Origin: Geomonas subterranea | Lineage (GTDB): Bacteria; Desulfobacterota; Desulfuromonadia; Geobacterales; Geobacteraceae | Direction: 5' to 3' | Assembly (NCBI RefSeq): GCF_019063845.1 | Contig: NZ_CP077683.1 | Location: 4,927,524 to 4,991,523 of the forward strand | DNA length: 64,000 nucleotides | Position numbers and translations under genes: made by a program | Shown: positions 1 through 64,000 of the stretch, piece by piece | Numbering within the stretch: position 1 is the stretch's first letter | Layout: each line of letters begins with the position of its first letter | Notes under the pieces: generated by a model | What the model saw: the letters and a program-made list of their open reading frames with translations, nothing else | Databases searched by the model: none | Told to the model about the DNA's origin: nothing

Positions 1-97
1 GAGCCACCATTGTCGTGGCGCCGATCGACGGCGAGACGCGCCTGTCTTGCGGCGGGCAAGCGAGATGATTTTCCAAAGACGATGGTGGTGCTCGGTT

Positions 98-1138
98 TCA
101 GGAGGGCGGCACATCGAGCAGTTCGTGGAAGGTCAGGTGGTGGCGCCTTAGTAGTTGCATTGTTTCACGGGGGGACAGGTTCTTGTGCCGCATCACCTCG
201 GCGCGTTTCCTGGTTAGGGTGGGGAGGGCGAGCAGGGCGTCGCGCATTCCGCGCAACAGGGCGAGTGCGCACTCGTTCCTGCTGCCGCTGGTCTTGAACT
301 CGCCTCCGGTTCCTTTGCCGTGCAGCACCACCCTGGCCTGTACCAGGTAGCGCAGCAGGGTGTACAGGGGGAGCGTAAGGAGCAGCACCAGCGGGAAGTT
401 TTTCACAACTGCGTAGAAATGGTTGCGCTCGACGAGGTAGAGCTTCAAGGGGGACAGGGTCCCCGCGGTCATGGAGTACTTGTGGTACACGACGGCGTCA
501 CGGGCCAAAACGGCCTGCCACCCGGCGAGCCGCCCCCTAAGACCCAGGTCGCTGTCCTCGCAGTAGGCGAAGAAGTCGCCGTCGAAGAAGCCGATCTGGT
601 CGACCATGGCGCGCCGGTACAGCGCGACGCAGGCCGAGGGGAACAGGATCTCGGCTTCGTCCTCGACGGCAAGCTCTGCATAGCGCCTCCCCCGGAAGTT
701 GCCGCGGGACATGCCGTCCCTGCAGATCGCCATCCCCATCGAATCAACCCGCTCCGGATCCTGATAGCTGAGGATCCGGCATCCCACCATCCCCGCCTCC
801 GGGTGCCGGTCGGCTACCGCCACCAGCTTTTCCAACCAGTCGGGCTCGGCCTTGGTGTCGTTGTTCAGGGTGACCAGGTACTCGCCCCGGGCGAAGGGAA
901 GGGCGGCGTTGTTGCCGGCGGCGAAGCCTGCATTCTTCTCTAACGGGACCAGCCGCACCTCCGGGCGCTGCTCGAGGTAGGGGACGGATCCGTCGCTGGA
1001 TCCGTTGTCCACCACGATGACCTGGAAATCCCTGAAGGTCTGCTTTTGCAGGCTGTCCAGGCATTCCGGCAAATGGCCGAGGCCGTTCCAGTTGACGATG
1101 ATTACGGATACGCGCACGCCTGCTCCGGTTACTGACAT
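98..1138 (-). CDS. Family 2 glycosyltransferase (rhamnosyltransferase-like)
   Basis: Predicted cytoplasmic GT2 enzyme that transfers a sugar from a nucleotide-sugar donor during surface polysaccharide or O-antigen assembly. The N-terminus shows the GT-A core: VSVIIVNWNG, then VVDNGSSDGS, then the metal-binding region LVTLNNDTKAEPDWLE (DXD equivalent NND). The region around FFDGDFFAYCEDSDLGLR is typical of the WbbL/rhamnosyl GT2 branch, followed by a hydrophobic segment near the C-terminus. I chose the ATG at 1138 because it falls just before the first beta strand. An in-frame GTG at 1222 has a better Shine-Dalgarno (AGAGAGG) but would add 28 residues of unconserved sequence. It is divergent from the GT2/DUF2304 pair that follows. 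Acceptor and sugar cannot be read from sequence. Confidence 0.85.
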   Translation of the reverse strand: MSVTGAGVRVSVIIVNWNGLGHLPECLDSLQKQTFRDFQVIVVDNGSSDGSVPYLEQRPEVRLVPLEKNAGFAAGNNAALPFARGEYLVTLNNDTKAEPDWLEKLVAVADRHPEAGMVGCRILSYQDPERVDSMGMAICRDGMSRGNFRGRRYAELAVEDEAEILFPSACVALYRRAMVDQIGFFDGDFFAYCEDSDLGLRGRLAGWQAVLARDAVVYHKYSMTAGTLSPLKLYLVERNHFYAVVKNFPLVLLLTLPLYTLLRYLVQARVVLHGKGTGGEFKTSGSRNECALALLRGMRDALLALPTLTRKRAEVMRHKNLSPRETMQLLRRHHLTFHELLDVPPS

Positions 1139-1404
1139 TGAAAAAGTTGAATCATGGTTGTGGCGCGGTTCCCGCTCTCTGTGCTGCAGCCCGGCACCGG
1201 CCGGTAAAGCGTCTGCCCGCACGGCGCCCTCTCTATGACTTTTTTAATTGCGCGCCGCCAGATATTTATATTAGTATCGGGCTCCTTGGCAAGTCTTATC
1301 TCCTGTCCTAATGCCTGAAAGTTGGTCCGGATCTTGTATTCATTCAGAAAAGGTCCGTTTCCGGCTTTTCATTACGCCATATGGCGTTGGCATAGGTGGG
1401 TGAT

Positions 1405-2106
1405 ATGAGGATTCTTGCAATAATCCCGGCGTACAACGAGGCCCGTAATATCACGGCTGTCATCGAGGACCTCAAGTGTTTTAGCGGGGACATCCTGGTC
1501 GTGAACGACGGATCGACCGACGATACCGCCGCCGTTGCCAAGGGGCTCGGCGCGGAAGTGGTCAGCCACCCGTTCAACCTCGGCATCGGCGGGACGGTGC
1601 AGACCGGCCTGAGATACGCCTACGAGCACGGCTACGACATGGCCATCCAGTTCGACGGCGACGGCCAGCACCGCGGCGACCAGATCTTCAAGATCGTCGA
1701 GCTGGTGCAAAGGGGGGAGGCCGACCTGGTGATCGGTTCGCGCACCCTGCCCGGCGGCTACAAGATGGGGATCACCCGCTTCATCGGTTCGCGCATCTTC
1801 CACTGCCTGATCCGCTGCCTGGCGGGGAAGGCGATTCACGACCCGACTTCCGGGTTTCGCTGCTACGGCAAACAGACCATTCGCCTGTTCTCGCGCTTTT
1901 ACACCGACGACTACCCCGAGGTCGAGTCGATCATCACCGCCGCACGCAACGGGCTGCGCGTGGTGGAGGTCCCGGTGCTGATGCGGGGCAGGCTTTCCGG
2001 GCACTCCTCCATTACCAGGAGAAAGTCCGCCTACTACATGCTGAAGGTCACGCTGGCGATGGTGGTTGATGCCATGCGCGGCAGGGATCTGGTCGGGGAA
2101 TCATAA
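1405..2106 (+). CDS. Family 2 glycosyltransferase, dolichyl-phosphate mannosyltransferase type
   Basis: Predicted polyprenyl-phosphate sugar transferase of the DPM1/GtrB-like GT2 group, acting at the cytoplasmic face of the inner membrane. Visible motifs are ILAIIPAYNEARN at the start, VVNDGSTDDT, the catalytic-metal region IQFDGDGQHRGDQI, and DPTSGFRCYGKQ. The length (233 residues) is that of the compact, anchorless form. The start is ATG 1405 with AGGTGGG just upstream; a GTG at 1396 is also in frame but overlaps that ribosome-binding site. The stop is three bases before the next gene, a DUF2304 membrane protein, a pairing common in polysaccharide loci, so the two are probably co-translated. 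Confidence 0.85.
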   Translation: MRILAIIPAYNEARNITAVIEDLKCFSGDILVVNDGSTDDTAAVAKGLGAEVVSHPFNLGIGGTVQTGLRYAYEHGYDMAIQFDGDGQHRGDQIFKIVELVQRGEADLVIGSRTLPGGYKMGITRFIGSRIFHCLIRCLAGKAIHDPTSGFRCYGKQTIRLFSRFYTDDYPEVESIITAARNGLRVVEVPVLMRGRLSGHSSITRRKSAYYMLKVTLAMVVDAMRGRDLVGES

Positions 2107-2109
2107 CCT

Positions 2110-2475
2110 GTGGATTTAACCAAAATCGCTTCGCTGGGCCTCAGCGTTGGCATTTTCTGCTTCGTGGTCTGGCTGGTCAGGGAGCGCCGCCTGCGCGAGA
2201 AGTACGCCCTGCTCTGGCTCTGCACCTCCGTTTTCGTCATCCTCCTCACCGTGTCGCGCCGTATCCTCGAGGTGGCGGCGCTCGGCATCGGCATCTACTA
2301 TCCCCCCTCTCTGCTCTTCCTGGTCGGCGTCCTGTTCCTGCTGCTCGTCGCCATCGGGCATTCCGTCACCCTCTCCAGGCTCTCCGAGAGTAACCACAAC
2401 CTGGCGCAGGAGGTGGCACTCTTGAGGAAGCAGGTTGAGGATCTGAAAGATCTGCAAAAGGGCGACAAGCTGTGA
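2110..2475 (+). CDS. DUF2304 small membrane protein
   Basis: A 121-residue membrane protein with three predicted hydrophobic helices (about residues 5-22, 33-50 and 62-84) followed by a charged, coiled-coil-like tail (LSESNHNLAQEVALLRKQVEDL). This is the DUF2304 layout; members usually sit directly after a GtrB-like GT2 as here and may hold the transferase or its lipid-linked product at the membrane. The start is GTG, three bases after the preceding stop, without its own strong Shine-Dalgarno, which suggests translational coupling. Biochemical function is unknown. Confidence 0.8.
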   Translation: MDLTKIASLGLSVGIFCFVVWLVRERRLREKYALLWLCTSVFVILLTVSRRILEVAALGIGIYYPPSLLFLVGVLFLLLVAIGHSVTLSRLSESNHNLAQEVALLRKQVEDLKDLQKGDKL

Positions 2476-2485
2476 AAAATTATTT

Positions 2486-2595
2486 TTAACGCAAAGCCGC
2501 AAAGCCGCAAAGGAAAACCTAAACGGAACAAAACGGGTTGAGTCAATGAGCGCTTGAGCTGTTGGTGTCCTTGCGCCTCTTCGCCTTTGCGTTAA
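2486..2595. repeat. Imperfect inverted repeat of CGCAAAG-type units
   Basis: The left arm (about 2486-2513) carries CGCAAAGCCGCAAAGCCGCAAAGG. The right arm (about 2569-2595) carries the imperfect complement CCTTGCG..CTTCGCCTTTGCG. About 55 bases of non-repeat sequence lie between. A related block with CTTCGCGTCTTAGCGTCTTTACG occurs at 30519-30543. Such octamer-periodic intergenic elements are scattered in many Geobacter-type genomes. No open reading frame or target-site duplication is visible. Confidence 0.6.
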
Positions 2596-2612
2596 TCCAG
2601 ACTTTTAAAAAA

Positions 2613-2650
2613 CGAAGGCTTCGGGGAAATCCCCGAAGCCTTCGTTGCGT
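2613..2650. terminator. Bidirectional rho-independent terminator
   Basis: Perfect 14-bp stem (CGAAGGCTTCGGGG at 2613-2626 and its complement at 2631-2644) with a 4-base AAAT loop. An A-run lies to the left, serving as the T-run for the minus-strand cytochrome gene, and a T-containing tract to the right. It sits between convergent genes. Confidence 0.85.
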
Positions 2651-2672
2651 TTAACGTTCCCTTACTGTCGGG

Positions 2673-5600
2673 TCAAAATAGCGGGCGCGGCGTGACGTAG
2701 CCAAAAACCGCCGGGTTCTGCAGCACAGTGGCTTCGACGCTGTTGTTGTCCGGCGCTCCGTCGTCGAGGTAGTCGATGGTGTCGTAGAGAAGCCGCTTGG
2801 CGTAGCTGGCGTTGTGGACCCAGCCGCTTCCTGAGTCGAGCAGCCTCAGGTTGAACGCCGCCCCCATCACGTGCGCCCCCTGGACGGTGCCGGAGAGGTT
2901 CCAGTCCACCACGCGCGTCTCCTGCGACTGCTGCGCCGGGTCGGGGGTGGTGAAGAAGTACGGGTACCGGCCGCTGTTGTAGTGGATCCCCCTGGCGGCG
3001 AGCTGGGCCCAGATGAAGGACAATGCCGCCCGGTACCCCGCTCTCTTAGTCTCGAGCGCGGAAGGCGTCATGGCAAAGGCGACGCCACCGTGGCAACTGG
3101 CGCTGGAGCAGGAAGTGGCGGTCACCCCGCTGATCACCCCGTTACTGGACGTGGAAATGGCCTTGAAGGAGTGCTTGGCCGGTGCACTCATGTGGCACCC
3201 GACGCAGGGGCCGCGCCACGTGCCGTCCATTCCCAGGTTGACATGGAAGGTACTCGTCGTGGTCTGGCCGGGGCGGTATTCGTAGCCTTGGGGGAGGTCG
3301 CCGGGGTACATCAGGTTCGGCCCCGTGCCGCCGTGCGGGTCGATGAAGTCGACGTTGCTCCAGAAGCTGTTGCTGAGGCCGGGGTCGTGCGCTCCTCCCC
3401 CCAGCCGGCAGACGATGGAGGGGGCGTCGGGGGGGCAGATGAACGCTCCCCTGAAGCCGGGCGTCACCTGCTTGATGACTCCGCCTGCCCCCTTGCCGGC
3501 GTGGCAGGCGATGCAGATGTTGGAGTCCCCCATGTCCCGCGACCCGCTGGTGGTGCTGTACAGCTTCGGCCGGACGATCTTCCCGGTGGCGGCGGACGAG
3601 TAGCCGCTCCAGGAGATGACGTCATAGGTGTAGGTGGCGTAGTTGGCGATTCCCACGATGTTCCTGCTGTACCGGGAATCGAACGGGGTGGGGGCGTGGC
3701 AGGCCGGACAGCCGATCATCTCGCGGGTGCGGTCGCCTCCGGGCGCGCTCCCGGGGACGCCGAAGGGGGCGATGGCGGTGAAGTTCGAGTTGACGTAGTT
3801 GTTGAAGCCCGTGGTGGTGTGGCAGCGGACGCAGTCGAACTGCACGGTGGTCGCGGGAGTGGCCGGCGCAGGCGTCCCCATGCTCTTGAAGTCGAAGCTG
3901 GTCACCGCGGCCGACCGGTAGTCTCCCTTGGCGCTCCGGGCCCATTCGCGGTGCTCAGGCAGGACCTGGAACGTGCTCCCCGTCTGGGCGTCCACTTGGT
4001 AGTGGCAGCTCTGGCACTGGAGGTTGGGTGTCACGTACTGCGCCGTGCTGAAGCTGGCGAGGTGCGGTGCCGGCAGTACCGCCTTCAGGCGGTGGCCGTT
4101 ATGGCAATTGGTGCAGATACCGGCGCTGGGCCAGCTGTGGACCGGGTGGCACTGGAGGCACCTGGGGTTGATGTCGGCGGTTGCCTTCAGCATCGGCTCC
4201 GCGCCGGGGTGGGCGCTCGTGGGGGCCGGTGCATGGCAGGACACGCAGGCGGCGCCTGCCGCGCTCAGGGCATGCTTGCTGGCGCCGTAGTCGGCGAATA
4301 TGTCGCCGCCGGTGAGCGGGTCGGTCGCGCCCCGGTGGCATACCTGGCACGCGGAGGCGCCGCTCCCGGAGAGGGAAAGGAAGGCGGTGGCGTTGTCCCT
4401 GTCGCCGCTGCCGGAAAGGAGTCCCGCGATGGTGGGGGCGAGGTCGCGGCCGCGGTCGACGCTGCCGAAGGTAAGAAAGTCGATGGAGTCGCGCACCAGC
4501 CGCTTCACGTAGGCCGGGTTGTGGGCGTAGGCGCCGGGGTCGTGCACGAGGAGGTTGTAGTTGAAGGCGGCGCCGAGGTTTCCCGGCCCGTCGGCACGGC
4601 CGCCCCAGTTGGTCGCGGTGAAATAGGGGTACTGCGGTTTCCCGTCAGGGGAGGTGAGCGGGGTGAAGCCCCTGGCCGCCAGCGCCGCGGACAGCGCCTT
4701 CAGGGCGGAGGCGAACTGCTCGCTTCTCCCGGTGAGGAAGCCGGCGCTCACCGTGCCGCCGTCGATGTGGCAGCCGTTGCAGAGCGTGAAGCCCCCCGCT
4801 GCGGCCGAGAGGGTGTGCGAGCTGCCGGGGAGGTGGCAGGCCACGCAGGGGCCGGCCTCTGTGCCGCCGATGACGCTGTGGTTCACGCCGGCGTTGCCGT
4901 AGGGGAGGCCGGGGTAGTGGTACCCGGTGGCACCGTAGAGCTGGCCGCCGGCGGAGAGGTAGTGCGCGTCGACGAAGCGCAGGTCGCGCCAGAAGGCGCT
5001 CGAGTAGGCTGTCTGTGCCGTCACCCGGGAGAGCGCTTGCACGGTGGCGCCCGCCTGGCGGCCGGCGTGGCACCCAAGGCAGAGGTTGGACCTTCCGGCG
5101 TCGGGGAAGGTCGCGGTGACGCGAACCCTTCCGGTGGCGGCGCCCGAGTAGTTGTAGTAACCGGTGCGGCTGGAGAGGGAGCGCGGGGCGGAGAAATCGC
5201 CGGATTGGTGGCAGGCGTCGCAGGTAAGGGGTTCGCTGTAGCTGACAGCCGTCGCCGAGACCGGCTCGATGCTGGTGTAGAGGGCGAACCTCTGGTAGCC
5301 GGCGGCGCTGTGACAGCGCTGGCAATCGGTGGCTACGCTCGCGCTTTCCTTGGCGTCGGCCGCGGCACTCCCGGCCGTTTTCCAGGTGAAGTAGACGGAA
5401 TTTTTCCATGCGGCGGCGTTGCCGTCGCCGTGGCCGGAAGAGGCCCACTCGGTGCGGAACTGCCGCAGCGCCTGGTCGGCGCTCCCCGCGGGATCCCCCC
5501 CCTGGTGGCAATCGCCGCAGGTGGTGGCCGGGGTCACGTAGGCCGCGGCATAGGATGGGTTGGCGAGGGAGGTATAGCCGTTGAAGTGCGCCGGGGTGAC

Positions 5601-6914
5601 CCTCGCGTCCGGTGCCGGGTCGTGTCCCGAGGGGGTGTGGCAGACCAGACAGTCGGTGGCGGCGAGGGTGGTTTGGACGTGGTAGTGGGGGGAGTTGGCC
5701 GCGCCGTGACAGCTGAAGCAGGCGTTCAAGGCCGCGGGGAACGTGGTCGCCGGGTTGTGGTCCTTATAGGTGCCGTGACATCCCGAGCAGGTCATGCCTG
5801 CAGTACGGTGCGTGGTGCCGGGCTTGTGGCAGTTTCCATTGAGGCAGAAGCTCCCGGCGCCGGAACGGTAGGCGAAGGTGTTCGCGTCGACGCTGGATGA
5901 GTTGACCGGCGTCGGCATCTCCCCGTCGGTGTGACAGGTGATGCAGGAAACGCCGGCGGACTGATGCCGCGACGAGGACCAGCCGGGGAAGACGTAGGGG
6001 GCGGGAACGACCCCTGTGGCGGCGTGGCATCCCATGCAGCCACGACGCATCTCGTCAACCAGTGAGTCCACTACCGCGACCTGCGTGGTTGCCGAGGCGA
6101 CGGCGATGCCGGAAACGGTCTGGGTGAGCCTGAACTGGTAGGTGCCTGCGCTTGGCGGGACGAAGCTCGGGGTGAGGGTGTCCGCGCCGGACAGCTGCAC
6201 AGCGGGACCGGAGAGCTGGCTCCAGGATGGCGCCCCGCTTCCCACCATGCTTCCGGAAAGCGCGACGGTACCGTTCACCCGGGCGAGCTGGTCGACGCCG
6301 GCATTGACGCTGTAGGAGGCGTAATAGGCGGTCACGGTACGGGGCGCGGTGACGTTGCTTGCGGTGATCCTGACCGGCCCGGAGTAGGGGAGGGGGACCG
6401 GGGCCCCGTTGAGGTCGGCGACACTGCCGCCGGTGGCCGAGGTGAGGTAGCAGCCGGTGGCGCTGGGTGTGCCGGTGAAGACCGTGCTCCCGCCGTAGGC
6501 CACTTTGGCACTGGCGGGAGTGATGCTCCCGGGTCCCGATGCCGAGGCGGTCACGGTGACCTGTTGCGCTGTGAACCCTGCGACCAGCGACTGGGTGGCT
6601 CCTCCGCTCTTTTGGAAGGTGGTGAGGTAGTGCGAGGTGTAGTTCCCGATGGGGAGTGCAACCCCGTTCCTGAAGAGGGACGAGATCTTGTAGCCGGTGT
6701 TGGCGGTGACTTTCACCGGAACGGGGGCGGAGGTGGTGAAGTTGTTGTAGACGACGATCCCGGCGGTGGTTTGCGGGGCCTTGTCTCTCACCTGGAAGGT
6801 TCCCCCGGCATTGGATAGCTTGGTTTGCAACTGCCAGGTGGTGGCACTCCAGCAAAAGACCGCGACGGAGACAGGCAGCAAAGCGATAAGGAACAGCAGA
6901 GATTTCTTACCCAT
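2673..6914 (-). CDS. Secreted 22-heme c-type cytochrome with duplicated heme module
   Basis: A 1413-residue exported multiheme cytochrome, probably periplasmic or extracellular and part of the electron-transfer network. An N-terminal signal peptide (MGKKSLLFLIALLPVSVAVFCWS) is followed by about 270 residues of heme-free beta-rich sequence. From about residue 293 onward there are 20 CXXCH motifs plus two CX4CH motifs (CLNGNCH, CSSASCH). The heme region is an internal duplication: hemes 7-12 (residues about 465-815) match hemes 17-22 (about 965-1380), and each copy ends in a conserved heme-free segment (LAARG..YPYF..GAAFN..Y.KRL..D.IDFL). There is no lipobox and no C-terminal anchor. The start has a strong Shine-Dalgarno (GGAAGGGAGG). 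It is a single gene ending at a strong terminator. I cannot match it to a named Omc protein. Confidence 0.93.
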   Translation of the reverse strand: MGKKSLLFLIALLPVSVAVFCWSATTWQLQTKLSNAGGTFQVRDKAPQTTAGIVVYNNFTTSAPVPVKVTANTGYKISSLFRNGVALPIGNYTSHYLTTFQKSGGATQSLVAGFTAQQVTVTASASGPGSITPASAKVAYGGSTVFTGTPSATGCYLTSATGGSVADLNGAPVPLPYSGPVRITASNVTAPRTVTAYYASYSVNAGVDQLARVNGTVALSGSMVGSGAPSWSQLSGPAVQLSGADTLTPSFVPPSAGTYQFRLTQTVSGIAVASATTQVAVVDSLVDEMRRGCMGCHAATGVVPAPYVFPGWSSSRHQSAGVSCITCHTDGEMPTPVNSSSVDANTFAYRSGAGSFCLNGNCHKPGTTHRTAGMTCSGCHGTYKDHNPATTFPAALNACFSCHGAANSPHYHVQTTLAATDCLVCHTPSGHDPAPDARVTPAHFNGYTSLANPSYAAAYVTPATTCGDCHQGGDPAGSADQALRQFRTEWASSGHGDGNAAAWKNSVYFTWKTAGSAAADAKESASVATDCQRCHSAAGYQRFALYTSIEPVSATAVSYSEPLTCDACHQSGDFSAPRSLSSRTGYYNYSGAATGRVRVTATFPDAGRSNLCLGCHAGRQAGATVQALSRVTAQTAYSSAFWRDLRFVDAHYLSAGGQLYGATGYHYPGLPYGNAGVNHSVIGGTEAGPCVACHLPGSSHTLSAAAGGFTLCNGCHIDGGTVSAGFLTGRSEQFASALKALSAALAARGFTPLTSPDGKPQYPYFTATNWGGRADGPGNLGAAFNYNLLVHDPGAYAHNPAYVKRLVRDSIDFLTFGSVDRGRDLAPTIAGLLSGSGDRDNATAFLSLSGSGASACQVCHRGATDPLTGGDIFADYGASKHALSAAGAACVSCHAPAPTSAHPGAEPMLKATADINPRCLQCHPVHSWPSAGICTNCHNGHRLKAVLPAPHLASFSTAQYVTPNLQCQSCHYQVDAQTGSTFQVLPEHREWARSAKGDYRSAAVTSFDFKSMGTPAPATPATTVQFDCVRCHTTTGFNNYVNSNFTAIAPFGVPGSAPGGDRTREMIGCPACHAPTPFDSRYSRNIVGIANYATYTYDVISWSGYSSAATGKIVRPKLYSTTSGSRDMGDSNICIACHAGKGAGGVIKQVTPGFRGAFICPPDAPSIVCRLGGGAHDPGLSNSFWSNVDFIDPHGGTGPNLMYPGDLPQGYEYRPGQTTTSTFHVNLGMDGTWRGPCVGCHMSAPAKHSFKAISTSSNGVISGVTATSCSSASCHGGVAFAMTPSALETKRAGYRAALSFIWAQLAARGIHYNSGRYPYFFTTPDPAQQSQETRVVDWNLSGTVQGAHVMGAAFNLRLLDSGSGWVHNASYAKRLLYDTIDYLDDGAPDNNSVEATVLQNPAVFGYVTPRPLF

Positions 6915-7150
6915 ACCGAACCCTCCCTTCCTGTGGTTATGCCAATTGGACTCCTGGTCTGATCCTCCCGCTTAATTAATATGGGGGTGAAACGCGTTGT
7001 CAAGAACGGTGGAATGGTAAAAATATTATATTTTTCAAAGAGATACGGTGCCGGGGTGGTGATTTGGCGGGCGGCCTGGAGGGGCGCTCAGGAGAGGACC
7101 GGCGGGTTGCGACGCTGCGGGGGGCGCGGCGAGAGGGAAGTTGGAAATGA

Positions 7151-7179
7151 AAAAGGGGGCGGACATGTCGTCCGCCCCC
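7151..7179 (-). terminator. Rho-independent terminator of the repeat lipoprotein gene
   Basis: Perfect 10-bp stem GGGGGCGGAC (7155-7164) with complement at 7170-7179 and a 5-base loop. Read on the minus strand it is followed by a run of Ts. It lies 28 bases past the stop of the minus-strand gene. Confidence 0.85.
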
Positions 7180-7206
7180 AAAGGGGCTTTTCTGCCGAAA
7201 AAACGG

Positions 7207-8277
7207 TTATTTCGCTGCGGGGCCGTTGGAGAAGATGATCTTGTCGAAGGTGCGATTCAGGCTTTTGCTGGAGAAGTTCGTCATCACGTTGCCGGGGAGG
7301 AGAGATACCTCCTCGCCGACCTTCACCTCCATGGGAGGGACGGCAACCCAGGTTTTCACGCCGTCCTTTTCCACGCAGATATAGGTGTAGCCGCCGGCGT
7401 TGGCGGTTTCGGTCACCTTGCCGGTGATGGGAGCCGCTGCCGCGGCCTTCGCCTTTTCCACGGCTTTCTCCATGTCGGCGGGTTCGATCTTCGGATGCCC
7501 GGCGAACAGCGACGCGTTTTCCCCGGCGGGAGCCGCAGCGGCAGGAGCAGCGGGAGCCGTGGCGGCAGGCGCCGCTTCCGGGGTCGCCGGAGCTTTCGGG
7601 TTCTTCTTGGTCACCTCCACCCCTCCGGCGAAGTAGATGGATTTGAAGGTACGGTTCAGGCTCTTGCTGCTGAATTCTCCCATCGCCGTCCCGGGAGCGA
7701 GCTGGACTTCGTCGCCTACCGTGACATCGGTCTTAGGCACGGCAGACCATGAGGCCTTGCCGTCTTTCTCGATGCGGAGGTAGGTGTAATTGGCGGCGGC
7801 GATGGTCTCGATCACCGTGCCTGCCAGAATCGCTTCATCGGCCTCGGCAGGACCGCCTTCGGCAACGGCCGTACCGGCTGCTCCCGCAGCGGGAGCGCCC
7901 GCGTCGGCCGCTGCCGTTGCCGGACCCTTCAAGTGGGAGGGGAGTCCGCCAGAGAAGACGATGTTTTCAAAGGTGCGGCCAAGGGACTTGCTGGTGAAGC
8001 GCGGCATGGTGGCGCCCGGCAGGAGCTGCAATTCCTGTCCCACGGCAACCTTCATCACAGGTGCCGCAACCCAGGTGCTCTCGCCGTCCTTGAGCAGATT
8101 GATGTAGGTGTATCCGCCCGCGTCGAAGGTCTCGGTCACCTTCCCGGTGATGAGGTAGGGACTCGAGGCCGGGGCGGGGGCAGGCTTGGCGGTCTTGGCC
8201 GGAAGAAGGGAGCAACCCGCGCAGGCAGCCAGTATGCTGAGAGCCGTGGCGGTGGTCAGTGTCTTGATGGTTTTCAT
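7207..8277 (-). CDS. Lipoprotein with three OB-like (NrfJ-type) repeats
   Basis: A 356-residue lipoprotein of unknown function. The N-terminus ends in a lipobox (SILAAC, then AGC), which predicts membrane anchoring. Three repeats of about 65-70 residues follow (about residues 45-112, 147-215 and 277-345). Each has the pattern GKV.ET.DAGGYTYI.V.KDG..TW.A.P...V..G.E..L.PG..M..F.SKSL.RTF..I.F..G. They are separated by Ala/Pro-rich linkers, one reading TPEAAPAATAPAAPAAAAPA. The repeat resembles the small OB-fold domains annotated as NrfJ-related in Geobacter and Anaeromyxobacter; that assignment is by pattern only. The start has AGGAG at good spacing. The next upstream minus-strand gene encodes an OmpA-type protein 67 bases away, so the two may be co-transcribed. 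Confidence 0.8.
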   Translation of the reverse strand: MKTIKTLTTATALSILAACAGCSLLPAKTAKPAPAPASSPYLITGKVTETFDAGGYTYINLLKDGESTWVAAPVMKVAVGQELQLLPGATMPRFTSKSLGRTFENIVFSGGLPSHLKGPATAAADAGAPAAGAAGTAVAEGGPAEADEAILAGTVIETIAAANYTYLRIEKDGKASWSAVPKTDVTVGDEVQLAPGTAMGEFSSKSLNRTFKSIYFAGGVEVTKKNPKAPATPEAAPAATAPAAPAAAAPAGENASLFAGHPKIEPADMEKAVEKAKAAAAAPITGKVTETANAGGYTYICVEKDGVKTWVAVPPMEVKVGEEVSLLPGNVMTNFSSKSLNRTFDKIIFSNGPAAK

Positions 8278-8344
8278 TTACAACTCCTGTCGTTTGGTCC
8301 GGCTTGAGCCGGAGGCTGTACGTCTCGGCGGCGTCGTCTGCGTG

Positions 8345-9739
8345 TTACTGCGTGATCACCAGGGTGAGCGTCACAACCGCCCTGCGGTTTTTCTGTCTCC
8401 CCTCGTTGGTCTTGTTGCTGGCCCGCGGCTTGGAGAAGCCGTAACCCTTGATGGTTACCTTGGCGGGATCGACGCCGTGCTTGAGCAGCTCGTTCTTGAC
8501 GTTCTGCGCGCGCTGCTGCGAGAGGTCCAGGTTGGACTTGCTGTCGCCCACGTTGTCCGTGTGCCCTTCGATAAGGGCGGTCGATTCGGTGTTCGCCTTC
8601 ATCAGTGCGGCGAACGCTGCCAACTGCGCCTGGTAGATAGGCCGGATGGCAGGACTGCTGAACAGGAACTCTATGGTGAGAGTCCTGATGGAGCGCTGCG
8701 GCTGGCGCGCCGGCTCCTGCGGGGGCGCCGCCGGTTGGGGCGCTTGCGCAACTGCCGGCGGCGGCACGGCCGCAGGCGGCTGAACCGGTACCGGTGCAGG
8801 CTTGGATATCGGAGCCGGGGCCGGTACCGCCTCCGGGACCTTGGCAACGGGCGGAGCAGGTTCGGCGACCGGTGCCGCCTTGGGCGGCGCCGCGACCTTG
8901 GGCATCTGCTTGAGCGTGGACTTGTACGCCTGCGCGGGAACCTTTGGCTGCGCCTGGGGCGCCGTGCCGGGCTGGAACTGCGGCGGCAGGGTGTTGAGAC
9001 CCAGCGCCGCTGCGCCCGTCGCTCCCAAAAGCTCGACGATGTCGGGGGGCGGTGCCGCCACCGCAGGGGCTTCCTGCGTCGCCGGGGTGGCCGCGGGTGC
9101 TTCCTCCACGATCTGGGGCACCGGGATCACCGGCTTGGGCGGGGGGGGAGGAGGCGCCTTCTTCTTGCGTTCCTTGCCGAAGTAGTAGGTCAGGCCGGTG
9201 GTGAGCTCGAAGTCGTTGCTGGTGTTGACGTTGTTGTAGACCATCAGCTGGCGCAGGTCCGCCCTGACGGCCAGGTAGTCATCGAAGAAGTACTTGATGC
9301 CAACGCCGAAGTTGAGAAAGGGGCTGCTGTCCCGGGCCCCGTCGCGGTTCTCGAAGATCCCCCCCGCCCCCAGTGCGAGGAACGGAACCCACTTGCTCCT
9401 GGGATCGAAGGAGTAGATCGCGTCGGTGCGGAACAGGTAGGCGGTCGCCTTCTTGTCCGAATTCTTCACGGTGGTGCTGAGGTAGTTGAAGGTGGCCTCG
9501 ACGCCGATGCTGTCGATTAAGCCCTTGCCCACATGGTCATAGCTCACTCTCACACCGTAGGTGGGGGCGGGGTCGAGGGCGTGAGTGGAGGAAAAATAAT
9601 AGCCGCCGACAACAGGAGAGAGCCCGAAGGAGTCTATGGCCTTCAGTGTCTTGGGTGCTGTGGTCACTGCATGTCCTGGGGATGGCAGAAACAGGGACAG
9701 GCTGAGAACGGCTATCAGGCGGCAAAATAATCGGGGCAA
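8345..9739 (-). CDS. OmpA-family outer-membrane protein with proline-rich linker
   Basis: Outer-membrane/peptidoglycan tether. Order of parts: signal peptide (ending SPGHA), an N-terminal eight-strand barrel-like region (about residues 25-195; GVGIKYFFDDYLAVRADLRQ and TTGLTYYFGKERKK are typical of OMP_b-brl), a roughly 160-residue Pro/Ala-rich linker, and a C-terminal OmpA domain. The OmpA peptidoglycan-binding signature is TALIEGHTDNVGD..NLDLSQQRA, with GYGFSKPRASN and the terminal RR. I prefer a TTG start at 9739, preceded by GGGAGTGG, which leaves a clean 24-residue signal peptide. An ATG at 9775 is also in frame but lacks a Shine-Dalgarno. The unusually long linker may span the periplasm. 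Confidence 0.88.
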   Translation of the reverse strand: MPRLFCRLIAVLSLSLFLPSPGHAVTTAPKTLKAIDSFGLSPVVGGYYFSSTHALDPAPTYGVRVSYDHVGKGLIDSIGVEATFNYLSTTVKNSDKKATAYLFRTDAIYSFDPRSKWVPFLALGAGGIFENRDGARDSSPFLNFGVGIKYFFDDYLAVRADLRQLMVYNNVNTSNDFELTTGLTYYFGKERKKKAPPPPPPKPVIPVPQIVEEAPAATPATQEAPAVAAPPPDIVELLGATGAAALGLNTLPPQFQPGTAPQAQPKVPAQAYKSTLKQMPKVAAPPKAAPVAEPAPPVAKVPEAVPAPAPISKPAPVPVQPPAAVPPPAVAQAPQPAAPPQEPARQPQRSIRTLTIEFLFSSPAIRPIYQAQLAAFAALMKANTESTALIEGHTDNVGDSKSNLDLSQQRAQNVKNELLKHGVDPAKVTIKGYGFSKPRASNKTNEGRQKNRRAVVTLTLVITQ

Positions 9740-9775
9740 CTTCCCACTCCCATAGAAGACGTGTGATTGCCGCAT

Positions 9776-10106
9776 CTTATACTAAGTAAAGGCTTACTTC
9801 AACCACAAATCCTGCGGCCACAACAGCAATTCAAGCCGTTTAGCCGCGCTCTGAGCCGCTCTGTCTCCCCCCTTTGGTCCTGCACGCCCTCCCCCTTCTC
9901 CGCAACCGTTTCCCCTGTTCAATGCTTGACCGCCCGCAAACCCTTCCCCGCAGGCGCTTTGCGACCAGTTTGAAAATACTCCCTGTTCAAGTGTTCAACG
10001 GTTGCACAGCATGTTTTTGAAAAAGGAAATCAGATTTGTTTTTCTGAGATCAAAATAACCATGTGATTCAAGGGTCTTAAAAGATTATTTCGGTCGTGCC
10101 GCCAAA
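9776..10106. other. Intergenic region without recognised gene
   Basis: About 330 bases between the divergent OmpA-family and triheme cytochrome genes. It is pyrimidine-rich on the plus strand and carries no convincing reading frame with a ribosome-binding site. The AT-rich part at 10000-10085 probably holds upstream promoter elements. Confidence 0.5.
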
Positions 10107-10122
10107 TGGTATCCCGCTTGTA
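10107..10122 (+). promoter_or_regulatory. Possible sigma-54 promoter of the triheme cytochrome
   Basis: TGGTAT-N5-TTGTA has the GG-N10-G spacing of a -24/-12 element, but the -12 GC is GT. The predicted transcript would start near 10134, about 20 bases before the ATG. Match is partial. Confidence 0.4.
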
Positions 10123-10153
10123 ACTGGTTGGGTAACGAACCGGGAGGTGGGCC

Positions 10154-10840
10154 ATGAGAACTCAACTGAGCAAACAGAGCGTGATGCGGAAGATGGTAGG
10201 GCTGGCATGTGCGGCATCGATGATTCTGGGCCTGGCCCAGGGCGCCGGCGCTTTTGGAACCGTCGGCTCCAGCACTGGCAGCGAGACCTGTGCCTACACC
10301 CTTCAGCTGCAAAACTCGGTGCAGGCCCGCAGGGATTACCTGGTGAAGGTAGACGCGATCCGTGGCTCTAACTACACCGCCGGCGGCAGCGTCGACGAGA
10401 TGTATGGCAACGTGGTTCCCGCAGCCTACTCCGATGATGATTCCGCCGGTGCCACAGGGAGCCTCACGGTCCTCTTCCGTTCCGTCAAGCGCGAAGCCAC
10501 CGCGAACTTCGGTGGAACACCCGACGACCTCTCCGTCGGTTGCCTTAGCTGCCATGACGGCGTGGGGGCTTCCCAGATCAACGTCGACTTTAGGGATCGC
10601 CCCTCCGACCGGAGGTCGATGGTCAATTCCTTCAGCAGCGACCACCCCCTGGGGATGACTTACGACGCCTACGTGGCCGCGAACCGGGGCTACAAACCCG
10701 TCGGCAGCAACACCAAGATGATCTTCGTGAACGGCAAGGTCGGCTGCCTCACCTGCCACGATCCCCTGAACACGGAGAAAGGGCACCTGGTGATGAGCGA
10801 TTACGGCAGCGCTCTCTGCAAGACCTGCCACGACAAGTAA
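10154..10840 (+). CDS. Periplasmic triheme c-type cytochrome
   Basis: A 228-residue exported cytochrome. The signal peptide ends near GLAQGAGA. Three CXXCH heme sites follow: CLSCH, CLTCH and the C-terminal CKTCH. The segment SSDHPLGMTY between hemes 1 and 2 also occurs, in related form, in the tetraheme protein at 55488 (SNDHPIGMKY) and the 12-heme gene at 61544 (TNDHPISFKY), so the three belong to one paralogous family. The start has GGGAGGTGG at proper spacing and the gene ends at its own terminator, so it looks monocistronic. A role as a soluble electron carrier or conduit partner is inferred. Confidence 0.9.
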   Translation: MRTQLSKQSVMRKMVGLACAASMILGLAQGAGAFGTVGSSTGSETCAYTLQLQNSVQARRDYLVKVDAIRGSNYTAGGSVDEMYGNVVPAAYSDDDSAGATGSLTVLFRSVKREATANFGGTPDDLSVGCLSCHDGVGASQINVDFRDRPSDRRSMVNSFSSDHPLGMTYDAYVAANRGYKPVGSNTKMIFVNGKVGCLTCHDPLNTEKGHLVMSDYGSALCKTCHDK

Positions 10841-10877
10841 GCATCGATCGCAGCTCTACCCCATCCTCCCCCTGCAT

Positions 10878-10907
10878 CCCGAGCCGGTCCTCCGGTTCGG
10901 GATTTTT
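10878..10907 (+). terminator. Rho-independent terminator after triheme cytochrome
   Basis: Ten-pair stem CCCGAGCCGG / CCGGTTCGGG (10878-10887 and 10892-10901, one G-U pair) with a TCCT loop and a following T-run. Confidence 0.8.
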
Positions 10908-11044
10908 GTTTTCACCTCAAAGGCACGCGGTTGTGGGCGAATGGGGGGCTGAAGGGGCGACTGCGGGTGCGCCTGCCGCCGGTCCTTTTCCGGACAGTCG
11001 TGGCGGCGGGTGGGGCTTGTCGCGGGGGGAGACGGGAAGGGGGA

Positions 11045-11410
11045 TCAGACGTACTTCTCGACCAGTTCCTCTATGATCTCGCCGATGGTTATCCTGCGGT
11101 AGGCGGAGGCAATCTTAAGCTTCAGGTGCAGATCCTGCCGGATGTTGGCGGTGAGGCGCACGTCACCTTCGGGAACGAGACCCGAGACCGCCTTCACCGC
11201 TCCCTTGGGGAGACGGCCGCGTTTTTTGGGGCGCGCAGCGGGCGCGTCAGTCTTCGGCGCCGGCGCCGCTGCAGCCGGTTTGGGCGACTGTTTGGGACGT
11301 GGCTTGGGTTCGGGGTGTGGCGCCGGTGCGGGCGGCGCCTGCGGCGGCACGGAGGTCTCCACGATCCCCGCCAGTTCGAACAGCCCCATCTGGTTTTCCA
11401 AGTCCGACAT
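11045..11410 (-). CDS. Small protein with C-terminal ribbon-helix-helix-like segment
   Basis: A 121-residue protein of unknown function. The middle (about residues 22-70) is a disordered Pro/Ala/Lys-rich stretch ending in the basic motif RPKKRGRLPKG, and the C-terminal 40 residues (VRLTANIRQDLHLKLKIASAYRRITIGEIIEELVEKYV) fit a ribbon-helix-helix fold: one strand then two helices. RHH domains of this kind occur in ParG-like and CopG-like DNA-binding proteins, so a DNA-binding role is a reasonable inference. The start has GGGAGGG upstream. No ParA-like partner or toxin gene is adjacent. Confidence 0.7.
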   Translation of the reverse strand: MSDLENQMGLFELAGIVETSVPPQAPPAPAPHPEPKPRPKQSPKPAAAAPAPKTDAPAARPKKRGRLPKGAVKAVSGLVPEGDVRLTANIRQDLHLKLKIASAYRRITIGEIIEELVEKYV

Positions 11411-11559
11411 GCCTCACCCTCCCTGAAAACTGCCAGGCACTATAGCAACGACGCCTTCGACGAGGCAACCCATTTTTGATACCAGGCGTTCCCGCTGAAG
11501 GGCTCAAGGGGAATCATGGGACAACGGGATGATGGATCAGGAGGGGAAGAGGGGAGTGG

Positions 11560-12753
11560 TCAGCGGGGCGGCGGGGCAGCGGGGACGTCTGTGGCGGCAG
11601 CGGCGAGTTCACGGTAGCTCGACTCGATCCGCTCGAGCACGGCTGCGATACTGAAGTGGCCGGCCACGAAGGCGCTGCCGCTGGCCGCCACCTGCTCGGC
11701 GTAGGGGCGGTCGCGCAGCAGGGTGACGACGGCGGCGGCAAACTCCCGCGCGGTGTCGGCGACCAGAAGATCCCTTCCTGCAATGGCGCCGATTCCCTCG
11801 TTGCCGAAGGACGTGGTGACCACAGGGGTGCCCGCTGCCAGCGCGTCCAGGACCTTGACGATGATGCCGCCTCCGGTTAGAATCGGCGCCACGAAAACGG
11901 ACGCGCTCTTGTACAGTTCGTCGGTGTCATCCACGAAACCGGTGACCCGGGTTCGCGGGTCCCGCTCGGCCAGTTCCACCAGCTGAGGCGGTGGACCGAA
12001 GCCGGCGATGACGAACTCGGCCTCGGGAACCTCGCGGCGCACCAGCGGCAGGACCTCCGCGTGGAACCACAGTGCCGCCTCCACATTGGTTGGCCGATAC
12101 TTGTAGGAAGCGAGGAACAGGAGCCGTCCCGGCACCCGCGGGTAGACGGCGGGGGTGAGGTCCATCCCCGCGGGGATGGGGACCGTGGTGACTTTGAGCC
12201 CGGGCGCGAGGTCGAGCAGGTAGCCCCGGTCGAATTCGGACATGGTGAAGATCCGGTCGAAGCGCCCCATGATGGCCACTTCCAGAAACCGCACCAGCTG
12301 CCAGCGGACCAACTGCGCCAGGCGGGCAAAGCCCCGGCTGCGCAGGTAGGAGCGCCGGGCGGGCTTGGTGATGACGTCATGTGCATCCAGGACCATGGGG
12401 GCCGCGCCGCGCCGGATCATGACAGCGGTTTCCACCCACTCCACCTGGACCAGATCGTAATCTCCCCGTTGTATCAGACGGTTGGCGAAAATGCTGAAAG
12501 CGAGGTAGTTCGCCGCCAGGCGCAGCGAGGCGAGCACTCCGCGCTTGGGGAGGCGGGGATAGCTGAAGGGATGGATGCCGGCGCAGTAGGGGGTGAGCTC
12601 CGATAGCAGGGGCTCTTCTCCCTCCTCCAGCCGGGTTGCCAGATGGATCTCGTGCCGCTGGGACAGACGACGCACCAACTCGTTGACGTAGCGGCCACCT
12701 GCGTGGTAAGCCTTCTGCTGCGGCAGGAAAAGTGAGACGAACAGGATCTTCAT
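11560..12753 (-). CDS. Family 4 (GT-B) glycosyltransferase
   Basis: Predicted GT4-type glycosyltransferase of 397 residues. It begins MKILFVSLFLPQQKAYHAGGRYV (the G-rich N-terminal acceptor loop) and has the C-terminal nucleotide-binding half with VFVAPILTGGGIIVKVLDALAAGTPVVTT. The GIIVKVLDALA stretch supplies the E/D-x7-type motif region of GT4. A reading frame extends 46 codons further upstream, but that part is Arg-rich and unconserved, so ATG 12753 is preferred. No second glycan gene is adjacent, so the target glycan is unknown. Confidence 0.85.
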   Translation of the reverse strand: MKILFVSLFLPQQKAYHAGGRYVNELVRRLSQRHEIHLATRLEEGEEPLLSELTPYCAGIHPFSYPRLPKRGVLASLRLAANYLAFSIFANRLIQRGDYDLVQVEWVETAVMIRRGAAPMVLDAHDVITKPARRSYLRSRGFARLAQLVRWQLVRFLEVAIMGRFDRIFTMSEFDRGYLLDLAPGLKVTTVPIPAGMDLTPAVYPRVPGRLLFLASYKYRPTNVEAALWFHAEVLPLVRREVPEAEFVIAGFGPPPQLVELAERDPRTRVTGFVDDTDELYKSASVFVAPILTGGGIIVKVLDALAAGTPVVTTSFGNEGIGAIAGRDLLVADTAREFAAAVVTLLRDRPYAEQVAASGSAFVAGHFSIAAVLERIESSYRELAAAATDVPAAPPPR

Positions 12754-12882
12754 GGAAGGCCGGGCTCGCAGTTGGGAGACGGCACGTGGGTCGGCCGCCA
12801 GGGTGACGTTGATGCGGCACAGGGTAACCCGATTGCGACGGCGGGTAAAGACAAATCTCCCACGCCGGCAGCGTCGGAGTTG

Positions 12883-12910
12883 TTGACACAATGGGCAGGA
12901 TATTTAGAAT
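12883..12910 (+). promoter_or_regulatory. Sigma-70 type promoter
   Basis: TTGACA at 12883-12888, a 16-base spacer, and TAGAAT at 12905-12910. The transcript would begin near 12917, about 37 bases before the ATG of the 58-residue protein at 12954. This is the best -35/-10 pair I found in the window. Confidence 0.65.
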
Positions 12911-12953
12911 TGTCTAACCGGCCCGGCACTCATTCAAGAACGCGGAGCGAACT

Positions 12954-13130
12954 ATGAATCCAGATCTGGCCAGACTGACCCCGGGGCAGAAGTTGATGAA
13001 ACAGGCGATACACGAGATCGACGATTATTTCGGCGAAGGAGTGGCGTTTAAAAACATCGACTTTTTGGGTGAGTATATGCAGACTCTCGCCATCCTCGAA
13101 CTGAAGGAAACGCTGAGGAACAAGCTCTAG
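12954..13130 (+). CDS. Small 58-residue hypothetical protein
   Basis: A short reading frame (MNPDLARLTPGQKLMKQAIH to ETLRNKL) with a Shine-Dalgarno (CGGAG) seven bases before the ATG and a strong sigma-70 promoter upstream. It is predicted soluble and mostly helical, with an acidic centre (IDDYFGEGVAFKNIDFLGEY). It ends seven bases before the stop of the convergent histidine kinase. I do not recognise the family. Codon use matches neighbouring genes, which supports it being real despite its size. Confidence 0.65.
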   Translation: MNPDLARLTPGQKLMKQAIHEIDDYFGEGVAFKNIDFLGEYMQTLAILELKETLRNKL

Positions 13131-13137
13131 GCCGGTT

Positions 13138-14691
13138 TCACCCCGCCTGGTTTGGGAGTGAGAACCAGAAGCAGGCGCCTGTTCCGACTCCCCCCTCGGC
13201 CCACACCCTGCCTCCGTGCCGCAGAACGATTCGTTGCACGATGGCGAGCCCCACGCCGGTCCCTTCGAACTCCTCGTTGGCGTGCAGGCGCTGGAACAGC
13301 CCGAACAGCTTGTTGGCGTAGGCCTCGTCAAAACCGACACCGTTGTCGCGAACGAAAATTTCCTGCTCGTTTTCCTGTCGCACCGCGCCGATGGCTATCC
13401 TGGCGACGGCGCGGGACCGGGTGAACTTGACCGCGTTGCCGATCAGGTTGATCAGCACCTGGCGCAGCATGGCGGCATCTCCCAGCACCACCGGCAGCTG
13501 CCCGATTTCCCATTCCACCTCCCTGTCTTGCAGGTCCGCCTGAAGATCGGCCACGATCTCCCGCACCAGAAGGGCCAGGTCCACCCATCCCTTCATCATC
13601 TCGCTTCGCCCCATCCTGGAGAAGGCCAGCAGGTCGTCGATGAGGAGTCCCATCTTCTTCGCGGCCCCTCCGATGACATCGAGGTAGTGGCGGCTTTTTT
13701 CGTCCAGCCCCGTCCCCGCCTTTGAGTTGAGCAGATCGACGAACCCGATGATGTGCCGAAGCGGCGCGCGCAGGTCGTGGGAGACCGAGTAGCTGAACGA
13801 TTCCAGTTCCCGGTTGGTGGCGGCCAACTGCTCCAGTTGGTGCCTGAGGGCGAGGTTCAGTTCCAGGATCTTGGCCTCCCCCTGCTTTTGGATGGTGATG
13901 TCCCGGATGACGGCGAAGACCCAGGTCGATTCCTGCGTCTCGATGGGGTTCAGCATGATGTCCACCGGTATCTCGGCGCCGTTTTTGTGGCGCCCGTACA
14001 ACTCCAGCCCGATCCCCATCTTGCGGGCTCTCGGGTCGGAGAAGTAATTACGCAGGTGCTGGCGGTGGCGTTTGTGGAAGCGCTTGGGGATGAGGAGCTC
14101 GATGCGCTGCCCCACCAACTCCTCGCGCATGTAGCCGAAGATCACCTCCGCCTGCTGGTTCACCTTGCGGATCACGCCGCCGCCGTCCACTACCACGATG
14201 GCGTCGGGTGCGGTTTCGAAGAGGCGCTCCAACATGGTGCGGCTCTTCGCCATGGCCTCCTCGGCTGCCCGCCGCTCGGTGTTGTCGTGCAGGATCAGCA
14301 CGTACCCCGCGTGCTCGTCGGAGGGGTCCCGCAGTTGGTTGAGGGTGATGGCGGCGAAGAAACGGCTGCCATCCTTGCGCAGGCGCCATCCCTGCAACTC
14401 GATGCTTCCCATGGTATCCGCGATGGAAAGCTCGCGCTGCGGCGCGCCCGAGCGGATCTCCTCCTTGGGGTGCAGTACCGAGAAATGCTTCCCGAGTATC
14501 TCGTGAGCCAGGTACCGGGTGATCCGCTCGGCACCGCTGTTCCAGGAAATGATCTCGCCTTTGAGGTTGAGCAGGATCAGGGCGTAGTCTTTCACCTGTT
14601 CCGCCATCAGTCGGAAGAACTGGTCCCTCGCCCGCTGGGATGCTTCCTGTGCCTCGCCGGTTTCCTTGCCCGTTTCGTGTTTATTGGCCAT
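13138..14691 (-). CDS. PAS-PAS sensor histidine kinase, soluble
   Basis: A cytoplasmic two-component histidine kinase of 517 residues. Two PAS domains are visible (about residues 15-135, beginning FFRLMAEQVKDYALILLNLKG, and about 150-265, with FETAPDAIVVVDGGGVIRKVN). A coiled coil leads to the HisKA dimerisation domain, whose phospho-acceptor is His305 in YSVSHDLRAPLRHI. The ATPase domain follows, with N box LINLIGNAVKFTRS, G1 box DNGVGFDEAYANKLF and G2 box GTGVGLAIV. No transmembrane segment is seen. The start is ATG 14691 with AGGG upstream; a longer frame to 14895 overlaps the preceding lipoprotein gene and is unlikely. That lipoprotein ends 49 bases upstream, so they are probably one operon. 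No response regulator is adjacent. Confidence 0.9.
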   Translation of the reverse strand: MANKHETGKETGEAQEASQRARDQFFRLMAEQVKDYALILLNLKGEIISWNSGAERITRYLAHEILGKHFSVLHPKEEIRSGAPQRELSIADTMGSIELQGWRLRKDGSRFFAAITLNQLRDPSDEHAGYVLILHDNTERRAAEEAMAKSRTMLERLFETAPDAIVVVDGGGVIRKVNQQAEVIFGYMREELVGQRIELLIPKRFHKRHRQHLRNYFSDPRARKMGIGLELYGRHKNGAEIPVDIMLNPIETQESTWVFAVIRDITIQKQGEAKILELNLALRHQLEQLAATNRELESFSYSVSHDLRAPLRHIIGFVDLLNSKAGTGLDEKSRHYLDVIGGAAKKMGLLIDDLLAFSRMGRSEMMKGWVDLALLVREIVADLQADLQDREVEWEIGQLPVVLGDAAMLRQVLINLIGNAVKFTRSRAVARIAIGAVRQENEQEIFVRDNGVGFDEAYANKLFGLFQRLHANEEFEGTGVGLAIVQRIVLRHGGRVWAEGGVGTGACFWFSLPNQAG

Positions 14692-14740
14692 TGTCGGTAC
14701 CCTGCTGTTTTTACCGTTGCGCCCGATGGGGCTGGGCCGG

Positions 14741-15199
14741 TTACCTCGGCGGGACCACGGTCTCGAAGCTCTGCATCCAGTTGGTGCCGTCACCCAGACC
14801 GTGGTTTCCGCCATCGGTGCCGAAGTACTTATACGTGATGCGGAGCCGGTCTCCCGCAGCCAGCGGTGCCGGGATCTTGATGCTGAAGTCGGCACTTTCG
14901 TCCAGTCCCAACTCGGACGGCATGATGAAGGTCATCCCCTGCGCCCGGATCTTGCCCTGGTCGTCCAACTGCGCCGCCCAGACCTCCAGGTTGCGCATCC
15001 GGAAATAACGGACGTTCTTCACCACCCCCTGCACCAGCGTATTCCCGCCGGCAGGCATCACTTCATATCCCATAAGGAGGTCGAATTGCTTGTAGTGGTG
15101 CGGCAGGGCGGCCATCCGTTGCTGCTGTACGTCGGGATAACTGGCGCAGGCGCCGAAGAGAAGGAACAAGATTAGAAAGACGGGTCTCAGTTGTCTCAT
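14741..15199 (-). CDS. Small lipoprotein (YcfL-like / FxLYD-type fold)
   Basis: A 152-residue predicted lipoprotein. The signal sequence MRQLRPVFLILFLLFGAC ends in a lipobox (LFGAC). The mature part has a beta-rich pattern (NTLVQGVVKNVRYFRMRNLEV, then ADFSIKIPAPLAAGDRLRITYKYFG), which looks like the FxLYD/YcfL sandwich domains that bear on extracellular or periplasmic recognition. The Shine-Dalgarno is canonical (AAGGAGGTG). It is upstream of and probably co-transcribed with the PAS histidine kinase. The specific role is unknown. Confidence 0.7.
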   Translation of the reverse strand: MRQLRPVFLILFLLFGACASYPDVQQQRMAALPHHYKQFDLLMGYEVMPAGGNTLVQGVVKNVRYFRMRNLEVWAAQLDDQGKIRAQGMTFIMPSELGLDESADFSIKIPAPLAAGDRLRITYKYFGTDGGNHGLGDGTNWMQSFETVVPPR

Positions 15200-15356
15200 G
15201 TGACACCTCCTTGGACAGCTGCTATTTTACGCCACTGGAGGGTAATGCACAACGCGGCGGGGGCGTTTGTACTGCACGTGGGGGAGGTCGCATGGAGGAG
15301 GGACGCCGGTCCGGGTAAAGGCGCCGCCGCAGCCGGGGCGGCAGCGCCTGGTGCGG

Positions 15357-15854
15357 TTATCGGCCGTTACGGGGAGTTGGGACCCGGTCACCGTGGCGCG
15401 CCTCGCGCACGGTCTTGAACTTCGCCGTCTGCTCCGGCGTCAGCAGGGCGATGAACTGCCTGCTCTGCGCGGCTCTTTGCACGGCGAAGTCCGCCTGCAA
15501 CGCCGCCACTCTTGCCGCCTGCGCCCTGATGGCCGGTTCGTCGGCGCTGCCGGAGCGCACCAGGGACTGCAGTTCGTGCCGCTCGTGCCTGAGGGACGCG
15601 AACAGCGGGGCGTTCCGGGCGCGGCCGGCCTCGAAGATGGCCCGTGCCTCGTTCTTTTGCTGGTCGGAGAGACCCAGTTCCCCGGCCATCTTCATGAACA
15701 TCCCCCGGTGCCCGCCATGTTTTTGCCGCTCGACGCACCCTTTGCCGCCGTCCTCATGCATCGGGCCTAAGCCGGCGAACGCGTTCTGGCTCCCCAAAAC
15801 GGCTGACGCGGTGATGCAGGTGAACAGTGCCAGTTGCTTCAGCTGTGTTTTCAT
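15357..15854 (-). CDS. Spy/CpxP-like periplasmic protein
   Basis: A 165-residue periplasmic protein of the Spy/CpxP/CnrX-like four-helix family, which binds unfolded proteins or metal ions in the periplasm. The signal peptide ends SQNAFA. A His/Met-rich segment follows (MHEDGGKGCVERQKHGGHRGMFMKM), then LGLSDQQKNEARAIFEAGRA and the second LTxxQ motif (LLTPEQTAKFKTVRE). The start has AAGGAG at ideal spacing. There is no adjacent Cpx-type kinase/regulator pair; it appears monocistronic. The His/Met-rich front suggests metal sensing or resistance, by inference. Confidence 0.82.
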   Translation of the reverse strand: MKTQLKQLALFTCITASAVLGSQNAFAGLGPMHEDGGKGCVERQKHGGHRGMFMKMAGELGLSDQQKNEARAIFEAGRARNAPLFASLRHERHELQSLVRSGSADEPAIRAQAARVAALQADFAVQRAAQSRQFIALLTPEQTAKFKTVREARHGDRVPTPRNGR

Positions 15855-16121
15855 GTCAGTTCTCCTTGTTGATCAGGGTTAGCGATAGCTCTTCCGGCTG
15901 TCGTATGAAGATACGGTACCTCCTTATTATGAAGGCAATGTGAAGGAATTGAGGAAATCGGCACTGCACGCTCTCGAAACGGCGGCGCACGCTGTCACCG
16001 GAAAAGATATGACTGTGGAGATGCGAATTTTGCCAGGGCCGTTCTTGCCATCTCCGCCGCCATTGATAAAATGTGCTAACGATGATTGTCACCACGCTGA
16101 AACATCATGGAGGAGGGTGCT

Positions 16122-16325
16122 ATGAAGATTCCGGTTGTGTTTGCTGATGAAAGACGCGGGCTGGTAAAGGCAGAGGAACTCCAGCAATTGATAGAGCAGG
16201 CGGTGATTGTCTCTTTCCTGCGCAGCGACGGTGAGTGCGTGCAGGTCGGGGTCGACAGCGTGAGGGGAATGGGGGGAAGGACCTATCGCGGCCCCGAGCG
16301 CCGGGGGAACGTCCTGTTCTGCTGA
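16122..16325 (+). CDS. Small hypothetical protein, 67 residues
   Basis: Reads MKIPVVFADERRGLVKAEEL through YRGPERRGNVLFC. ATG 16122 is preceded by GGAGGAGGG; a nearer upstream ATG at 16107 lies inside that ribosome-binding site. The protein looks like a single small domain with alternating strand and helix, and the C-terminal GGRTYRGPERR pattern occurs in other small Geobacter-type proteins. Function unknown. It is followed directly by a terminator. Confidence 0.65.
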   Translation: MKIPVVFADERRGLVKAEELQQLIEQAVIVSFLRSDGECVQVGVDSVRGMGGRTYRGPERRGNVLFC

Positions 16326-16349
16326 TCCCATTCCCACAGGGCAAGAGAC

Positions 16350-16385
16350 AAGGCCGGCCTTCTTCCTGGAGCCGGCCTTTGCTTT
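16350..16385 (+). terminator. Rho-independent terminator
   Basis: Nine-bp perfect stem AAGGCCGGC (16350-16358) and complement at 16371-16379 with a 12-base loop, followed by TTTGCTTTT. Confidence 0.75.
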
Positions 16386-16440
16386 TGCTCTCCTCGAATT
16401 TTCATACCCTGCATGTTTTACCAATCCGGCGTTATTTACA

Positions 16441-16586
16441 GTTTTGCAAAACACGAAAGGCGCTTTCGCAATTGTGCGAAAGGTTCCCGGGGACGCGGCC
16501 GCGGTCATCAACGTGCTGATATCACGCTGCATCGTCGCCGGCCGTGCGTTTTATCTCAGGCTGACGCTTTTGCCGTTATGCGAAAA
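16441..16586 (+). promoter_or_regulatory. Candidate enhancer-binding-protein sites (dyads) upstream of the MFS gene
   Basis: Three related dyads. The best, at 16463-16482, is CTTTCGCA-ATTG-TGCGAAAG, perfect in both half-sites. A second with the same 8-4-8 layout is at 16567-16586 (CTTTTGCC-GTTA-TGCGAAAA), its centre 104 bases (about ten helical turns) downstream. A third, weaker one starts at 16441 (GTTTTGCA, then CACGAAAG). The first two lie about 130 and 234 bases upstream of the predicted sigma-54 start, the usual range for an activator of sigma-54 RNA polymerase. Confidence 0.6.
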
Positions 16587-16680
16587 AGATCCGGCTACCC
16601 CGGTGGCGTCCGGGGATGCAGTGTGCCTGTAAAGTGCCGATTCGTAAGGATTTTAAAAAATATACAAAATCGTAAAACGT

Positions 16681-16696
16681 TGGTATGCGAGTTGCT
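16681..16696 (+). promoter_or_regulatory. Sigma-54 (-24/-12) promoter of the OxlT-type transporter
   Basis: TGGTAT-GCGAG-TTGCT keeps the invariant GG and GC with exact 10-base spacing. The predicted start is near 16707, giving a leader of about 37 bases before the ATG at 16744. Confidence 0.75.
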
Positions 16697-16743
16697 ACAG
16701 TCTGTGGCAAGAGTCGTCAATCCCAACATGGAGGTATAAAGGC

Positions 16744-18045
16744 ATGACACAGACAACATCTAACAAGGGCTGGCAGGTAGTCTTCGCCGGAACCGGAATC
16801 AACCTGGCGCTCGGGGTGCTGTATGCCTGGAGTATCTTCAAGGGGGCCATCAAGGCGTCCATCGAGAAAGGGGGACCGGATGCCTTCCAGTGGAGCCTCG
16901 GCTCCATCAACGACCCGTACGCTCTCTGCTGTCTCGCCTTCGCCTTCTCCATGATCCTGGCGGGCAAGTGCCAGGATAAGATCGGCCCGGCCAAGACCGC
17001 CCTCATCGGCGGCCTCCTGGTTGGGGCAGGCTTCTCCCTCATGGGGTACTCCAACAGCTACGCCGCCTGGGTCACCGGCTTCGGCGTCCTGGCCGGTTCG
17101 GGCTTCGGTTTCGGCTACTCCGCCGCCACCCCGCCGGCGCTTAAGTGGTTCTCCTCCAAGAAGACCGGCCTCATCGCCGGCATCGTGGTCGCCGGCTTCG
17201 GTCTCGCTCCGGTGTACATCGCGCCGCTTTCCAGCTACCTCCTGGGCGCCTACGGTATCCAGCAGTCCATGTACATCCTCGCCGCCGGCTTCGCGGTCAT
17301 CGTCTGCGGCCTCTCCTTCGCCCTTGCCAATCCCCCCAAGGGTTACGTTCCCGCGGAACCGGCCCTCAAGGGTGACGAGAAGGCCGCCCCGGCGAAGAAG
17401 GCCGTACATGACGCAAATGTCGGCGAGATGCTGCGCTCTCCCAAGTTCTACATGCTCTGGGCCACCTTCTTCATCGGTGCCGGCGCGGGCCTCATGGTGA
17501 TCGGCTCCGTCGCGGGTCTCGCCAAGAAGAGCATGGGCCCCATGGCCTTCGTGGCGGTGGCCATCATGGCCATCGGCAATGCCTCCGGCCGCGTCGTGGC
17601 CGGCGTTCTCTCCGACAAGATCGGCCGTCGCGCCACCCTGACCATCATGCTCGGCTTCCAGGCGATCCTCATGTTCGCCGCGGTGCCGGTGGTCGGCTCC
17701 GGCTCCGCCGCAATGCTGGTGCTGCTCGCCTCGCTGATCGGCTTCAACTACGGCTCCAACCTGACCCTCTTCCCCTCCTTCGCCAAGGACTACTGGGGCT
17801 TCAAGAACTACGGCCTGAACTACGGCGTGCTGTTCTCCGCCTGGGGCGTCGGCGGCCTGGTCATGGGGCGCGTTTCCGAGATGATGAACGCCCAGCCGGG
17901 CGGCTTGAACAAATCCTTCATCCTTGCCGGGTCGTGCCTGGCGCTTGGCACCGTGATCACCTTCTTCCTGCGCGAGAAGAAGGCGGTCGAGGTCGAGGCG
18001 ACCGAGCTGGCGGGCGAGAAGGTCACGGTCAAGGTGTCCGCCTAA
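16744..18045 (+). CDS. OxlT-type MFS transporter (oxalate/formate antiporter family)
   Basis: A 433-residue inner-membrane carrier with 12 predicted transmembrane helices in two halves. The N-terminus (GWQVVFAGTGINLALGVLYAWSIF) and the helix 3-4 region (GFGFGYSAATPPALKWFSSKKTGLIAGIVVAGFGLAPVYIAPL) match the oxalate/formate antiporter family, whose members exchange or take up small carboxylates. In Geobacter-type organisms such proteins may handle monocarboxylates such as formate, lactate or pyruvate; the real substrate cannot be read here. GGAGG precedes the ATG. It is the only gene between a sigma-54 promoter and a terminator, so its expression is likely tied to a specific activator and carbon or energy state. 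Confidence 0.87.
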   Translation: MTQTTSNKGWQVVFAGTGINLALGVLYAWSIFKGAIKASIEKGGPDAFQWSLGSINDPYALCCLAFAFSMILAGKCQDKIGPAKTALIGGLLVGAGFSLMGYSNSYAAWVTGFGVLAGSGFGFGYSAATPPALKWFSSKKTGLIAGIVVAGFGLAPVYIAPLSSYLLGAYGIQQSMYILAAGFAVIVCGLSFALANPPKGYVPAEPALKGDEKAAPAKKAVHDANVGEMLRSPKFYMLWATFFIGAGAGLMVIGSVAGLAKKSMGPMAFVAVAIMAIGNASGRVVAGVLSDKIGRRATLTIMLGFQAILMFAAVPVVGSGSAAMLVLLASLIGFNYGSNLTLFPSFAKDYWGFKNYGLNYGVLFSAWGVGGLVMGRVSEMMNAQPGGLNKSFILAGSCLALGTVITFFLREKKAVEVEATELAGEKVTVKVSA

Positions 18046-18078
18046 GGTGGTTTTTTCCTGACGTTGGAAAAAATGAAG

Positions 18079-18109
18079 GGGCCATGCGATTCTGCATGGC
18101 CCTTTTTTT
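18079..18109 (+). terminator. Rho-independent terminator of the MFS gene
   Basis: Perfect 9-bp stem GGGCCATGC / GCATGGCCC (18079-18087 and 18094-18102), 6-base loop, then seven Ts. Confidence 0.85.
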
Positions 18110-18166
18110 CGCGATGATGCTATTATGTCGCACCCGCAACCCACACCGCCCACTCTGGAGATGATC

Positions 18167-19339
18167 GTGTCTGAAGAAGAGTCCGCCTTCGATACCAGCT
18201 ATGTCACCATCATGCTGGTCGTCTTCCTGGTCGTGACAGGTCTTGCCATCGATATCGGGTACATGTACGTGAGCGAGGAGGACCTGCAGCACTCCGCCGA
18301 GATGGCGGCCCTCACCGGAGCCCAGAGCATCAAGCAGCGCTACCTGCTGCAGGCGCAGACCGATCCCGCGCGTCTCCCCGACGTCTCCAGGGATCCGGTC
18401 CAGTCACAGGCCCGGGGCGTAGCGGTCGACCTGGTCACCGGCAAGCACGACGCCGCGGCGCTGGTCGGGCTTTTGAACAACAACGGCAATGCCCTCACCG
18501 GCGATAACGACATCACGGTCGGCTTCTGGAACATGAGCAGCCGCAGCTACACACCCGGGGCCACTCCGGTCAACGCCATGCAGGTGAGGACCAGGCGCAC
18601 CGCCGAGAGCAGCTCGGTCGGGCTCGGGACGCTTGGGACCTTCATCGCCAAGATCAGCGGCACCGAGGACTTCGGCTCCACCCCGGTGGCGACGGCCGCC
18701 CTGGTGCCGGGGACCCGCTCCAACATCGCCATCTGCGCCGAGGCCTGTCAGCCTTCCTGCACCTTCCCCCAGATCTGCAGCATCACCGAACGGCGGATGA
18801 GCCACTCCGCCTGGGACCCCAACTCGGGAGGCTCCCTCTCCGGCCACTACCTCTACACCTCGTTGCTGCACCCGGTGACCATCACCAACTCCATGTCCGA
18901 CCTCGTCTGCCAGGAGATGCCGGTGCAGGAGGTCTGCGGTCTCCCCATCTTCGCCGCGGCCAGCGACAGCGACGTCGTCCTGCGCGACGTCAAGGCGATG
19001 ATGTACGATCCACAGGTGGACCGCTCCAACAAGGAGTACGACAAAAACGGCAGACTGGTCGGGTGGTGGGTGATCGTTCCGGCCACCGACTGCTCCGGCT
19101 TCCTCCCCGCCGGGAGTTACCAGCAGCACAAGGTGGCCAGGTACTCCCTGGTGCGTATCAGCAGGATCTGCACCAGCGGCGCCGCCGGGTGCGGCAAATC
19201 CTCGGGGCAGGGCGATCTCCCCGCCACATCCTGCACTCCGGGGGGGGACGGTCTGTACATCGACCGTATTTCCTGCGTCGGGTGCGACAGCCAGGCCCGG
19301 AAACTCCTGCCGGGGCTGCGCCCGGTGCTGGTGGACTAG
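18167..19339 (+). CDS. TadG/TadE-like membrane-anchored protein
   Basis: A 390-residue protein with one N-terminal transmembrane helix (TSYVTIMLVVFLVVTGLAID) directly followed by the pseudopilin-like TadG segment (YMYVSEEDLQHSAEMAALTGAQ). The rest is a periplasmic domain with paired cysteines (CAEACQPSCTFPQIC and CVGC), probably disulphide-bonded. TadG-family proteins accompany Flp pilus systems or act alone. Here no tad cluster is nearby. GTG 18167 is preferred because GGAG lies six bases upstream; an ATG at 18125 has no ribosome-binding site. Confidence 0.75.
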   Translation: MSEEESAFDTSYVTIMLVVFLVVTGLAIDIGYMYVSEEDLQHSAEMAALTGAQSIKQRYLLQAQTDPARLPDVSRDPVQSQARGVAVDLVTGKHDAAALVGLLNNNGNALTGDNDITVGFWNMSSRSYTPGATPVNAMQVRTRRTAESSSVGLGTLGTFIAKISGTEDFGSTPVATAALVPGTRSNIAICAEACQPSCTFPQICSITERRMSHSAWDPNSGGSLSGHYLYTSLLHPVTITNSMSDLVCQEMPVQEVCGLPIFAAASDSDVVLRDVKAMMYDPQVDRSNKEYDKNGRLVGWWVIVPATDCSGFLPAGSYQQHKVARYSLVRISRICTSGAAGCGKSSGQGDLPATSCTPGGDGLYIDRISCVGCDSQARKLLPGLRPVLVD

Positions 19340-19341
19340 CG

Positions 19342-19752
19342 GTGACGGCGCAGGGGATGCCGGAAAGGGGGCGCTGTGATGATGCGCCCCCGCCGGAGCT
19401 GCAAAAGGCGATCAGTGAGTTCAACGGCGGGGAATGGTTCGAGTGCCACGAGACGCTTGAGGAGCTCTGGGTGGGCGAGAAGGGGGCGTTGCGCGATTTC
19501 TACCAGGGGGTCTTGCAGGTCGCCGTCGCGCTCTACCACTGGCGTAACGGCAACTTCAAGGGAGCCGAGGGGCTGCTTGGACGCGCCGCCGACCTCTTGA
19601 GGCGGGTCCCGCGGAGCTGCCTCGGTGTGGACGTGGCGCGGTTGGTGGCAGAGGCGGACGTGCTGCACGAGGCGCTGCTCTTCTTGGGGGAAGAACGGAT
19701 GGGGGAACTCGACCCCGCATTGATCCCGAAACTGCACCCCCCCGCCCCCTGA
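19342..19752 (+). CDS. DUF309 protein
   Basis: A 136-residue helical protein of the DUF309 family, recognised from ELQKAISEFNGGEWFECHETLEELW followed by RDFYQGVLQVAVALYHWRNGN. The conserved E.HE..E.LW signature resembles a metal- or ligand-binding helical bundle; biochemical function is unknown. Start is uncertain: GTG 19342, two bases after the TadG-like stop, has GGTGG at fair spacing, while ATG 19357 sits directly behind AGGGG. Coupling to the upstream gene is likely. Confidence 0.75.
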   Translation: MTAQGMPERGRCDDAPPPELQKAISEFNGGEWFECHETLEELWVGEKGALRDFYQGVLQVAVALYHWRNGNFKGAEGLLGRAADLLRRVPRSCLGVDVARLVAEADVLHEALLFLGEERMGELDPALIPKLHPPAP

Positions 19753-19771
19753 AACATCAGCCTGCAACGCC

Positions 19772-19808
19772 AAAAAAGCCGCCCCCTGGTATGGGAGGCG
19801 GCTTTTTT
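19772..19808. terminator. Bidirectional terminator between DUF309 and carbonic anhydrase genes
   Basis: Perfect 12-bp stem AAAAAAGCCGCC (19772-19783) with complement 19797-19808. A and T runs flank it for both directions; the genes converge here. Confidence 0.85.
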
Positions 19809-19823
19809 TCCGGAACGGAGCGG

Positions 19824-20513
19824 CTATTTAAGCAAAGTGACCTTGCCGTCATCGAGGTCGTACTTGGCGGCGACGATCTTGATCTTTCCTTCCTTCATTT
19901 CCTTGGCGAGGATCTTCGATTTCTTCGGGAGCTCGGCGGCAACGGCCTTGGCGTTGATCTCGACCGCGCACTCCACGATCTCCTCCTTCGCCTTCCCCTT
20001 GCAGGTGGCCTTGGCCTTCTTCGCGGCGGGAGCGATCTCCTTCACGATGGCGCCGATGTTCCCTTCCGGCTTGCCTCCGGCGACGGTCGCGGTGACGGCG
20101 CCGCAGCGCTCGTGCCCGAGCACCATGATGAGCGGGCTCCCCAGGTGTTCGGCCGCGTACTCAACGCTCCCCAGGACCAGCGGGTCTGCCACGTTGCCGG
20201 CGACGCGCACCACGAACACCTCTCCCAGGGACTGGTCGAAGATGATCTCCGGCGGGACCCGGGAGTCGGAGCAGGAGAGGATGATGGCGTAGGGGTGCTG
20301 GCTCTTGGCCAGCTTGCCGCGGGCGGTGGCGTCGCACAGCGCCGTAGCCGACATCTTGCTCTCCACGTAGCGGGTGTTGCCGTCCATCAGTTTCTGAAGC
20401 GCCTGGTCGGCAGAGATGCCGCTCACTTCGCCGGAAGCGAAAGCGAGGCCAGCCGTCGCGGCCAAGGCTGCGGCCACTACTGCGATCCTGCGTGCTACCT
20501 TGCTGCTCTTCAT
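19824..20513 (-). CDS. Periplasmic beta-class carbonic anhydrase
   Basis: A 229-residue beta-carbonic anhydrase that interconverts CO2 and bicarbonate. The zinc site is complete: Cys81 and Asp83-Arg85 in ILSCSDSRVP, and His134/Cys137 in VLGHERCGAV. A signal peptide (MKSSKVARRIAVVAAALAATAGLAFA) places it in the periplasm, unlike the common cytoplasmic form. A Lys-rich insert (EIAPAAKKAKATCKGKAKEE) lies near residue 165. The start is ATG 20513 with AAAGGAGGAAAC; a longer frame to 20603 lacks a ribosome-binding site. Monocistronic. It may supply bicarbonate or buffer the periplasm during acetate oxidation, by inference. Confidence 0.88.
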   Translation of the reverse strand: MKSSKVARRIAVVAAALAATAGLAFASGEVSGISADQALQKLMDGNTRYVESKMSATALCDATARGKLAKSQHPYAIILSCSDSRVPPEIIFDQSLGEVFVVRVAGNVADPLVLGSVEYAAEHLGSPLIMVLGHERCGAVTATVAGGKPEGNIGAIVKEIAPAAKKAKATCKGKAKEEIVECAVEINAKAVAAELPKKSKILAKEMKEGKIKIVAAKYDLDDGKVTLLK

Positions 20514-20739
20514 AGTTTCCTCCTTTAATGTAGCCCCTGTGGGCGAAGCAGATCCTTCCTTATCGGTCGGGAACTGCTGGGCATGAGGGAAAAGCGGCCT
20601 CATTCTACATGAAAAGAATTATTATTCCAGCCTAATTTTAAAGGTCCGGTTACCGGGGGCAGGGTGGGGACGGTTGACAAGCGTCGGCGCTTCAGGCAGA
20701 TTAGGCAGGCGTAAAGACACGAAAAAAGCGGGGTAATCG

Positions 20740-20904
20740 ATGTTTGTGCTGAAACTGTTGGGTATCGGGGTGATGGTCACGGTGGGTATCGCCATGATCG
20801 CATTTTTGGAAGAGAAGCTGGTGAGCGGGCCGCGCAGGCGTCAGATCGCCGAAAGGGCGCGCCAGAAGCTGGCCGGCGGGAAAGGGGAAGGGGAGAAGGA
20901 GTAG
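20740..20904 (+). CDS. Small single-pass membrane protein, 54 residues
   Basis: Reads MFVLKLLGIGVMVTVGIAMI and ends in GEGEKE: one N-terminal transmembrane helix followed by a positively charged amphipathic helix (GPRRRQIAERARQKLAGG). A weak -35/-10 (TTGACA at 20674, 17 bases, CAGATT) lies upstream. The ribosome-binding site (AGCGGGG) is only fair. It is convergent with the DUF1634 gene. No function recognised; moderate confidence that it is a gene. Confidence 0.5.
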   Translation: MFVLKLLGIGVMVTVGIAMIAFLEEKLVSGPRRRQIAERARQKLAGGKGEGEKE

Positions 20905-20912
20905 CTCCCCGG

Positions 20913-21230
20913 TCACATCCCCTTGCCGAAGTAGATCCCGGCGGCCACGGCGCAGAGCACCACCAGGGAAAACAGCGCGAAGTGCCAGTCCCGCTCCTTG
21001 ACGAAGATCACGGCGGCCACCAGCACGCGCAGGACCGGGGTGCCGAGCAGCACCAGGAGTCCGGCGGTGATCAGCCTGGGCGCGACGGCGCTCTGACCGA
21101 GAACCATGAGGGCGATCCCTACGGCGAGGAGCGCCGCAGCCACCAGGGACCCTAACCGCAACAGCCTCGCCAGCACCAGCTCGATCGGGTGCTCGGCCGC
21201 TTTTTCCTCCGGATCGATTCCTACCACCAC
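20913..21230 (-). CDS. DUF1634 membrane protein
   Basis: A 105-residue protein with three predicted helices (LGSLVAAALLAVGIALMVLG, PRLITAGLLVLLGTPVLRVLVAAVIFV and the C-terminal FALFSLVVLCAVAAGIYFG). DUF1634 proteins are almost always next to a TauE/SafE transporter, as here, and probably work with it. The GTG start has AAGGGGG upstream and overlaps the end of the transporter gene by ten bases, so the pair is translationally coupled. Confidence 0.85.
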   Translation of the reverse strand: MVVGIDPEEKAAEHPIELVLARLLRLGSLVAAALLAVGIALMVLGQSAVAPRLITAGLLVLLGTPVLRVLVAAVIFVKERDWHFALFSLVVLCAVAAGIYFGKGM

Positions 21231-22057
21231 TTCACCCCCTTGTAGATCATCTCGATGGCCGTGTACGCCAGGATCGGCATGAAGAAAAGCCTGATCTTGC
21301 TGGCCGGCATGCGCATCATCAGGCGGGCGCCGAGGATCGCCCCGAGGAGCACCCCGAGCACCACCGGCCCCGCCACCAAGGGCTTCACGTCGCCGCGCGC
21401 GAAGTACACCACCGCCCCCGAGGCCGCGGTCACCCCGATCATGAAATTGGAGGTGGCGCTGGATGCCTTGAAGGGCATCCCCATCACCTGGTCCATGGCC
21501 GGCACCTTGAAGATCCCCGCCCCGATCCCCAAAAGCCCCGCGGCAGCCCCGGAGAAGTACATGATGACGAGCCCCGGCAGCGTCCGGGTCACCTGGTATT
21601 CCACCCGGCGCCCCAGCGCCTTGTCGTAGTAGGAGCCGCCGAGCCTGAGCTTCGCGGAGATGGCGTCCGGAATCACCTCTGGTCTGGCGTGCTCTTTCCG
21701 GGTGCGGAACATGTTGTAGGCCGAATAGGCCAGCAAGAGGCCGAAGAGGACGAACAGGACGCGCTGGTTCACCAGGGCCGCCACCAAGGCGCCAGTCAGG
21801 GCCCCCATCGAGGTTCCCATCTCGAGCCAGATCGCCACGCGGGTGTTGGTGAGGCGGTCTCTCAGAAAGGCCACCGCGGCGCCGGTCGAGGTGGCGATGA
21901 TGCAGACGGTCGAGGCTGCGACCGCGGTGCGCATCGGCATGCCGAAGCCGAGGGTGAGGGCGGGGACGATGATGATGCCGCCCCCAAGGCCCAGGATCGC
22001 CCCGACCACCCCGGCCGCGATTCCGATCGCAAATATCGTTATGAAGGTGATTACCAC
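21221..22057 (-). CDS. TauE/SafE-family anion exporter
   Basis: A 278-residue inner-membrane permease of the TauE/SafE (DUF81) family, which moves sulfur-containing or organic anions such as sulfite, sulfoacetate or taurine derivatives. Typical features are the glycine-rich first repeat GVVGAILGLGGGIIIVPALT and the second repeat AAAGLLGIGAGIFKVPAMDQVMGMPFKASSATSNFMIG, giving two homologous halves with about eight helices. I prefer GTG 22057 because GGAGGA lies five bases before it; ATG 22090 would add a basic stretch (MIRQRRGRRTY). The substrate is unknown. It forms an operon with the DUF1634 gene. Confidence 0.83.
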   Translation of the reverse strand: MVITFITIFAIGIAAGVVGAILGLGGGIIIVPALTLGFGMPMRTAVAASTVCIIATSTGAAVAFLRDRLTNTRVAIWLEMGTSMGALTGALVAALVNQRVLFVLFGLLLAYSAYNMFRTRKEHARPEVIPDAISAKLRLGGSYYDKALGRRVEYQVTRTLPGLVIMYFSGAAAGLLGIGAGIFKVPAMDQVMGMPFKASSATSNFMIGVTAASGAVVYFARGDVKPLVAGPVVLGVLLGAILGARLMMRMPASKIRLFFMPILAYTAIEMIYKGVKWW

Positions 22058-22346
22058 GTACGTCCTCCGCCCCCGGCGCTGCCGGATCATTCTGACCGCG
22101 ACAATCTACCTTTTCTTCGCCCGCTTTACAAATAAATAAAGGGATCGTAGAACCCGCATCCAGGCGCCTTGGCGGAGCGGGCGGCGCGGCTTTCTCGCGG
22201 CTGCTCCAGGGAGAAGCGGGAGTCCCTGCCGATGCACAAGTATTAGGCTACTCTGCCTTTATTGGGTCAGGCGCAGTGCGCGGGGCGGGATGTCGCTTTT
22301 TTGTAACTCTCCGCAATCCGAATGGTTTTTGCAGCGGACGAGAAAG

Positions 22347-22362
22347 TGGCACAGCTTCTGCT
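22347..22362 (+). promoter_or_regulatory. Sigma-54 (-24/-12) promoter of a short RNA
   Basis: TGGCAC-AGCTT-CTGCT: the -24 half matches the consensus fully and GG and GC are separated by exactly ten bases. The predicted start is near 22372. The first thing downstream is not a gene but a hairpin and then a terminator, ending about 90 bases later. Confidence 0.65.
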
Positions 22363-22371
22363 AACAAGTGG

Positions 22372-22460
22372 CCAGGTAACGAAGCACAACGAAGTGCTCG
22401 GGACCGCAGGCAAGACAGGCAAAGGCGCCTCTCCACGACGGGTGAGAGGCGCCTTTTTTT
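22372..22460 (+). ncRNA. Candidate sigma-54-dependent small RNA or terminated leader
   Basis: About 89 bases bounded by a sigma-54 promoter and a rho-independent terminator. A first hairpin, AGCAC-AACGAA-GTGCT (22383-22398), is followed by a linker with the near-repeat GCAGGC / GACAGGC. The terminator has a perfect 10-bp stem GGCGCCTCTC (22424-22433) with complement 22444-22453 and seven Ts. There is no reading frame with a ribosome-binding site inside. I do not recognise an Rfam family. It could act in trans or be a terminated leader of the outer-membrane protein gene at 22566. Confidence 0.5.
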
Positions 22461-22565
22461 ATGCAATCCAGTGAAAGGGGGAGGTTCAGCCGCAAAGGTA
22501 GGCAGTCTCAGGGAGATATTCGCAGCACCAATACAGAGTGAAATTCATTACAAAGGAGTAAGGAC

Positions 22566-23309
22566 ATGAAAAGAACCATCAAAAGCCTCATCTTGGCAAC
22601 GGCGCTGACCATCGCAACCAGCGGGATCGCAATGGCGACCCCCTCCACCCAGATCTGGATCCCCTCCACCGACGTCCAGGGCTTCAAGTCCCTGCACCTT
22701 GGTATCGACAACTACACCCGCACCTCCAACAACTCCAGCGTCGGCAACGTCTACGACCTCGGGGTCACCGCCGGGGTGCTCCCCTTCGAGAAGCTCCAGG
22801 CCGAGGTAGGCGTGGACTACATCACCAGCGGCTCGAACGGCTACGACAGCAGGCCGATCTACTTCAACGCCAAGATCGGCACCCCTGAAGGGTCCCTCTT
22901 CGAACTCTCCCCGGCTCTGGCCGTCGGCGGCTACGGCTTCGGCACCAACGGCGACAAGAACAGCGCCTTCCGCACCGACCAGAACATCGTCTACGGCCTC
23001 GCCGCCAAGACCCTCCCGGTTGTCGGGCGTCTCTCCGCAGGCTACTACTTCGGCAACGACAAGGTCATCGGGCCCAAGGATGACGGCGTGCTCCTCTCCT
23101 GGGACCGCACCATGAGCGAGATCTCCGACAAGCTCTGGCTTGCCGCCGACTACCAGGGTGGCAAGAACACCGTCGGCGCCTTCAGCTTTGGCGCCTCCTG
23201 GGCCTTCTCGAAGAACGTCTCCGTGATCCTGGGCTATGACATCTACAACGACCAGCAGTTGGCCGGCAAGAACACCTTCACCACCCAGGTGGACATCAAC
23301 TTCCCCTAG
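22566..23309 (+). CDS. Outer-membrane beta-barrel protein
   Basis: A 247-residue exported protein. The signal peptide ends SGIAMA, followed by alternating strand pattern throughout (YDLGVTAGVLPFEKLQAEVGVDYI, KLWLAADYQGGKNTVGAFSFGASWAF) and a C-terminal strand TFTTQVDINFP close to the outer-membrane assembly signature. The family is probably a small porin or channel of about ten or twelve strands; I do not recognise a specific name. The start has AAAGGAGTAAGG. It lies downstream of the putative small RNA and ends at a terminator. Confidence 0.75.
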   Translation: MKRTIKSLILATALTIATSGIAMATPSTQIWIPSTDVQGFKSLHLGIDNYTRTSNNSSVGNVYDLGVTAGVLPFEKLQAEVGVDYITSGSNGYDSRPIYFNAKIGTPEGSLFELSPALAVGGYGFGTNGDKNSAFRTDQNIVYGLAAKTLPVVGRLSAGYYFGNDKVIGPKDDGVLLSWDRTMSEISDKLWLAADYQGGKNTVGAFSFGASWAFSKNVSVILGYDIYNDQQLAGKNTFTTQVDINFP

Positions 23310-23337
23310 GGTGGCGCAACTGCGGGGCATAAACGGG

Positions 23338-23376
23338 ACGGGGGAGGTGCGTGAGGCGCCTCCCCCGTTCTTTTAT
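23338..23376 (+). terminator. Rho-independent terminator
   Basis: Stem ACGGGGGAGGTGC (23338-23350) pairs with GCGCCTCCCCCGT (23357-23369), with one G-U pair, followed by TCTTTT. Confidence 0.8.
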
Positions 23377-23443
23377 GCTCCGGTCTGTCCATGCCGTGGC
23401 CGGTGATCTTTTTGACGACTGCAAACTTTTTTAGAGAAAATGA

Positions 23444-23473
23444 TTGACTGCACCGGAAAGGGTGTGGTACAAG
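23444..23473 (+). promoter_or_regulatory. Sigma-70 type promoter of the tRNA
   Basis: TTGACT at 23444-23449, an 18-base spacer, TACAAG at 23468-23473. The predicted start is about eight bases before the mature tRNA end. Confidence 0.5.
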
Positions 23474-23487
23474 TTGGGACTCAATGA

Positions 23488-23564
<77 letters not shown>

Positions 23565-23573
23565 AAACATTAT

Positions 23574-23606
23574 AAGGACTTAGCTTAAGCGGCTAAGTCC
23601 TTTTTT
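23574..23606 (+). terminator. Rho-independent terminator of the tRNA
   Basis: Perfect 11-bp stem AAGGACTTAGC (23574-23584) with complement 23592-23602, 7-base loop, and six Ts. Confidence 0.88.
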
Positions 23607-24012
23607 GTTGTTGATTGTGCTGACTTTGTGTCAGTGGGCTGCGTTGAGTTCAGTTGGTGGGCCAGCTTCGAATTTAAACCCGGTATCGGCTGTGCAAGGC
23701 TGGCCAACACCCTGTGAAATATCGTGCTGTTACAGATTGCTGGTGGGGCTCAAAATGCCGAGGGGTTAAAGTCGGACGCCGATTGACAGGGAGGAGCAAA
23801 GACCGAATAACGCGGGGGCGGAACTTTCAGTTTCGATCCCTGTTTTTTTGCCCAGTGCTATTGGTAAAAACGATACTCTTGATGGTGTTTTTTAAATATA
23901 TCAATTTGACTTTGCTAACACTGGCTGGTAGCCTCGCCGCACCTTAAGACGGTGCGCTGCTTAGTTCTTCTTAGCAGGGTAACTGACATATATATACCGA
24001 GGAGGAAAAAAC
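23607..24012. other. Intergenic region, AT-richer than surroundings
   Basis: About 400 bases between the tRNA and the rhodanese lipoprotein. No convincing gene. I looked for a repeat of the tRNA 3' end (an attachment site) and saw none. The part from 23850 to 24000 is AT-rich and should hold the promoter of the rhodanese operon; a weak candidate is TTGACT near 23909 with a poor -10. Confidence 0.5.
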
Positions 24013-25932
24013 ATGAAACATGTGCTGAAGAACGCGCTGTTGCTGTTCGGGGCACTTTTTGCGCTGGCGCTTGCCGGTTGCGGCAGCAGCGTCACGGACA
24101 AGTCCCAGAAGACCGCAAGCCTCGCGGCTGCGTCTGCCGAGTTCCCTAACGCCGACCTTTTGGTCTCGGCGGATTCGGTGCAGAAAAGCCTCAACGCCAC
24201 CGACCTGTTGATCATCGACGCCCGTGCCGCCTCGGCCTACGCGACGGGTCACCTCCCCGGCGCCATCAACCTGCAGCACAGCGCCTTCTGGGCCAAGGGG
24301 CGCGGCCTCAAGGACACCGACACGGTGGCCGCACAGTTGGGCGCCGCCGGGATTACCCGGCAGCAGAAGATCGTGATCTACGACAACACCACCGCTTCCT
24401 GGGGCGCCGCCGGGCGCCTGTTCTGGATGCTGGAATACCTGGGCTGCACCGACGTCCACATCCTGGACGGCGGCTGGGACAAGTGGTCCGCCGACGGGCG
24501 CCCCACCCAGCGCGCCGCTGTGACCCGCGCCGCCGCGACCTTCACCCCGAGCGTGCAGGGCTCCCTGAAGGCCACCTCCGCCAGGATCGCCGGCCGCCTC
24601 TACGACAACGACTTCGCCGTGATCGACACACGCACCGATGAGGAATACCTGGGGTGGCAGCTCTACGGTGAGACCCGCGGCGGCCACATCCCGCGCTCGG
24701 TCAACCTTCCCTACGCCTGGTACTACAACACCGACAAGTCGACGCTGCGTTACCAGCAGCTGAAAACCATGCTGGAATCCCGCGGCATCACCCCCGACAA
24801 GGAGGTGACGGCGTACTGCACCGCCGGCATCCGCTCCGGCTACGCCTATTTCCTGCTCCGCCTGATGGGGTACCAGAAATGCTCCAACTATGACGCCTCC
24901 ATATGGGACTGGGCCGACAACACCTCCTACCCGATGGACCAGGCGCCCAACTACGCCGACGCGGTCTACCCGGCCTGGGTCAAGGCGCTCATCGACTACC
25001 ACAAGCCGGGGAGCACCTCGGCCGCGCCGCCGCAGTACTCCTACGACCGCAACCACAAGTACCTGATCTTCGAGACCCAGTGGGGGAGCTTCGATGACAT
25101 GGCCCACGGCTGGGCGGACAACTCCTATCTGCTCGGGCACATCCCGGGCGCCATCCACTCCAACTCCGACGTCTATGAAAACGGCAACCCGCGCTGGTTC
25201 CTGCTTCCGGACGCCGGGCTGAAGACCGCCCTTGGCAGCATGGGGATCACCCCCGACACCACCGTCGTGGTTTACAGCGATTCCAACATCTTCGCGGCGC
25301 GTCTCTGGTGGATCCTCAAGTACGCCGGCGTCACCGACGTCCGCTTCATGAACGGCGGCATCCAAGGGTGGCAGGCGGCGGGCTACCCGACCGAAACCAC
25401 CATCAACACCCCGGTCGCCACCACCTACGCCGGTGCCACCAAACCGGCGCTTCTGGCCAGCACCACCTACGTCGAATCGGTCTATAACCAGCCCACAGCC
25501 AAGATGGTCGACGTCCGCTCCGGCAGCGAGTACTCCGGCATGATCAGCGGCTACGGCTACGTGGTGAACAAGGGGCGCATCCCCGGCGCCACCTGGGCCT
25601 ATAACGCCGACGATTCCGCCGGGATCTACGTCGACGCCGACGCCACTCTGAGAAGCTACGAGGAGGTCAAGTCGCTCTGGAGCAATCTGGGCATCGACTT
25701 CAGCAAGGAGACCATCTTCTACTGCGGCAGCGGCTACCGCTCGGCCCTTGCCTACCTCTACGCCCACCTGATGGGGTACACCAACATTCGCAACTACTCG
25801 GACGGCTGGGAAGGGTGGTCCACCAACTACGTCGAAGATCCGGCCTACCTGGCTACCCCCGCTGTCCCCGGCAGTACCGACGGCTGGCGCCAGGATCCCT
25901 CCGGACGCCCGGTCGCGACCGGCGGACTGTAA
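24013..25932 (+). CDS. Lipoprotein with four rhodanese domains (two sulfurtransferase modules)
   Basis: A 639-residue lipoprotein (lipobox LALAGC) carrying four rhodanese domains, at about residues 50-165, 190-310, 350-470 and 490-620. Each pair repeats the architecture of thiosulfate sulfurtransferase. The first domain of each pair has lost the cysteine (IYDNTTASWG, VYSDSNIFAA), and the second keeps the active loop (Cys269 in YCTAGIRSGY; Cys571 in YCGSGYRSAL). It should move sulfane sulfur, or bind related chalcogen oxyanions, on the membrane surface. The next gene encodes an outer-membrane barrel, a pairing like the rhodanese lipoprotein and channel (ExtH/ExtI) of Geobacter. AGGAGG precedes the ATG. 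Double-module fusions are unusual. Confidence 0.88.
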   Translation: MKHVLKNALLLFGALFALALAGCGSSVTDKSQKTASLAAASAEFPNADLLVSADSVQKSLNATDLLIIDARAASAYATGHLPGAINLQHSAFWAKGRGLKDTDTVAAQLGAAGITRQQKIVIYDNTTASWGAAGRLFWMLEYLGCTDVHILDGGWDKWSADGRPTQRAAVTRAAATFTPSVQGSLKATSARIAGRLYDNDFAVIDTRTDEEYLGWQLYGETRGGHIPRSVNLPYAWYYNTDKSTLRYQQLKTMLESRGITPDKEVTAYCTAGIRSGYAYFLLRLMGYQKCSNYDASIWDWADNTSYPMDQAPNYADAVYPAWVKALIDYHKPGSTSAAPPQYSYDRNHKYLIFETQWGSFDDMAHGWADNSYLLGHIPGAIHSNSDVYENGNPRWFLLPDAGLKTALGSMGITPDTTVVVYSDSNIFAARLWWILKYAGVTDVRFMNGGIQGWQAAGYPTETTINTPVATTYAGATKPALLASTTYVESVYNQPTAKMVDVRSGSEYSGMISGYGYVVNKGRIPGATWAYNADDSAGIYVDADATLRSYEEVKSLWSNLGIDFSKETIFYCGSGYRSALAYLYAHLMGYTNIRNYSDGWEGWSTNYVEDPAYLATPAVPGSTDGWRQDPSGRPVATGGL

Positions 25933-26004
25933 GCAGAACCAGTGACACTACAGTAGGGAAGGCGCCGGCAGCGGCGCCTTCCTTTTGAGATCAGGAAGGA
26001 AATC

Positions 26005-26844
26005 ATGAAAACAATCCTCGCATCGCTGACCGCGGTCGTCCTTATCTGCGTCTTCCCGGTCCCGTCCTCGTTCGCCGGGGCCTGGACCGCCAAGAAAGGC
26101 GGCTTCTACGAGAAAGCATCCTTCAACTTCTACTACGCCGACAAGAGCTTCAATCCTGACGGCAACCGCAGGGACCTCGCCAACCGCGGCGAGTTCACCG
26201 ACTACAACCTCACTAACTACTTCGAGTACGGCGTCACCGACGAACTCACCGCGATCAATTCGCTTTCCTACAAGTGGCTGGAGAACGACAACGATCTGAG
26301 CCGCGCCACGGCCCACGGCATCGGCGACATCGACCTCGGCGCGCGCTACCGCCTGTACCAAAGCGACGCGGTCGGCGTGATCTCGACCCAGCTCCTGGTG
26401 AAGATCCCGGGCGGCTACGGCAAGAACGACCCGCTTCCCCTGGGCAACGACCAGTACGACACCGAGGCGAGGCTCCTCTGGGGGCGCTCGCTCTACCCGA
26501 AACTCCCCGGCTACGCCAACGTTGAGCTCGGCTACCGCCTGCGCGCCGGCGCCCCTTCCGACGAGATCCGCTACCTGGTGGAGGTGGGCTTCGACCTGGG
26601 CAAGAACCTCTTTACCCGCGCGAAGCTCGACGGCATCTACAGCATGGACAACGGGACCAGGGTGGACGGCAGCGGCAACCCTACCACCACCAACAACTTC
26701 GACCTGGGTAAGCTGGACCTCACCCTGGGCTACCAGGTGACCCCGTCCATGGGGGTCGAGCTCGGCTACCGCCCCGACCTCTACGGCCAGAACACGGCGG
26801 CGGGCGCCAACTACTCGGTTGGCCTTTACTTCAAGACCCCGTAG
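26005..26844 (+). CDS. Outer-membrane beta-barrel channel (ExtI-like)
   Basis: A 279-residue outer-membrane protein. The signal peptide ends VPSSFAGA, then comes GGFYEKASFNFYYADKSF..NRGEFTDYNLTNYFEYG, a strand-rich pattern repeated to the end (NFDLGKLDLTLGYQVTPSMGVELGYRPDLYG..NYSVGLYFKTP), with the C-terminal strand suited to barrel insertion. Its position directly after the rhodanese lipoprotein resembles the ExtHI pair, where ExtI has been linked to oxyanion (selenite, tellurite) handling. The equation with ExtI rests on layout and general pattern. The start has AGGAAGGAAAT. The next gene starts nine bases after its stop. Confidence 0.75.
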   Translation: MKTILASLTAVVLICVFPVPSSFAGAWTAKKGGFYEKASFNFYYADKSFNPDGNRRDLANRGEFTDYNLTNYFEYGVTDELTAINSLSYKWLENDNDLSRATAHGIGDIDLGARYRLYQSDAVGVISTQLLVKIPGGYGKNDPLPLGNDQYDTEARLLWGRSLYPKLPGYANVELGYRLRAGAPSDEIRYLVEVGFDLGKNLFTRAKLDGIYSMDNGTRVDGSGNPTTTNNFDLGKLDLTLGYQVTPSMGVELGYRPDLYGQNTAAGANYSVGLYFKTP

Positions 26845-26853
26845 GGAAGTGCC

Positions 26854-28674
26854 ATGACTGCAAACGAAAGCGTCCTTCGACCCGCGCTCCGGGCAAAGCT
26901 TGCGGCCACCAAGGCGGGATGCACCGACTGTGGGGCATGCCTCCACGATTGTGCCTTTCTGAAGCGGTTCGGCACCCCGGGGGGAATCGCCCGCTCCTGC
27001 GATCCATCGGATCGTAGCTCCCTGTGCAGGTCCTTTGAGTGCAGCCTGTGCGGGCTCTGCTCCCAGCTCTGCCCGGAACGGCTCGACCTCGACGGGATGT
27101 TTCTCGAGATGCGGCGCGAGGCGGTGGAGCGGGGGGTCGGCGAATTCCAGGAGCACGCGCCGCTGATCGGCTACGAGCGGGCGGGTACCTCCCGGCGTTT
27201 CAGCCTGTACCTCCTCCCCGAGGGGTGTTCGACCATCTTCTTTCCCGGCTGCTCGCTCTCCGGTACCCGGCCCGATGCCTTAAAAATGATCCTGGCAGCA
27301 CTGCGGGAATCCGACCAAGGCGTGGGCATCGTCTTTGATTGCTGCCTGAAGCCCTCCCACAGCCTGGGGCGCGAGCGGTACGTGAGCGCCATGTTTGACG
27401 AGATGAACGCCTGGCTTACCGGGCAGGGGGTGACGGAAGTGCTGGTTGCCTGCCCCAACTGCCAGACCATGTTCCAAACTCTCGGCAAGGGACTCAAGGT
27501 GAGGACTGTCTGGGAGAGGCTTGCCGAGAGCGGAATGCGCCTCGCGCCGGTCTCCGGGACGGTCACGGTCCATGACCCCTGCGTGCTGCGCGGGGCAACC
27601 TCGGTCCACGGGGCCGTACGTGACCTGCTGCGGCGCCAGGGGATGACCGTGGAAGAGATGCCCCATTCAGGCGAAAAGACACTCTGCTGTGGCAAGGGTG
27701 GGGCGGTCGACCTCTTAAACCCCGATCTGGCCGGCTCATGGGGGGAGCTGCGCAAACAAGAGGCCGCCGGCAGACGGACCGTCACCTACTGTGCAGGATG
27801 CGTGCAGGCACTCGGGGCGCACACCCCGACCTGGCACGTGGCCGACCTGCTCTTCTCTCCCGGACAGGCCATGGCCGGAAAGAAGATGGGAGCAAGCGGC
27901 CTCTTCACCTACGTGAACCGCCTGCGGCTCAAAAGAAGTCTTCGGCGCATGCCGTGGGGCGCCGTGACCCGGGAGCGGGACTCCCATGCTGGAGAGCGGC
28001 GGAAACGAGTGTGGCTGCCGTTTGTCATCCTCACCCTGCTGGTGGCTGCTCTCGCGGCGGTGCAGCTCTCCGGTGCGAGTCACTATATCCAGCAGGATCG
28101 CCTGCGCGGCCTGATCGCCTCTTACGGCACGCTGGCGCCGGCAGTCTACATCCTGGTGTACGCCCTGGCGCCGGTTCTCTTCCTCCCGGCCCTGCCGCTG
28201 ACCATTGCGGGGGGGATCGTGTTCGGCCCCTTCTGGGGGGTGGTCTACACCATCGTCGGCGCGACCATGGGTGCATCGCTCGCCTTCCTGGTGGCCCGAT
28301 ACGCGGCGCGCGACTGGGTGGCGTCAAAGCTGACCGGTCCAAGGTGGCAAAGACTCGACAGCGAGGTGGCCCAGCACGGCTGGAAGGTGGTGGCCTTCAC
28401 CCGCCTGATCCCCGCCTTTCCCTTCAACCTTTTGAACTACGCCTTCGGGCTCACCAGGATCAACTTTGCCCACTACATGCTGACCAGCTTCGTCTGCATG
28501 TTACCGGCAACCGTCGCCTTCATCGTTTTCTCCAGCTCGCTTCCGGATCTTTTGCGCGGCCGGCTCTCACCGGCGACCCTGGCCGGTATCGCCCTGATTT
28601 CGGTGGTGATGCTGATCCCGGTGTGCTACCGTCGTCGCCCAAAAAGGGGAGGAGGCGCGGCAGCGACGCAATGA
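26854..28674 (+). CDS. Fe-S (HdrD/CCG) reductase-like domain fused to a VTT (DedA/TVP38) membrane domain
   Basis: A 606-residue fusion. The N-terminal half is a GlpC/HdrD-like module: two [4Fe-4S] sites (Cys23-26-29-33 in CTDCGACLHDC and Cys63-66-69-73 in CSLCGLCSQLC), then two cysteine-rich CCG-type domains (FDCCLKPSH with ACPNCQ; TLCCGKGG with YCAGC). The C-terminal half, from about residue 385, is a SNARE-associated/VTT domain with about six helices (VLFLPALPLTIAGGIVFGPFWG..., then RLIPAFPFNLLNYAFGLT). The combination suggests a membrane-held electron-transfer protein reducing a disulfide or chalcogen on the cytoplasmic side. ATG at 26854 has AGGGAAG upstream. Its stop overlaps the start of the glycosyltransferase gene (ATGA). 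Confidence 0.83.
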   Translation: MTANESVLRPALRAKLAATKAGCTDCGACLHDCAFLKRFGTPGGIARSCDPSDRSSLCRSFECSLCGLCSQLCPERLDLDGMFLEMRREAVERGVGEFQEHAPLIGYERAGTSRRFSLYLLPEGCSTIFFPGCSLSGTRPDALKMILAALRESDQGVGIVFDCCLKPSHSLGRERYVSAMFDEMNAWLTGQGVTEVLVACPNCQTMFQTLGKGLKVRTVWERLAESGMRLAPVSGTVTVHDPCVLRGATSVHGAVRDLLRRQGMTVEEMPHSGEKTLCCGKGGAVDLLNPDLAGSWGELRKQEAAGRRTVTYCAGCVQALGAHTPTWHVADLLFSPGQAMAGKKMGASGLFTYVNRLRLKRSLRRMPWGAVTRERDSHAGERRKRVWLPFVILTLLVAALAAVQLSGASHYIQQDRLRGLIASYGTLAPAVYILVYALAPVLFLPALPLTIAGGIVFGPFWGVVYTIVGATMGASLAFLVARYAARDWVASKLTGPRWQRLDSEVAQHGWKVVAFTRLIPAFPFNLLNYAFGLTRINFAHYMLTSFVCMLPATVAFIVFSSSLPDLLRGRLSPATLAGIALISVVMLIPVCYRRRPKRGGGAAATQ

Positions 28675-29435
28675 CGGAAGGGCGACCCATCGAGGCAGTT
28701 CTGATAATCCCGGCGAGAAACGAGGAGGGGGCGCTGCCCGAGGTGCTGGGCAAGGTTCCCGGCGTGATCGGCGGGGTCGTGGTCGTCGACAACGGTTCCA
28801 CGGACGCGACCGCCGCGGTGGCGGCCTCCTTCGGCGCAGAGGTCGTGTACGAGCCGGTACCCGGGTACGGCCGCGCCTGCCTCGCGGGATTGGCCGCGCT
28901 CAGGGCGAACCCGCCGCGGATAGTCGCCTTCGTCGATGCCGACGGCAGCGACGACCTTTCCTTTTTCCGGGAACTGCTGGCCCCCGTCGTGGCGGGCGAG
29001 AGGGACCTGGTGCTGGGGCGGCGCATCCCGGCGGAATGCGGCGCGCTCAGCTTTCAGCAGCGCTTCGGGCACGTCCTGGCCACCTTCCTGATCCGTCTCT
29101 TCTGGGGACATCGCTTCCGCGACCTGGGCCCCATGAGGGTAATCACCTGGGAAGCGCTGGAACGGCTGGAGATGCAGGACCAGGCCTTCGGCTGGACCGT
29201 GGAGATGCAGGTGCGGGCGCTGCGGCACGGGTTGAGGATCCTCGAGCTGGACGTACCGTATCGCCGCCGCCGCGCCGGTAAATCGAAAATCAGCCGCACC
29301 ATAAGCGGCACCTTCAAGGCCGGGAGCACCATCCTCTTTGTCATCGCGAGGGAGCTGCTTCTGGAGCTGAGAGGGGACACCGCGAAAGAAAAGACCGCCG
29401 CTCCCGGTGCGGGCGCGCGGATAAAAGAGTCCTGA
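28671..29435 (+). CDS. Family 2 glycosyltransferase
   Basis: A 254-residue GT2 with AVLIIPARNEEGALPEVL at the start, VVVDNGSTDATAAV and the metal-binding region FVDADGSDDLSFF. VLGRRIPAECGALSFQQRFGH and the short amphipathic C-terminus fit the GtrB/DPM-like branch. The start codon overlaps the stop of the Fe-S/VTT gene by four bases, so it belongs to the same operon. VTT-domain proteins and GT2 enzymes are often paired in operons of this type; what sugar lipid is made cannot be said. Confidence 0.85.
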   Translation: MTEGRPIEAVLIIPARNEEGALPEVLGKVPGVIGGVVVVDNGSTDATAAVAASFGAEVVYEPVPGYGRACLAGLAALRANPPRIVAFVDADGSDDLSFFRELLAPVVAGERDLVLGRRIPAECGALSFQQRFGHVLATFLIRLFWGHRFRDLGPMRVITWEALERLEMQDQAFGWTVEMQVRALRHGLRILELDVPYRRRRAGKSKISRTISGTFKAGSTILFVIARELLLELRGDTAKEKTAAPGAGARIKES

Positions 29436-29466
29436 TCAGGTAAGATCTTCCGCCACATACGCCCAT

Positions 29467-29578
29467 ATCCCCTCTCCCCCCGTGAGCCGGGTGAGGGGGT
29501 TGCCAAGGGCAAAATAACACAGCCGCCAGCCCTCATCCGCCCTTCGGGCACCCTCTCCCGGAGGGAGAGGGGCTAGGG
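29467..29578. repeat. Palindromic intergenic (REP-like) repeat
   Basis: A pair of hairpins. One is CCCTCTCCCGGAGGGAGAGG at 29551-29570, a nearly perfect 9-bp stem. The other is at 29468-29498, pairing CCCCTCTCCCCC with GGTGAGGGGG. This C/G-rich fragment pattern is common as scattered intergenic copies in many bacterial genomes. It sits between co-oriented genes and may act as an attenuator or end point. Confidence 0.55.
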
Positions 29579-29611
29579 AAGATCATCTCCAGTCAGGTAA
29601 GGAGTTGTTTC

Positions 29612-30493
29612 ATGTCTGACAAAGTGTTGCTGACGATGAATGTGAGGCGCCTGTCGCGCCTTTTGCCGCTGGTCCTTTTGGCGCTGGCGCTCTTTGTCCC
29701 CGCTGCCGGGGCTCGCGCGGCCGACCTGGGGCTTATCGACGCTGCTGCGCTCAAGGGCACCGCCGGGAAGTGGGTGATTCTCGATGCGCGCCCGAGGGGG
29801 GAATGGCTGGCGGGGCACATCCCGGGTGCCATCTCCTTTTGCTGGGAGGACTACACCCGTACCGACTCGAAAGGCGTGAAGTACAGCTCCTTTCCTGCCA
29901 ACGAGCTGGCAGCGCTATTGGGCGCGCAGGGGATCGGCGAGAGAACCGCGCTGGTTATCTACGGCGACGCGGACAAGAGCTGGGGGGGCGAAGGATACGA
30001 CGCCTGGCTCTTTTCCTGGCTGGGGCACAGGGGGGCCGTCCGCCTCCTGAACGGCGGCATCCAGGCCTGGCGCAGCGCCGGCTTCCCCCTGGTGCAGGGG
30101 GCGGAGCCGCGGCAGGTGAGGCGGGTCCCGTACCAGGCGCAGCCGAAGCCGCAGACCGCGGTAAGCACCGAGGAGCTGCAAAACCGCAAGGACGGCTACA
30201 CCCTGGTCGATGTCCGCTCCACCCTGGAGTGGCTCAAGGGGCGGATACCCGGTGCCGTGCACATCTCCTGGGAGGATTTCTACACCGGCAAGGAGCGGCG
30301 ACCACTCTCCGGGGGCGAGCTCAGGAAGCTCCTCGCGAAACATGGTGTTGATCTGGGTAAGCCGGTGGTGTATTACTGCCTGGGCGGCGTCCGCAGCGGC
30401 TATGCCTGGACCGTGCACCAGCTGGCCGGCCTCCCGGAGGCCAGGAACTACAAGGGAGGCTGGGAGGCGTGGGACAAAAGGGAAGGGCGCTAG
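29612..30493 (+). CDS. Exported two-domain rhodanese (sulfurtransferase)
   Basis: A 293-residue sulfurtransferase of the thiosulfate/3-mercaptopyruvate type. The signal sequence ends AAGARAADL. The N-terminal rhodanese domain has no cysteine (VIYGDADKSWGG), and the C-terminal domain carries Cys256 in the loop YYCLGGVRSGYA. CWEDYT and SWEDFY in the two domains show internal duplication, and sequence similarity to each half of the four-domain lipoprotein at 24013 is obvious (GGIQAW, GGWEAW). It is periplasmic. AAGGAG precedes the ATG. The last 25 coding bases overlap the next reading frame if its longest form is used. Confidence 0.87.
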   Translation: MSDKVLLTMNVRRLSRLLPLVLLALALFVPAAGARAADLGLIDAAALKGTAGKWVILDARPRGEWLAGHIPGAISFCWEDYTRTDSKGVKYSSFPANELAALLGAQGIGERTALVIYGDADKSWGGEGYDAWLFSWLGHRGAVRLLNGGIQAWRSAGFPLVQGAEPRQVRRVPYQAQPKPQTAVSTEELQNRKDGYTLVDVRSTLEWLKGRIPGAVHISWEDFYTGKERRPLSGGELRKLLAKHGVDLGKPVVYYCLGGVRSGYAWTVHQLAGLPEARNYKGGWEAWDKREGR

Positions 30494-30518
30494 TCCTTTT
30501 CGGTCTGTTCTTGCGTGT

Positions 30519-30543
30519 CCTTCGCGTCTTAGCGTCTTTACGT
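30519..30543. repeat. Octamer-periodic repeat block
   Basis: TCCTTCGCGTCTTAGCGTCT with TTTACG following, the same family as the arms at 2486-2595. It overlaps the region just before the preferred start of the next gene. Confidence 0.45.
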
Positions 30544-30552
30544 GAGGCTTTC

Positions 30553-30951
30553 TTGCGATTTGTCCTTTTAGCGGCCCGGATGGTTCCGGCGGCGCTGTTG
30601 TTGCTGCTCGCCGCCGGCGGTTCCTTGGCGGCTTCCGGTCAGAAGAAGCTCCTCCTCTTCGCCAAGGACCCCTCCACCTGGTCCATCGTGGAGGGGGGAG
30701 CTCGCGGCAAGCTGGTCTACCACGAGGTGAAGGGGGCCTACCAACTGGATGCGTCCGGCCTCGCCCCCCGCGCGCCGTACGCCCTGGTGCGTTACGTCGG
30801 ATCGCCGCCGCGCGGGGAGGTTCTGGCCCGTGGGGTGAGCGACTCCGCGGGAAGGCTTTCCCTGCAGGGGAGCTGGCGCAACTGGACCAGCAAGTTCTGG
30901 GTGGTCTCGGGCGAGGACGTAGGGGGCTCCCCGGTAGCGCCGCTTCCCTGA
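30553..30951 (+). CDS. Exported hypothetical protein
   Basis: A predicted periplasmic protein of about 132 residues, beginning (M)RFVLLAARMVPAALLLLLAAGG with a signal peptide ending SLAASG. The mature part is a beta-rich domain (TWSIVEGGARGKLVYHEVKGAYQLDASGLAPRAPYALVRYVG, then SLQGSWRNWTSKFWVVSG). I prefer TTG 30553 with GAGG upstream. A reading frame back to 30469 exists but its first 28 codons come from the repeat block at 30519. Similar small domains occur near cytochrome loci, but I do not recognise the family. It follows the rhodanese gene closely and is probably in its operon. Confidence 0.6.
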   Translation: MRFVLLAARMVPAALLLLLAAGGSLAASGQKKLLLFAKDPSTWSIVEGGARGKLVYHEVKGAYQLDASGLAPRAPYALVRYVGSPPRGEVLARGVSDSAGRLSLQGSWRNWTSKFWVVSGEDVGGSPVAPLP

Positions 30952-31048
30952 AGGCATGGAGGCCTGAGCGGTACCTTTTCGAGGAAAAGCCGCTCGGTAT
31001 TCCCTGCAGCTGTCCCGAGCCGGAAGAACCCTGAAAGGTGGCAACTTG

Positions 31049-32524
31049 ATGTCGGCAGTACTGATCCCGTTTCTCACAGCTTTGCACTTTTGCGCCCTGC
31101 TCGGCCTGTGCCTGTATGGGGCGCACCGCCTTTGGCTGCTGAAAAGCCTCTGCTTTGATTCCGTGCACCCCGCTCCCGCTCCGCCCCCGTTCGCTTCCCC
31201 GGAAGAGTTCCCCTCCGTCACTGTCCAGCTTCCCCTTTACAACGAGCGCTTCGTCGCCGGGCGCCTCATCGATGCCGCCGCTGCGCTTCAGTGGCCCGCC
31301 GGGCGGCTGGAGATCCAGGTGCTGGACGATTCCAGCGACGACACCGCCGCCATCGTCGAGGAGCGGGTGGCCCGGTGGTGCCAAAAAGGGGTGGATATCG
31401 GCGTGCTGCGGCGCTCCCATCGCGCCGGTTACAAGGCGGGAGCACTGGCGCAGGGGCTTGTCGCCGCGCGCGGAGAGTTCGTCGCCGTCTTCGATGCCGA
31501 CTTCATCCCGCCCCCGGACTTCCTCGTAAGCATCATGCCCTGGTTTCGGGAGGAGCAGGTGGGGATGGTGCAGGCCCGCTGGAGTTTTTGCAACGCGGAG
31601 CACTCCTGGTTCACCGGAGTGCAGTCCCTGCTGCTGGGGCCGCACTTCGCCATCGAACACCAGGTGCGCTACCAAAAGGGACTCTTCTTCAACTTCAACG
31701 GCACCGCCGGCGTCTGGCGCAGGAGCGCCATTGAATCCGCCGGCGGCTGGCAATCCGACACGGTTACCGAGGATCTCGATCTGAGCTATCGGGCGCAGTT
31801 GGCAGGATGGCGCTTCGTGTACCGTGACGAGTGCCGGGTCCCCTCCGAACTCCCGGTCACCATGGGGGCGCTGCGCAGCCAGCAGCAGCGCTGGGCCAAG
31901 GGGTCGATCCAGACCGCACGGAAGATCCTGCCCCGGCTTTTGCAGGAAAAGCTTCCCCTGGCGGTGAAGCTGGAGGCTGCGGCGCACCTGACCGCCAACA
32001 TTTACTGGCTCCTGGGACTGGTGGTCATGCTTACCCTGTACCCGGCCGTCACCTGGCGTGTGGGGATCGGGCTGCACCAGGTGCTGCGCGTCGACCTGCC
32101 GCTTTTCCTCGCCACCAGCGGCGCCATACTGAGCTACTTCCTGCTCTATGCGCAAAGAAGCGGGGCGGTGCAGTGGAGAGAGCTTATGCTGCTTCCGGCC
32201 CTTACAGTCGGGCTGGCGCCGAGCTTATCCCTTTCGGTGCTAAAGGGGATGTTCAAATCCGGCGGCGAGTTCGAGCGCACCCCGAAGTTTGGGGTGCTCG
32301 GGCGGGACCGCATCCCCGGGCTCGCGCTTGTCTACCGGCAGAAAAACCTCGCTTACCTGTTCCTGAACTGCGCGTTGTTTCTCTACTGCCTGCTTCCGAT
32401 AGCCTTCGCCTGGCGGCGGGAGACCTTCATCGCCATCCCCATGTTTCTCCTCTTCCCGCTCGGTTTCGCGCTGACAGTTGCCAAGGATCTGGGCGAGTCG
32501 CTCAATTCCCGCAGGGCGCACTGA
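31049..32524 (+). CDS. Membrane GT2 glycosyltransferase (BcsA/CesA-like, processive type)
   Basis: A 491-residue inner-membrane enzyme. An N-terminal helix (MSAVLIPFLTALHFCALLGLC) is followed by the cytoplasmic GT-A domain: SVTVQLPLYNERFVAGRLID, VLDDSSDDTAAIVEER, FDADFIPPPDFL, the acceptor motif TEDLDLSYRA and the Q-x-x-R-W motif in SQQQRWAKGS. Four or more helices come after it. All residues expected for an active inverting enzyme are present. It could make a glycan, glucosylceramide-like lipid or poly-sugar; the product is unknown. Start ATG 31049 with AAAGGTGG upstream (a TTG sits just before it). Its 3' end overlaps the convergent GT-C gene by 23 bases. Confidence 0.85.
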   Translation: MSAVLIPFLTALHFCALLGLCLYGAHRLWLLKSLCFDSVHPAPAPPPFASPEEFPSVTVQLPLYNERFVAGRLIDAAAALQWPAGRLEIQVLDDSSDDTAAIVEERVARWCQKGVDIGVLRRSHRAGYKAGALAQGLVAARGEFVAVFDADFIPPPDFLVSIMPWFREEQVGMVQARWSFCNAEHSWFTGVQSLLLGPHFAIEHQVRYQKGLFFNFNGTAGVWRRSAIESAGGWQSDTVTEDLDLSYRAQLAGWRFVYRDECRVPSELPVTMGALRSQQQRWAKGSIQTARKILPRLLQEKLPLAVKLEAAAHLTANIYWLLGLVVMLTLYPAVTWRVGIGLHQVLRVDLPLFLATSGAILSYFLLYAQRSGAVQWRELMLLPALTVGLAPSLSLSVLKGMFKSGGEFERTPKFGVLGRDRIPGLALVYRQKNLAYLFLNCALFLYCLLPIAFAWRRETFIAIPMFLLFPLGFALTVAKDLGESLNSRRAH

Positions 32525-33899
32525 TCCCGCTCTTCTCACCAAGACGTCGACTTAGGACGCTCGCCAGCCACGCCGCTGCCGGCGCCAGGAACACCGCCGC
32601 CGTCACCGGCGGACTCTCGATCCACTGTCCCAGGATGAAGTACGGGATCTGCACCCGGTAGGTGAGCAGCACTGTCCAGCAGAGCACGATGCCGGCCGGG
32701 CCAGCCGCAAAGGGGAGCAGCGCCGCAAGCATCAGGGCGTACCACGGCTGCAGGGTGGGGGTGGTGAGCAAAAGTGCCATGGTGATGGCGTAGCAGGCCC
32801 TAAGCGCGTGTCTTCCCTGTTTGGCCGAAGCAGCGTCGTTGGGCGCGTTCGGCAAACCGGGCACGCGCGAGGTCAGCGCGGCAACGAAGAGCAGCAGAAC
32901 CGCCACCAGCGCGAGGCGCGCGAAGCTGCCGGACCCGGTGGCGCCGCGCAAGGTGTTGAAAGCGAACCCGGCGAATTCCCAATTCCGCGCGTAGGCCCCG
33001 AGGCTCTCACGTATCCTGATGAGATCCGGCAGAAACGGGATCGAAAGCAGCGCCAGGCCGCAGCAGAACCCGGCCAGGAAGTGAAGGCGGCGGGGACGCG
33101 GGGCGATCAGGAAGAGCACCGGCCCCAGTACCAGGGGGAAGAGTTTCACGAGCGCCGCCGCGGCGAAAACGGCCCCGGAGCAGGCTGCGCCTGTCCGCTT
33201 CCCCCCGCAGGTAAGCAGCAACAAAAAAGCGGTCAGAAACAGTGCCATCCCTCCCCCGTCGACGTGCCCGGAGCCCGCGATCTCCAGTACTGGCAGCGGG
33301 TTCCATGCGTACAGCACCGCTCGCCAGACCGGCATCTGCAATCTTCTCAGCAGCAGTATCAGCAAGCCGCACAGCACCAGGTCCACAAGCACTAGGAAAG
33401 TCTTGAGTCCGGTGACCGTTCCCCCAATGGCCGAGCCGGCAGCGAAGAGCACCTGCGCTGCGGGAGGGTAAATGGTCACGTATTCCGGGTGATTGATCGC
33501 GGCATGGACGGCCTTCAGCCCGTCAGGCGGCGTCATGGCGGCAGGGGCTGCCGTGTAAGGGTTCACGCCGCGCAAAAGGTTGCCGCCGTCCCACAGGTAG
33601 CGGTAGATGTCATCGGAGAGTTGCGCCGGCGCAAAGAGGAATAAAAGCCGCAGGGCGAGCGCCACACCCAGGATCAGCGCCGGGCACCAGGAAAAGGGAT
33701 GCCGTTCTCCGCGGTACAGGATCAAGGCCAGCAGGGCCATAATGACAGCGGTGAGGCCGGTCATCAGCGGCACCGACAGGCGAAGCTCCGGCTCGCGCGC
33801 CAGCAGAAGCAGGGCCGCAGCAATGAGAAGGGGGAGGGCAAACGAGACGGCGGTCTGCGTCGTGCGGAGACGATCTGTTGCTGGAGGGGGACAAGTCAT
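32502..33899 (-). CDS. Polytopic GT-C glycosyltransferase (GT87/DUF2029-like mannosyltransferase)
   Basis: A 465-residue protein with about 11-13 transmembrane helices and the GT-C catalytic loop LSDDIYRYLWDG between helices 2 and 3. That loop is typical of polyprenol-phosphate-sugar-dependent transferases acting on the outer side of the inner membrane. GVNPYTAAPAAMTPP and HPEYVTIYPPAAQVLF are also characteristic of this group. It probably pairs with the polyprenyl-linked sugar GT2 enzymes of the region, by inference. No clear Shine-Dalgarno before the ATG at 33899. It is convergent with, and overlaps by 23 bases, the BcsA-like gene. Confidence 0.82.
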   Translation of the reverse strand: MTCPPPATDRLRTTQTAVSFALPLLIAAALLLLAREPELRLSVPLMTGLTAVIMALLALILYRGERHPFSWCPALILGVALALRLLFLFAPAQLSDDIYRYLWDGGNLLRGVNPYTAAPAAMTPPDGLKAVHAAINHPEYVTIYPPAAQVLFAAGSAIGGTVTGLKTFLVLVDLVLCGLLILLLRRLQMPVWRAVLYAWNPLPVLEIAGSGHVDGGGMALFLTAFLLLLTCGGKRTGAACSGAVFAAAALVKLFPLVLGPVLFLIAPRPRRLHFLAGFCCGLALLSIPFLPDLIRIRESLGAYARNWEFAGFAFNTLRGATGSGSFARLALVAVLLLFVAALTSRVPGLPNAPNDAASAKQGRHALRACYAITMALLLTTPTLQPWYALMLAALLPFAAGPAGIVLCWTVLLTYRVQIPYFILGQWIESPPVTAAVFLAPAAAWLASVLSRRLGEKSGISAPCGN

Positions 33900-34116
33900 G
33901 AGAGCTTATACCATGATTGGTGCTTTTCATGCCACTGTCCCCCCGTTGCCTGCGTCATACCAACTGCTAGGGGCAATGCACGTCGATTTCCACATCCCGC
34001 CGACGTAGGATTACTGCGCTTCCTCAACCGGTTATCTGCCCGAACCATGCCTTGCGTCTGGATTGGGCAATCAGCCGTAGAGGCTGAACCCCCTTTTTTC
34101 ATTTCACATTCCACGG

Positions 34117-34153
34117 CAAAAGAGGCCACCTCTTTCGGAGGTGGCCTCTTTTG
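34117..34153. terminator. Bidirectional terminator
   Basis: Perfect 15-bp stem AAAAGAGGCCACCTC (34118-34132) with complement 34138-34152 and a TTTCG loop. It ends the minus-strand Ig-repeat gene and could also stop plus-strand transcription. Confidence 0.85.
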
Positions 34154-34175
34154 ATGCATGGCTTACATCGCCTGG

Positions 34176-36734
34176 TTAGTCGTCGTAGCGCTCCTTGCGC
34201 TTGAGACGGAGTTCGCTGAGCGTCGCCTTGCGGTAGATCACGTTACGGGTGACCGTGCTGCTGTTGCCGGCGGCGTCGGTGGCGGTCACGGTGATCACGT
34301 ACGTGCCGTTTTTCAGGAACCTGAGCTGCTGCTTGAAGAGGCCGGTGCTGTCGACCCTGGGCTTGTAGGTGCGGCCGCTCATCTTCACCAGGACGGTGGC
34401 CTTGCCGACCGTGTCGGCGACGGTGCCGGTGAGGACGATGCTGCTCTTGCTGGTGGTGATGTCCTGCGCCGGGTAGGTGACCGCCATGGTGAGGGCCCCG
34501 GTCGGGGTGTAGGTCACGGTACGCTTGGCGCTGGTGACGTTGCCGGCCAGGTCGGTCGCGGTGATGGTGATGGTGTTGACGCCGGCCACGAGGTTCACGG
34601 TCGCGCTGAAGGTGTTGCCGCTGATGGCGGCCGAGGTCTGGTTGCCGCCGTTGTCGGTCACGGTGACGGTGGAGCTTTCGTCGACGGTTCCGGTCACGGT
34701 GGTGAAGGACTGGGCGGAGTCGCTGTTGTCGCCGGGGGCGGTGATGGAGAGCACCGGCGCGGTCGGGTCGAAGGTGATGGTGCGGACGTCGCTCTGGGCG
34801 TTGCCGGCCTGGTCCGCTGCCACCACCGTGATCACGTTGGCGCCGGCCACCAGCGTGACGGCGGCGCTGAAGGAGCCGTCGGGGTTGACGGCGACCGCCT
34901 GGCCATTGATGGTGAGCGACTGCAGCCCACCGGCGTCGGTCGCGCTGCCGCTGATGTTGAGGGTCACCTTGTTGGTGTAGGAACCATCGGCCAGGGTCGA
35001 GACGACCAGGGTCGGGTTGGTGGTGTCGGCGGTCGGGGCGGGGATGGTCACGGTGACCGTCGCGCTCTTGCCGGCCGATACGTTTCCTGCCGCGTCCTTG
35101 GCGAATGCGTAGAACGTGTTGTTACCCTCGACCGCGGTGACCACCGCCGGGGGGGCCATGCTCCAGCCGATGGCGGAGGCGGACGGCGCGGCGGAGCCGG
35201 TGCTGATCAGGTAGCCGGTGACGGCGACGTTGTCGCTCGCCGTGAAGGCGGATACCGGGACGGTAAGGGTGGTCGCGGTGGCCGGCAGGGCGAAGCTACC
35301 GACGACCGGAGCGGTGGTGTCGGGGAGGGTGACGGTGACGGTGGCGCTCTTCGCCGCGGAGACGTTGCCGGCGGCGTCTTTGGCCCAGGCGTAGAAGGTG
35401 TTGCTCCCGGCGACGGCGGTGACGCTGGCCGGAGCGGTGGCGCTCCACCCGGCTGCGGAGGCGGACGGAGCTGCGGAGCTGGTGGTGACCAGGTAGCCGG
35501 TGACGGCGACGTTGTCGGTGGCGGTGAATGCGGAAACCGGAACGGTCAGGCTGGTTGCGGTGGCCGGCAGGGTGAAGGTCCCCACCACCGGAGCGGTGGT
35601 GTCGGGGAGGGTGACGGTGACGGTGGCGCTCCTCGCTGCGGAGACGTTGCCGGCGGCGTCTTTGGCCCAGGCGTAAAAGGTGTTGCTCCCGGCGACGGCG
35701 GTGACGCTGGCCGGAGCGGTGGCGCTCCATCCCGCGGCGGAGGCGGACGGAGCCGCGGAGCTGGTGGTGACCAGGTAGCCGGTGACGGCGACGTTGTCGG
35801 TAGCGGTGAAGGCGGAGACCGGGACGGTCAGGGTGGTCGCGGTGGCCGGCAGGGTGAAGCTACCGACGACCGGTGCGGTGGTGTCGGGGAGGGTCACGGT
35901 CACGGTGGCGCTCTTCGCTGCGGAGACGTTGCCGGCGGCGTCCTTGGCCCAGGCGTAGAAGGTGTTGCTCCCCTCGACGGCGGTGACGCTTGCGGGCGCG
36001 GTGGCGCTCCATCCCGCAGCGGAGGCGGACGGAACCGCGGAGCTGGTGGTTACCAGGTAACCGGTGACGGCGACGTTGTCGGTGGCGGTGAAGGCGGAGA
36101 CCGGCACGGCCAGGGTGGTCGCGGTGGCCGGAAGCGTGAAGCTGCCGACGACCGGCGCGGTGGTGTCGGCGGCGGGCGCCGCTGCGACGGTGAAGGAGTT
36201 GGTGCTGACCATCTCGTAGCCGTGGTTGGGGTTGTTGGCGTCGGGCGTCCAGCTGCCGAAGGCGGCCGAAGATATGTCGTACTGGTTGCCATACCACCCC
36301 ACCTGCCAGGTGTAGGTGCCGGCCGCCGTGGGGGCCGGTGCGGTCAGGATCGCGGGGAGGGTGGTGGAGCTTCCCATGCCGCTTGCTGTGCCGGTGGAGA
36401 TGGCGAGCTGGGTGCCGCTTTGGTCGAGCAGGACGGCGCGGACCCAGCCGGTGCGGTAACCGCCGGCTATGGTGACGGACACGGTTTCACCGGGAGCATA
36501 GGAGGTCTTGTTGGTGGTGCCGCTCACGTTGATGGTGTTTTTCGTGCTCGTGGCATGGGTGCCGTGGGCGTGACAGCCGTTGCAGGTGGCGGTCGTGGTA
36601 TGGCAGTTCACGCACCCCATGGTCGTATAGTAGGACGACTGTGCCTGCGCCTCGTTGCGCCAGAGCTGAAAGGACAGCAGGGACAGTGCGAAGACAAACA
36701 GCACCAGCAACCTTCCTTGATTCTTTTGAGTCAT
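34176..36734 (-). CDS. Diheme surface protein with repeated Ig-like domains
   Basis: An 852-residue exported protein. The signal peptide (MTQKNQGRLLVLFVFALSLL...NEAQA) is followed by two heme sites, CVNCH and CNGCH. After a roughly 140-residue segment come four nearly identical 94-residue repeats starting DTTAPVVGSFTLPATATTL and containing NTFYAWAKDAAGNVS, then three further divergent Ig-like domains (GSYTNKVTLNISGSATD..., TVDESSTVTVTDNGGN..., AQDITTSKSSIVLTGTV). The C-terminus is basic (LRLKRKERYDD). The repeats are a fibronectin/Ig-like stalk typical of adhesins. It is probably extracellular, linking a heme pair to a cell-surface stalk. Start ATG 36734 with AAGGAG. Expression is under two tandem GEMM riboswitches. 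Confidence 0.9.
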   Translation of the reverse strand: MTQKNQGRLLVLFVFALSLLSFQLWRNEAQAQSSYYTTMGCVNCHTTTATCNGCHAHGTHATSTKNTINVSGTTNKTSYAPGETVSVTIAGGYRTGWVRAVLLDQSGTQLAISTGTASGMGSSTTLPAILTAPAPTAAGTYTWQVGWYGNQYDISSAAFGSWTPDANNPNHGYEMVSTNSFTVAAAPAADTTAPVVGSFTLPATATTLAVPVSAFTATDNVAVTGYLVTTSSAVPSASAAGWSATAPASVTAVEGSNTFYAWAKDAAGNVSAAKSATVTVTLPDTTAPVVGSFTLPATATTLTVPVSAFTATDNVAVTGYLVTTSSAAPSASAAGWSATAPASVTAVAGSNTFYAWAKDAAGNVSAARSATVTVTLPDTTAPVVGTFTLPATATSLTVPVSAFTATDNVAVTGYLVTTSSAAPSASAAGWSATAPASVTAVAGSNTFYAWAKDAAGNVSAAKSATVTVTLPDTTAPVVGSFALPATATTLTVPVSAFTASDNVAVTGYLISTGSAAPSASAIGWSMAPPAVVTAVEGNNTFYAFAKDAAGNVSAGKSATVTVTIPAPTADTTNPTLVVSTLADGSYTNKVTLNISGSATDAGGLQSLTINGQAVAVNPDGSFSAAVTLVAGANVITVVAADQAGNAQSDVRTITFDPTAPVLSITAPGDNSDSAQSFTTVTGTVDESSTVTVTDNGGNQTSAAISGNTFSATVNLVAGVNTITITATDLAGNVTSAKRTVTYTPTGALTMAVTYPAQDITTSKSSIVLTGTVADTVGKATVLVKMSGRTYKPRVDSTGLFKQQLRFLKNGTYVITVTATDAAGNSSTVTRNVIYRKATLSELRLKRKERYDD
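35040..36167 (-). repeat. Four tandem 282-bp coding repeats
   Basis: Units start, on the minus strand, at 36167, 35885, 35603 and 35321, each exactly 282 bp (94 codons). They are almost identical in protein sequence; the fourth is the most divergent (ISTGSAAPSASAIGWSMAPP). The units should recombine easily, giving length variation of the stalk. Confidence 0.9.
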
Positions 36735-36932
36735 GCGAGCTCCTTTGGTTGTAAAAAACCTTTTGTGTTTGTTTGAGAGACTGCGATTTTTCCTCATACT
36801 GCTTCGGGATCCGGAGTGGCGTTTCCTCCTTTTCGATTGCCTGCCGCTACCAGGTGGCGGGGGCTCAGGCTGTAACTCCGGAAAGCGTGGTAAAGACTGC
36901 GGTATGGTGAGACACGGTGAAGTCCGGGCACG

Positions 36933-37045
36933 AAAAAAGCCGGGCGCGAACATCGTGAAGATATTTCGGCGACCCGGCTGTCTCAGTGAGACCCTTAGGC
37001 TTTCCGTCCCACCCTCGCGGGTGGTTTAGCATTGTCGTGTATCAG
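36933..37045 (-). promoter_or_regulatory. GEMM-I cyclic-dinucleotide riboswitch, proximal copy (G at position 20)
   Basis: On the minus strand the aptamer core reads TGCTAAACC, a stem closed by a GCGA tetraloop, GGGACGGAAAGCC, a P3 stem (GTCTCA-C-TGAGAC) and GCCGGGTCGCCG. This matches the GEMM-I (c-di-GMP-I) consensus. It is followed by a terminator, AGCCGGG..CCCGGCT plus six Ts (36933-36979), that shares bases with the aptamer's 3' strand, so it looks like a transcription-termination switch. At the position aligned to Vc2 G20 the base is G (plus-strand C at 37030). It lies about 200 bases upstream of the diheme Ig-repeat gene. Confidence 0.85.
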
Positions 37046-37125
37046 GGCTTTGGCTCCGCAGGGACGCTGCGGATATGTGGTCCAGGTTGGCGTTACGTCA
37101 AGGTATCTCCCCAGAAATTGCGCGC

Positions 37126-37240
37126 AAAAAAGCCGGGCGCGAATATCGTGAGTGATATTTCGGCGACCCGGCTATCTCGGTGAGACCCTTAGGCTTTCCG
37201 TCCCACCCTCGCGGGTGGTTTAGTATTATCGTGTACCACG
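37126..37240 (-). promoter_or_regulatory. GEMM-I riboswitch, distal copy (A at position 20)
   Basis: A second aptamer nearly identical to the proximal one (TAAACC, GCGA tetraloop, GGGACGGAAAGCC, P3, GCCGGGTCGCCG) with its own terminator (37126-37173, AAAAAA on the plus strand as T-run). Here the base aligned to Vc2 G20 is A (TACTAAACC; plus-strand T at 37224). A20 is the mark of GEMM-Ib aptamers that prefer 3',3'-cGAMP. The P1 arm GATA/TATC pairs well, and its 3' strand is also part of the terminator stem, which predicts that ligand favours read-through. Confidence 0.82.
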
Positions 37241-37263
37241 GTTTTTGTTATAGCTGGATATTG

Positions 37264-37292
37264 AGATATCTTATTGGCACAAAATTGGTCAA
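37264..37292 (-). promoter_or_regulatory. Possible sigma-70 promoter of the riboswitch transcript
   Basis: On the minus strand TTGACC (37292-37287), a 17-base spacer and ATATCT (37269-37264). It lies 25 bases upstream of the distal aptamer. The -10 is weak. Confidence 0.4.
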
Positions 37293-37779
37293 CAAGAAAA
37301 AGATGAGAAAATTAGGCATATAAGAAACTAATTTTTCTGGCATAGGGACGCGACGCTTACTGGTTGGTGCCAATCCTGGTATCACTAAGCCAGCTCCTTG
37401 AGATACTGAAAGTGTATACTGTTACAGCGGTGTCGTAGTCTAAGTTGCTGAAGAGAGTAGGGGAAGATTCCATGACCGCAACGAGGATATTTATGAAAGA
37501 AAAAGTCAGTTTCGTGTCAGTGGTGGCACAGGTTTCCGGCGACGTTTTTACAGACGGCAACGTGTTGGTTACGCGGGCATTTTAAAAAAATAATCACTTC
37601 AGACCCTGTTTCCCGGGGGGGGGAGTGCCTGCGCGTGGACGTTTTGCCCCCCGGTTTGCCACCGGCGGCCTGGTTCACCCATGCTGCGGAGCTAGGAAGA
37701 ATTGCACCGGCTGAGGCTCTCGCCTCATGTGCCGGCAGGCCGGAACAGGGAAGGGGGCTTTGGGACGCCTCGGCGAAAG
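37293..37779. other. Intergenic region, no supported gene
   Basis: About 490 bases upstream of the riboswitch promoter and past the end of the TPR gene. A 37-codon frame (37472-37585, plus) has only GGGGAAG at unclear spacing and no family resemblance. A run of nine Gs occurs near 37615. I see no RNA motif beyond the riboswitches. Confidence 0.5.
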
Positions 37780-38412
37780 CTAAAACGCCGCCGCCTGCTG
37801 CAGCAGGTCGGCAGCGGCGGTGTCGCGGCCCGTGGAGCGGTAAAGGCTGGAGAGGTTGTAAAGCGTGATGCGGAACATCGACGCGTGCCGGCTCGAGAAC
37901 TCCCCGCAAAGACGCAGTGTGGCTTCAAAGAGCTCCTGCGCCTGCCACACGGATCCGTTCAGGCTGTAGAGGATGGCCAGGTTGTTGAGGATCATGACCG
38001 TGGCTTGAGGATCGCCCACCGCGCCCTGCTCCAGGATGGCCAGCGCGTCCAGGTAGTGCCGCTCCGAATTGGCGAAATCACCCTTCATCTGGTACAGCCG
38101 GGCCAGGTCGTTTAGCCGCAGGGCCACCTCCGGATGGTTCGCACCGAGCGTCACCTCGTAGATCGCTACCACCCTCCGAAACATCGTCTCGGCCCGGTCG
38201 TACTCCTGCCGCTGCAGGTACAACTCGCCGAGGTCGTGCAGGCTGACCGCCAGGTGGGGATGGTCGGGCCCGAGCAGCCGGCGGCTTTTATCGGCCGCGG
38301 CCTCGGCCCGTGACAGCGCGCTGTCCGAGGCCTGGGGGGACGAGGCCGCCCTGACCTGGAGAGGGGACGAAGCCCAGAAGAGCAGCAGGAACAGCCCCGC
38401 CTTCTTCGTCAT
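37780..38412 (-). CDS. Exported TPR protein
   Basis: A 210-residue periplasmic or secreted protein. The signal peptide is MTKKAGLFLLLFWASSPLQVRA. Four TPR-like repeats of about 42 residues follow (for example HPHLAVSLHDLGELYLQRQEYDRAETMFRRVVAIYEVTLG and HPEVALRLNDLARLYQMKGDFANSERHYLDALAILEQG), the 42-residue kinesin-light-chain/NB-ARC TPR type. It mediates protein-protein contacts. ATG 38412 has AAGGGTGG upstream. It starts 12 bases after the stop of the HD-GYP-REC gene, so they form an operon, linking a periplasmic scaffold to c-di-GMP turnover. Confidence 0.8.
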   Translation of the reverse strand: MTKKAGLFLLLFWASSPLQVRAASSPQASDSALSRAEAAADKSRRLLGPDHPHLAVSLHDLGELYLQRQEYDRAETMFRRVVAIYEVTLGANHPEVALRLNDLARLYQMKGDFANSERHYLDALAILEQGAVGDPQATVMILNNLAILYSLNGSVWQAQELFEATLRLCGEFSSRHASMFRITLYNLSSLYRSTGRDTAAADLLQQAAAF

Positions 38413-38423
38413 CGCCACCCTTC

Positions 38424-39872
38424 TCATTCGATGCACCCGCAACCAACGCCGGTGTGGCAACCTGCTTCGCTCTTCACCCCCCAGCGCCTCAGGCCGAAAC
38501 TGATCGCCTTCAGCAAGTTGCTGCGGTTGTACGGCTTCTGGTTCAAAAAGAAGTGCGGGTCGTTGCCCAGGTGCATGTAGAACTCTCCGGCTGCCTCCGG
38601 GGAACCGGACACGGCGCACAGGGTGGTCATGGGAAACTTCTCGTTCTTTCCCTCCAGGTCGCGCATCATCTGCGCCGTCTTCGCCCCGGTCATGCCGGGA
38701 AGCCTGTAGTCGAGACAGACCAGACCATAGGGTGCCTCCTGCTCAAGCCCCGCGCCGAATTTCTCCAGCGCCTCCTCGCCTGTTTTGACGCACTCCACCT
38801 GACAGTATGGGGACAGTACGCGTTCCAAAAGCCTGCAGTCCAGCTCATCATCATCAACTATGAGTGCGCGCATCGGGTTCTCCTTGGGAGCTGTGCCCTG
38901 TTGCGGTGCAGCGGGAGGCTGGCTCCCCTGCGCCTGGATTCGCATGAACGGGACGACCTTGCTTGTCGCCCCGGTGGCCTTCGACCGGTGGCAACGGGTG
39001 GCGGCTTCGTGGCCGTGCGGCTTCGCGGAGAGGACCGGGGCCTGGGAGCCGGGGAGGGGGGCCTCGTCACCGCTGCAGGAGATGAGTTCGAACTCCGGTA
39101 TTAGCCGCTCGAACGCCCTGACCACACCGGGGTCGAACTTGGTGCCGGCCAGGGAGATGATGTGTTGCGCGGCTCGCGGCACGCTCACGGCCTCCTTGTA
39201 GATGCGGGTGGAGGTGAGGGCGTCGAAGACGTCGGCAACCGAGACGATGCGCGCGGCGAGAGGGATCGCCTCACCGGCCAGGCCGTCCGGGTACCCCGCG
39301 CCGTCCCAGCGCTCGTGGTGCCAAAGCGCCACGTCCATGGCCATCTGGAACAGCTCGCTCGGCTCCGGCTGGGCCGCGTTGCCGTTGTGATTGCAGTCTT
39401 CGTTGACCGCCGCGATGATGTCGTGGCCGATGCGGGTGTGGCGCTGCATCACCTCGTACTCGAAAGGGTCGAGTGGGGCCGGCTTCAAGAGGATCCGGTC
39501 GGGGATCCCGATCTTGCCGATATCGTGCAGCGGGACCACCTTGGCCAGGCGCTGGATCCATCCCCGGCTCAACCTTTGGGGATAGAGGGGATCGCTCGTG
39601 AGGGCCGAGGCGAGGAGGAGCGCGTACCGCTGCACCCGCTTGACGTGCCTCCCCGTTTCCAGGTCCCGCGCGTTGGCGATGTTCACCAGCAGTCCTATCG
39701 CCAGTTCGCAGGCTTCGCTCCTCGACTGGCGGTGCAACTCCACCTCCTGCCGCAGGCGCTGGTTCTCCGCCTGCAGCAGCTGGAGGGTGCCGGTGGGGTG
39801 TCCCGCCTGCATCTGCTGGTGGGGAATCCACGCTTCTTGCCGCACGTGCTTTTGTGATTCTGTGAACGTCAC
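38424..39872 (-). CDS. HD-GYP phosphodiesterase with C-terminal receiver domain
   Basis: A 482-residue cyclic dinucleotide phosphodiesterase, predicted cytoplasmic. A short coiled coil precedes the HD-GYP domain (about residues 50-265), which has the catalytic HDIGKIGIPD and HHERWDGAGYPDGL. After an unstructured linker a receiver (REC) domain starts at about residue 340 (RALIVDDDELDCRLLERVL), with phospho-acceptor Asp in LVCLDYRLPG and the conserved Lys in LNQKPYN. REC at the C-terminus of HD-GYP is the reverse of the common order. No cognate kinase is adjacent. Start is GTG with GGAG at proper spacing. Substrate (c-di-GMP or 3',3'-cGAMP) is not readable; both are used in Geobacter-type cells. 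Confidence 0.85.
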   Translation of the reverse strand: MTFTESQKHVRQEAWIPHQQMQAGHPTGTLQLLQAENQRLRQEVELHRQSRSEACELAIGLLVNIANARDLETGRHVKRVQRYALLLASALTSDPLYPQRLSRGWIQRLAKVVPLHDIGKIGIPDRILLKPAPLDPFEYEVMQRHTRIGHDIIAAVNEDCNHNGNAAQPEPSELFQMAMDVALWHHERWDGAGYPDGLAGEAIPLAARIVSVADVFDALTSTRIYKEAVSVPRAAQHIISLAGTKFDPGVVRAFERLIPEFELISCSGDEAPLPGSQAPVLSAKPHGHEAATRCHRSKATGATSKVVPFMRIQAQGSQPPAAPQQGTAPKENPMRALIVDDDELDCRLLERVLSPYCQVECVKTGEEALEKFGAGLEQEAPYGLVCLDYRLPGMTGAKTAQMMRDLEGKNEKFPMTTLCAVSGSPEAAGEFYMHLGNDPHFFLNQKPYNRSNLLKAISFGLRRWGVKSEAGCHTGVGCGCIE

Positions 39873-40090
39873 AGGTTCTCCACGTCAACCCCATGAGAGT
39901 CGCGGTCGGAGCCGGCAATGGCTCTGGAGCCGCTTCTCCCCCCGGGGAGAGCTGCCCGGCGAGGGTGGACCATGATCCACTAATAGCACGGCTGTAATTT
40001 CAGGTATGTCCAGCGCGAGACGATTGTCGTGCAGGATGATTTCCTACGCCAGGGGGAAGAGGGGGGAGGGCGGAAGGAGGAACATGACTC
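39873..40090. other. Intergenic region without recognised gene
   Basis: Upstream side of the HD-GYP gene. No gene supported. The segment 39990-40075 has no hairpin with a T-run. Confidence 0.4.
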
Positions 40091-40247
40091 AGGAGGAAGG
40101 AGGAAGGAGGAAGGAGGAAGGAGGAAGGAGGAAGGAGGAAGGAGGAAGGAGGAAGGAGGAAGGAGGAAGGAGGGGGGAGGAAGGAGGAAGGAGGAAGGAG
40201 GGGGGAGGAAGGAGGAAGGAGGAAGGAGGAAGGAGGGGGGGGGGGGA
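40091..40247. repeat. Polypurine GGAGGAA tandem repeat
   Basis: About 155 bases made of a heptamer GGAGGAA (with variants GGGGGAGGAA) repeated about 20 times, then a run of ten or more Gs. All purine on the plus strand. It lies between the HD-GYP gene and the response regulator, just beyond the latter's stop. Mirror-symmetric purine tracts of this kind can form triplex DNA. Confidence 0.9.
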
Positions 40248-40294
40248 GCCGGGAAGAAAGGCGCGGAGGGATGTCCCCCCGCGCCCCGGCGCGA

Positions 40295-40936
40295 TCACCC
40301 CTTGTCGCAGAGCAGCCCGTTCTTCACCACGTAGGTGGTCACTTCGGCGTTGTTCTTCATCCCCATCTTCAGCAGGAGCCGGCTGCGGTAGGTGCTGATG
40401 GTCTTGACACTCAGGGAAAGCTTGTCGGCGATGCCGGTCAGGGTGAGCCCCGAGCCGATCATGCACATGATCTGGTACTCCCGGTCGGACAGCAGGGTGT
40501 GCGGATCGGCGCCGCGCGGATTGGCGAGCTCGGTGAAGAGGGCCTCGGCGAGGTTGGAACTCAGGTATTTGCCGCCGGAATGCACCTTGCGGATGGCGTG
40601 CACCAGCTCCTGGGACGCGGTCTCCTTGGTCAGGTAGCCGGCAGCCCCTGAGCGTATGGCGCGGATGGCGTACTGCTCTTCCGGGTGCATGCTGAGCACC
40701 AGCACCGGGGTCTCCACCTTCTCCGCCTTGAGCTGCTTCAGCGCGTCGAGGCCGCTTCTGCCCGGCAGCGAGATGTCGAGGACGATGACGTCGCATTCGA
40801 CGGCGCCCAGCTGCGCGAAAAGCTCCTGGATGTCCCCCGCCTCCCCGACGACCTTGATGTCGTCCGTGTCGTGCAAAAGCCCCTTGAGCCCCTCGCGCAG
40901 TATCTTGTGATCGTCCGTCAGCAGTACCCGTATCAT
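40295..40936 (-). CDS. NarL/FixJ-family response regulator
   Basis: A 213-residue response regulator. The receiver domain has the acidic pair (LLTDDHKIL), phospho-acceptor Asp54 (VIVLDISLPG) and the Lys (GYLTKETA). The C-terminal LuxR-type helix-turn-helix spans about residues 145-205 (LSDREYQIMCMIGSGLTLTGIADKLSLSVKTISTYRSRLLLKMG). It is preceded by AGGAGGAAGAG, and its ATG overlaps the stop of the MASE1-kinase gene (ATGA), so the kinase and regulator are co-translated partners. Target genes unknown. Confidence 0.93.
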   Translation of the reverse strand: MIRVLLTDDHKILREGLKGLLHDTDDIKVVGEAGDIQELFAQLGAVECDVIVLDISLPGRSGLDALKQLKAEKVETPVLVLSMHPEEQYAIRAIRSGAAGYLTKETASQELVHAIRKVHSGGKYLSSNLAEALFTELANPRGADPHTLLSDREYQIMCMIGSGLTLTGIADKLSLSVKTISTYRSRLLLKMGMKNNAEVTTYVVKNGLLCDKG

Positions 40937-43900
40937 CTCTTCCTCCTTCTCCTCTCCATGGGCATGTCAACCCGTATCGTGGTTCCCTTGCCGGGATTTC
41001 CCGTGATTGTCGCCGTTCCGCCCCAACGCAGGGCCCGTTCCTTTATCCCCAAGAGCCCGAGGGAGTGCAGGTTCGCGGTTTTGTCGCTGCTTATGCCGCA
41101 GCCGTTGTCGGTCACCTCGAGCAGTATCATCTCCTTGCCGATGTCGAGCAGGATGTCGACCGCCGTGGCACCGGAGTGGCGCATGACGTTGGTCATGCTT
41201 TCCTGGAAGATCCGGAACAGGGAGTTGGAACGCTCGAGGTCCACCTCGAGGTCGCGCTGCGGGACCGTCAAGCGGCACTCGATCTGCCGCTGCCGGTACA
41301 GCTCGAGCTGCTCTTCCATCGCCGCGACCAGCCCCAGCTCGTCCAGCATGCGCGGCCGCAGGTCCCGCGTGATGCGGCGCGCGCACTGGATGGTGGTGCT
41401 CAAAAGCTCGTTCACCGCCTTCACCTTCGCGGCGTACGTCTCGTCTCCCGCCGGGATCCGCTTCTGGAACCAGGCTATGTCAAGCATGAGGGCGGCCAGC
41501 AGTTGCCCCAAGTCGTCATGGATCTCCTGCGCCACGCACGCCCGCTCATGCTCCGCCACCTTCTCGATCCGCTCCGCCAGCAGCCGCAGGTCCGCCGTTC
41601 TCTGCGCCACCGCGCGTCTTAGTTTCCCCTCGCTTTCGCGCAGCACCAGCTCGGCTTCCTTGTTCGCCGTGATATCGGTGATGAAGCCGCACCACGCCAC
41701 TTCGCCTGCGCTGTCGATGGTGGCTACCGCCGAGGTCTTCACCCAGAGCTCCCCCTTGGGAGAGAGGAGGCGGAACTCGGTGACCACCGGCTGCCCCTCT
41801 TTGCCGGGGCGGGACATCCTCCTGGTGAAGACGGGGCGGTCCTCCGGGTGGATCAGCGCGAGGACCCTGGAGCCGATTTCGTCCACCTCGTCCGGCGCGA
41901 AACCCCAGAGCTCGAACACGGAGGCGCTCACGTAGGGGAAGAAGCCGGTGCCGTCCCGGTGCTGCTTGTACTCGAAGAGGATGCCGGGCGCGGTGTCGGC
42001 GATGATCTTCAGGCGTTCCTGCAGGGCGAGCCGCCTTTTCAACTCCTCGTGCGCCTCGTGCTGGACGGTGATGTCACGGGCGATCCCCAGGATGCCGAGC
42101 TGCCTGCCGTTTCGGTCCAACATCGGAGTCTTCTTGATCTCCAGGAAGATGCGGCGCCCGTTGGCGCGGTCGGTGAGCCACTTCTTGAAGGCGATCTGTC
42201 TCCCTGCGGCGAGCACCTCCCGGTCGCACCCGTGGAAGAAGGCCGCCTCGTCCGCGGGCCATATTTCGTAGTCGTTCCTGCCGATGATCTGAGCCTCGCC
42301 CGCCCCGACCAGCTGCTCGAAGGCGGGGTTCACCGTCATGTACACGCCGTGCACGTCCTTCAGGGTAACCAGGTCGGGGATGGTGCTGATGATGGTGCGC
42401 AAAAGCGAGCGCTCCTGCTCCAGCTGCTCCCCGATCTGGATGCGGTCGGTGATGTCACGCGAGATGGCGAAGATCCCGGTCACTTCCCCTTTCTCGTTCC
42501 GGACCGGCCCCTTGACCACGTTGAAGACTCGGGTCTCGCCCCGGCAGTCGCGCCTGGACTGTTCGAACGTCACGATGGCGCCACTGTCGAAGACCTGGCG
42601 GTTGTACTCCTGGATGACTGCCTGCTCCTCCGGAAGGTAGAGGGCGCTTTCCCCCCTGCCCAGGGTTTCCCGCCCGAGGAAGCTCAACCCGGCCTTGTTC
42701 ATCAAAAGGTAGTTTCCCTGCCGGTCCTTGACCGAGATGTGGTCGGGAGTGGTTTGGATGATGGCGTTCAGAAGCTCCCGGCTTTCCCTGAGCTGGGCCG
42801 TGCGTTCCTCCACCCGCTCTTCCAGGCAGAGGTTCAGTTGCTTGAGAGCCGCGTGGGAGAACTGCAGCTCGCGGGTCATCACCTTCACGTTGTCGGTGAG
42901 GCCGCGCAACTCGCTGGTCGCGGGGGTCGGCCAGGAGATGGTGGCGCCGGCGGCAACCTGTTGCGGCAGCTCGCGGGTCAAGCGCTCGAAATCGGAAACC
43001 ACGGCGGCGAGCCTGCCGGCGAAGAGGCGCGAGCAGAACAGCAGCAGCACCAGCAACAGGCCGATACCTGCCAGGACGCTGCTGATCTTCTCGGAGAGGG
43101 CGGTGAGGGGGGCCTTCAGCGACGACTCCACCACGAGCTTCCAGCCGGGGTGCCCCTCGAGGGGGAGCTCCTTCAGGTACAGGGAGGCAAGCCATCGCTT
43201 GTAGGGGCTCAGTCCCGGCTTCGGGCCGGGGATCCAGTGCGCGACGCCGTCGGCTACCGGCAAAATCGTGCCGCCGGGGGGGAGGGCGTACCGCTGCAAG
43301 GGATGCAACTGGTCCTTGGTGCTCAGGACCACGAGGCCCCGCTCGTCGACCAGGGTGATCTGCGCGGTGTGCTCGTTGACCAGTTTCCGCAGCAGCTCCC
43401 TGAGGGAGGCGAGGTCGGCGACCCCGAATACGACTCCACGGAACCCATCACCGGCGGGGACCGGCGCGGCCATGACGAGTCGCGGTCCGGGCCTCCCGAT
43501 CTGGCCGTGGATCAACTCCATCACCTCATGATGGGGTGGGGCGGCGACGCGCTTGAGGTAGCTGCGGCCAGAGAGGTCGAGCCCGATGGTGGCCCCCCCC
43601 CTCTCGTCCTCCGTGGGGGAGAAGGCGACGGTGATGCCGCGCGCGTCGGTGATGCCCAGGCGCTGGAAATAGTTCAGGGAGCGGCGCATCTTCTCCAGGT
43701 CCCGGCGCGCTTCCGGCAGCGAATCGGGGTACGACGCGGCGAGGAACCGGACGATCCCCTGGCCGGTGTCGAGCCAGGAGCCGGCGCAGGTCTGCGCCGC
43801 GCTTGCCACTTTAACCGTCGATTCCTGGTGCCGCGACAGGTCCTGGTTCAGGGTGTGCCGGATGTCGAGATAGAGAAAGAGCAGGGCCGGGATCGTGACA

Positions 43901-44460
43901 AAGAGCGATATGGTGACGAAGATCAACTGGCGCAGGCTCGGCAGGCTGCCGGGGCGCTGGTGGTGGAAACAGTAAGCGCCGTAGAGCGCGGAGGCGATCA
44001 GGGTGTTGAAGATGCCGTTGATCCCCTGCTTCAGCCCCATGACCGTGGCGGCCAGCAGCGGAAATCCCATGACCCCGACGTAGAAGAAGAGCACGAGCCC
44101 GATGCCGCCGGTGAACCAGTAGGCGAGGTTGTTGATGACGGGGTCGCGGTCCCTGGCGATGCGAAGCCTGGATGTGCAGAGGGTCTCGGCGCAGAAGATG
44201 ACAATCGCCCAGGGGTGGTGCCACAACTGCCACGTGCAGCCCGCCGCGATGACGGTCGCTGTCATCCCCGTCACCAGTCCGAACCGCATCAGCGCGAACA
44301 TGGTGAGGACGGAGCCGAAGATGAACTCGACGTTGAAGTAGAAGTCGAGTTTGAACCAGTTCAGCAGGAAGCCCCCCAGGCCGAAGCCGATCCCCAGCGC
44401 CACCTGTTGCAGCAGGCTCTCGTCGCCGGGGTGATGCTGTTGGGGGGCTTGCTCGGGCAT
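40933..44460 (-). CDS. MASE1-type hybrid-sensor histidine kinase with three PAS domains
   Basis: An inner-membrane sensor kinase of about 1175 residues. N-terminal MASE1-like block: six or more helices (GIGFGLGGFLLNWFKLDFYFNVEFIFGSVLTMFALM...). A Cache-like periplasmic domain follows (about residues 225-440; LGITDARGITVAF, GRSYLK), then another helix (GIGLLLVLLLFCSRLFAG), HAMP-like linker, three PAS/PAC domains (LLNAIIQTTPDHISVKD; LLRTIISTIPDLVTLKD; RLKIIADTAPGILFEY), and a HisKA_3 domain with His in AQEIHDDLGQLLAALMLD and an ATPase domain (NVMRHSGATAVDILLD, DNGCGISS, LGLLGIKERA). This is the NarX-like class that pairs with LuxR-type regulators, and its regulator is the next gene. ATG 44460 has CAGGAG; longer frames start at 44511 and 44520. 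Confidence 0.9.
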   Translation of the reverse strand: MPEQAPQQHHPGDESLLQQVALGIGFGLGGFLLNWFKLDFYFNVEFIFGSVLTMFALMRFGLVTGMTATVIAAGCTWQLWHHPWAIVIFCAETLCTSRLRIARDRDPVINNLAYWFTGGIGLVLFFYVGVMGFPLLAATVMGLKQGINGIFNTLIASALYGAYCFHHQRPGSLPSLRQLIFVTISLFVTIPALLFLYLDIRHTLNQDLSRHQESTVKVASAAQTCAGSWLDTGQGIVRFLAASYPDSLPEARRDLEKMRRSLNYFQRLGITDARGITVAFSPTEDERGGATIGLDLSGRSYLKRVAAPPHHEVMELIHGQIGRPGPRLVMAAPVPAGDGFRGVVFGVADLASLRELLRKLVNEHTAQITLVDERGLVVLSTKDQLHPLQRYALPPGGTILPVADGVAHWIPGPKPGLSPYKRWLASLYLKELPLEGHPGWKLVVESSLKAPLTALSEKISSVLAGIGLLLVLLLFCSRLFAGRLAAVVSDFERLTRELPQQVAAGATISWPTPATSELRGLTDNVKVMTRELQFSHAALKQLNLCLEERVEERTAQLRESRELLNAIIQTTPDHISVKDRQGNYLLMNKAGLSFLGRETLGRGESALYLPEEQAVIQEYNRQVFDSGAIVTFEQSRRDCRGETRVFNVVKGPVRNEKGEVTGIFAISRDITDRIQIGEQLEQERSLLRTIISTIPDLVTLKDVHGVYMTVNPAFEQLVGAGEAQIIGRNDYEIWPADEAAFFHGCDREVLAAGRQIAFKKWLTDRANGRRIFLEIKKTPMLDRNGRQLGILGIARDITVQHEAHEELKRRLALQERLKIIADTAPGILFEYKQHRDGTGFFPYVSASVFELWGFAPDEVDEIGSRVLALIHPEDRPVFTRRMSRPGKEGQPVVTEFRLLSPKGELWVKTSAVATIDSAGEVAWCGFITDITANKEAELVLRESEGKLRRAVAQRTADLRLLAERIEKVAEHERACVAQEIHDDLGQLLAALMLDIAWFQKRIPAGDETYAAKVKAVNELLSTTIQCARRITRDLRPRMLDELGLVAAMEEQLELYRQRQIECRLTVPQRDLEVDLERSNSLFRIFQESMTNVMRHSGATAVDILLDIGKEMILLEVTDNGCGISSDKTANLHSLGLLGIKERALRWGGTATITGNPGKGTTIRVDMPMERRRRKR

Positions 44461-44717
44461 GGCCGTCTCCTGCGGGCGGTTCAAAAGGTCGGGGTCGCGT
44501 GGCTGACTCATTGATAGCAAAACCCGTCGGTTTTAAGAATCGGGTCTATTCCTATATTTCTGTAGTCTTTTTCCTACATGCCGGTGCAGCCGCAGCCGCT
44601 CCGTCGTGTAGTCGAAGCACGGACGGAACAAACGGCCGGGTTCCGATTTACAGGAGTCCCCGAAGGGGGTAAAGATCGGGACATGGCAGGAAACGATGCG
44701 CAAAGGAGGGCAAGACG

Positions 44718-45128
44718 ATGGTCGCTACGGTGCACCCGGTTGACGAGTTCGGCAGCGGTGAGAGGGGCTTCGATGACGTGGCGGGGAAGAAGAGCGACCG
44801 GGTCGACGCCCGCATCGCCATATTCGAGGGACCGTACCAGAAGACGCTGGTGCTCAACTACTCGGTGAACGTGAGCCCCGGAGGGCTCTTCATCGAAAGC
44901 AGCGAGATCCGTCCGGTAGACACCCTGCTGACCCTGAAGTTCAGGCTCACCCGTTACGACACGGTGATCTGCTGCCAGGCGAGGGTGGCCTGGACCAACG
45001 AGCCGGGGGCGCTGAAGAAGCCTGAGCTTCCGGTGGGGATGGGACTGAGCTTCGTGGGGCTGCGCCTCTCAGACCTGCACGCATTGAGAAGCTTCCTGGA
45101 GCGCAGCAGGATCGTTCCGGTCTGGTAG
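44718..45128 (+). CDS. PilZ-domain protein
   Basis: A 136-residue cytoplasmic PilZ protein that binds c-di-GMP or relays it to motility and surface processes. The signature SVNVSPGGLFIESSEIRPVDT (PilZ motif) starts at about residue 48; the upstream R-x3-R-type residues are present as DRVDARIAIF. The length fits a stand-alone PilZ of the Myxococcus-paralog type (TIGR02266). The start has AAAGGAGGG. It ends at the base next to the convergent Lrp-family gene's stop, a tail-to-tail arrangement with no gap. Confidence 0.85.
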   Translation: MVATVHPVDEFGSGERGFDDVAGKKSDRVDARIAIFEGPYQKTLVLNYSVNVSPGGLFIESSEIRPVDTLLTLKFRLTRYDTVICCQARVAWTNEPGALKKPELPVGMGLSFVGLRLSDLHALRSFLERSRIVPVW

Positions 45129-45602
45129 CTATAGCGGCAGGGAGGTCTTGCTCACCACGGTGCGCAGGGCGAAGGAGGACTGCACCCGCAAGACGCCCGG
45201 GAGCCCGGTCAGCTTGTTGTGCAGGCGCAGGTAGTCGTCGGTGTCCTTGACGATGACGCGCAACAGGTAGTCCACGTCGCCGGACATGAGGTAGCACTCC
45301 ATCACCTCGGGGACGGTCCCGATGGCCTCCTCGAAGCTCGCGAGCTTCTCCCGCTGCTGCCCGTCGAGGGTGACGCGCACGAAGACGGTGCCGGGCTTGC
45401 CGATCGCCCCCTGGTCCACGAGCATCACGTACCGGTCGATGATGCCGCTTTGCTCCAGCATGCGCACCCGCCGCAGGCAGGCCGATTCGGAGAGCCCCAC
45501 CAGTTCGGCCAGCTGCACGTTGGTGAGCCTGCCGTCCTTTTGCAGCTCGGTCAGGATGGCCCGATCAATCCTGTCTACGGCGTCTGGCGCAATATTCTTC
45601 AT
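45129..45602 (-). CDS. Lrp/AsnC-family transcriptional regulator
   Basis: A 157-residue Lrp/AsnC regulator. The N-terminal helix-turn-helix covers about residues 8-65 (LDRAILTELQ-type start as DRIDRAILTELQKDGRLTNVQLAELVGLSESACLRRVRMLE). The C-terminal RAM ligand-binding domain follows (VFVRVTLDGQQREKLASF...ECYLMSGDVDYLLRVIVKDTDDYLRLH). It is divergent from the alanine dehydrogenase gene 145 bases away. By neighbourhood and family it probably responds to alanine or another amino acid and controls that gene and itself. GGGG precedes the ATG. Confidence 0.92.
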   Translation of the reverse strand: MKNIAPDAVDRIDRAILTELQKDGRLTNVQLAELVGLSESACLRRVRMLEQSGIIDRYVMLVDQGAIGKPGTVFVRVTLDGQQREKLASFEEAIGTVPEVMECYLMSGDVDYLLRVIVKDTDDYLRLHNKLTGLPGVLRVQSSFALRTVVSKTSLPL

Positions 45603-45665
45603 CTTTGTCCCCGTTTAGTCGTGTATTCTACGAAAATCTAGCTTCTTTTCCACCGATTCGCAAGA

Positions 45666-45683
45666 AAAAACCGGCCGGTTTTT
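45666..45683. promoter_or_regulatory. Palindromic candidate operator for the Lrp-type regulator
   Basis: A perfect 18-bp palindrome, AAAAACCGG-CCGGTTTTT, in the divergent region between the Lrp and ald genes, 65 bases before the ald start. A related ACCGGCC core recurs at 45711-45717. Consistent with an Lrp-family dimer site, by position and symmetry only. Confidence 0.45.
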
Positions 45684-45747
45684 GGTATGCTCTCTATCGT
45701 ACCGGCCGTCCGGGGAAAAGCCATCAAAGAGGGGAAAGGAAGCGAAG

Positions 45748-46863
45748 ATGATCGTCGGAATTCTGAAGGAAATCAAGGTGGAGGAGAATCGCGTCAGCAT
45801 GACCCCCGCCGGGGTCGAGGTCATGGTGAGCCACGGGCACACCATGCTGGTGGAGGGGGGCGCCGGGGCCGGCAGCGGTTTCGACGACGAGGCCTACCGC
45901 AGGGCCGGGGCCGAGATCGTGGCCGCGCCCGCGGAGATCTACCGGCGCGCCGGAATGGTCATGCACGTGAAGGAACCGCAGCCAAGCGAGTACGACCTGA
46001 TCCGCGAGGGGCAGATCGTTTTCACCTACTTCCACTTCGCCGCGGCCGAGGGGCTGACCCGCGCCTTCATAAAGAGCAAGGGTGTCGCGGTCGCCTACGA
46101 GACCATCACCGGCCCGGGGAACTCGCTGCCGCTTCTGACCCCGATGAGCGAGGTCGCCGGCCGCATGGCGGCGCAGCAGGCGGCCAAGTACGCCGAGCGG
46201 GCCCAGGGGGGGCGCGGCATTCTCCTGGGCGGGGTCCCGGGCGTGGCGCCTGCCACCGTCGTGGTCATCGGCGGCGGCGTGGTCGGCACCCACGCGGCGC
46301 AGATGGCCTGCGGCATGGGGGCGAAGGTGTATCTGCTCGACATGAGCCTGGAGCGCCTGCGCCACCTCTCCGAGGTGATGCCCAGGAACTGCTTCCCGGT
46401 GATGTCCTCTCCGGCCACCATCCGCGAACTGGTCAAGGAGGCGGACGTGGTGATCGGGGCGGTCCTCGTGCACGGCGCCAAGGCGCCCAAGCTGGTGACC
46501 CGCGACATGCTGAAGACCATGAAGCCCGGGGCGGTGCTCGTGGACGTGGCCATCGACCAGGGGGGGTGCTTCGAGACGTCGCGCCCGACCACGCACCGTG
46601 AGCCGACCTACCTCGAGGAGGGGGTGCTGCACTACTGCGTGGCCAACATGCCCGGCGCCGTGCCGCTCACCTCGACGGCGGCCCTCACCAACGCCACGCT
46701 CCCCTACGCCGTGGCGCTGGCGGACCGCGGCTGGCGGGACGTGGCGCGCGAGAACGCCGGGGTCAGGGAGGGGATCAACGTCGCCCTCGGGGAGGTCACC
46801 TACCGCGGCGTCGCCGAGGCGTTCGGCCTCGTCTACACCCCGGTCGACGAGGTGCTCGCCTAA
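45748..46863 (+). CDS. ald: Alanine dehydrogenase
   Basis: A 371-residue NAD-dependent enzyme that interconverts L-alanine and pyruvate plus ammonia. Expected residues are in place: Arg15 (VEENRVSM), Lys about 74 (VMHVKEPQ), His96 (FTYFHFA), the dinucleotide motif (VVVIGGGVVGTHAAQMA) and Asp270 (LVDVAIDQGG). The length fits the hexameric family. ATG 45748 has AAAGGAAG and aligns with the MxVGxxKE start of the family; an upstream in-frame extension is not conserved. Divergent Lrp-type gene and palindrome suggest amino-acid-dependent control. It ends at a terminator. Confidence 0.95.
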   Translation: MIVGILKEIKVEENRVSMTPAGVEVMVSHGHTMLVEGGAGAGSGFDDEAYRRAGAEIVAAPAEIYRRAGMVMHVKEPQPSEYDLIREGQIVFTYFHFAAAEGLTRAFIKSKGVAVAYETITGPGNSLPLLTPMSEVAGRMAAQQAAKYAERAQGGRGILLGGVPGVAPATVVVIGGGVVGTHAAQMACGMGAKVYLLDMSLERLRHLSEVMPRNCFPVMSSPATIRELVKEADVVIGAVLVHGAKAPKLVTRDMLKTMKPGAVLVDVAIDQGGCFETSRPTTHREPTYLEEGVLHYCVANMPGAVPLTSTAALTNATLPYAVALADRGWRDVARENAGVREGINVALGEVTYRGVAEAFGLVYTPVDEVLA

Positions 46864-46891
46864 GCGGGCTCCCGGGGCAACCTGAAACGCG

Positions 46892-46929
46892 AAGAGGCCA
46901 GCCGTCAACCGGCTGGCCTCTTTTTTTTT
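46892..46929 (+). terminator. Rho-independent terminator of ald
   Basis: Perfect 13-bp stem AAGAGGCCAGCCG (46892-46904) with complement 46910-46922, TCAAC loop, then a run of Ts. Confidence 0.88.
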
Positions 46930-47048
46930 ACCGATGGTCCTCCGCCGCTTTCCTCTCCCAGGGGGGAGGAGGTGGACACTTGGGGCGAACTCCTGGATCA
47001 GCTATTGTTCCCGCTTCATCCGCGCCCGTGTTGCTGCGCGGCGCAGCC

Positions 47049-47900
47049 TCACGGTATCCGCAGGCCCAGCTTGCGCAGCACGCTGTCGTTCACCTGGAGC
47101 CGGACCTTGCGCGGCTCCAGCACGGGGACCTTGTGGCTTGAAGCGCCTCGCAGCAGGGACTGGGCCAGCTCCCCCGCCTGCACCCCCATGTCGTACGGGT
47201 CGATGTCCAGCGCGGCGGCGGCCCCGTTTTTGAGGTACTGGCCGGTGAAGGTGACGGCCGGGATGCCCCGGGTCATGGAAAAAAGCAAAAGAGCCTCCAT
47301 GTTCACCGTGGTCACCACCGTGCTGTCCGGCAAAAGCCACAAAAGGTCCACCTCTCCCTTGAGGTTCTCCAGTTTCGCCTGCAGGTCGCGCGAGTTGCGC
47401 ACCGCTTCCATGGCAAGGGTCACGCCGTAGTTGCCGGCTTCGGCGCCGGCCCTCTTCAGGTAGAGGCCCGAGAGCTTCGGGTCGTAGAGGACCCCGACCC
47501 GCCTGGCGCCCAGCTGGGCGAAGAGCTCGAGGTAGCGCCCCGGGGGGGCCACCATGGTCACCCCCCCGATATGATCGGGCTGGGGTTTTTGGGACAGCGA
47601 CAGCGAAAGCAGGGAGACCACCGGGACCTCCCTGATCTTGCGGCAGGCGGCGAGGGCCCTGTCACCGACCGCGACCACCAGCCGCGGGCGCTCCTCCCTG
47701 ACCAGGCGCTGCACGTCCACCTCGGCGTAGTCCGAGAGCACCAGCGGCTGCTCGTTGGTCCTGGCGGCGGCACGGAAACCGCCCAACGCCTCGGAGTAGA
47801 CCGGGCTGCGGCTTGACTGAAGGATCAGCAGCTCCGCTGCCCGTGCCGCCACTGGAAGCCCGAGGGACAGTAGCAGGATGCAAAGAAAGAGGGAGCGCAT
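47049..47900 (-). CDS. ABC-type substrate-binding (DUF534/TrpX-like) protein
   Basis: A 283-residue exported protein of the ABC-transporter substrate-binding (DUF534, COG2984-like) family. The signal peptide is MRSLFLCILLLSLGLPVAARA. Two Rossmann-like halves follow (PRLVVAVGDRALAACRKIREVPVVSLLSLSLS, then ARRVGVLYDPKLSGLYLKRA and IPAVTFTGQYLKNGAAAALDIDPYDMGVQAGELAQSLLRG). The start ATG 47900 overlaps the stop of the TonB receptor gene by one base (TGATG), so the two are translationally coupled. No permease or ATPase is nearby; it may be a binding partner of the receptor or an orphan. Confidence 0.78.
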   Translation of the reverse strand: MRSLFLCILLLSLGLPVAARAAELLILQSSRSPVYSEALGGFRAAARTNEQPLVLSDYAEVDVQRLVREERPRLVVAVGDRALAACRKIREVPVVSLLSLSLSQKPQPDHIGGVTMVAPPGRYLELFAQLGARRVGVLYDPKLSGLYLKRAGAEAGNYGVTLAMEAVRNSRDLQAKLENLKGEVDLLWLLPDSTVVTTVNMEALLLFSMTRGIPAVTFTGQYLKNGAAAALDIDPYDMGVQAGELAQSLLRGASSHKVPVLEPRKVRLQVNDSVLRKLGLRIP

Positions 47901-49777
47901 CAGAACCGGAACCTCCCCCCGACTTCGAACCACCGCGGTGCCGCTGGACGGAAGTCATACTCGTAGAGCTTGGTGTCGAAGATGTTGCGCAGCGAGAAGA
48001 AGAGTTCCGGCGAGTTGTCGCGGGCCGGCAGGAGCTTCTGGTTCAGGTGCAGATCCCAGAGGGTCGCCTGGGACCGGGCGCCCGGGGCGGTGAGGTTCCA
48101 GTTGGTGTAGTTCGCGGTCAGGACCGCGGTGAGACCGGCTTCGTCGTTGTCGTAGGTGAGCGCCCCTTTCACCGCGTGGCGCGGACCGCTTTGGCTTCCT
48201 TCCAGCTGCTCCCCGGTGGCGCGGTTGCGCGCGTCGGTGAAGGTGTAGGCGCCATTGAGGGAGAGGCCGTGCCAGGGTGAGGTTCGCAGCTCGAGGTCGA
48301 CGCCGTGACGGCGCTGTTTGTCCCTGTACAGCAGGCCCGCCTGGAAGTCGTACTCCTGGATGTTCCAGACGTTGGTGTGGAACAGCATCCCCTTCAACCA
48401 GAGGTACGGGACGGCCGTGGTCTCCACCCCCCCCTGCACGGTGCCGACCTGCTGCAGTTCGTGCTCCAGCTCCCCGGTCGGCGAGCCGTAGCGGCTGATC
48501 AAGGGGAGGCTGTAGCCGCGCGCGGCATAGCCGCGCAGGAGCGTGTCCTGCCCCAGGCGCAGGGTCGCCCCCAGCGTCGCGCTCACCGGGTCGTCCAGAA
48601 GGTTCAGGTGGTCGACGCGCACGCCGGGAAGCAGCGAGAACCTCCCGATGGTATAGGTGCCGTTGGCGTAGAAGGAATGCCGGTCGAGGCCAAGGTCCGA
48701 GTTGCTCCCGGGTATGCGCTGCAGCGGCTCGCGCTGACGCACCTCGATCCTCTCATATTCCACCCCGGTCTTGACGCCGTTTTGGGCGTCCCCCCAGGTG
48801 AGGTCGGCGGTGTACCCCTGGTGTGTCTCGCGCGCCTCCGGGGTGAAAAAGAGGATCCCCTGGGAGAGGACCCCCCTGCGGTCGGTGCTCTCACGCACTC
48901 CGCCGCGACCGTTCACCTCGAGCGTCAGGCGCTGGGCCAGCGGGACCTGCAGCGAGAGATAGCCGTTGAGGTAGCGGACCTCGCCGTTTTCGTAAAAGTC
49001 GTACTTCACCGACCGCATCAGGCCCATGTCGGCATGGCGGATGTCGAGCCCCAGCGTCGCCCTGGCGCCGCCGGCGAAGTCGTAGGTGAGCTTGCCGAAA
49101 CCGTGACGGAAATCGACGTTGTTGCCGGGGATGAGCCCGTTGGAGTGTATGGTCCCTGCGGTAAGGTAGTAGCCGAACGCGTCTCTGCTGCCGCTGATCT
49201 CCCCCCGCAGGTCGCTGGTGGCCGCCGTGCCGATGGAGGCCGAGGCGAGCCCGGTGGCCCCCCGGTCGGGCGCCGGCGACTTGGTGATGATGTTGATCAC
49301 CCCCCCAAGGGCGGAGCCCCAGGCGGCGGACGCAGCTCCCTTGATGATCTCGATCCGCTCGACCACCTGCGCCGGGATGAGGCCGAGGTGGGCCAGGTTT
49401 TCGCCGCCGACGAAGTTCTGGGGCACGCCGTCGAGCTGCACCAGGATGTGACGGTTGGAGGAGCCGAGCACGTTGTAGAGCAGGATCGAGCCGGGAGTCT
49501 GCAAAAGGTCCAACTGCACACCCGGAACGGTCTGCAGCACGTCCGCCACGGTATGCGCGTTCAGCCGGGCGATCTCCTCGGCGGTGACCACGGTGACGTT
49601 TTCGGCAATGAGGGATGCGGGGCGGGGGAGGCGCGAGACGCCCGCAGGCTCTTCCCCGGAGAGGCCGAGCGAGCGGGTCACCTCGTCCCCCTCCACTCCC
49701 ATGGCGCGAAGCGGCGCCAGCGGGATCAGGAGCAATAAAGAGGCGAGCGATAATTTGCGGAGGAACTTACCGGTCAA
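47900..49777 (-). CDS. TonB-dependent outer-membrane receptor
   Basis: A 625-residue TonB-dependent receptor. The signal peptide is MTGKFLRKLSLASLLLLIPLAPLRA. The plug domain (residues about 50-165) has NVTVVTAEEIARLNAHTVADVLQTVPGVQLD, HILVQLDGVPQNFVGG and VERIEIIKGAASAAWGSALGGVINIITK. The 22-strand barrel then runs to the end, closing with EYDFRPAAPRWFEVGGRFRF. It moves a scarce ligand (iron chelate, cobalamin, nickel or other) across the outer membrane; I cannot tell which. Start TTG 49777 with GGGAGGGG. Partner for the binding protein gene that overlaps its stop. Confidence 0.87.
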   Translation of the reverse strand: MTGKFLRKLSLASLLLLIPLAPLRAMGVEGDEVTRSLGLSGEEPAGVSRLPRPASLIAENVTVVTAEEIARLNAHTVADVLQTVPGVQLDLLQTPGSILLYNVLGSSNRHILVQLDGVPQNFVGGENLAHLGLIPAQVVERIEIIKGAASAAWGSALGGVINIITKSPAPDRGATGLASASIGTAATSDLRGEISGSRDAFGYYLTAGTIHSNGLIPGNNVDFRHGFGKLTYDFAGGARATLGLDIRHADMGLMRSVKYDFYENGEVRYLNGYLSLQVPLAQRLTLEVNGRGGVRESTDRRGVLSQGILFFTPEARETHQGYTADLTWGDAQNGVKTGVEYERIEVRQREPLQRIPGSNSDLGLDRHSFYANGTYTIGRFSLLPGVRVDHLNLLDDPVSATLGATLRLGQDTLLRGYAARGYSLPLISRYGSPTGELEHELQQVGTVQGGVETTAVPYLWLKGMLFHTNVWNIQEYDFQAGLLYRDKQRRHGVDLELRTSPWHGLSLNGAYTFTDARNRATGEQLEGSQSGPRHAVKGALTYDNDEAGLTAVLTANYTNWNLTAPGARSQATLWDLHLNQKLLPARDNSPELFFSLRNIFDTKLYEYDFRPAAPRWFEVGGRFRF

Positions 49778-50051
49778 GGAACCCCTCCCATCGAAAAAAG
49801 AACATTGACAGTTGCATCTTTTTCTGAAAAAACTGGCATAAAACTGGTGGTATACGTATCAGCTTAGTGGATAGCTGTCAAAACATTTTCCATTAATAGT
49901 ATTTATTGCTTTCTTTGTGGTTTGTAGACCTCATTCTGTTGATAATTGGGAGCTACCAGCTATAGTTCTACCTGTTCGCAGATTCAATTTATTCTCACGG
50001 GACAGCAGCACCGAGATTCGCTTCCCGCCCACCCTCAGAAGGCCTTAAGCC

Positions 50052-52043
50052 ATGAACAGGTTGCCGTCACCCCAGCGCTTTTGCTCCTTCCGCTCCAGCT
50101 TTCAATTCAAGCTTTTCCTGCGCTTCACCCTCTTCTCCGCGGTCATCGCCGTGGTCTGCGGCACGCTATTCGTGCTGCACCAGATCAACCAGAACAAGAG
50201 GCACGCCGAGCAGATGCTCCAACTGCAGGCCCACGCCCTGGCCGGCGCCGTACGCCTTCCCCTGTACGCCGAGAGCGACGAGCTTCTGAATTCCTACGCC
50301 GCCGAAACCATGCGCCTTCCCGAGATCCGGGGTGTGGAGATCGTCAACGCCCGCGGCAAGGTGCTGGTCAGGCTTCCCTCCTCCCTCCCTTCCGGGGAGC
50401 TGCTCAGCCAGAGGGCGGAGGTGCACGGTCATCCCCTGACCCTTTCACCGGAGCAGGCCCTTTCACCGGAGCAGGCCCTTTCACCGGAGCAGGCCCTTTC
50501 GCCGGAGCAGCCCCTTTCCGGGGAACGTGCCGGGGCCGGACCCCTGGTCGGGGAGGTGCGGCTTTATCGCGGCACCGCCGACCTGTGGCGGGAGGCGCGC
50601 CGCCTGGCCGCCCTGAGCGTGGTGCTCGCGACGACGTGCTGGCTCTTCGTGAGCCTCTCCTGCTACCTCATCCTCAGGCGGGTGACCGCCTCCTTCAACT
50701 CGCTGATGCGGGGGATGGAGAAGGTTCACGGCGGCGACTACGTCTCGCGCATCGACATCGTCTCGGACGACGAGCCCGGGCGCGCCTCCGCCTCGCTCAA
50801 CGACCTGGCCGAGTCGCTCAGGCGGCGCGAGGAGGAGAACCGCCGCCTGCACGCGGAGCTGATGGCCGCGATGGAGTTCGAGATCGCCTCCAAGGAGCAG
50901 CTGATTTCCGTCAACCTGGACCTGGAGAAGGAGATCGAGCAGAGGACCCAGGCGCGCCAGGAGCTGAAGAACCTGGTGCAGCAGCTCCCCTTGGGGATCG
51001 TCTGGTCCGACGAGGAGGGGGAGATCGAGTACCTCAACTCCTTCATGCTGGACACCTTCGGCTACGGCGCGGACCAGGCACCCGACCTGGACACGCTCTT
51101 CACCCTGATCTGCCCGGACCAGGCCTACCGCGAGAGGGTGCTCGAAAAACGGCGCGCCGCCATCGCGGCATGGGAGCAGGGGGGTCTGGTCACCTTCTAC
51201 GAGGTGAGCGCCCTGTGCCGGGACGGTTCCCCGCGTCACCTGAACTGCAGCAACCAGCGCTCGGGCAGCCGCGTGGTCGACATCATGATCGACATGACCG
51301 AGCGCGAGCTCTTGCAGCAGCAGATCGTCAGGAACCAGAAACTGGAATCGATCGGGGTGCTGGCCGGAGGGATCGCCCACAACTTCAACAACGCCCTGAC
51401 CGGCGTCCTGGGGTACATCTCCTTCGCCAAGAAGTTCCTGGACCGTTCGCACGGCGCCCACGAGCTGTTGCTGCAGGCGGAGAAGGCGACCATGCGCGCC
51501 GCCGGATTCGCCAACCAGCTGCTCTCCTTCGCCAAGGGGGGAGCGCCCCTGAGAAAGGGGGTCCCGGTCGCCGCGCTGGTCGAGGAGTCGGTGCTCCTCT
51601 CCACCAAGGGGTGCAACGTCAGCGTCGCTCTCGATCTTCCCCCGGACCTGCCGCCGGTCTTCGTGGACGACAGGCAGATGCGCCAGGCATTCAACTGCAT
51701 CTGCATCAACGCCGTGCAGGCCATGCCCGGGGGGGGGACGTTCTCCGTGCGGGGGAGGCAGGTTTCAAGCGAGCAGGAACGGCTGCCGGCGCCGCTATGC
51801 GGCCACTACGTGGAGCTCTCCTTCCAGGACGAGGGGTGCGGCATCCGCGACGAGGACAAGCCGAGCATCTTCACCCCCTATTTCACAACCAAGACGCAAC
51901 TCGGCACCGGCCTTGGGCTCGCCACCGTGCACTCCATCGTCACCAGGCACGGCGGTTTGATCACCTTCGACAGCCAGGCGGGGAAGGGGACCACCTTCAC
52001 CCTGTACCTCCCGGTTTTCTGCGTCGAGGCGCCGGCGCCGTAG
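50052..52043 (+). CDS. HAMP/PAS sensor histidine kinase (NtrB-like)
   Basis: A 663-residue inner-membrane histidine kinase. Two helices (FTLFSAVIAVVCGTLFVLHQI and LAALSVVLATTCWLFVSLSCYLIL) flank a short periplasmic sensor that carries a hexapeptide repeat LSPEQA four times. A HAMP linker (SFNSLMRGMEKVHGGDYVSRI...), a PAS domain (LKNLVQQLPLGIVWSDEEGEI) and the kinase core follow. The phospho-acceptor is His443 in GGIAHNFNNALTG, the NtrB-type H-box, which pairs with sigma-54 activators. The ATPase region has NCICINAVQAMPGGG, DEGCGIRDEDKPSIFTPYF and GTGLGLATVHSIV. AAGG precedes the ATG. No response regulator is adjacent, but the class implies a sigma-54 enhancer-binding partner. Confidence 0.88.
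   Translation: MNRLPSPQRFCSFRSSFQFKLFLRFTLFSAVIAVVCGTLFVLHQINQNKRHAEQMLQLQAHALAGAVRLPLYAESDELLNSYAAETMRLPEIRGVEIVNARGKVLVRLPSSLPSGELLSQRAEVHGHPLTLSPEQALSPEQALSPEQALSPEQPLSGERAGAGPLVGEVRLYRGTADLWREARRLAALSVVLATTCWLFVSLSCYLILRRVTASFNSLMRGMEKVHGGDYVSRIDIVSDDEPGRASASLNDLAESLRRREEENRRLHAELMAAMEFEIASKEQLISVNLDLEKEIEQRTQARQELKNLVQQLPLGIVWSDEEGEIEYLNSFMLDTFGYGADQAPDLDTLFTLICPDQAYRERVLEKRRAAIAAWEQGGLVTFYEVSALCRDGSPRHLNCSNQRSGSRVVDIMIDMTERELLQQQIVRNQKLESIGVLAGGIAHNFNNALTGVLGYISFAKKFLDRSHGAHELLLQAEKATMRAAGFANQLLSFAKGGAPLRKGVPVAALVEESVLLSTKGCNVSVALDLPPDLPPVFVDDRQMRQAFNCICINAVQAMPGGGTFSVRGRQVSSEQERLPAPLCGHYVELSFQDEGCGIRDEDKPSIFTPYFTTKTQLGTGLGLATVHSIVTRHGGLITFDSQAGKGTTFTLYLPVFCVEAPAP
50441..50512 (+). repeat. 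18-bp tandem repeat in the kinase sensor domain
   Basis: Four units of CCTTTCACCGGAGCAGGC (the fourth with two changes) at 50441-50512, encoding LSPEQA (the last LSPEQP) in the periplasmic part of the kinase. In-frame repeats, so copy-number change would keep the frame. Confidence 0.85.
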
Positions 52044-52145
52044 CGGCGGGCGCAAAAAAGCAGCCAGGCCGGAGACGGGTCGGCGCTGGCTGCGAATGAA
52101 TAACAGGTATGGTGATAGGGGATTTTCCCCTACGCTGTCTGCCGG

Positions 52146-53150
52146 CTACCCCCTGGTGATCTTCGCCTTGCTCTTCAGCTCCTCGACGAACGCACCCACC
52201 TGCTGCCTCACCTTTTCCGCCTTCAGGTATTCGAAGATCTTCGCCTTGGCATCGTCGTAGCTCATCTTGCCCGCCTCATGCTTTTCGGCCAGCTTGATGA
52301 TGTGGAATCCGAACTGGCTCTCCACCACCGGGCTGATCTCCCCCGGCTTCAGGTCGAACACGGCCTTCTCGAAGGGGGGGACCATCTGGCCGCGGCCGAA
52401 GGTCCCCAGGTCGCCTCCAACCGTCGCGCTCGGGCACCCCGACTCCGCCTTGGCCACGGCGGCGAACTCCTCGCCACCTTTCACCCTTTTCAGAAGCGTT
52501 TCCGCCTTCTCCTTCGCCTTCGCCTTCTCCTCGGCGCTTTCCGTGGCATCCACCTTCACGAGGATGTGGCTCGCCCGCGCGCTCTCCGGGCGGGTGAAAT
52601 ACTTCTCCAGGTTGTCCTGGTAGAACTTCTCCGCCTCGGCGTCGCTCACCTCGGCCTTGGTGGCGAAGCGCCGTTCGATGAAGGTGTTGATCACGATGCT
52701 CTTGCGCGCGTTCCTGGTCATCTCGGCGACGGTGAGCCCGCTACCCTTCAAGGCCTGTTCGAAGGCGTCCGGGTTCGGGTAGAGCGCCTTGCTCTCGGCG
52801 ATCTTCTTCTCCACCTGCTGGTCCAGGTCCTTGATCTCGACCTTGGACGCCTCCTGGTAGATGAGCTCTGCCGTGGTGAGCTGGTCCAGGGCGGCCTGGG
52901 TCGCCTTCTGCATGGCCTGGGGGGGGAGCTGCTGCGGCTGCCCGCTTTGGGACAGCAGCACGCGGGTGGCGCGCTCGACCTCGGCGCGGGTTATGGCGAC
53001 CCCGTTCACTATCTGCACCGCGTCCTTCACCTCGGCCGCCTGTGCCGGCGCGGCGGGGGCGGGTACGGCGGCCTTGTTGGCGCCGGCGCAGCCGGCGAGG
53101 CAGAGAAGCGCCGCGGTGGTCGATGCGATACTCATGGTGATTCTTTTCAT
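52146..53150 (-). CDS. PpiC-type peptidyl-prolyl isomerase lipoprotein (SurA/PrsA-like)
   Basis: A 334-residue lipoprotein (lipobox LCLAGC) with an N-terminal SurA-like chaperone region (NGVAITRAEVERATRVLLSQSGQPQQLP... IYQEASKVEIKDLDQQ) and a C-terminal parvulin domain (about residues 190-290: ARASHILVKVD, GGEEFAAVAKAESGCPSATVGGDLGTFGRGQMVPPFEKAVFDLKPGEISPVVESQFGFHIIKL). It should fold or escort proteins in the periplasm; here perhaps outer-membrane cytochromes and barrels, by neighbourhood. AAGGAG precedes the ATG. It is divergent from the 15-heme cytochrome gene. Confidence 0.88.
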   Translation of the reverse strand: MKRITMSIASTTAALLCLAGCAGANKAAVPAPAAPAQAAEVKDAVQIVNGVAITRAEVERATRVLLSQSGQPQQLPPQAMQKATQAALDQLTTAELIYQEASKVEIKDLDQQVEKKIAESKALYPNPDAFEQALKGSGLTVAEMTRNARKSIVINTFIERRFATKAEVSDAEAEKFYQDNLEKYFTRPESARASHILVKVDATESAEEKAKAKEKAETLLKRVKGGEEFAAVAKAESGCPSATVGGDLGTFGRGQMVPPFEKAVFDLKPGEISPVVESQFGFHIIKLAEKHEAGKMSYDDAKAKIFEYLKAEKVRQQVGAFVEELKSKAKITRG

Positions 53151-53369
53151 TGCATGGTCTCCTTTGTGGGCAATGGTAACTGTTTTGTTTCCAGTTCCTG
53201 GACCGGCTGGGTGTTCCCCGGGGGGACGCCGGTACCCATAGCAATTCCGGAGCCAAGACCGGGCTTAATGCAAACATCACGTTTTCGCGATGCTTTGGCC
53301 GGGGACGAGCCGGAGTGGGGGCGCCGGGTTGCGGGAAAACCCCCAGCTTCACCCCGGGGGGATGGACGG

Positions 53370-53387
53370 GTGGGGCAAATGACCCAC
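53370..53387. promoter_or_regulatory. Dyad operator, copy 1 (upstream of 15-heme cytochrome)
   Basis: GTGGGGCAAATGACCCAC: GTGGG and CCCAC arms around an 8-base centre. The same motif occurs at 55241-55258 upstream of the tetraheme cytochrome. It lies about 115 bases upstream of the predicted start of the 15-heme gene. Confidence 0.6.
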
Positions 53388-53458
53388 TTTCCGCCGTGCA
53401 CCTTTTTCCGGCGATCCGCGGGAACTTTCGATAAACAGGGAGTTTTCCGCACTTTCAC

Positions 53459-53487
53459 ATTGACTTCCGGCGACTTCTGAGTTAACT
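53459..53487 (+). promoter_or_regulatory. Candidate sigma-70 promoter of the 15-heme cytochrome gene
   Basis: TTGACT at 53459-53464, a 17-base spacer, and TAACTA at 53482-53487. Start near 53494, giving a leader of about 70 bases. A small inverted repeat (ATATAG..CTATAT, 53500-53519) lies within it. Confidence 0.45.
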
Positions 53488-53565
53488 AGACTTCACTTTT
53501 ATATAGACATTTTTCTATATGTTGTCTGCCGCCAGGCTGGCGGAGCGCACCCAAAGGATGCCGCC

Positions 53566-55131
53566 ATGAAACCATATCTCTTGCTGCTGGCCCTTGTCTT
53601 TTCCCTCGCTGCAACCACCGCTGCAACCACCGCTGCAACCACCGCTGCAACCACCGCTGCAACCACCGCTGCAACCACCGCTGCAACCACCGCTGCAACT
53701 ACCGGGGCAAACACCGGGGCAAACACCGGGGCAAACACCGGGGCAAACACCGGGGCAAACACCGGGGCAAACACCGGGGCAAACACCGGGGCAAACACCG
53801 GGGCAACGACCACCAGCGCGACGGCCGGGGCGACCACCCGGGCGGCTGCCGCGCAGAGCTGCCTGGGCGTGGGGTGCCACGTCAAGATCGCCTCGCTCAA
53901 GCACCCGCACCAGCCGGCCGGTGAGGATTGCCTCTCCTGCCACCGGCAAAAGAGCAAAGAGCACCCGCTGCAAAAGGGAAAGAGCTTCGAGCTCGCCGCC
54001 AGGGGGGGCGCCCTGTGCGCCACCTGCCACGGCGCCATAGGGAAGAAGAAGGTCGTGCACCCGCCGGTGAAGGAGGGGGAATGCACCTCCTGCCATAACC
54101 CGCACGGCGGCAACGGCAGGCATCTGACCGGGGTGGGTGATGACCAGAAAACGCTCTGCTTCGGCTGCCACGAAGCCGCCCCCTTCACGCGCCGCTTCGT
54201 GCACGGCCCGGTGGCCGAGGGGGCCTGCGGCGCCTGCCACGAACCGCACGAGTCGGACGGCAAGGCGCTCATCAGGGGGGACCTGAAGGCGCTCTGTCTC
54301 AAGTGTCACGAAGACTTCGCCAAGGGGATGCAGGCGGCGGTCCGCGTGCATGCGCCGGTCAAAAACGCCCCCTGCACCTCCTGTCACGACCCGCACAGCT
54401 CGGTGAACGCCGCGCTGCTCAAGGAGAAGATGCCGGACCTCTGTCTGCGTTGCCACAAGGATGTGGGCAAGAAGATGAGCGGCGCCAAACTGGTGCACAA
54501 GCCGATGACCGATCCCAAGGGGTGCGGCAACTGCCACTCGACCCACTACTCCATGGTCAAGGGGCTCATGGCCGGCGACCAGAAGACCATCTGCCTCGGG
54601 TGCCATGGGGCAAAACCCCCGGGAAATCCGCCGCTGCGTGATATGGCCAGGGAGCTCTCCGGGAAGAAGGTGCTGCACGGCCCTCTCAAGGACGGCAAGT
54701 GCGACGGCTGCCACAACCCCCACGCCTCGGACTACCGGCGCCTGCTTTTGGGGAACTACCCCGTCTCCTTCTACGCACCCTACCGGGAAGGGGCGTACGA
54801 TCTGTGCCTTAGATGCCACAACAAGAACCTGCTCCGCTACCCGGACACCACCGTGTACACCAGGTTCCGCAACGGGGCGCACAACCTGCACTACGTCCAC
54901 GTCACCGACAGGATCAAGGGACGCTCCTGTCTCGCCTGCCACGAAACACACGCCGCCAGCGACGACAAGTTGATGAACCCCTCCGGTGCCCGCTTCGGAC
55001 AGTGGCAGATCAAGACCCGCCTCAAACTCACCTCCACCGGTGGCAGTTGCGCCCCCGGTTGCCATTTGCCCTATGCCTACGACCGCGACCGGGCCGTGGA
55101 CAACACCAAGGCGTCAGGGGACACCCGGTAA
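53566..55131 (+). CDS. Exported 15-heme c-type cytochrome with tandem-repeat linker
   Basis: A 521-residue cytochrome. The signal peptide (MKPYLLLLALVFSLA) runs straight into a low-complexity linker: eight AATT tetrapeptides, eight GANT tetrapeptides and one GATT. The heme domain starts at about residue 97. It has 13 canonical CXXCH motifs plus one CX4CH (CLGVGCH, the first) and one CX3CH (CAPGCH, the last). Many motifs come in close pairs, as in doubled-CXXCH cytochromes (for example ECTSCHNPH, ACGACHEPH, PCTSCHDPH, KCDGCHNPH). The linker resembles a flexible tether holding the heme wire away from the membrane. AAAGGA precedes the ATG. It is first in the cytochrome cluster. Confidence 0.9.
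   Translation: MKPYLLLLALVFSLAATTAATTAATTAATTAATTAATTAATTAATTGANTGANTGANTGANTGANTGANTGANTGANTGATTTSATAGATTRAAAAQSCLGVGCHVKIASLKHPHQPAGEDCLSCHRQKSKEHPLQKGKSFELAARGGALCATCHGAIGKKKVVHPPVKEGECTSCHNPHGGNGRHLTGVGDDQKTLCFGCHEAAPFTRRFVHGPVAEGACGACHEPHESDGKALIRGDLKALCLKCHEDFAKGMQAAVRVHAPVKNAPCTSCHDPHSSVNAALLKEKMPDLCLRCHKDVGKKMSGAKLVHKPMTDPKGCGNCHSTHYSMVKGLMAGDQKTICLGCHGAKPPGNPPLRDMARELSGKKVLHGPLKDGKCDGCHNPHASDYRRLLLGNYPVSFYAPYREGAYDLCLRCHNKNLLRYPDTTVYTRFRNGAHNLHYVHVTDRIKGRSCLACHETHAASDDKLMNPSGARFGQWQIKTRLKLTSTGGSCAPGCHLPYAYDRDRAVDNTKASGDTR
53608..53811 (+). repeat. Two adjacent 12-bp coding minisatellites
   Basis: Eight units of GCTGCAACCACC (53608-53703, the last with a C-to-T change) encode AATT repeats, and nine units of GGGGCAAACACC (53704-53811, the last GGGGCAACGACC) encode GANT repeats. 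Both are exact 12-mers in the same reading frame. Confidence 0.95.
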
Positions 55132-55240
55132 CACCCCTCCGTTCGCCTCCTCTTCAGCTCCCCCTGTCGCTTCCGCTGCAGGGGGATTTTTTTGTTCTCA
55201 TCTCCCCCCGCCCGCATTCCCCCCAACCCTAACCCCCAAT

Positions 55241-55258
55241 GTGGGGCATCTCACCCAC
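55241..55258. promoter_or_regulatory. Dyad operator, copy 2 (upstream of tetraheme cytochrome)
   Basis: GTGGGGCATCTCACCCAC, 14 of 18 positions identical to the copy at 53370. The centre lies about 110 bases upstream of the predicted sigma-54 start at 55360, a typical place for a sigma-54 activator. Confidence 0.65.
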
Positions 55259-55333
55259 CCCACACCCACCCCCGCTCGGGTGGGCGCGCAGCTGGATCTT
55301 GTGATTTCAATCACTTGACGAGCCGCCCACCGT

Positions 55334-55349
55334 TGGCACAGAGGTTGCT
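55334..55349 (+). promoter_or_regulatory. Sigma-54 (-24/-12) promoter of the tetraheme cytochrome gene
   Basis: TGGCAC-AGAGG-TTGCT matches the sigma-54 consensus at every conserved position. The predicted start is near 55360. Confidence 0.85.
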
Positions 55350-55359
55350 CATGTGATTG

Positions 55360-55487
55360 CGTTTTGATAATTCCGGAGCACCTCTGGGGGGAGGTGGCAC
55401 CGGTCTTTAATCAGAGTGAAACGGAGTTGCAAGTAAAGAGAGCCGGGCAGCGAGTTTTCACTACCATCACAAACGGAGGAACAGGAC
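55360..55487 (+). promoter_or_regulatory. Long 5' leader of the tetraheme cytochrome gene
   Basis: About 128 bases between the predicted start and the ATG. It contains a hairpin CACCTC-TGGGGG-GAGGTG (55379-55396) and GTCTTTAATCAGAG. No known riboswitch pattern was recognised. Confidence 0.4.
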
Positions 55488-56429
55488 ATGAAAAAGCAAG
55501 TAGTGGCCATCGCGGCCATCGCAGGACTCGCGCTCGGCGCGGCTATCGCACAGGGTGCCGATTCCAGGGGCGCCGGCATTGTAGGCTCCGTTCACGACCT
55601 GAGCGGCAACGCGGGCTTCGGCGGCGCCGGCAGCACCTACGGCGTCAAGGACCCGGGCGGCAGGATCTGCGCCTTCTGCCACTCCCCGCACCATAGCAAC
55701 GAGAACAACCAGAACTGGAACGGCACCCCGGTAACCAACCTCGGCACCAACAGCAACGTCGATCCGGATCTGAACGCCGATTCCACCAAACCGAACCAGT
55801 ACTACGTGTACGCTCCCCTCTGGAGCCGCACCGACCTCGGTAAGGCGGTAGGGTACGAGCCGTACAAGAGCCAGACCTTCAACCCGGAGACGTTCAACGG
55901 CGGCAAGGCGTACGATCCGCTCATCGGACCGTCCCGTCTTTGCCTGACCTGCCATGACGGCAGCATCGCCCTCGACTCCTACTACGGCCAGACCGGCAGC
56001 GCCAACATCGCGGCCAGCGACGCCTTCGGCGGCCCGGAAGGGGGCTCCAAGAACATCGGCATCGCCAAGGGGATGGGGCTTAGCAACGACCACCCGATCG
56101 GGATGAAGTACACCGACTACCTGAACACCGTCGACAACGTCACCGACTACGAGCTGATGCCGACCGGCACCAAGTTCAGGGACTCCAACAACAGCCAGGC
56201 CACCACCAAGAGCATCCAGAGCGTCCTGTACTCCGACCCGATGCTGCCGGAAGTAAAAGACTTCGTGACCTGCGCTTCCTGCCACGACGTCCACAACGGC
56301 AAGGCCGTCGGCAACACCGCCCCGCTGACCAACATGCGCGGCTACCTGCTCTACGGCGCACAGGTGAACTCCTCCTTCTGCCTCACCTGCCACGACAAGT
56401 CCAACGGCACCGTGCCGCTGACCAAGTAA
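55488..56429 (+). CDS. Periplasmic tetraheme c-type cytochrome
   Basis: A 313-residue exported cytochrome. The signal peptide ends GAAIAQG. Four CXXCH sites: CAFCH, CLTCH, CASCH and CLTCH. It shares KNIGIAKGMGLSNDHPIGMKY and SRLCLTCHDGSIALDSYYG with paralogues at 10154 and 61544. It probably carries electrons in the periplasm toward the outer-membrane complex encoded downstream. The start has AACGGAGG. It ends at its own terminator, with a fresh AT-rich start region for the next genes. Confidence 0.9.
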   Translation: MKKQVVAIAAIAGLALGAAIAQGADSRGAGIVGSVHDLSGNAGFGGAGSTYGVKDPGGRICAFCHSPHHSNENNQNWNGTPVTNLGTNSNVDPDLNADSTKPNQYYVYAPLWSRTDLGKAVGYEPYKSQTFNPETFNGGKAYDPLIGPSRLCLTCHDGSIALDSYYGQTGSANIAASDAFGGPEGGSKNIGIAKGMGLSNDHPIGMKYTDYLNTVDNVTDYELMPTGTKFRDSNNSQATTKSIQSVLYSDPMLPEVKDFVTCASCHDVHNGKAVGNTAPLTNMRGYLLYGAQVNSSFCLTCHDKSNGTVPLTK

Positions 56430-56461
56430 GGTTCCGTGAAGTCCTTGTGACCTTCGGAGAG

Positions 56462-56491
56462 GGGCCGCCACCCAGTGGCGGCCCTTTTTTT
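56462..56491 (+). terminator. Rho-independent terminator of the tetraheme cytochrome
   Basis: Perfect 10-bp stem GGGCCGCCAC / GTGGCGGCCC (56462-56471 and 56475-56484), CCA loop, then T-run. Confidence 0.85.
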
Positions 56492-56642
56492 CGGCCCGGC
56501 CGGGGAGTTGCCGGGAGCGCCCCTCCGCTGCGGCGCGCCCCGCCGTTTTTTGCTTCACATTTCATCGTAATTGTTATATGTATTCGCATATTTTAATTGT
56601 CAATTGGTAATGGTCTTCCCGCCACGGTATAAGGAGCGCTCT

Positions 56643-57920
56643 ATGTTGAAGGAAATCGCACCACGATTGGCTGTCGCCGCGTTTGCTCTCTCCCTGCTCG
56701 CCGGTTGCGCTTCCGGGGAGAAAACCGTGAAGCAGTTCTGGCCCCCTCCGCCCGACGCTCCCAGGATCCAGTACCTGCAGAAGATCTCCGACTCCACCGA
56801 CGTGGTCGGGAAGAAGTCGATCTCGCTCATCGATCTCGGCAAGGAGGAGGAAAAGACCATCCCGATCATGAAGCCTTACGGGATAGCGGTGCACAAGGGG
56901 GTGATCTACCTCTGCGACACCATCCAGGCCCAGGTCGTCATCCTCGATCCCCCCCGGAAGAAGGCCTCGGTCCTCTCCGGGAACAAGGGGCCGGGGCAGC
57001 TCACCAAGCCGCTCACCATCACGGTCGATGCCGACGGCTTCATCTTCGTCGCCGACAGCGCGCGCAAATGCGTCATGAAGTACGCCCCGGACGGCGCCTT
57101 CGTCTCCAAGATAGGCGCCGACGAGAACATGAAGCCCGTGTCGCTTGCCAGCGACGATCTCTACCTCTACGTCCTCGATTCCGCGCAGGGCCTGGTGCGC
57201 GTCTACGACAGGAAGACCTCGGCGCCGGTGCGCACCTTCGGGCAGGAGGGGGAGGAAAGGGGCAAACTGTTCACTCCTCTTGGACTCGGGGTGACCAAGA
57301 CCGGCGACGTCTACGTGACCAACCTGGACGGCCGTATCCTGCACTTCGACCGCGACGGGCACCCGCAGCGGGCCTTCGGAAAGCTCGGCACCGCGTTGTC
57401 CGAGTTCAACCGTCCGCGGGCGATCACCTTCGACGACAACGGCATCATGTACATCGTTGACGCGGCAAGCCAGGACGTGAGGCTTCTGACCGACCAGTTC
57501 CAGCTCCTCATGGGGTTCGGCGAACCCGGAACCGCGGGGAGCCTCAACGTCCCTTCGGGGATCGCCATCTCCAGGGATGACCTCGCCTATTACCAGCAGT
57601 TCGCGGACCCGGACTTCGTCCTGGAGCAGGTGCTCTTCGCGGTGAGCCAGTTCGGGACCAGCAAGGTCAGCGTCTACGGGTTCGGCAAGAAAAAAGGGGT
57701 CGACTACGAGGGGCTCGTGAAAGAGCGGCAGGATGAGATCCGCAAGGCGGAGGAGGCCATACTGAAGGCGAAGGCCGCCCAGGAGGCCAAGGACAAGGAG
57801 ACCAAGGCCGCCCAGGATGGGAAGGACAAGGAGGCCAAGGCCGCCCAGGAAGGGAAGGACAAGGCCGCCGGGCAGGGTGCCCCGCAGCAGGCCCCGGCGG
57901 CGCCGCGCGCGGCTAAGTAG
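56643..57920 (+). CDS. NHL-repeat lipoprotein with repetitive charged tail
   Basis: A 425-residue lipoprotein (lipobox LSLLAGC) with six NHL-type beta-propeller blades (for example HKGVIYLCDTIQAQVVILDPP, DADGFIFVADSARKCVMKYAPDG, GDVYVTNLDGRILHFDRDG). The segment FWPPPPDAPRIQYLQ after the lipobox is a recurring front in NHL lipoproteins near cytochromes. The tail (residues about 370-420) is KAAQEAKDKETKAAQ-type, three repeats of 11 residues. Six-blade NHL propellers bind partners; here a structural or assembly role in the conduit is inferred. ATG 56643 has TAAGGAG; an upstream frame from 56571 is not conserved. An AT-rich stretch (56565-56610) upstream is the likely promoter area. Confidence 0.85.
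   Translation: MLKEIAPRLAVAAFALSLLAGCASGEKTVKQFWPPPPDAPRIQYLQKISDSTDVVGKKSISLIDLGKEEEKTIPIMKPYGIAVHKGVIYLCDTIQAQVVILDPPRKKASVLSGNKGPGQLTKPLTITVDADGFIFVADSARKCVMKYAPDGAFVSKIGADENMKPVSLASDDLYLYVLDSAQGLVRVYDRKTSAPVRTFGQEGEERGKLFTPLGLGVTKTGDVYVTNLDGRILHFDRDGHPQRAFGKLGTALSEFNRPRAITFDDNGIMYIVDAASQDVRLLTDQFQLLMGFGEPGTAGSLNVPSGIAISRDDLAYYQQFADPDFVLEQVLFAVSQFGTSKVSVYGFGKKKGVDYEGLVKERQDEIRKAEEAILKAKAAQEAKDKETKAAQDGKDKEAKAAQEGKDKAAGQGAPQQAPAAPRAAK
57771..57869 (+). repeat. 33-bp tandem repeat coding the lipoprotein tail
   Basis: Three 33-base units starting AAGGCCGCCCAGGA, at 57771, 57804 and 57837, encoding KAAQ(E/D)(A/G)KDK. In-frame. Confidence 0.75.
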
Positions 57921-57928
57921 GAGCGCCG

Positions 57929-58507
57929 ATGGGGGGAGCGGTGCGACAGGTACTGTGTTTTTTGGCGGCGCTCGCGCTCCTTTCGGGGTGCGAGCCGGCG
58001 GCGACCCACAGGTTCCTGGTGACTTTCTTCGACGAAGTCCCCAGTTTCCCTCCCCAGGAGCAGTACTGCGCGGAACTGGATGAGCAGGGGCGCAAGAAGG
58101 CGGCGGAGCCGCCGCAAAAGAGCGCGGCGGTCGAGCAGAAGGTGGAAGGAAGCAGCCATCCCCCCTATGCCGAGAAGCGCTGCAACGGCTGCCATCAGTC
58201 GGACAAAACCTCGGTGAGCGGGCTTTTGAAGCCGCCAAACGAGCTTTGCTTCATGTGTCACCCGAAGATCCTGAAGCACCGCTTCGCCCACGGCCCCGCC
58301 GCCGAGGGGGAATGCCTGGGGTGCCACCTGCCGCACGAGGCGAGCTATCCGTCGCTTCTGGCCAGGCCCCCGGCATCGCTTTGCGACAGGTGCCACTCGG
58401 AGGGGCGTGCGGCCGCCGGCATGCACGACAGGATCACGAAGAGCGGGGTCGTCTGCATCGACTGTCATGACCCGCATTCCGGAACCAGCAAGTATTTCCT
58501 GAAGTAG
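57929..58507 (+). CDS. Pentaheme cytochrome lipoprotein
   Basis: A 192-residue outer-membrane-type lipoprotein (lipobox LALLSGC) carrying five heme sites: CNGCH, CFMCH, CLGCH, CDRCH and CIDCH, spread over residues about 80-185. A linker (residues 30-80) separates the lipid anchor from the heme domain. It starts nine bases after the NHL gene's stop with TAGGAG before the ATG, so the genes are co-transcribed. In porin-cytochrome conduits, lipid-anchored cytochromes sit at the surface or periplasmic side of the barrel. Confidence 0.9.
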   Translation: MGGAVRQVLCFLAALALLSGCEPAATHRFLVTFFDEVPSFPPQEQYCAELDEQGRKKAAEPPQKSAAVEQKVEGSSHPPYAEKRCNGCHQSDKTSVSGLLKPPNELCFMCHPKILKHRFAHGPAAEGECLGCHLPHEASYPSLLARPPASLCDRCHSEGRAAAGMHDRITKSGVVCIDCHDPHSGTSKYFLK

Positions 58508-58534
58508 TCCAGGACGGGGGGCGGCATCTACCGC

Positions 58535-60508
58535 GTGCAATGCAATAACTGGAGGCCTCTGCTGATTCGCCGGATCGTACCTCGTCTTTTCGGGACCTTG
58601 TGTCTGCTTCTGTGCTTTCGCCCGGGGGAAGGGGAGGCCTATTCCCTTTTGGGCGTCAGGGACTTCGGCCAATCCGTGGGGGGGACCTACTCCCTGCAGC
58701 ACTCCAAGGATTCCGCGGCCGCCAACAGCACCGTGATGGAACAGAACTACACGGAGGATTACGGTGTCCAGTTCGACTACTTCGTCGTGACCCCCCTTTT
58801 GTGGAAGGGGAGGGCCCTCCTCGACCTCGAGGGGGTGCAGAAGAAGGAGGAGGCCGACGGCGGGACCGCCCGTTCGTCGCAGGTACGCCTGCGCTACAAC
58901 CTGAACGCATACCTCCTGCCGTCGACTCCCTATCCGGTCTCCATCGCGGCGAGTTCCGCCCGCGAGACCGTCTCGCTCCCCTTCTCCCCCGATTACCAGA
59001 GCGAGCACGACGATCTGATGACCATCCTCACCATTCAGAACCAGTTCGTGCCGTCGGAGCTGAGCCTCGCGCAGCAGTCGCAGACCACCTCGGGGCAGGG
59101 GCGGGACATCACCCAGAAGAGCCATAGTTTCAACCTCAACACCCGCCCCAACCTCGGGGCCCTCGGCATGATCACCGCTTCGATCAACCTCTCCGAGAGC
59201 GACTCCAGCGGCATCGGCAGCGACAGCTCCAGCCACAACTCGTCCGGCACCGCCAACTTCGGCTACCACAACTCCTGGCGCTCGGCGCAAAACCTCGCGC
59301 GCAACTTCTCGCTCACCTACGGCTACCACCAAAACGCCGGCACCAGCGTCATCACCACCCAGACCCTGAACAGCGGCGTCGGCTGGGAGTTCGGCAAGGT
59401 GCTCCAGGGGGACCTCACCTACTTCTCATCCAAGAGCAGCTCCTTCGAGCAGAAGTCGCAGAGCCAGGGGGTGTCCGGCGCGCTCTCGCACAAGCTCATG
59501 GGGAGCCTGAGGAGCGCGATCAACGCCTCGGCGACCAGGGACCAGTACGACGACGGCCAGAACACCTTCATATCCGCCGGCCTGAACCTTGGCTACCACA
59601 AGAGGCTCCCTGCCGCCAGCGACACGACCGTCGGCTATGGCTACACGATGACCCGCAACGAACACACCGGCGGGGTAAGCTCCATCTTCATCTCCGAGGA
59701 ACGCCACCCCGTCCCCATCGTGACCCCCGGTCGCATCAGGCTGAATCAGCCCACCTTCCAGGCGAACAGCATCACGGTGGTGGGGGCCCAGTCGCGGCTA
59801 CCCTATCCCGCTTCTTTCTACAACATCGTCCCGGAGGGGATCGAGCTCACCGACCACAACCTGGTCGACACCGACATCCTGATCAGCTACCGCTATACCC
59901 AGGATCCCAACATCGTCACCGTGGGGACCAACCACGGCGCCAACGCCGCGGTCAACCTCTTCGCCGGCAAGTACCGCGTCTACACCAACGCCAACCAGAG
60001 CGACCAGAGGCTCGTCAAGGGGCAGGCAACCTCCCTCACCACCAGCGGTACCCGGCATTTCGACCTCGGCGCGACGGCCAACCTCACCCCACACAACCTC
60101 TCCGCCGAACTCGGCTACGACAAGGACTACGCCCAGAACCAGTATTACCTGACCGGCTCCTGGGGAACCTCCGCCCCGTATGCCGGCGGCGACGTCTCCG
60201 TGAACGCCAACGACCGCTTCACGCTCCAGCGCTCCAACGGCAGGGACGACCAGTACTGGGCCAACAGCCTCTCCCTGCAGAGCACCTACCGCCGCAACTT
60301 CGGGCGCATAGCGGGCAAGTTCAAGGCCAACTACGCCAACATGGCCAGCGCGGACAGCACCTTTCATACCGCCTCCCTGGGGGCGAACCTCGAGGCGTCC
60401 TTCGGCAAGCTCTTCGTTTTACTCAACAGCAGCGTGTTGTGGACCTTTTCCGCCGGCGGCAACACGTCGAGCGAAACCATCAGCCTCTCGTTCAGGAGAT
60501 CGTTTTGA
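58535..60508 (+). CDS. Outer-membrane beta-barrel of the conduit (MtrB/PIORF-like role)
   Basis: A 657-residue outer-membrane barrel. The signal region ends EAYSLLG. Alternating strands fill the protein (SLQHSKDSAAANSTVMEQNYTEDYGVQFDYFVVTPLLWKG..., LDLEGVQKKEEADG, YGYTMTRNEHTGG, ETISLSFRRSF), and the C-terminus is Phe, the barrel-assembly signature. Length and position between cytochromes suit a porin-cytochrome barrel of about 20-26 strands. The family cannot be named from sequence alone. The start is not certain: GTG 58535 is used; GGGGGG lies about 10 bases before it. Confidence 0.75.
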   Translation: MQCNNWRPLLIRRIVPRLFGTLCLLLCFRPGEGEAYSLLGVRDFGQSVGGTYSLQHSKDSAAANSTVMEQNYTEDYGVQFDYFVVTPLLWKGRALLDLEGVQKKEEADGGTARSSQVRLRYNLNAYLLPSTPYPVSIAASSARETVSLPFSPDYQSEHDDLMTILTIQNQFVPSELSLAQQSQTTSGQGRDITQKSHSFNLNTRPNLGALGMITASINLSESDSSGIGSDSSSHNSSGTANFGYHNSWRSAQNLARNFSLTYGYHQNAGTSVITTQTLNSGVGWEFGKVLQGDLTYFSSKSSSFEQKSQSQGVSGALSHKLMGSLRSAINASATRDQYDDGQNTFISAGLNLGYHKRLPAASDTTVGYGYTMTRNEHTGGVSSIFISEERHPVPIVTPGRIRLNQPTFQANSITVVGAQSRLPYPASFYNIVPEGIELTDHNLVDTDILISYRYTQDPNIVTVGTNHGANAAVNLFAGKYRVYTNANQSDQRLVKGQATSLTTSGTRHFDLGATANLTPHNLSAELGYDKDYAQNQYYLTGSWGTSAPYAGGDVSVNANDRFTLQRSNGRDDQYWANSLSLQSTYRRNFGRIAGKFKANYANMASADSTFHTASLGANLEASFGKLFVLLNSSVLWTFSAGGNTSSETISLSFRRSF

Positions 60509-61524
60509 GACCAGGCAAACCGTTTTCCCCATCGCTGTTGCGCATTCTCGCCCTTTGCTCCCTCCTCGCCGCCGGATGCACCCTGGGGGGGCGCGACCAG
60601 GAGGCGACCCGCAACTGGCCCCCGCGCCCCTATCCCGCGCGGATCGTCTGGACCGGGGCGGCCAGGTCTCCGGAAAACCTCGAGATCGGCAACGGCTTCT
60701 GGGCGCGCCTGTGGCGCGACATCTCCGGGGACAACCAGAACGCCATCGCCCGCCCCTACGGCATCCACGCCGACTGCAGGCGGCGCATCCTGGTGGTCGA
60801 TTCGCAGAAAAAAGGGGTGCACCTCTACGACCGGGAGTTCAAGCGCTACTACTTCGTGGGGGAGAAGGAGTTCACCCTCCCCATCGGGGTCACCGAGGAC
60901 GAGCACAACACCGCTTTCGTCACCGATTCCGCCGCCGGCGCCGTGTACCGCTTCAACCTGGGCGAGCGGCGGGTGATCCCGTTCGTCACGGGGCTAAAAA
61001 GGCCGACCGGGATCGTGTTCAACCCGCTCAACCAGATGATCTACGTCACCGACACCCTGGCGGGGCAGGTGCTCGCCTTCGACGGGCAGGGGAAGGAGGT
61101 GCTCCGCTTCGGCAGGCCGGGGAAGGGGCGCGGGGAGTTCAACCTTCCCACCGATCTCGCCGTGGACCGGCAGGGGAGGATCTATGTGACTGACCCCTTG
61201 AACGCCCGCATCCAGGTCTTCACCAGGGACGGCGCCTGGGTGAGGGAGTTCGGCCAGGCCGGCGACACGCCGGGGTACTTCGGCAAGCCCAAGGGGGTCG
61301 CCGTCAACAGCGAGGGGCACGTCTACGTCTGCGACGCGCAGTACGACCGGGTGCAGGTGTTCAACCAGGAGGGGAAGCTCCTGATCTCCTTCGGCTCCTC
61401 CGGCAACGGCAAGGGTGAGTTCTGGATGCCCTCGGGCATCGCCATCGACAAGGACGACAACATATTCGTCGCAGACTCCTACAACAACAGAATCCAGTTA
61501 TTCGGGTACATCTGGCTCGACTAG
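60505..61524 (+). CDS. NHL-repeat lipoprotein, second copy
   Basis: A 339-residue lipoprotein (lipobox CSLLAAGC) with six NHL blades (RRRILVVDSQKKGVHLYDREF, MIYVTDTLAGQVLAFDGQG, GRIYVTDPLNARIQVFTRDG, HVYVCDAQYDRVQVFNQEG, NIFVADSYNNRIQLFG). The post-lipobox region RNWPPRPYPARIVWTG matches the same region of the first NHL lipoprotein (WPPPPDAPRIQYLQ), so they are paralogues. TTG 60505, with AGGAG six bases before, overlaps the stop of the barrel gene by four bases; a longer frame to 60439 lies inside that gene. The last blade and all repeats look intact. Confidence 0.85.
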   Translation: MRPGKPFSPSLLRILALCSLLAAGCTLGGRDQEATRNWPPRPYPARIVWTGAARSPENLEIGNGFWARLWRDISGDNQNAIARPYGIHADCRRRILVVDSQKKGVHLYDREFKRYYFVGEKEFTLPIGVTEDEHNTAFVTDSAAGAVYRFNLGERRVIPFVTGLKRPTGIVFNPLNQMIYVTDTLAGQVLAFDGQGKEVLRFGRPGKGRGEFNLPTDLAVDRQGRIYVTDPLNARIQVFTRDGAWVREFGQAGDTPGYFGKPKGVAVNSEGHVYVCDAQYDRVQVFNQEGKLLISFGSSGNGKGEFWMPSGIAIDKDDNIFVADSYNNRIQLFGYIWLD

Positions 61525-61543
61525 GGCCGGTAGAGGAATGAAG

Positions 61544-63297
61544 ATGGGCTTCCATAAAACGACCCTCAGCGCGATCCTCCTCACCTTCGTCGCCGTCTCC
61601 GCCATGCCGGCGGCCGCGGCCACCGGGGAGGGGATCCTCACCACCAGGCACAACCTGTCCAAGAGCGGCCCGGGGCCGATCAAGACGGAGAGCGAGACCC
61701 AGGTCTGCATCTTCTGTCACACCCCGCACCACGCCAGCAGCGTCACGCCGCTCTGGAGCCGCCCCATGGCCACCACCGTCTACAGCACCTACAGCTCCAC
61801 CACGCGCTTCGCGCAGCCGGGGCAGCCGACCGGCTCCTCGCGGCTGTGCCTTTCCTGCCACGACGGCACCATCGCCGTGGGCGCCCTCATCAACGACGTC
61901 AGCATCCCCATGGCGGGGGGCTTCACCACCATTCCGATCGAAAGCCCCAGCAACATCGGGGGGAAAACCGGCGCCGACCTCACCAACGACCACCCCATCT
62001 CCTTCAAGTACGGCGCCGACCTGGTCACCAAGAACAAGCAGTTGCGGCTTCCCAGCGAGATCGACCGGAAACTCAAGCTCGACGCCGGCGAGAACATGCA
62101 GTGCACCACCTGCCACAACCCCCACACCGACCCGTACGGCAAGTTCCTGGTCATGAGCAACGCCAACTCCGCGCTCTGCGTGAGCTGCCACAACGTGACC
62201 GGGTGGCAGGGGTCGGTGCACAAGTCCGACCCCCTGGGTGCGGTCAAGGGGTGCCAGAACTGCCACGTCCCGCACAACGCCAAGATGCCGCAGCGGCTCA
62301 TGAAGGGGTACCCCGAGGAGATGAACTGCCTCCCCTGCCATTCACCCTCCGGGGGCGCCCGCGACATCCAGTCCCTGCTCGCGCTGCCGTCCAGGCACGA
62401 CGTGCGCGACACCACCGGCGTCCACGACACCGCCGAATCCGTCCTCGGGATGCAAAAGCACGTCGAGTGCGAGGACTGCCACAACCCGCACGCGGTGCAG
62501 TCGCTCGGGGCGGTGGCCCCGGCCGTCAACGGGGCGCTGGACAAGGTGAGGGGGTCGCCCTGGGGGGGGAGGTGAAGGAGACCGCCCTCTACGAGTACGA
62601 GGTCTGCTTCAAGTGCCACGGCGACAAGAACTTCTCCAGCACCCCGATCGTGCGGCAGCTCCCCTCGCTCAACCTGCGCCTGAAATTCGCCCTGGAAAAC
62701 CCCTCCTACCACCCGGTGGAGGGGCCGGGCAAGGTCTCACCCGTGCAGAGCCTGCGCAACGACCTCGGCTACACCAGCTCCAGCGTCATCTACTGCACCG
62801 CCTGCCACGGCAGCGACCAGAGCGTCAAGGCGGGAGGCACCGGCCCCAACGGGCCGCACGGCTCCAACTACCCGTATCTCCTGCTGGCCCGCTACGACAC
62901 CGAGACCTACCCGCGCAGCTACAGCGACTCGAGCTACGCGCTCTGCTTTCGCTGCCACGCCCAGGAGCGCCTTTTCGCCGCCACCTCCCCCTTCTCCGTC
63001 CCCGCAACGGGACTTCCCCTGCACGACCTCCACGTCGTGCAGCAGGGTGTCCCCTGTTTCATCTGCCACGACCCCCACGGCACCAGCCGCGCCGGCGGGG
63101 CCACCGACCAGAAGAACTCCCACCTGATCAACTTCGCCACCAACTTCCAGGTGGTGGCCAGCTACGACGGTACCAGCTACCCCCGGTCGTGCACCTCGAG
63201 CTGCCACTCCGACAACCCCAGGACCTACGGCCCCGCTGCCGCACCGGCGGGGAGGCTCGTCCCGAGAATAAAAAGGCCCGCGCTCCGCCCCTTTTAG
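61544..63297 (+). pseudogene. 12-heme c-type cytochrome interrupted by a one-base frameshift
   Basis: An exported cytochrome that reads as two frames. The first (61544-62575) begins MGFHKTTLSAILLTFVAVSA with a signal peptide and has seven CXXCH motifs (CIFCH, CLSCH, CTTCH, CVSCH, CQNCH, CLPCH, CEDCH), ending in a stop at 62573. The second, in another frame to 63297, continues with EVKETALYEYEVCFKCHG and adds CFKCH, CTACH, CFRCH, CFICH and a CX3CH (CTSSCH). Together they give 12 hemes in one continuous protein of about 584 residues. The shift lies between a G5 run (62550-62554) and a G8 run (62562-62569), so one G has been lost or, less likely, a programmed shift occurs. The second part has no signal peptide of its own. 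ATG 61544 has AGAGGA upstream (ATG 61538 is also possible). Confidence 0.85.
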
Positions 63298-63315
63298 GGA
63301 GCGCCGCGCGGGCCA
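63273..63315 (-). terminator. Rho-independent terminator of the BamE-like lipoprotein gene
   Basis: GC-rich hairpin GGCCCGCGC..GCGCGGGCC (63277-63314), with the T-run on the minus strand after it. It overlaps the end of the frameshifted cytochrome. Confidence 0.7.
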
Positions 63316-63336
63316 TTGCAACGTTGGTGGAGCGCC

Positions 63337-63711
63337 CTACTGTATGACCACGCTGGTATCCGCCGCCTCGTACTCCTGCACCACGCCGCTGTCATCGAAG
63401 CTGACCGTCAGCGTCGTGACGGGCTGCTGTCCTCCCTTCGCCACGGCTTGCAGCGGCGGCGCGGTCCAGTAGTTCCAGACCTGGGCCGGGCCGGTGGCCA
63501 GACCCACCGATCTTCTCTGGATCGAGTTGGGTGTGCCGATCCTGCCGAGGATCTCCTCCCGCGTCGTCTTCCCTTTCACGATCACCTCATTCACGTACGC
63601 CGGCGAGAAATTCCTCTCGCTATTCGGGGCTGCCTCCCCGGCCTTCTGCGCGGGGGCATGCGCGCATGCGCCAAGAAGCAGCGCCGCCAGCACCAGACAC
63701 ATCTTTTTCAT
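63337..63711 (-). CDS. BamE/SmpA-like small lipoprotein
   Basis: A 124-residue lipoprotein (lipobox LLLGAC, then AHAPAQK). The mature part shows the SmpA/OmlA (BamE) pattern: VNEVIVKGKTTREEILGRIGTPNSI at the helix pair, then YWTAPP and LTVSFDDSGVVQEYE as strands. BamE-like proteins assist outer-membrane barrel assembly, a role that would suit this envelope-rich region, by inference. ATG 63711 has ACAGGAGGAA; a longer frame to 63810 lacks support. Convergent with the cytochrome cluster. Confidence 0.82.
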   Translation of the reverse strand: MKKMCLVLAALLLGACAHAPAQKAGEAAPNSERNFSPAYVNEVIVKGKTTREEILGRIGTPNSIQRRSVGLATGPAQVWNYWTAPPLQAVAKGGQQPVTTLTVSFDDSGVVQEYEAADTSVVIQ

Positions 63712-64000
63712 CTGCGATTCCTCCTGTAGGTTCAAGAAAATACTGAAGTTGAATATGCAATTTCTCAGCCGGATTCCGGGCGCAACGCGGTTCCAGCCCC
63801 TTAGCGCCACGGCAACCGCAAGCCACGTCCCCGCCCTGCGTCTTTTCCCCCAGCTAGGTTAAATGCCCCCGCAGCATGCCCCACCCGTCACGTGCCGCCG
63901 CACCCCCTTCTGGGTTGTTCACCCCAGGCGGGGCAGGGGGTGTGCACGGGGGAATCAACGGCAAGGTCCCGCTTGCTCCGGCGACCTGTTTCGCGGCGCA
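63712..64000. other. Window-edge intergenic region
   Basis: About 290 bases without a supported gene. A G/C-rich dyad CTGGGGTGAACAACCCAG on the minus strand (63910-63927) resembles the cytochrome-cluster operators (TGGGG-N6-ACCCA); its target could be outside the window. Confidence 0.4.

Follow-up and report, generated by a model that had tools for sequence, protein, structure and literature searches.

Tandem copies of the GEMM-Ib riboswitch are known from Geobacter sulfurreducens. Such Geobacter tandems (e.g., the one upstream of GSU2885) overlap their terminators in an ON layout, precede genes for cytochromes or surface proteins and have been treated as cGAMP switches (PMC6456294). A single switch on a similar scaffold, that of Gmet_0970, was turned from cGAMP to c-di-GMP selectivity by an engineered A20G substitution and has been used to report on c-di-GMP in vivo (PMC6456294). 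Tandem riboswitches have been reviewed more broadly, with 15 two-input arrangements counted and 347 c-di-GMP-I doublets treated as one class (PMC9481103). Table 2 of that review, as shown, includes ppGpp/T box, glycine/c-di-GMP-I, AdoCbl/c-AMP-GMP and other pairs, and a c-AMP-GMP/c-di-GMP pair is absent from it. The triple-tandem c-di-GMP riboswitch Bc3-5 of Bacillus thuringiensis (PMC4759541) represents the case in which aptamers lie in series but all use one ligand.

The leader analyzed here shares the scaffold, the terminator-overlap layout and the type of downstream gene with the Geobacter GEMM-Ib tandems, but differs from them by a G at Vc2 position 20 of its proximal copy. This is the base change that was engineered into Gmet_0970, except that here it is natural and lies behind an A20 switch. 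Like the two-input gates of the review, the leader has two aptamers with separate terminators, a combination that in the ON/ON case amounts to an AND gate (PMC9481103). A cGAMP/c-di-GMP tandem gate was not found among the titles and abstract openings of the papers located by full-text search; one may be mentioned in the pair of PNAS papers of 2015 in which GEMM-Ib was defined. What appears to be new is the pairing of A20 with a following G20, putatively as a gate for cGAMP and c-di-GMP. On balance, we lean towards the reading that the leader of this gene, which encodes a diheme protein with Ig repeats, consists of two serial ON switches that would together require cGAMP and c-di-GMP.

Aptamers, terminators and the downstream gene

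The window, i.e. the whole 64-kb stretch of DNA that was analyzed, is the terminal part of the 4.99-Mb genome of Geomonas subterranea, which is a single contig rated 100% complete. A cmscan search with 4227 Rfam families at the gathering threshold found two GEMM-I aptamers in the window, both on the minus strand. The distal aptamer (37159..37234, minus strand; RF01051, 46.9 bits, E 5.1e-6) is of the A20 type and is predicted to sense 3',3'-cGAMP. The proximal aptamer (36965..37040, minus strand; RF01051, 50.6 bits, E 6.3e-7) carries G20 on a GEMM-Ib scaffold and is predicted to sense c-di-GMP. The two are offset by 194 bases and, as read from the Rfam alignments, differ at 4 of 76 nt. A first-pass annotation, made from the letters alone, had described a near-identical GEMM-I pair on this strand, each copy with its own terminator, and had proposed covariance-model scoring as a check. 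The description was accurate, and both copies score above the RF01051 gathering cut-off of 35.

Each aptamer runs straight into a GC-rich, terminator-like hairpin followed by T6. These hairpins lie at 37126..37173 for the distal copy (minus strand; -24.8 kcal/mol, z -4.2) and at 36933..36979 for the proximal copy (minus strand; -24.2 kcal/mol, z -4.3), and neither was matched in stability by any of 200 shuffles. Both were absent from a simple terminator scan of the window, probably owing to their interior bulges. Since the 5' arm of each hairpin is the 3' strand of its aptamer, aptamer and terminator are expected to compete; the shared strand makes the two structures mutually exclusive, as in an ON switch. 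A similar layout of aptamer and terminator is found in the pilM riboswitch of G. metallireducens, which is an ON switch (PMC9262584). Folds computed without ligand or tertiary contacts gave P2 and P3 in both isolated 81-nt aptamers. Constrained folds, again without ligand or tertiary contacts, gave P2 and P3 in the proximal copy when the 3' arm of the terminator was barred; in the distal copy with the terminator barred, P2 formed and an alternative helix took the place of P3.

The gene that follows (34176..36734, minus strand) encodes an 852-aa protein with CxxCH motifs at residues 41 and 51 and Ig-like domain matches (Glucodextran_B, Big_13 and Big_6), and some of its homologues carry the same leader. 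This agrees with the diheme, Ig-repeat gene anticipated by the annotation, and the protein is probably located at the cell surface.

A promoter-like block, TTGACC-16-GATATC (37265..37292, minus strand), is found shortly before the distal aptamer. The six orthologous leaders that were aligned have an unchanged TTGACC and, in the -10-like block, a common ATAT; the sequence upstream of the block is not conserved among these leaders. The consensus promoter scan of the window did not list this putative promoter. The spacer that separates the proximal aptamer from the distal T-run measures ~90 nt and is conserved in short stretches, overall less so than TTGACC. This partial conservation could reflect an internal promoter between the aptamers, in which case a second transcript would be governed by the proximal G20 switch alone and the gene would respond to c-di-GMP by itself or in an OR-like manner. 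Such a promoter seems to us very improbable. The TTGACC that precedes the distal aptamer is invariant across six leaders, unlike the spacer, and no sigma-70-like site is listed within the spacer, although the same scan missed the better conserved upstream block.

An HD-GYP gene (38424-39872, minus strand; motif HHERWDGAGYP, C-terminal response-regulator domain) lies further upstream, adjoined by genes for a TPR protein and a large PAS histidine kinase. The annotation had placed it 1.4 kb upstream and suggested that it could tune the riboswitch pair. The gene is indeed present, but its end lies ~1.2 kb upstream of the distal aptamer, and the suggested tuning is not borne out by comparison. In tblastn searches of five close relatives, the ~6 kb preceding the same tandem yielded no HD-GYP homologue, which rules out tuning by this gene as a conserved feature. 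Among seven stretches searched in the same way (the five close relatives, G036 and the host genome itself), the HD-GYP and kinase proteins matched only their own locus, and the TPR protein matched its own locus and one 43-residue segment in G013.

The specificity base and its history

In the printed RF01051 alignments, Vc2 position 20 corresponds to model position 11, where the distal copy has A (37224, minus strand) and the proximal copy G (37030, minus strand), as the annotation had assigned them. In both aptamers the next base on the 3' side belongs to the C-G pair with which P2 begins. The counterpart in the cGAMP riboswitch of Geobacter, A14, ends J1/2, adjoins C15-G40 and contacts the ligand, while A41 constitutes J2/3 (PMC6274999). 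Because the window's aptamers have the same neighbors as A14, the register at position 20 is unshifted. A shifted alignment, which the annotation had named among the outcomes that would refute it, is ruled out by the Rfam alignment together with the published description of the pocket (PMC6274999). The distal copy has the A that defines GEMM-Ib; the proximal copy has the G of c-di-GMP-type GEMM-I aptamers, and the remainder of its scaffold is GEMM-Ib-like. Based on these bases, we predict that the distal aptamer responds to 3',3'-cGAMP and the proximal aptamer to c-di-GMP.

Position 20 is a base that biases ligand choice rather than dictating it. It has been described as a selectivity factor and not a hard filter, and cGAMP riboswitches are able to bind c-di-GMP (PMC9262584). 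Moreover, the riboswitch of the OmcST operon in G. sulfurreducens is reported to sense both ligands (PMC6456294), and c-di-GMP-I doublets have been credited with sharper switching (PMC9481103). These reports are in keeping with a tandem whose two aptamers still have one main ligand in common (cGAMP, or both ligands) and would only make the response to dose steeper, as in the A20/A20 form presumed to be ancestral. We regard this explanation as unlikely, although not negligible. The engineered A20G change yielded c-di-GMP selectivity on this kind of scaffold (PMC6456294), and the distribution of G20 at other loci, described below, also speaks against it.

The host genome contains 14 GEMM-I matches. 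Position 20 is A in 11 of these (nine on the GEMM-Ib scaffold and two on another) and G in three, comprising the proximal copy and two elements on other scaffolds (one, L009, assigned by eye). The proximal copy is the sole G20 on an Ib scaffold in this genome. The two A20 elements that are not on the GEMM-Ib scaffold (L002 and L003; G000:C1:1437748-1437828 and 3275292-3275374) score ~65 bits and read GAGCAAA around position 20; an assignment of these two to the G20 type is rejected, as model position 11 is A.

To place the window's G20 in its lineage, we scanned 30 loci for the downstream protein, namely the locus of the window and 29 others. The same tandem was present at nine of the 29 other loci, with identities of 70-94% over long stretches, and all nine were A20/A20. 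Five of these tandems belong to the same genus (G012, G013, G021, G022 and G024) and four to other genera (G007, G008, G009 and G036). The other 20 loci comprised one with a single A20 element (L066), one with another GEMM-I element (L069) and 18 without GEMM-I, the last being fragments or more distant matches. Since the nine other homologous tandems are A20/A20, the window's G20 appears to be derived. By parsimony, used here in place of a tree, the proximal copy would have changed from A to G in the window lineage by one transition, starting from an A20/A20 tandem.

At the window's own locus G20 occurs in one genome only, and the change may be very recent or a base-call error at 37030. Purine transitions are, in general, common substitutions. 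An unselected or erroneous G20 at a redundant copy would mean that, in effect, the distal cGAMP switch controls the gene and that the proximal terminator is constitutive or weak. We find this improbable. In a six-way alignment of the window with five close relatives, the 76-nt proximal aptamer differs from all others at one base alone, position 20, so that the single difference falls exactly on the specificity base, and the remainder of the aptamer and its terminator are intact. The rating of the genome as complete, in a single contig, likewise argues against an error, as does the recurrence of the A20/G20 state at two other loci.

Recurrence of A20-first leaders

A strict, spacing-limited pattern of the GEMM-Ib scaffold was run over 141 genomes of the order. 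Its counts, which are lower bounds, were 667 A20 sites in 118 genomes and 11 G20 sites in 10. The GTDB named collection gave seven stretches with G20, with records of the window's own genome possibly excluded. Five of the 11 sites in the order lie behind an A20 copy, namely the window's proximal aptamer and those of G014, G015, G023 and G040. The others are a site at a contig edge in G044, a lone one in G036, a G20/G20 pair in G081 and one site each in G056 and G057, located ~1 kb downstream of an A20 switch, with an ORF in between in G056. The G081 pair (L091; G081:C1:202006 and 202150), with members 144 bases apart, is the only G20/G20 tandem on the GEMM-Ib scaffold that we met, and it looks as if a whole tandem had been converted. 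Elements with G20 on an Ib-like core were also seen at L081-L083 and at L079, a record labelled as a Methylococcaceae MAG; these score best with RF03167 (c-di-GMP-I-GGC) and not with RF01051.

The mixed state was traced at two loci besides that of the window. Among 30 scanned loci of a lipoprotein with a cytochrome domain, three leaders are A20/G20 (G014, G015 and G023), three are A20/A20 (G033, G006 and G037), five have one A20 element (G007, G008, G009, G041 and G045), one has a single G20 element (G036) and 18 have none. At the locus of an L,D-transpeptidase with SPOR and LysM domains, also with 30 scanned, 16 leaders are A20/A20, six have one A20 element and one is A20/G20 (G040); the G20 of G044 stands at a contig edge, and the six most distant loci are without an element. 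G014 and G023 both retain G20 in proximal aptamers of 96% identity, while identity is 87% at the beginning of their coding regions and 71-84% in the non-aptamer segments of their leaders. Retention of G20 despite this divergence of the surrounding leader speaks against neutral decay.

These loci also bear on the idea that both aptamers of such a tandem share a ligand. A20/A20 is clearly the common form: at a spacing of 166-226, 55 A20-first pairs were found (from 54 places, as L237 has two), and the second copy, classified by eye, is A20 in 51 and G20 in four. Against a common ligand stand the occurrence of proximal G20 at three unrelated loci and its retention across three species at one of them. 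G20 is enriched among second-of-tandem places (4/55 vs 7/623 elsewhere; Fisher p 0.008), in an approximate comparison that ignores ancestry, in which three of the four are orthologues and the total rests on a strict pattern that not all second copies match.

A second architecture brings together the same two types of aptamer. Eight of the 30 loci (L015-L044) from a family-wide RF01051 search, as distinct from the whole-genome scans, start with a single A20 switch or a pair of them, with T-runs, and continue with a G20 GEMM-Ia aptamer (in G003, G006, G007, G008, G009, G036, G041 and G045). The proteins encoded after these leaders are mutually similar by BLAST, with one weak fn3 match that is below the cut-off. 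On the 3' side of the Ia aptamer, complementary blocks surround a Shine-Dalgarno-like sequence, either of the GUACCUC/GAGGUAC type or as ACUCCUUC/GAAGGAGU, which suggests control of translation. Folds containing both blocks were obtained for G003, G006, G008 and G009, and the pairing in G007, G036, G041 and G045 was read from the sequence; in G045 the block is followed by T5, and a terminator is possible there. It is possible that these leaders of related surface-protein genes (L030, L015, L016-L019, L021 and L022) exert control in two layers, first on transcription and then on translation.

The order of the two types was also considered. Pattern matches to this second kind of leader were found at narrow spacing in one of 141 genomes (G003) and at a spacing of 226-286 in four (G006, G041, G045 and G046), the last of which has three A20 elements and no GEMM-Ia G20. 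The opposite order, GEMM-Ia first and A20 second, was found in none of the 141 genomes at a spacing of ~156-216 and at none of the 34 loci examined. Similarly, no A20 element was found downstream of any of the 11 Ib-scaffold G20 sites in the DNA examined around them. Every mixed leader found has A20 first; the patterns were themselves mostly A20-first, and this order has thus been tested less thoroughly than the occurrence of mixed pairs.

Second messengers and the putative gate

GGDEF domains were matched 29 times in the host genome, in 28 genes. Three of these genes have Ser or Thr in place of the base-selecting Asp of GHxxGD (L173, GHLIGS...GGDEY; L176, GHLAGT; L182, GYAKGS...GGDDF), and the other 25 retain the Asp. 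A Ser at this place is what we take to be the mark of Hypr enzymes. The host would, by these motifs, encode candidates both for Hypr-like enzymes, which would make cGAMP, and for ordinary GGDEF enzymes. GSU1937, an enzyme with the GGDDF motif, was active as a cGAMP synthase when assayed with a biosensor (PMC8835794). As a separate observation, the GGDEF domain of another host gene (L167; G000:C1:2532823-2533290, minus strand) starts ~0.65 kb downstream of an A20 GEMM-Ib riboswitch (L005; 2533942-2534017, minus strand), and this cyclase-like gene may itself be under cGAMP control.

The leader has the architecture of a two-input device, with two aptamers that differ in their specificity base and that each precede a terminator-like hairpin, all ahead of one gene; the two ligands are predicted from those bases. 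In the mechanism that we propose, the cognate ligand would stabilize each aptamer and block its terminator, as in the pilM riboswitch of G. metallireducens. Polymerase would get to the gene only with both aptamers occupied, and read-through would approximate the product of the two individual values. cGAMP and c-di-GMP are described as antagonistic, and in G. sulfurreducens the cGAMP synthase GacA is reportedly inhibited by c-di-GMP (PMC6456294). In Geobacter, loss of gacA is reported to lower cGAMP, and loss of esnD to lower c-di-GMP and raise cGAMP. Because of this inhibition, a need for both signals would confine expression to a middle range of c-di-GMP, i.e. a band-pass response.

A two-input gate had already been raised in the first-pass annotation. 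It is strengthened by our results because tandems with A20 first and G20 second recur, one of them in three species, and because Hypr-like and ordinary GGDEF genes are both encoded. The annotated difference between A20 and G20 has held up as well, and only the part assigned to the HD-GYP gene is to be dropped. A wider proposal, which we put forward tentatively and would not call probable, is that the Geobacteraceae have repeatedly built gates with cGAMP first and c-di-GMP last: at least three times by an A20-to-G change in the proximal duplicate and once by means of a classical c-di-GMP aptamer that apparently controls translation. Such leaders could constitute a natural RNA band-pass filter for the choice of electron-acceptor surface.

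The change from A20/A20 to A20/G20 would be a natural example of RNA logic altered by one base. It would make the integration of two near-identical second messengers in one cell accessible to testing and would provide a natural gate with two cyclic dinucleotides as inputs for use in synthetic biology. Geobacter is reportedly steered by cGAMP and c-di-GMP, in opposition, to different extracellular electron acceptors. With this in mind, a leader that needs both signals would, if the proposal is true, be a direct readout of the overlap between cGAMP and c-di-GMP.
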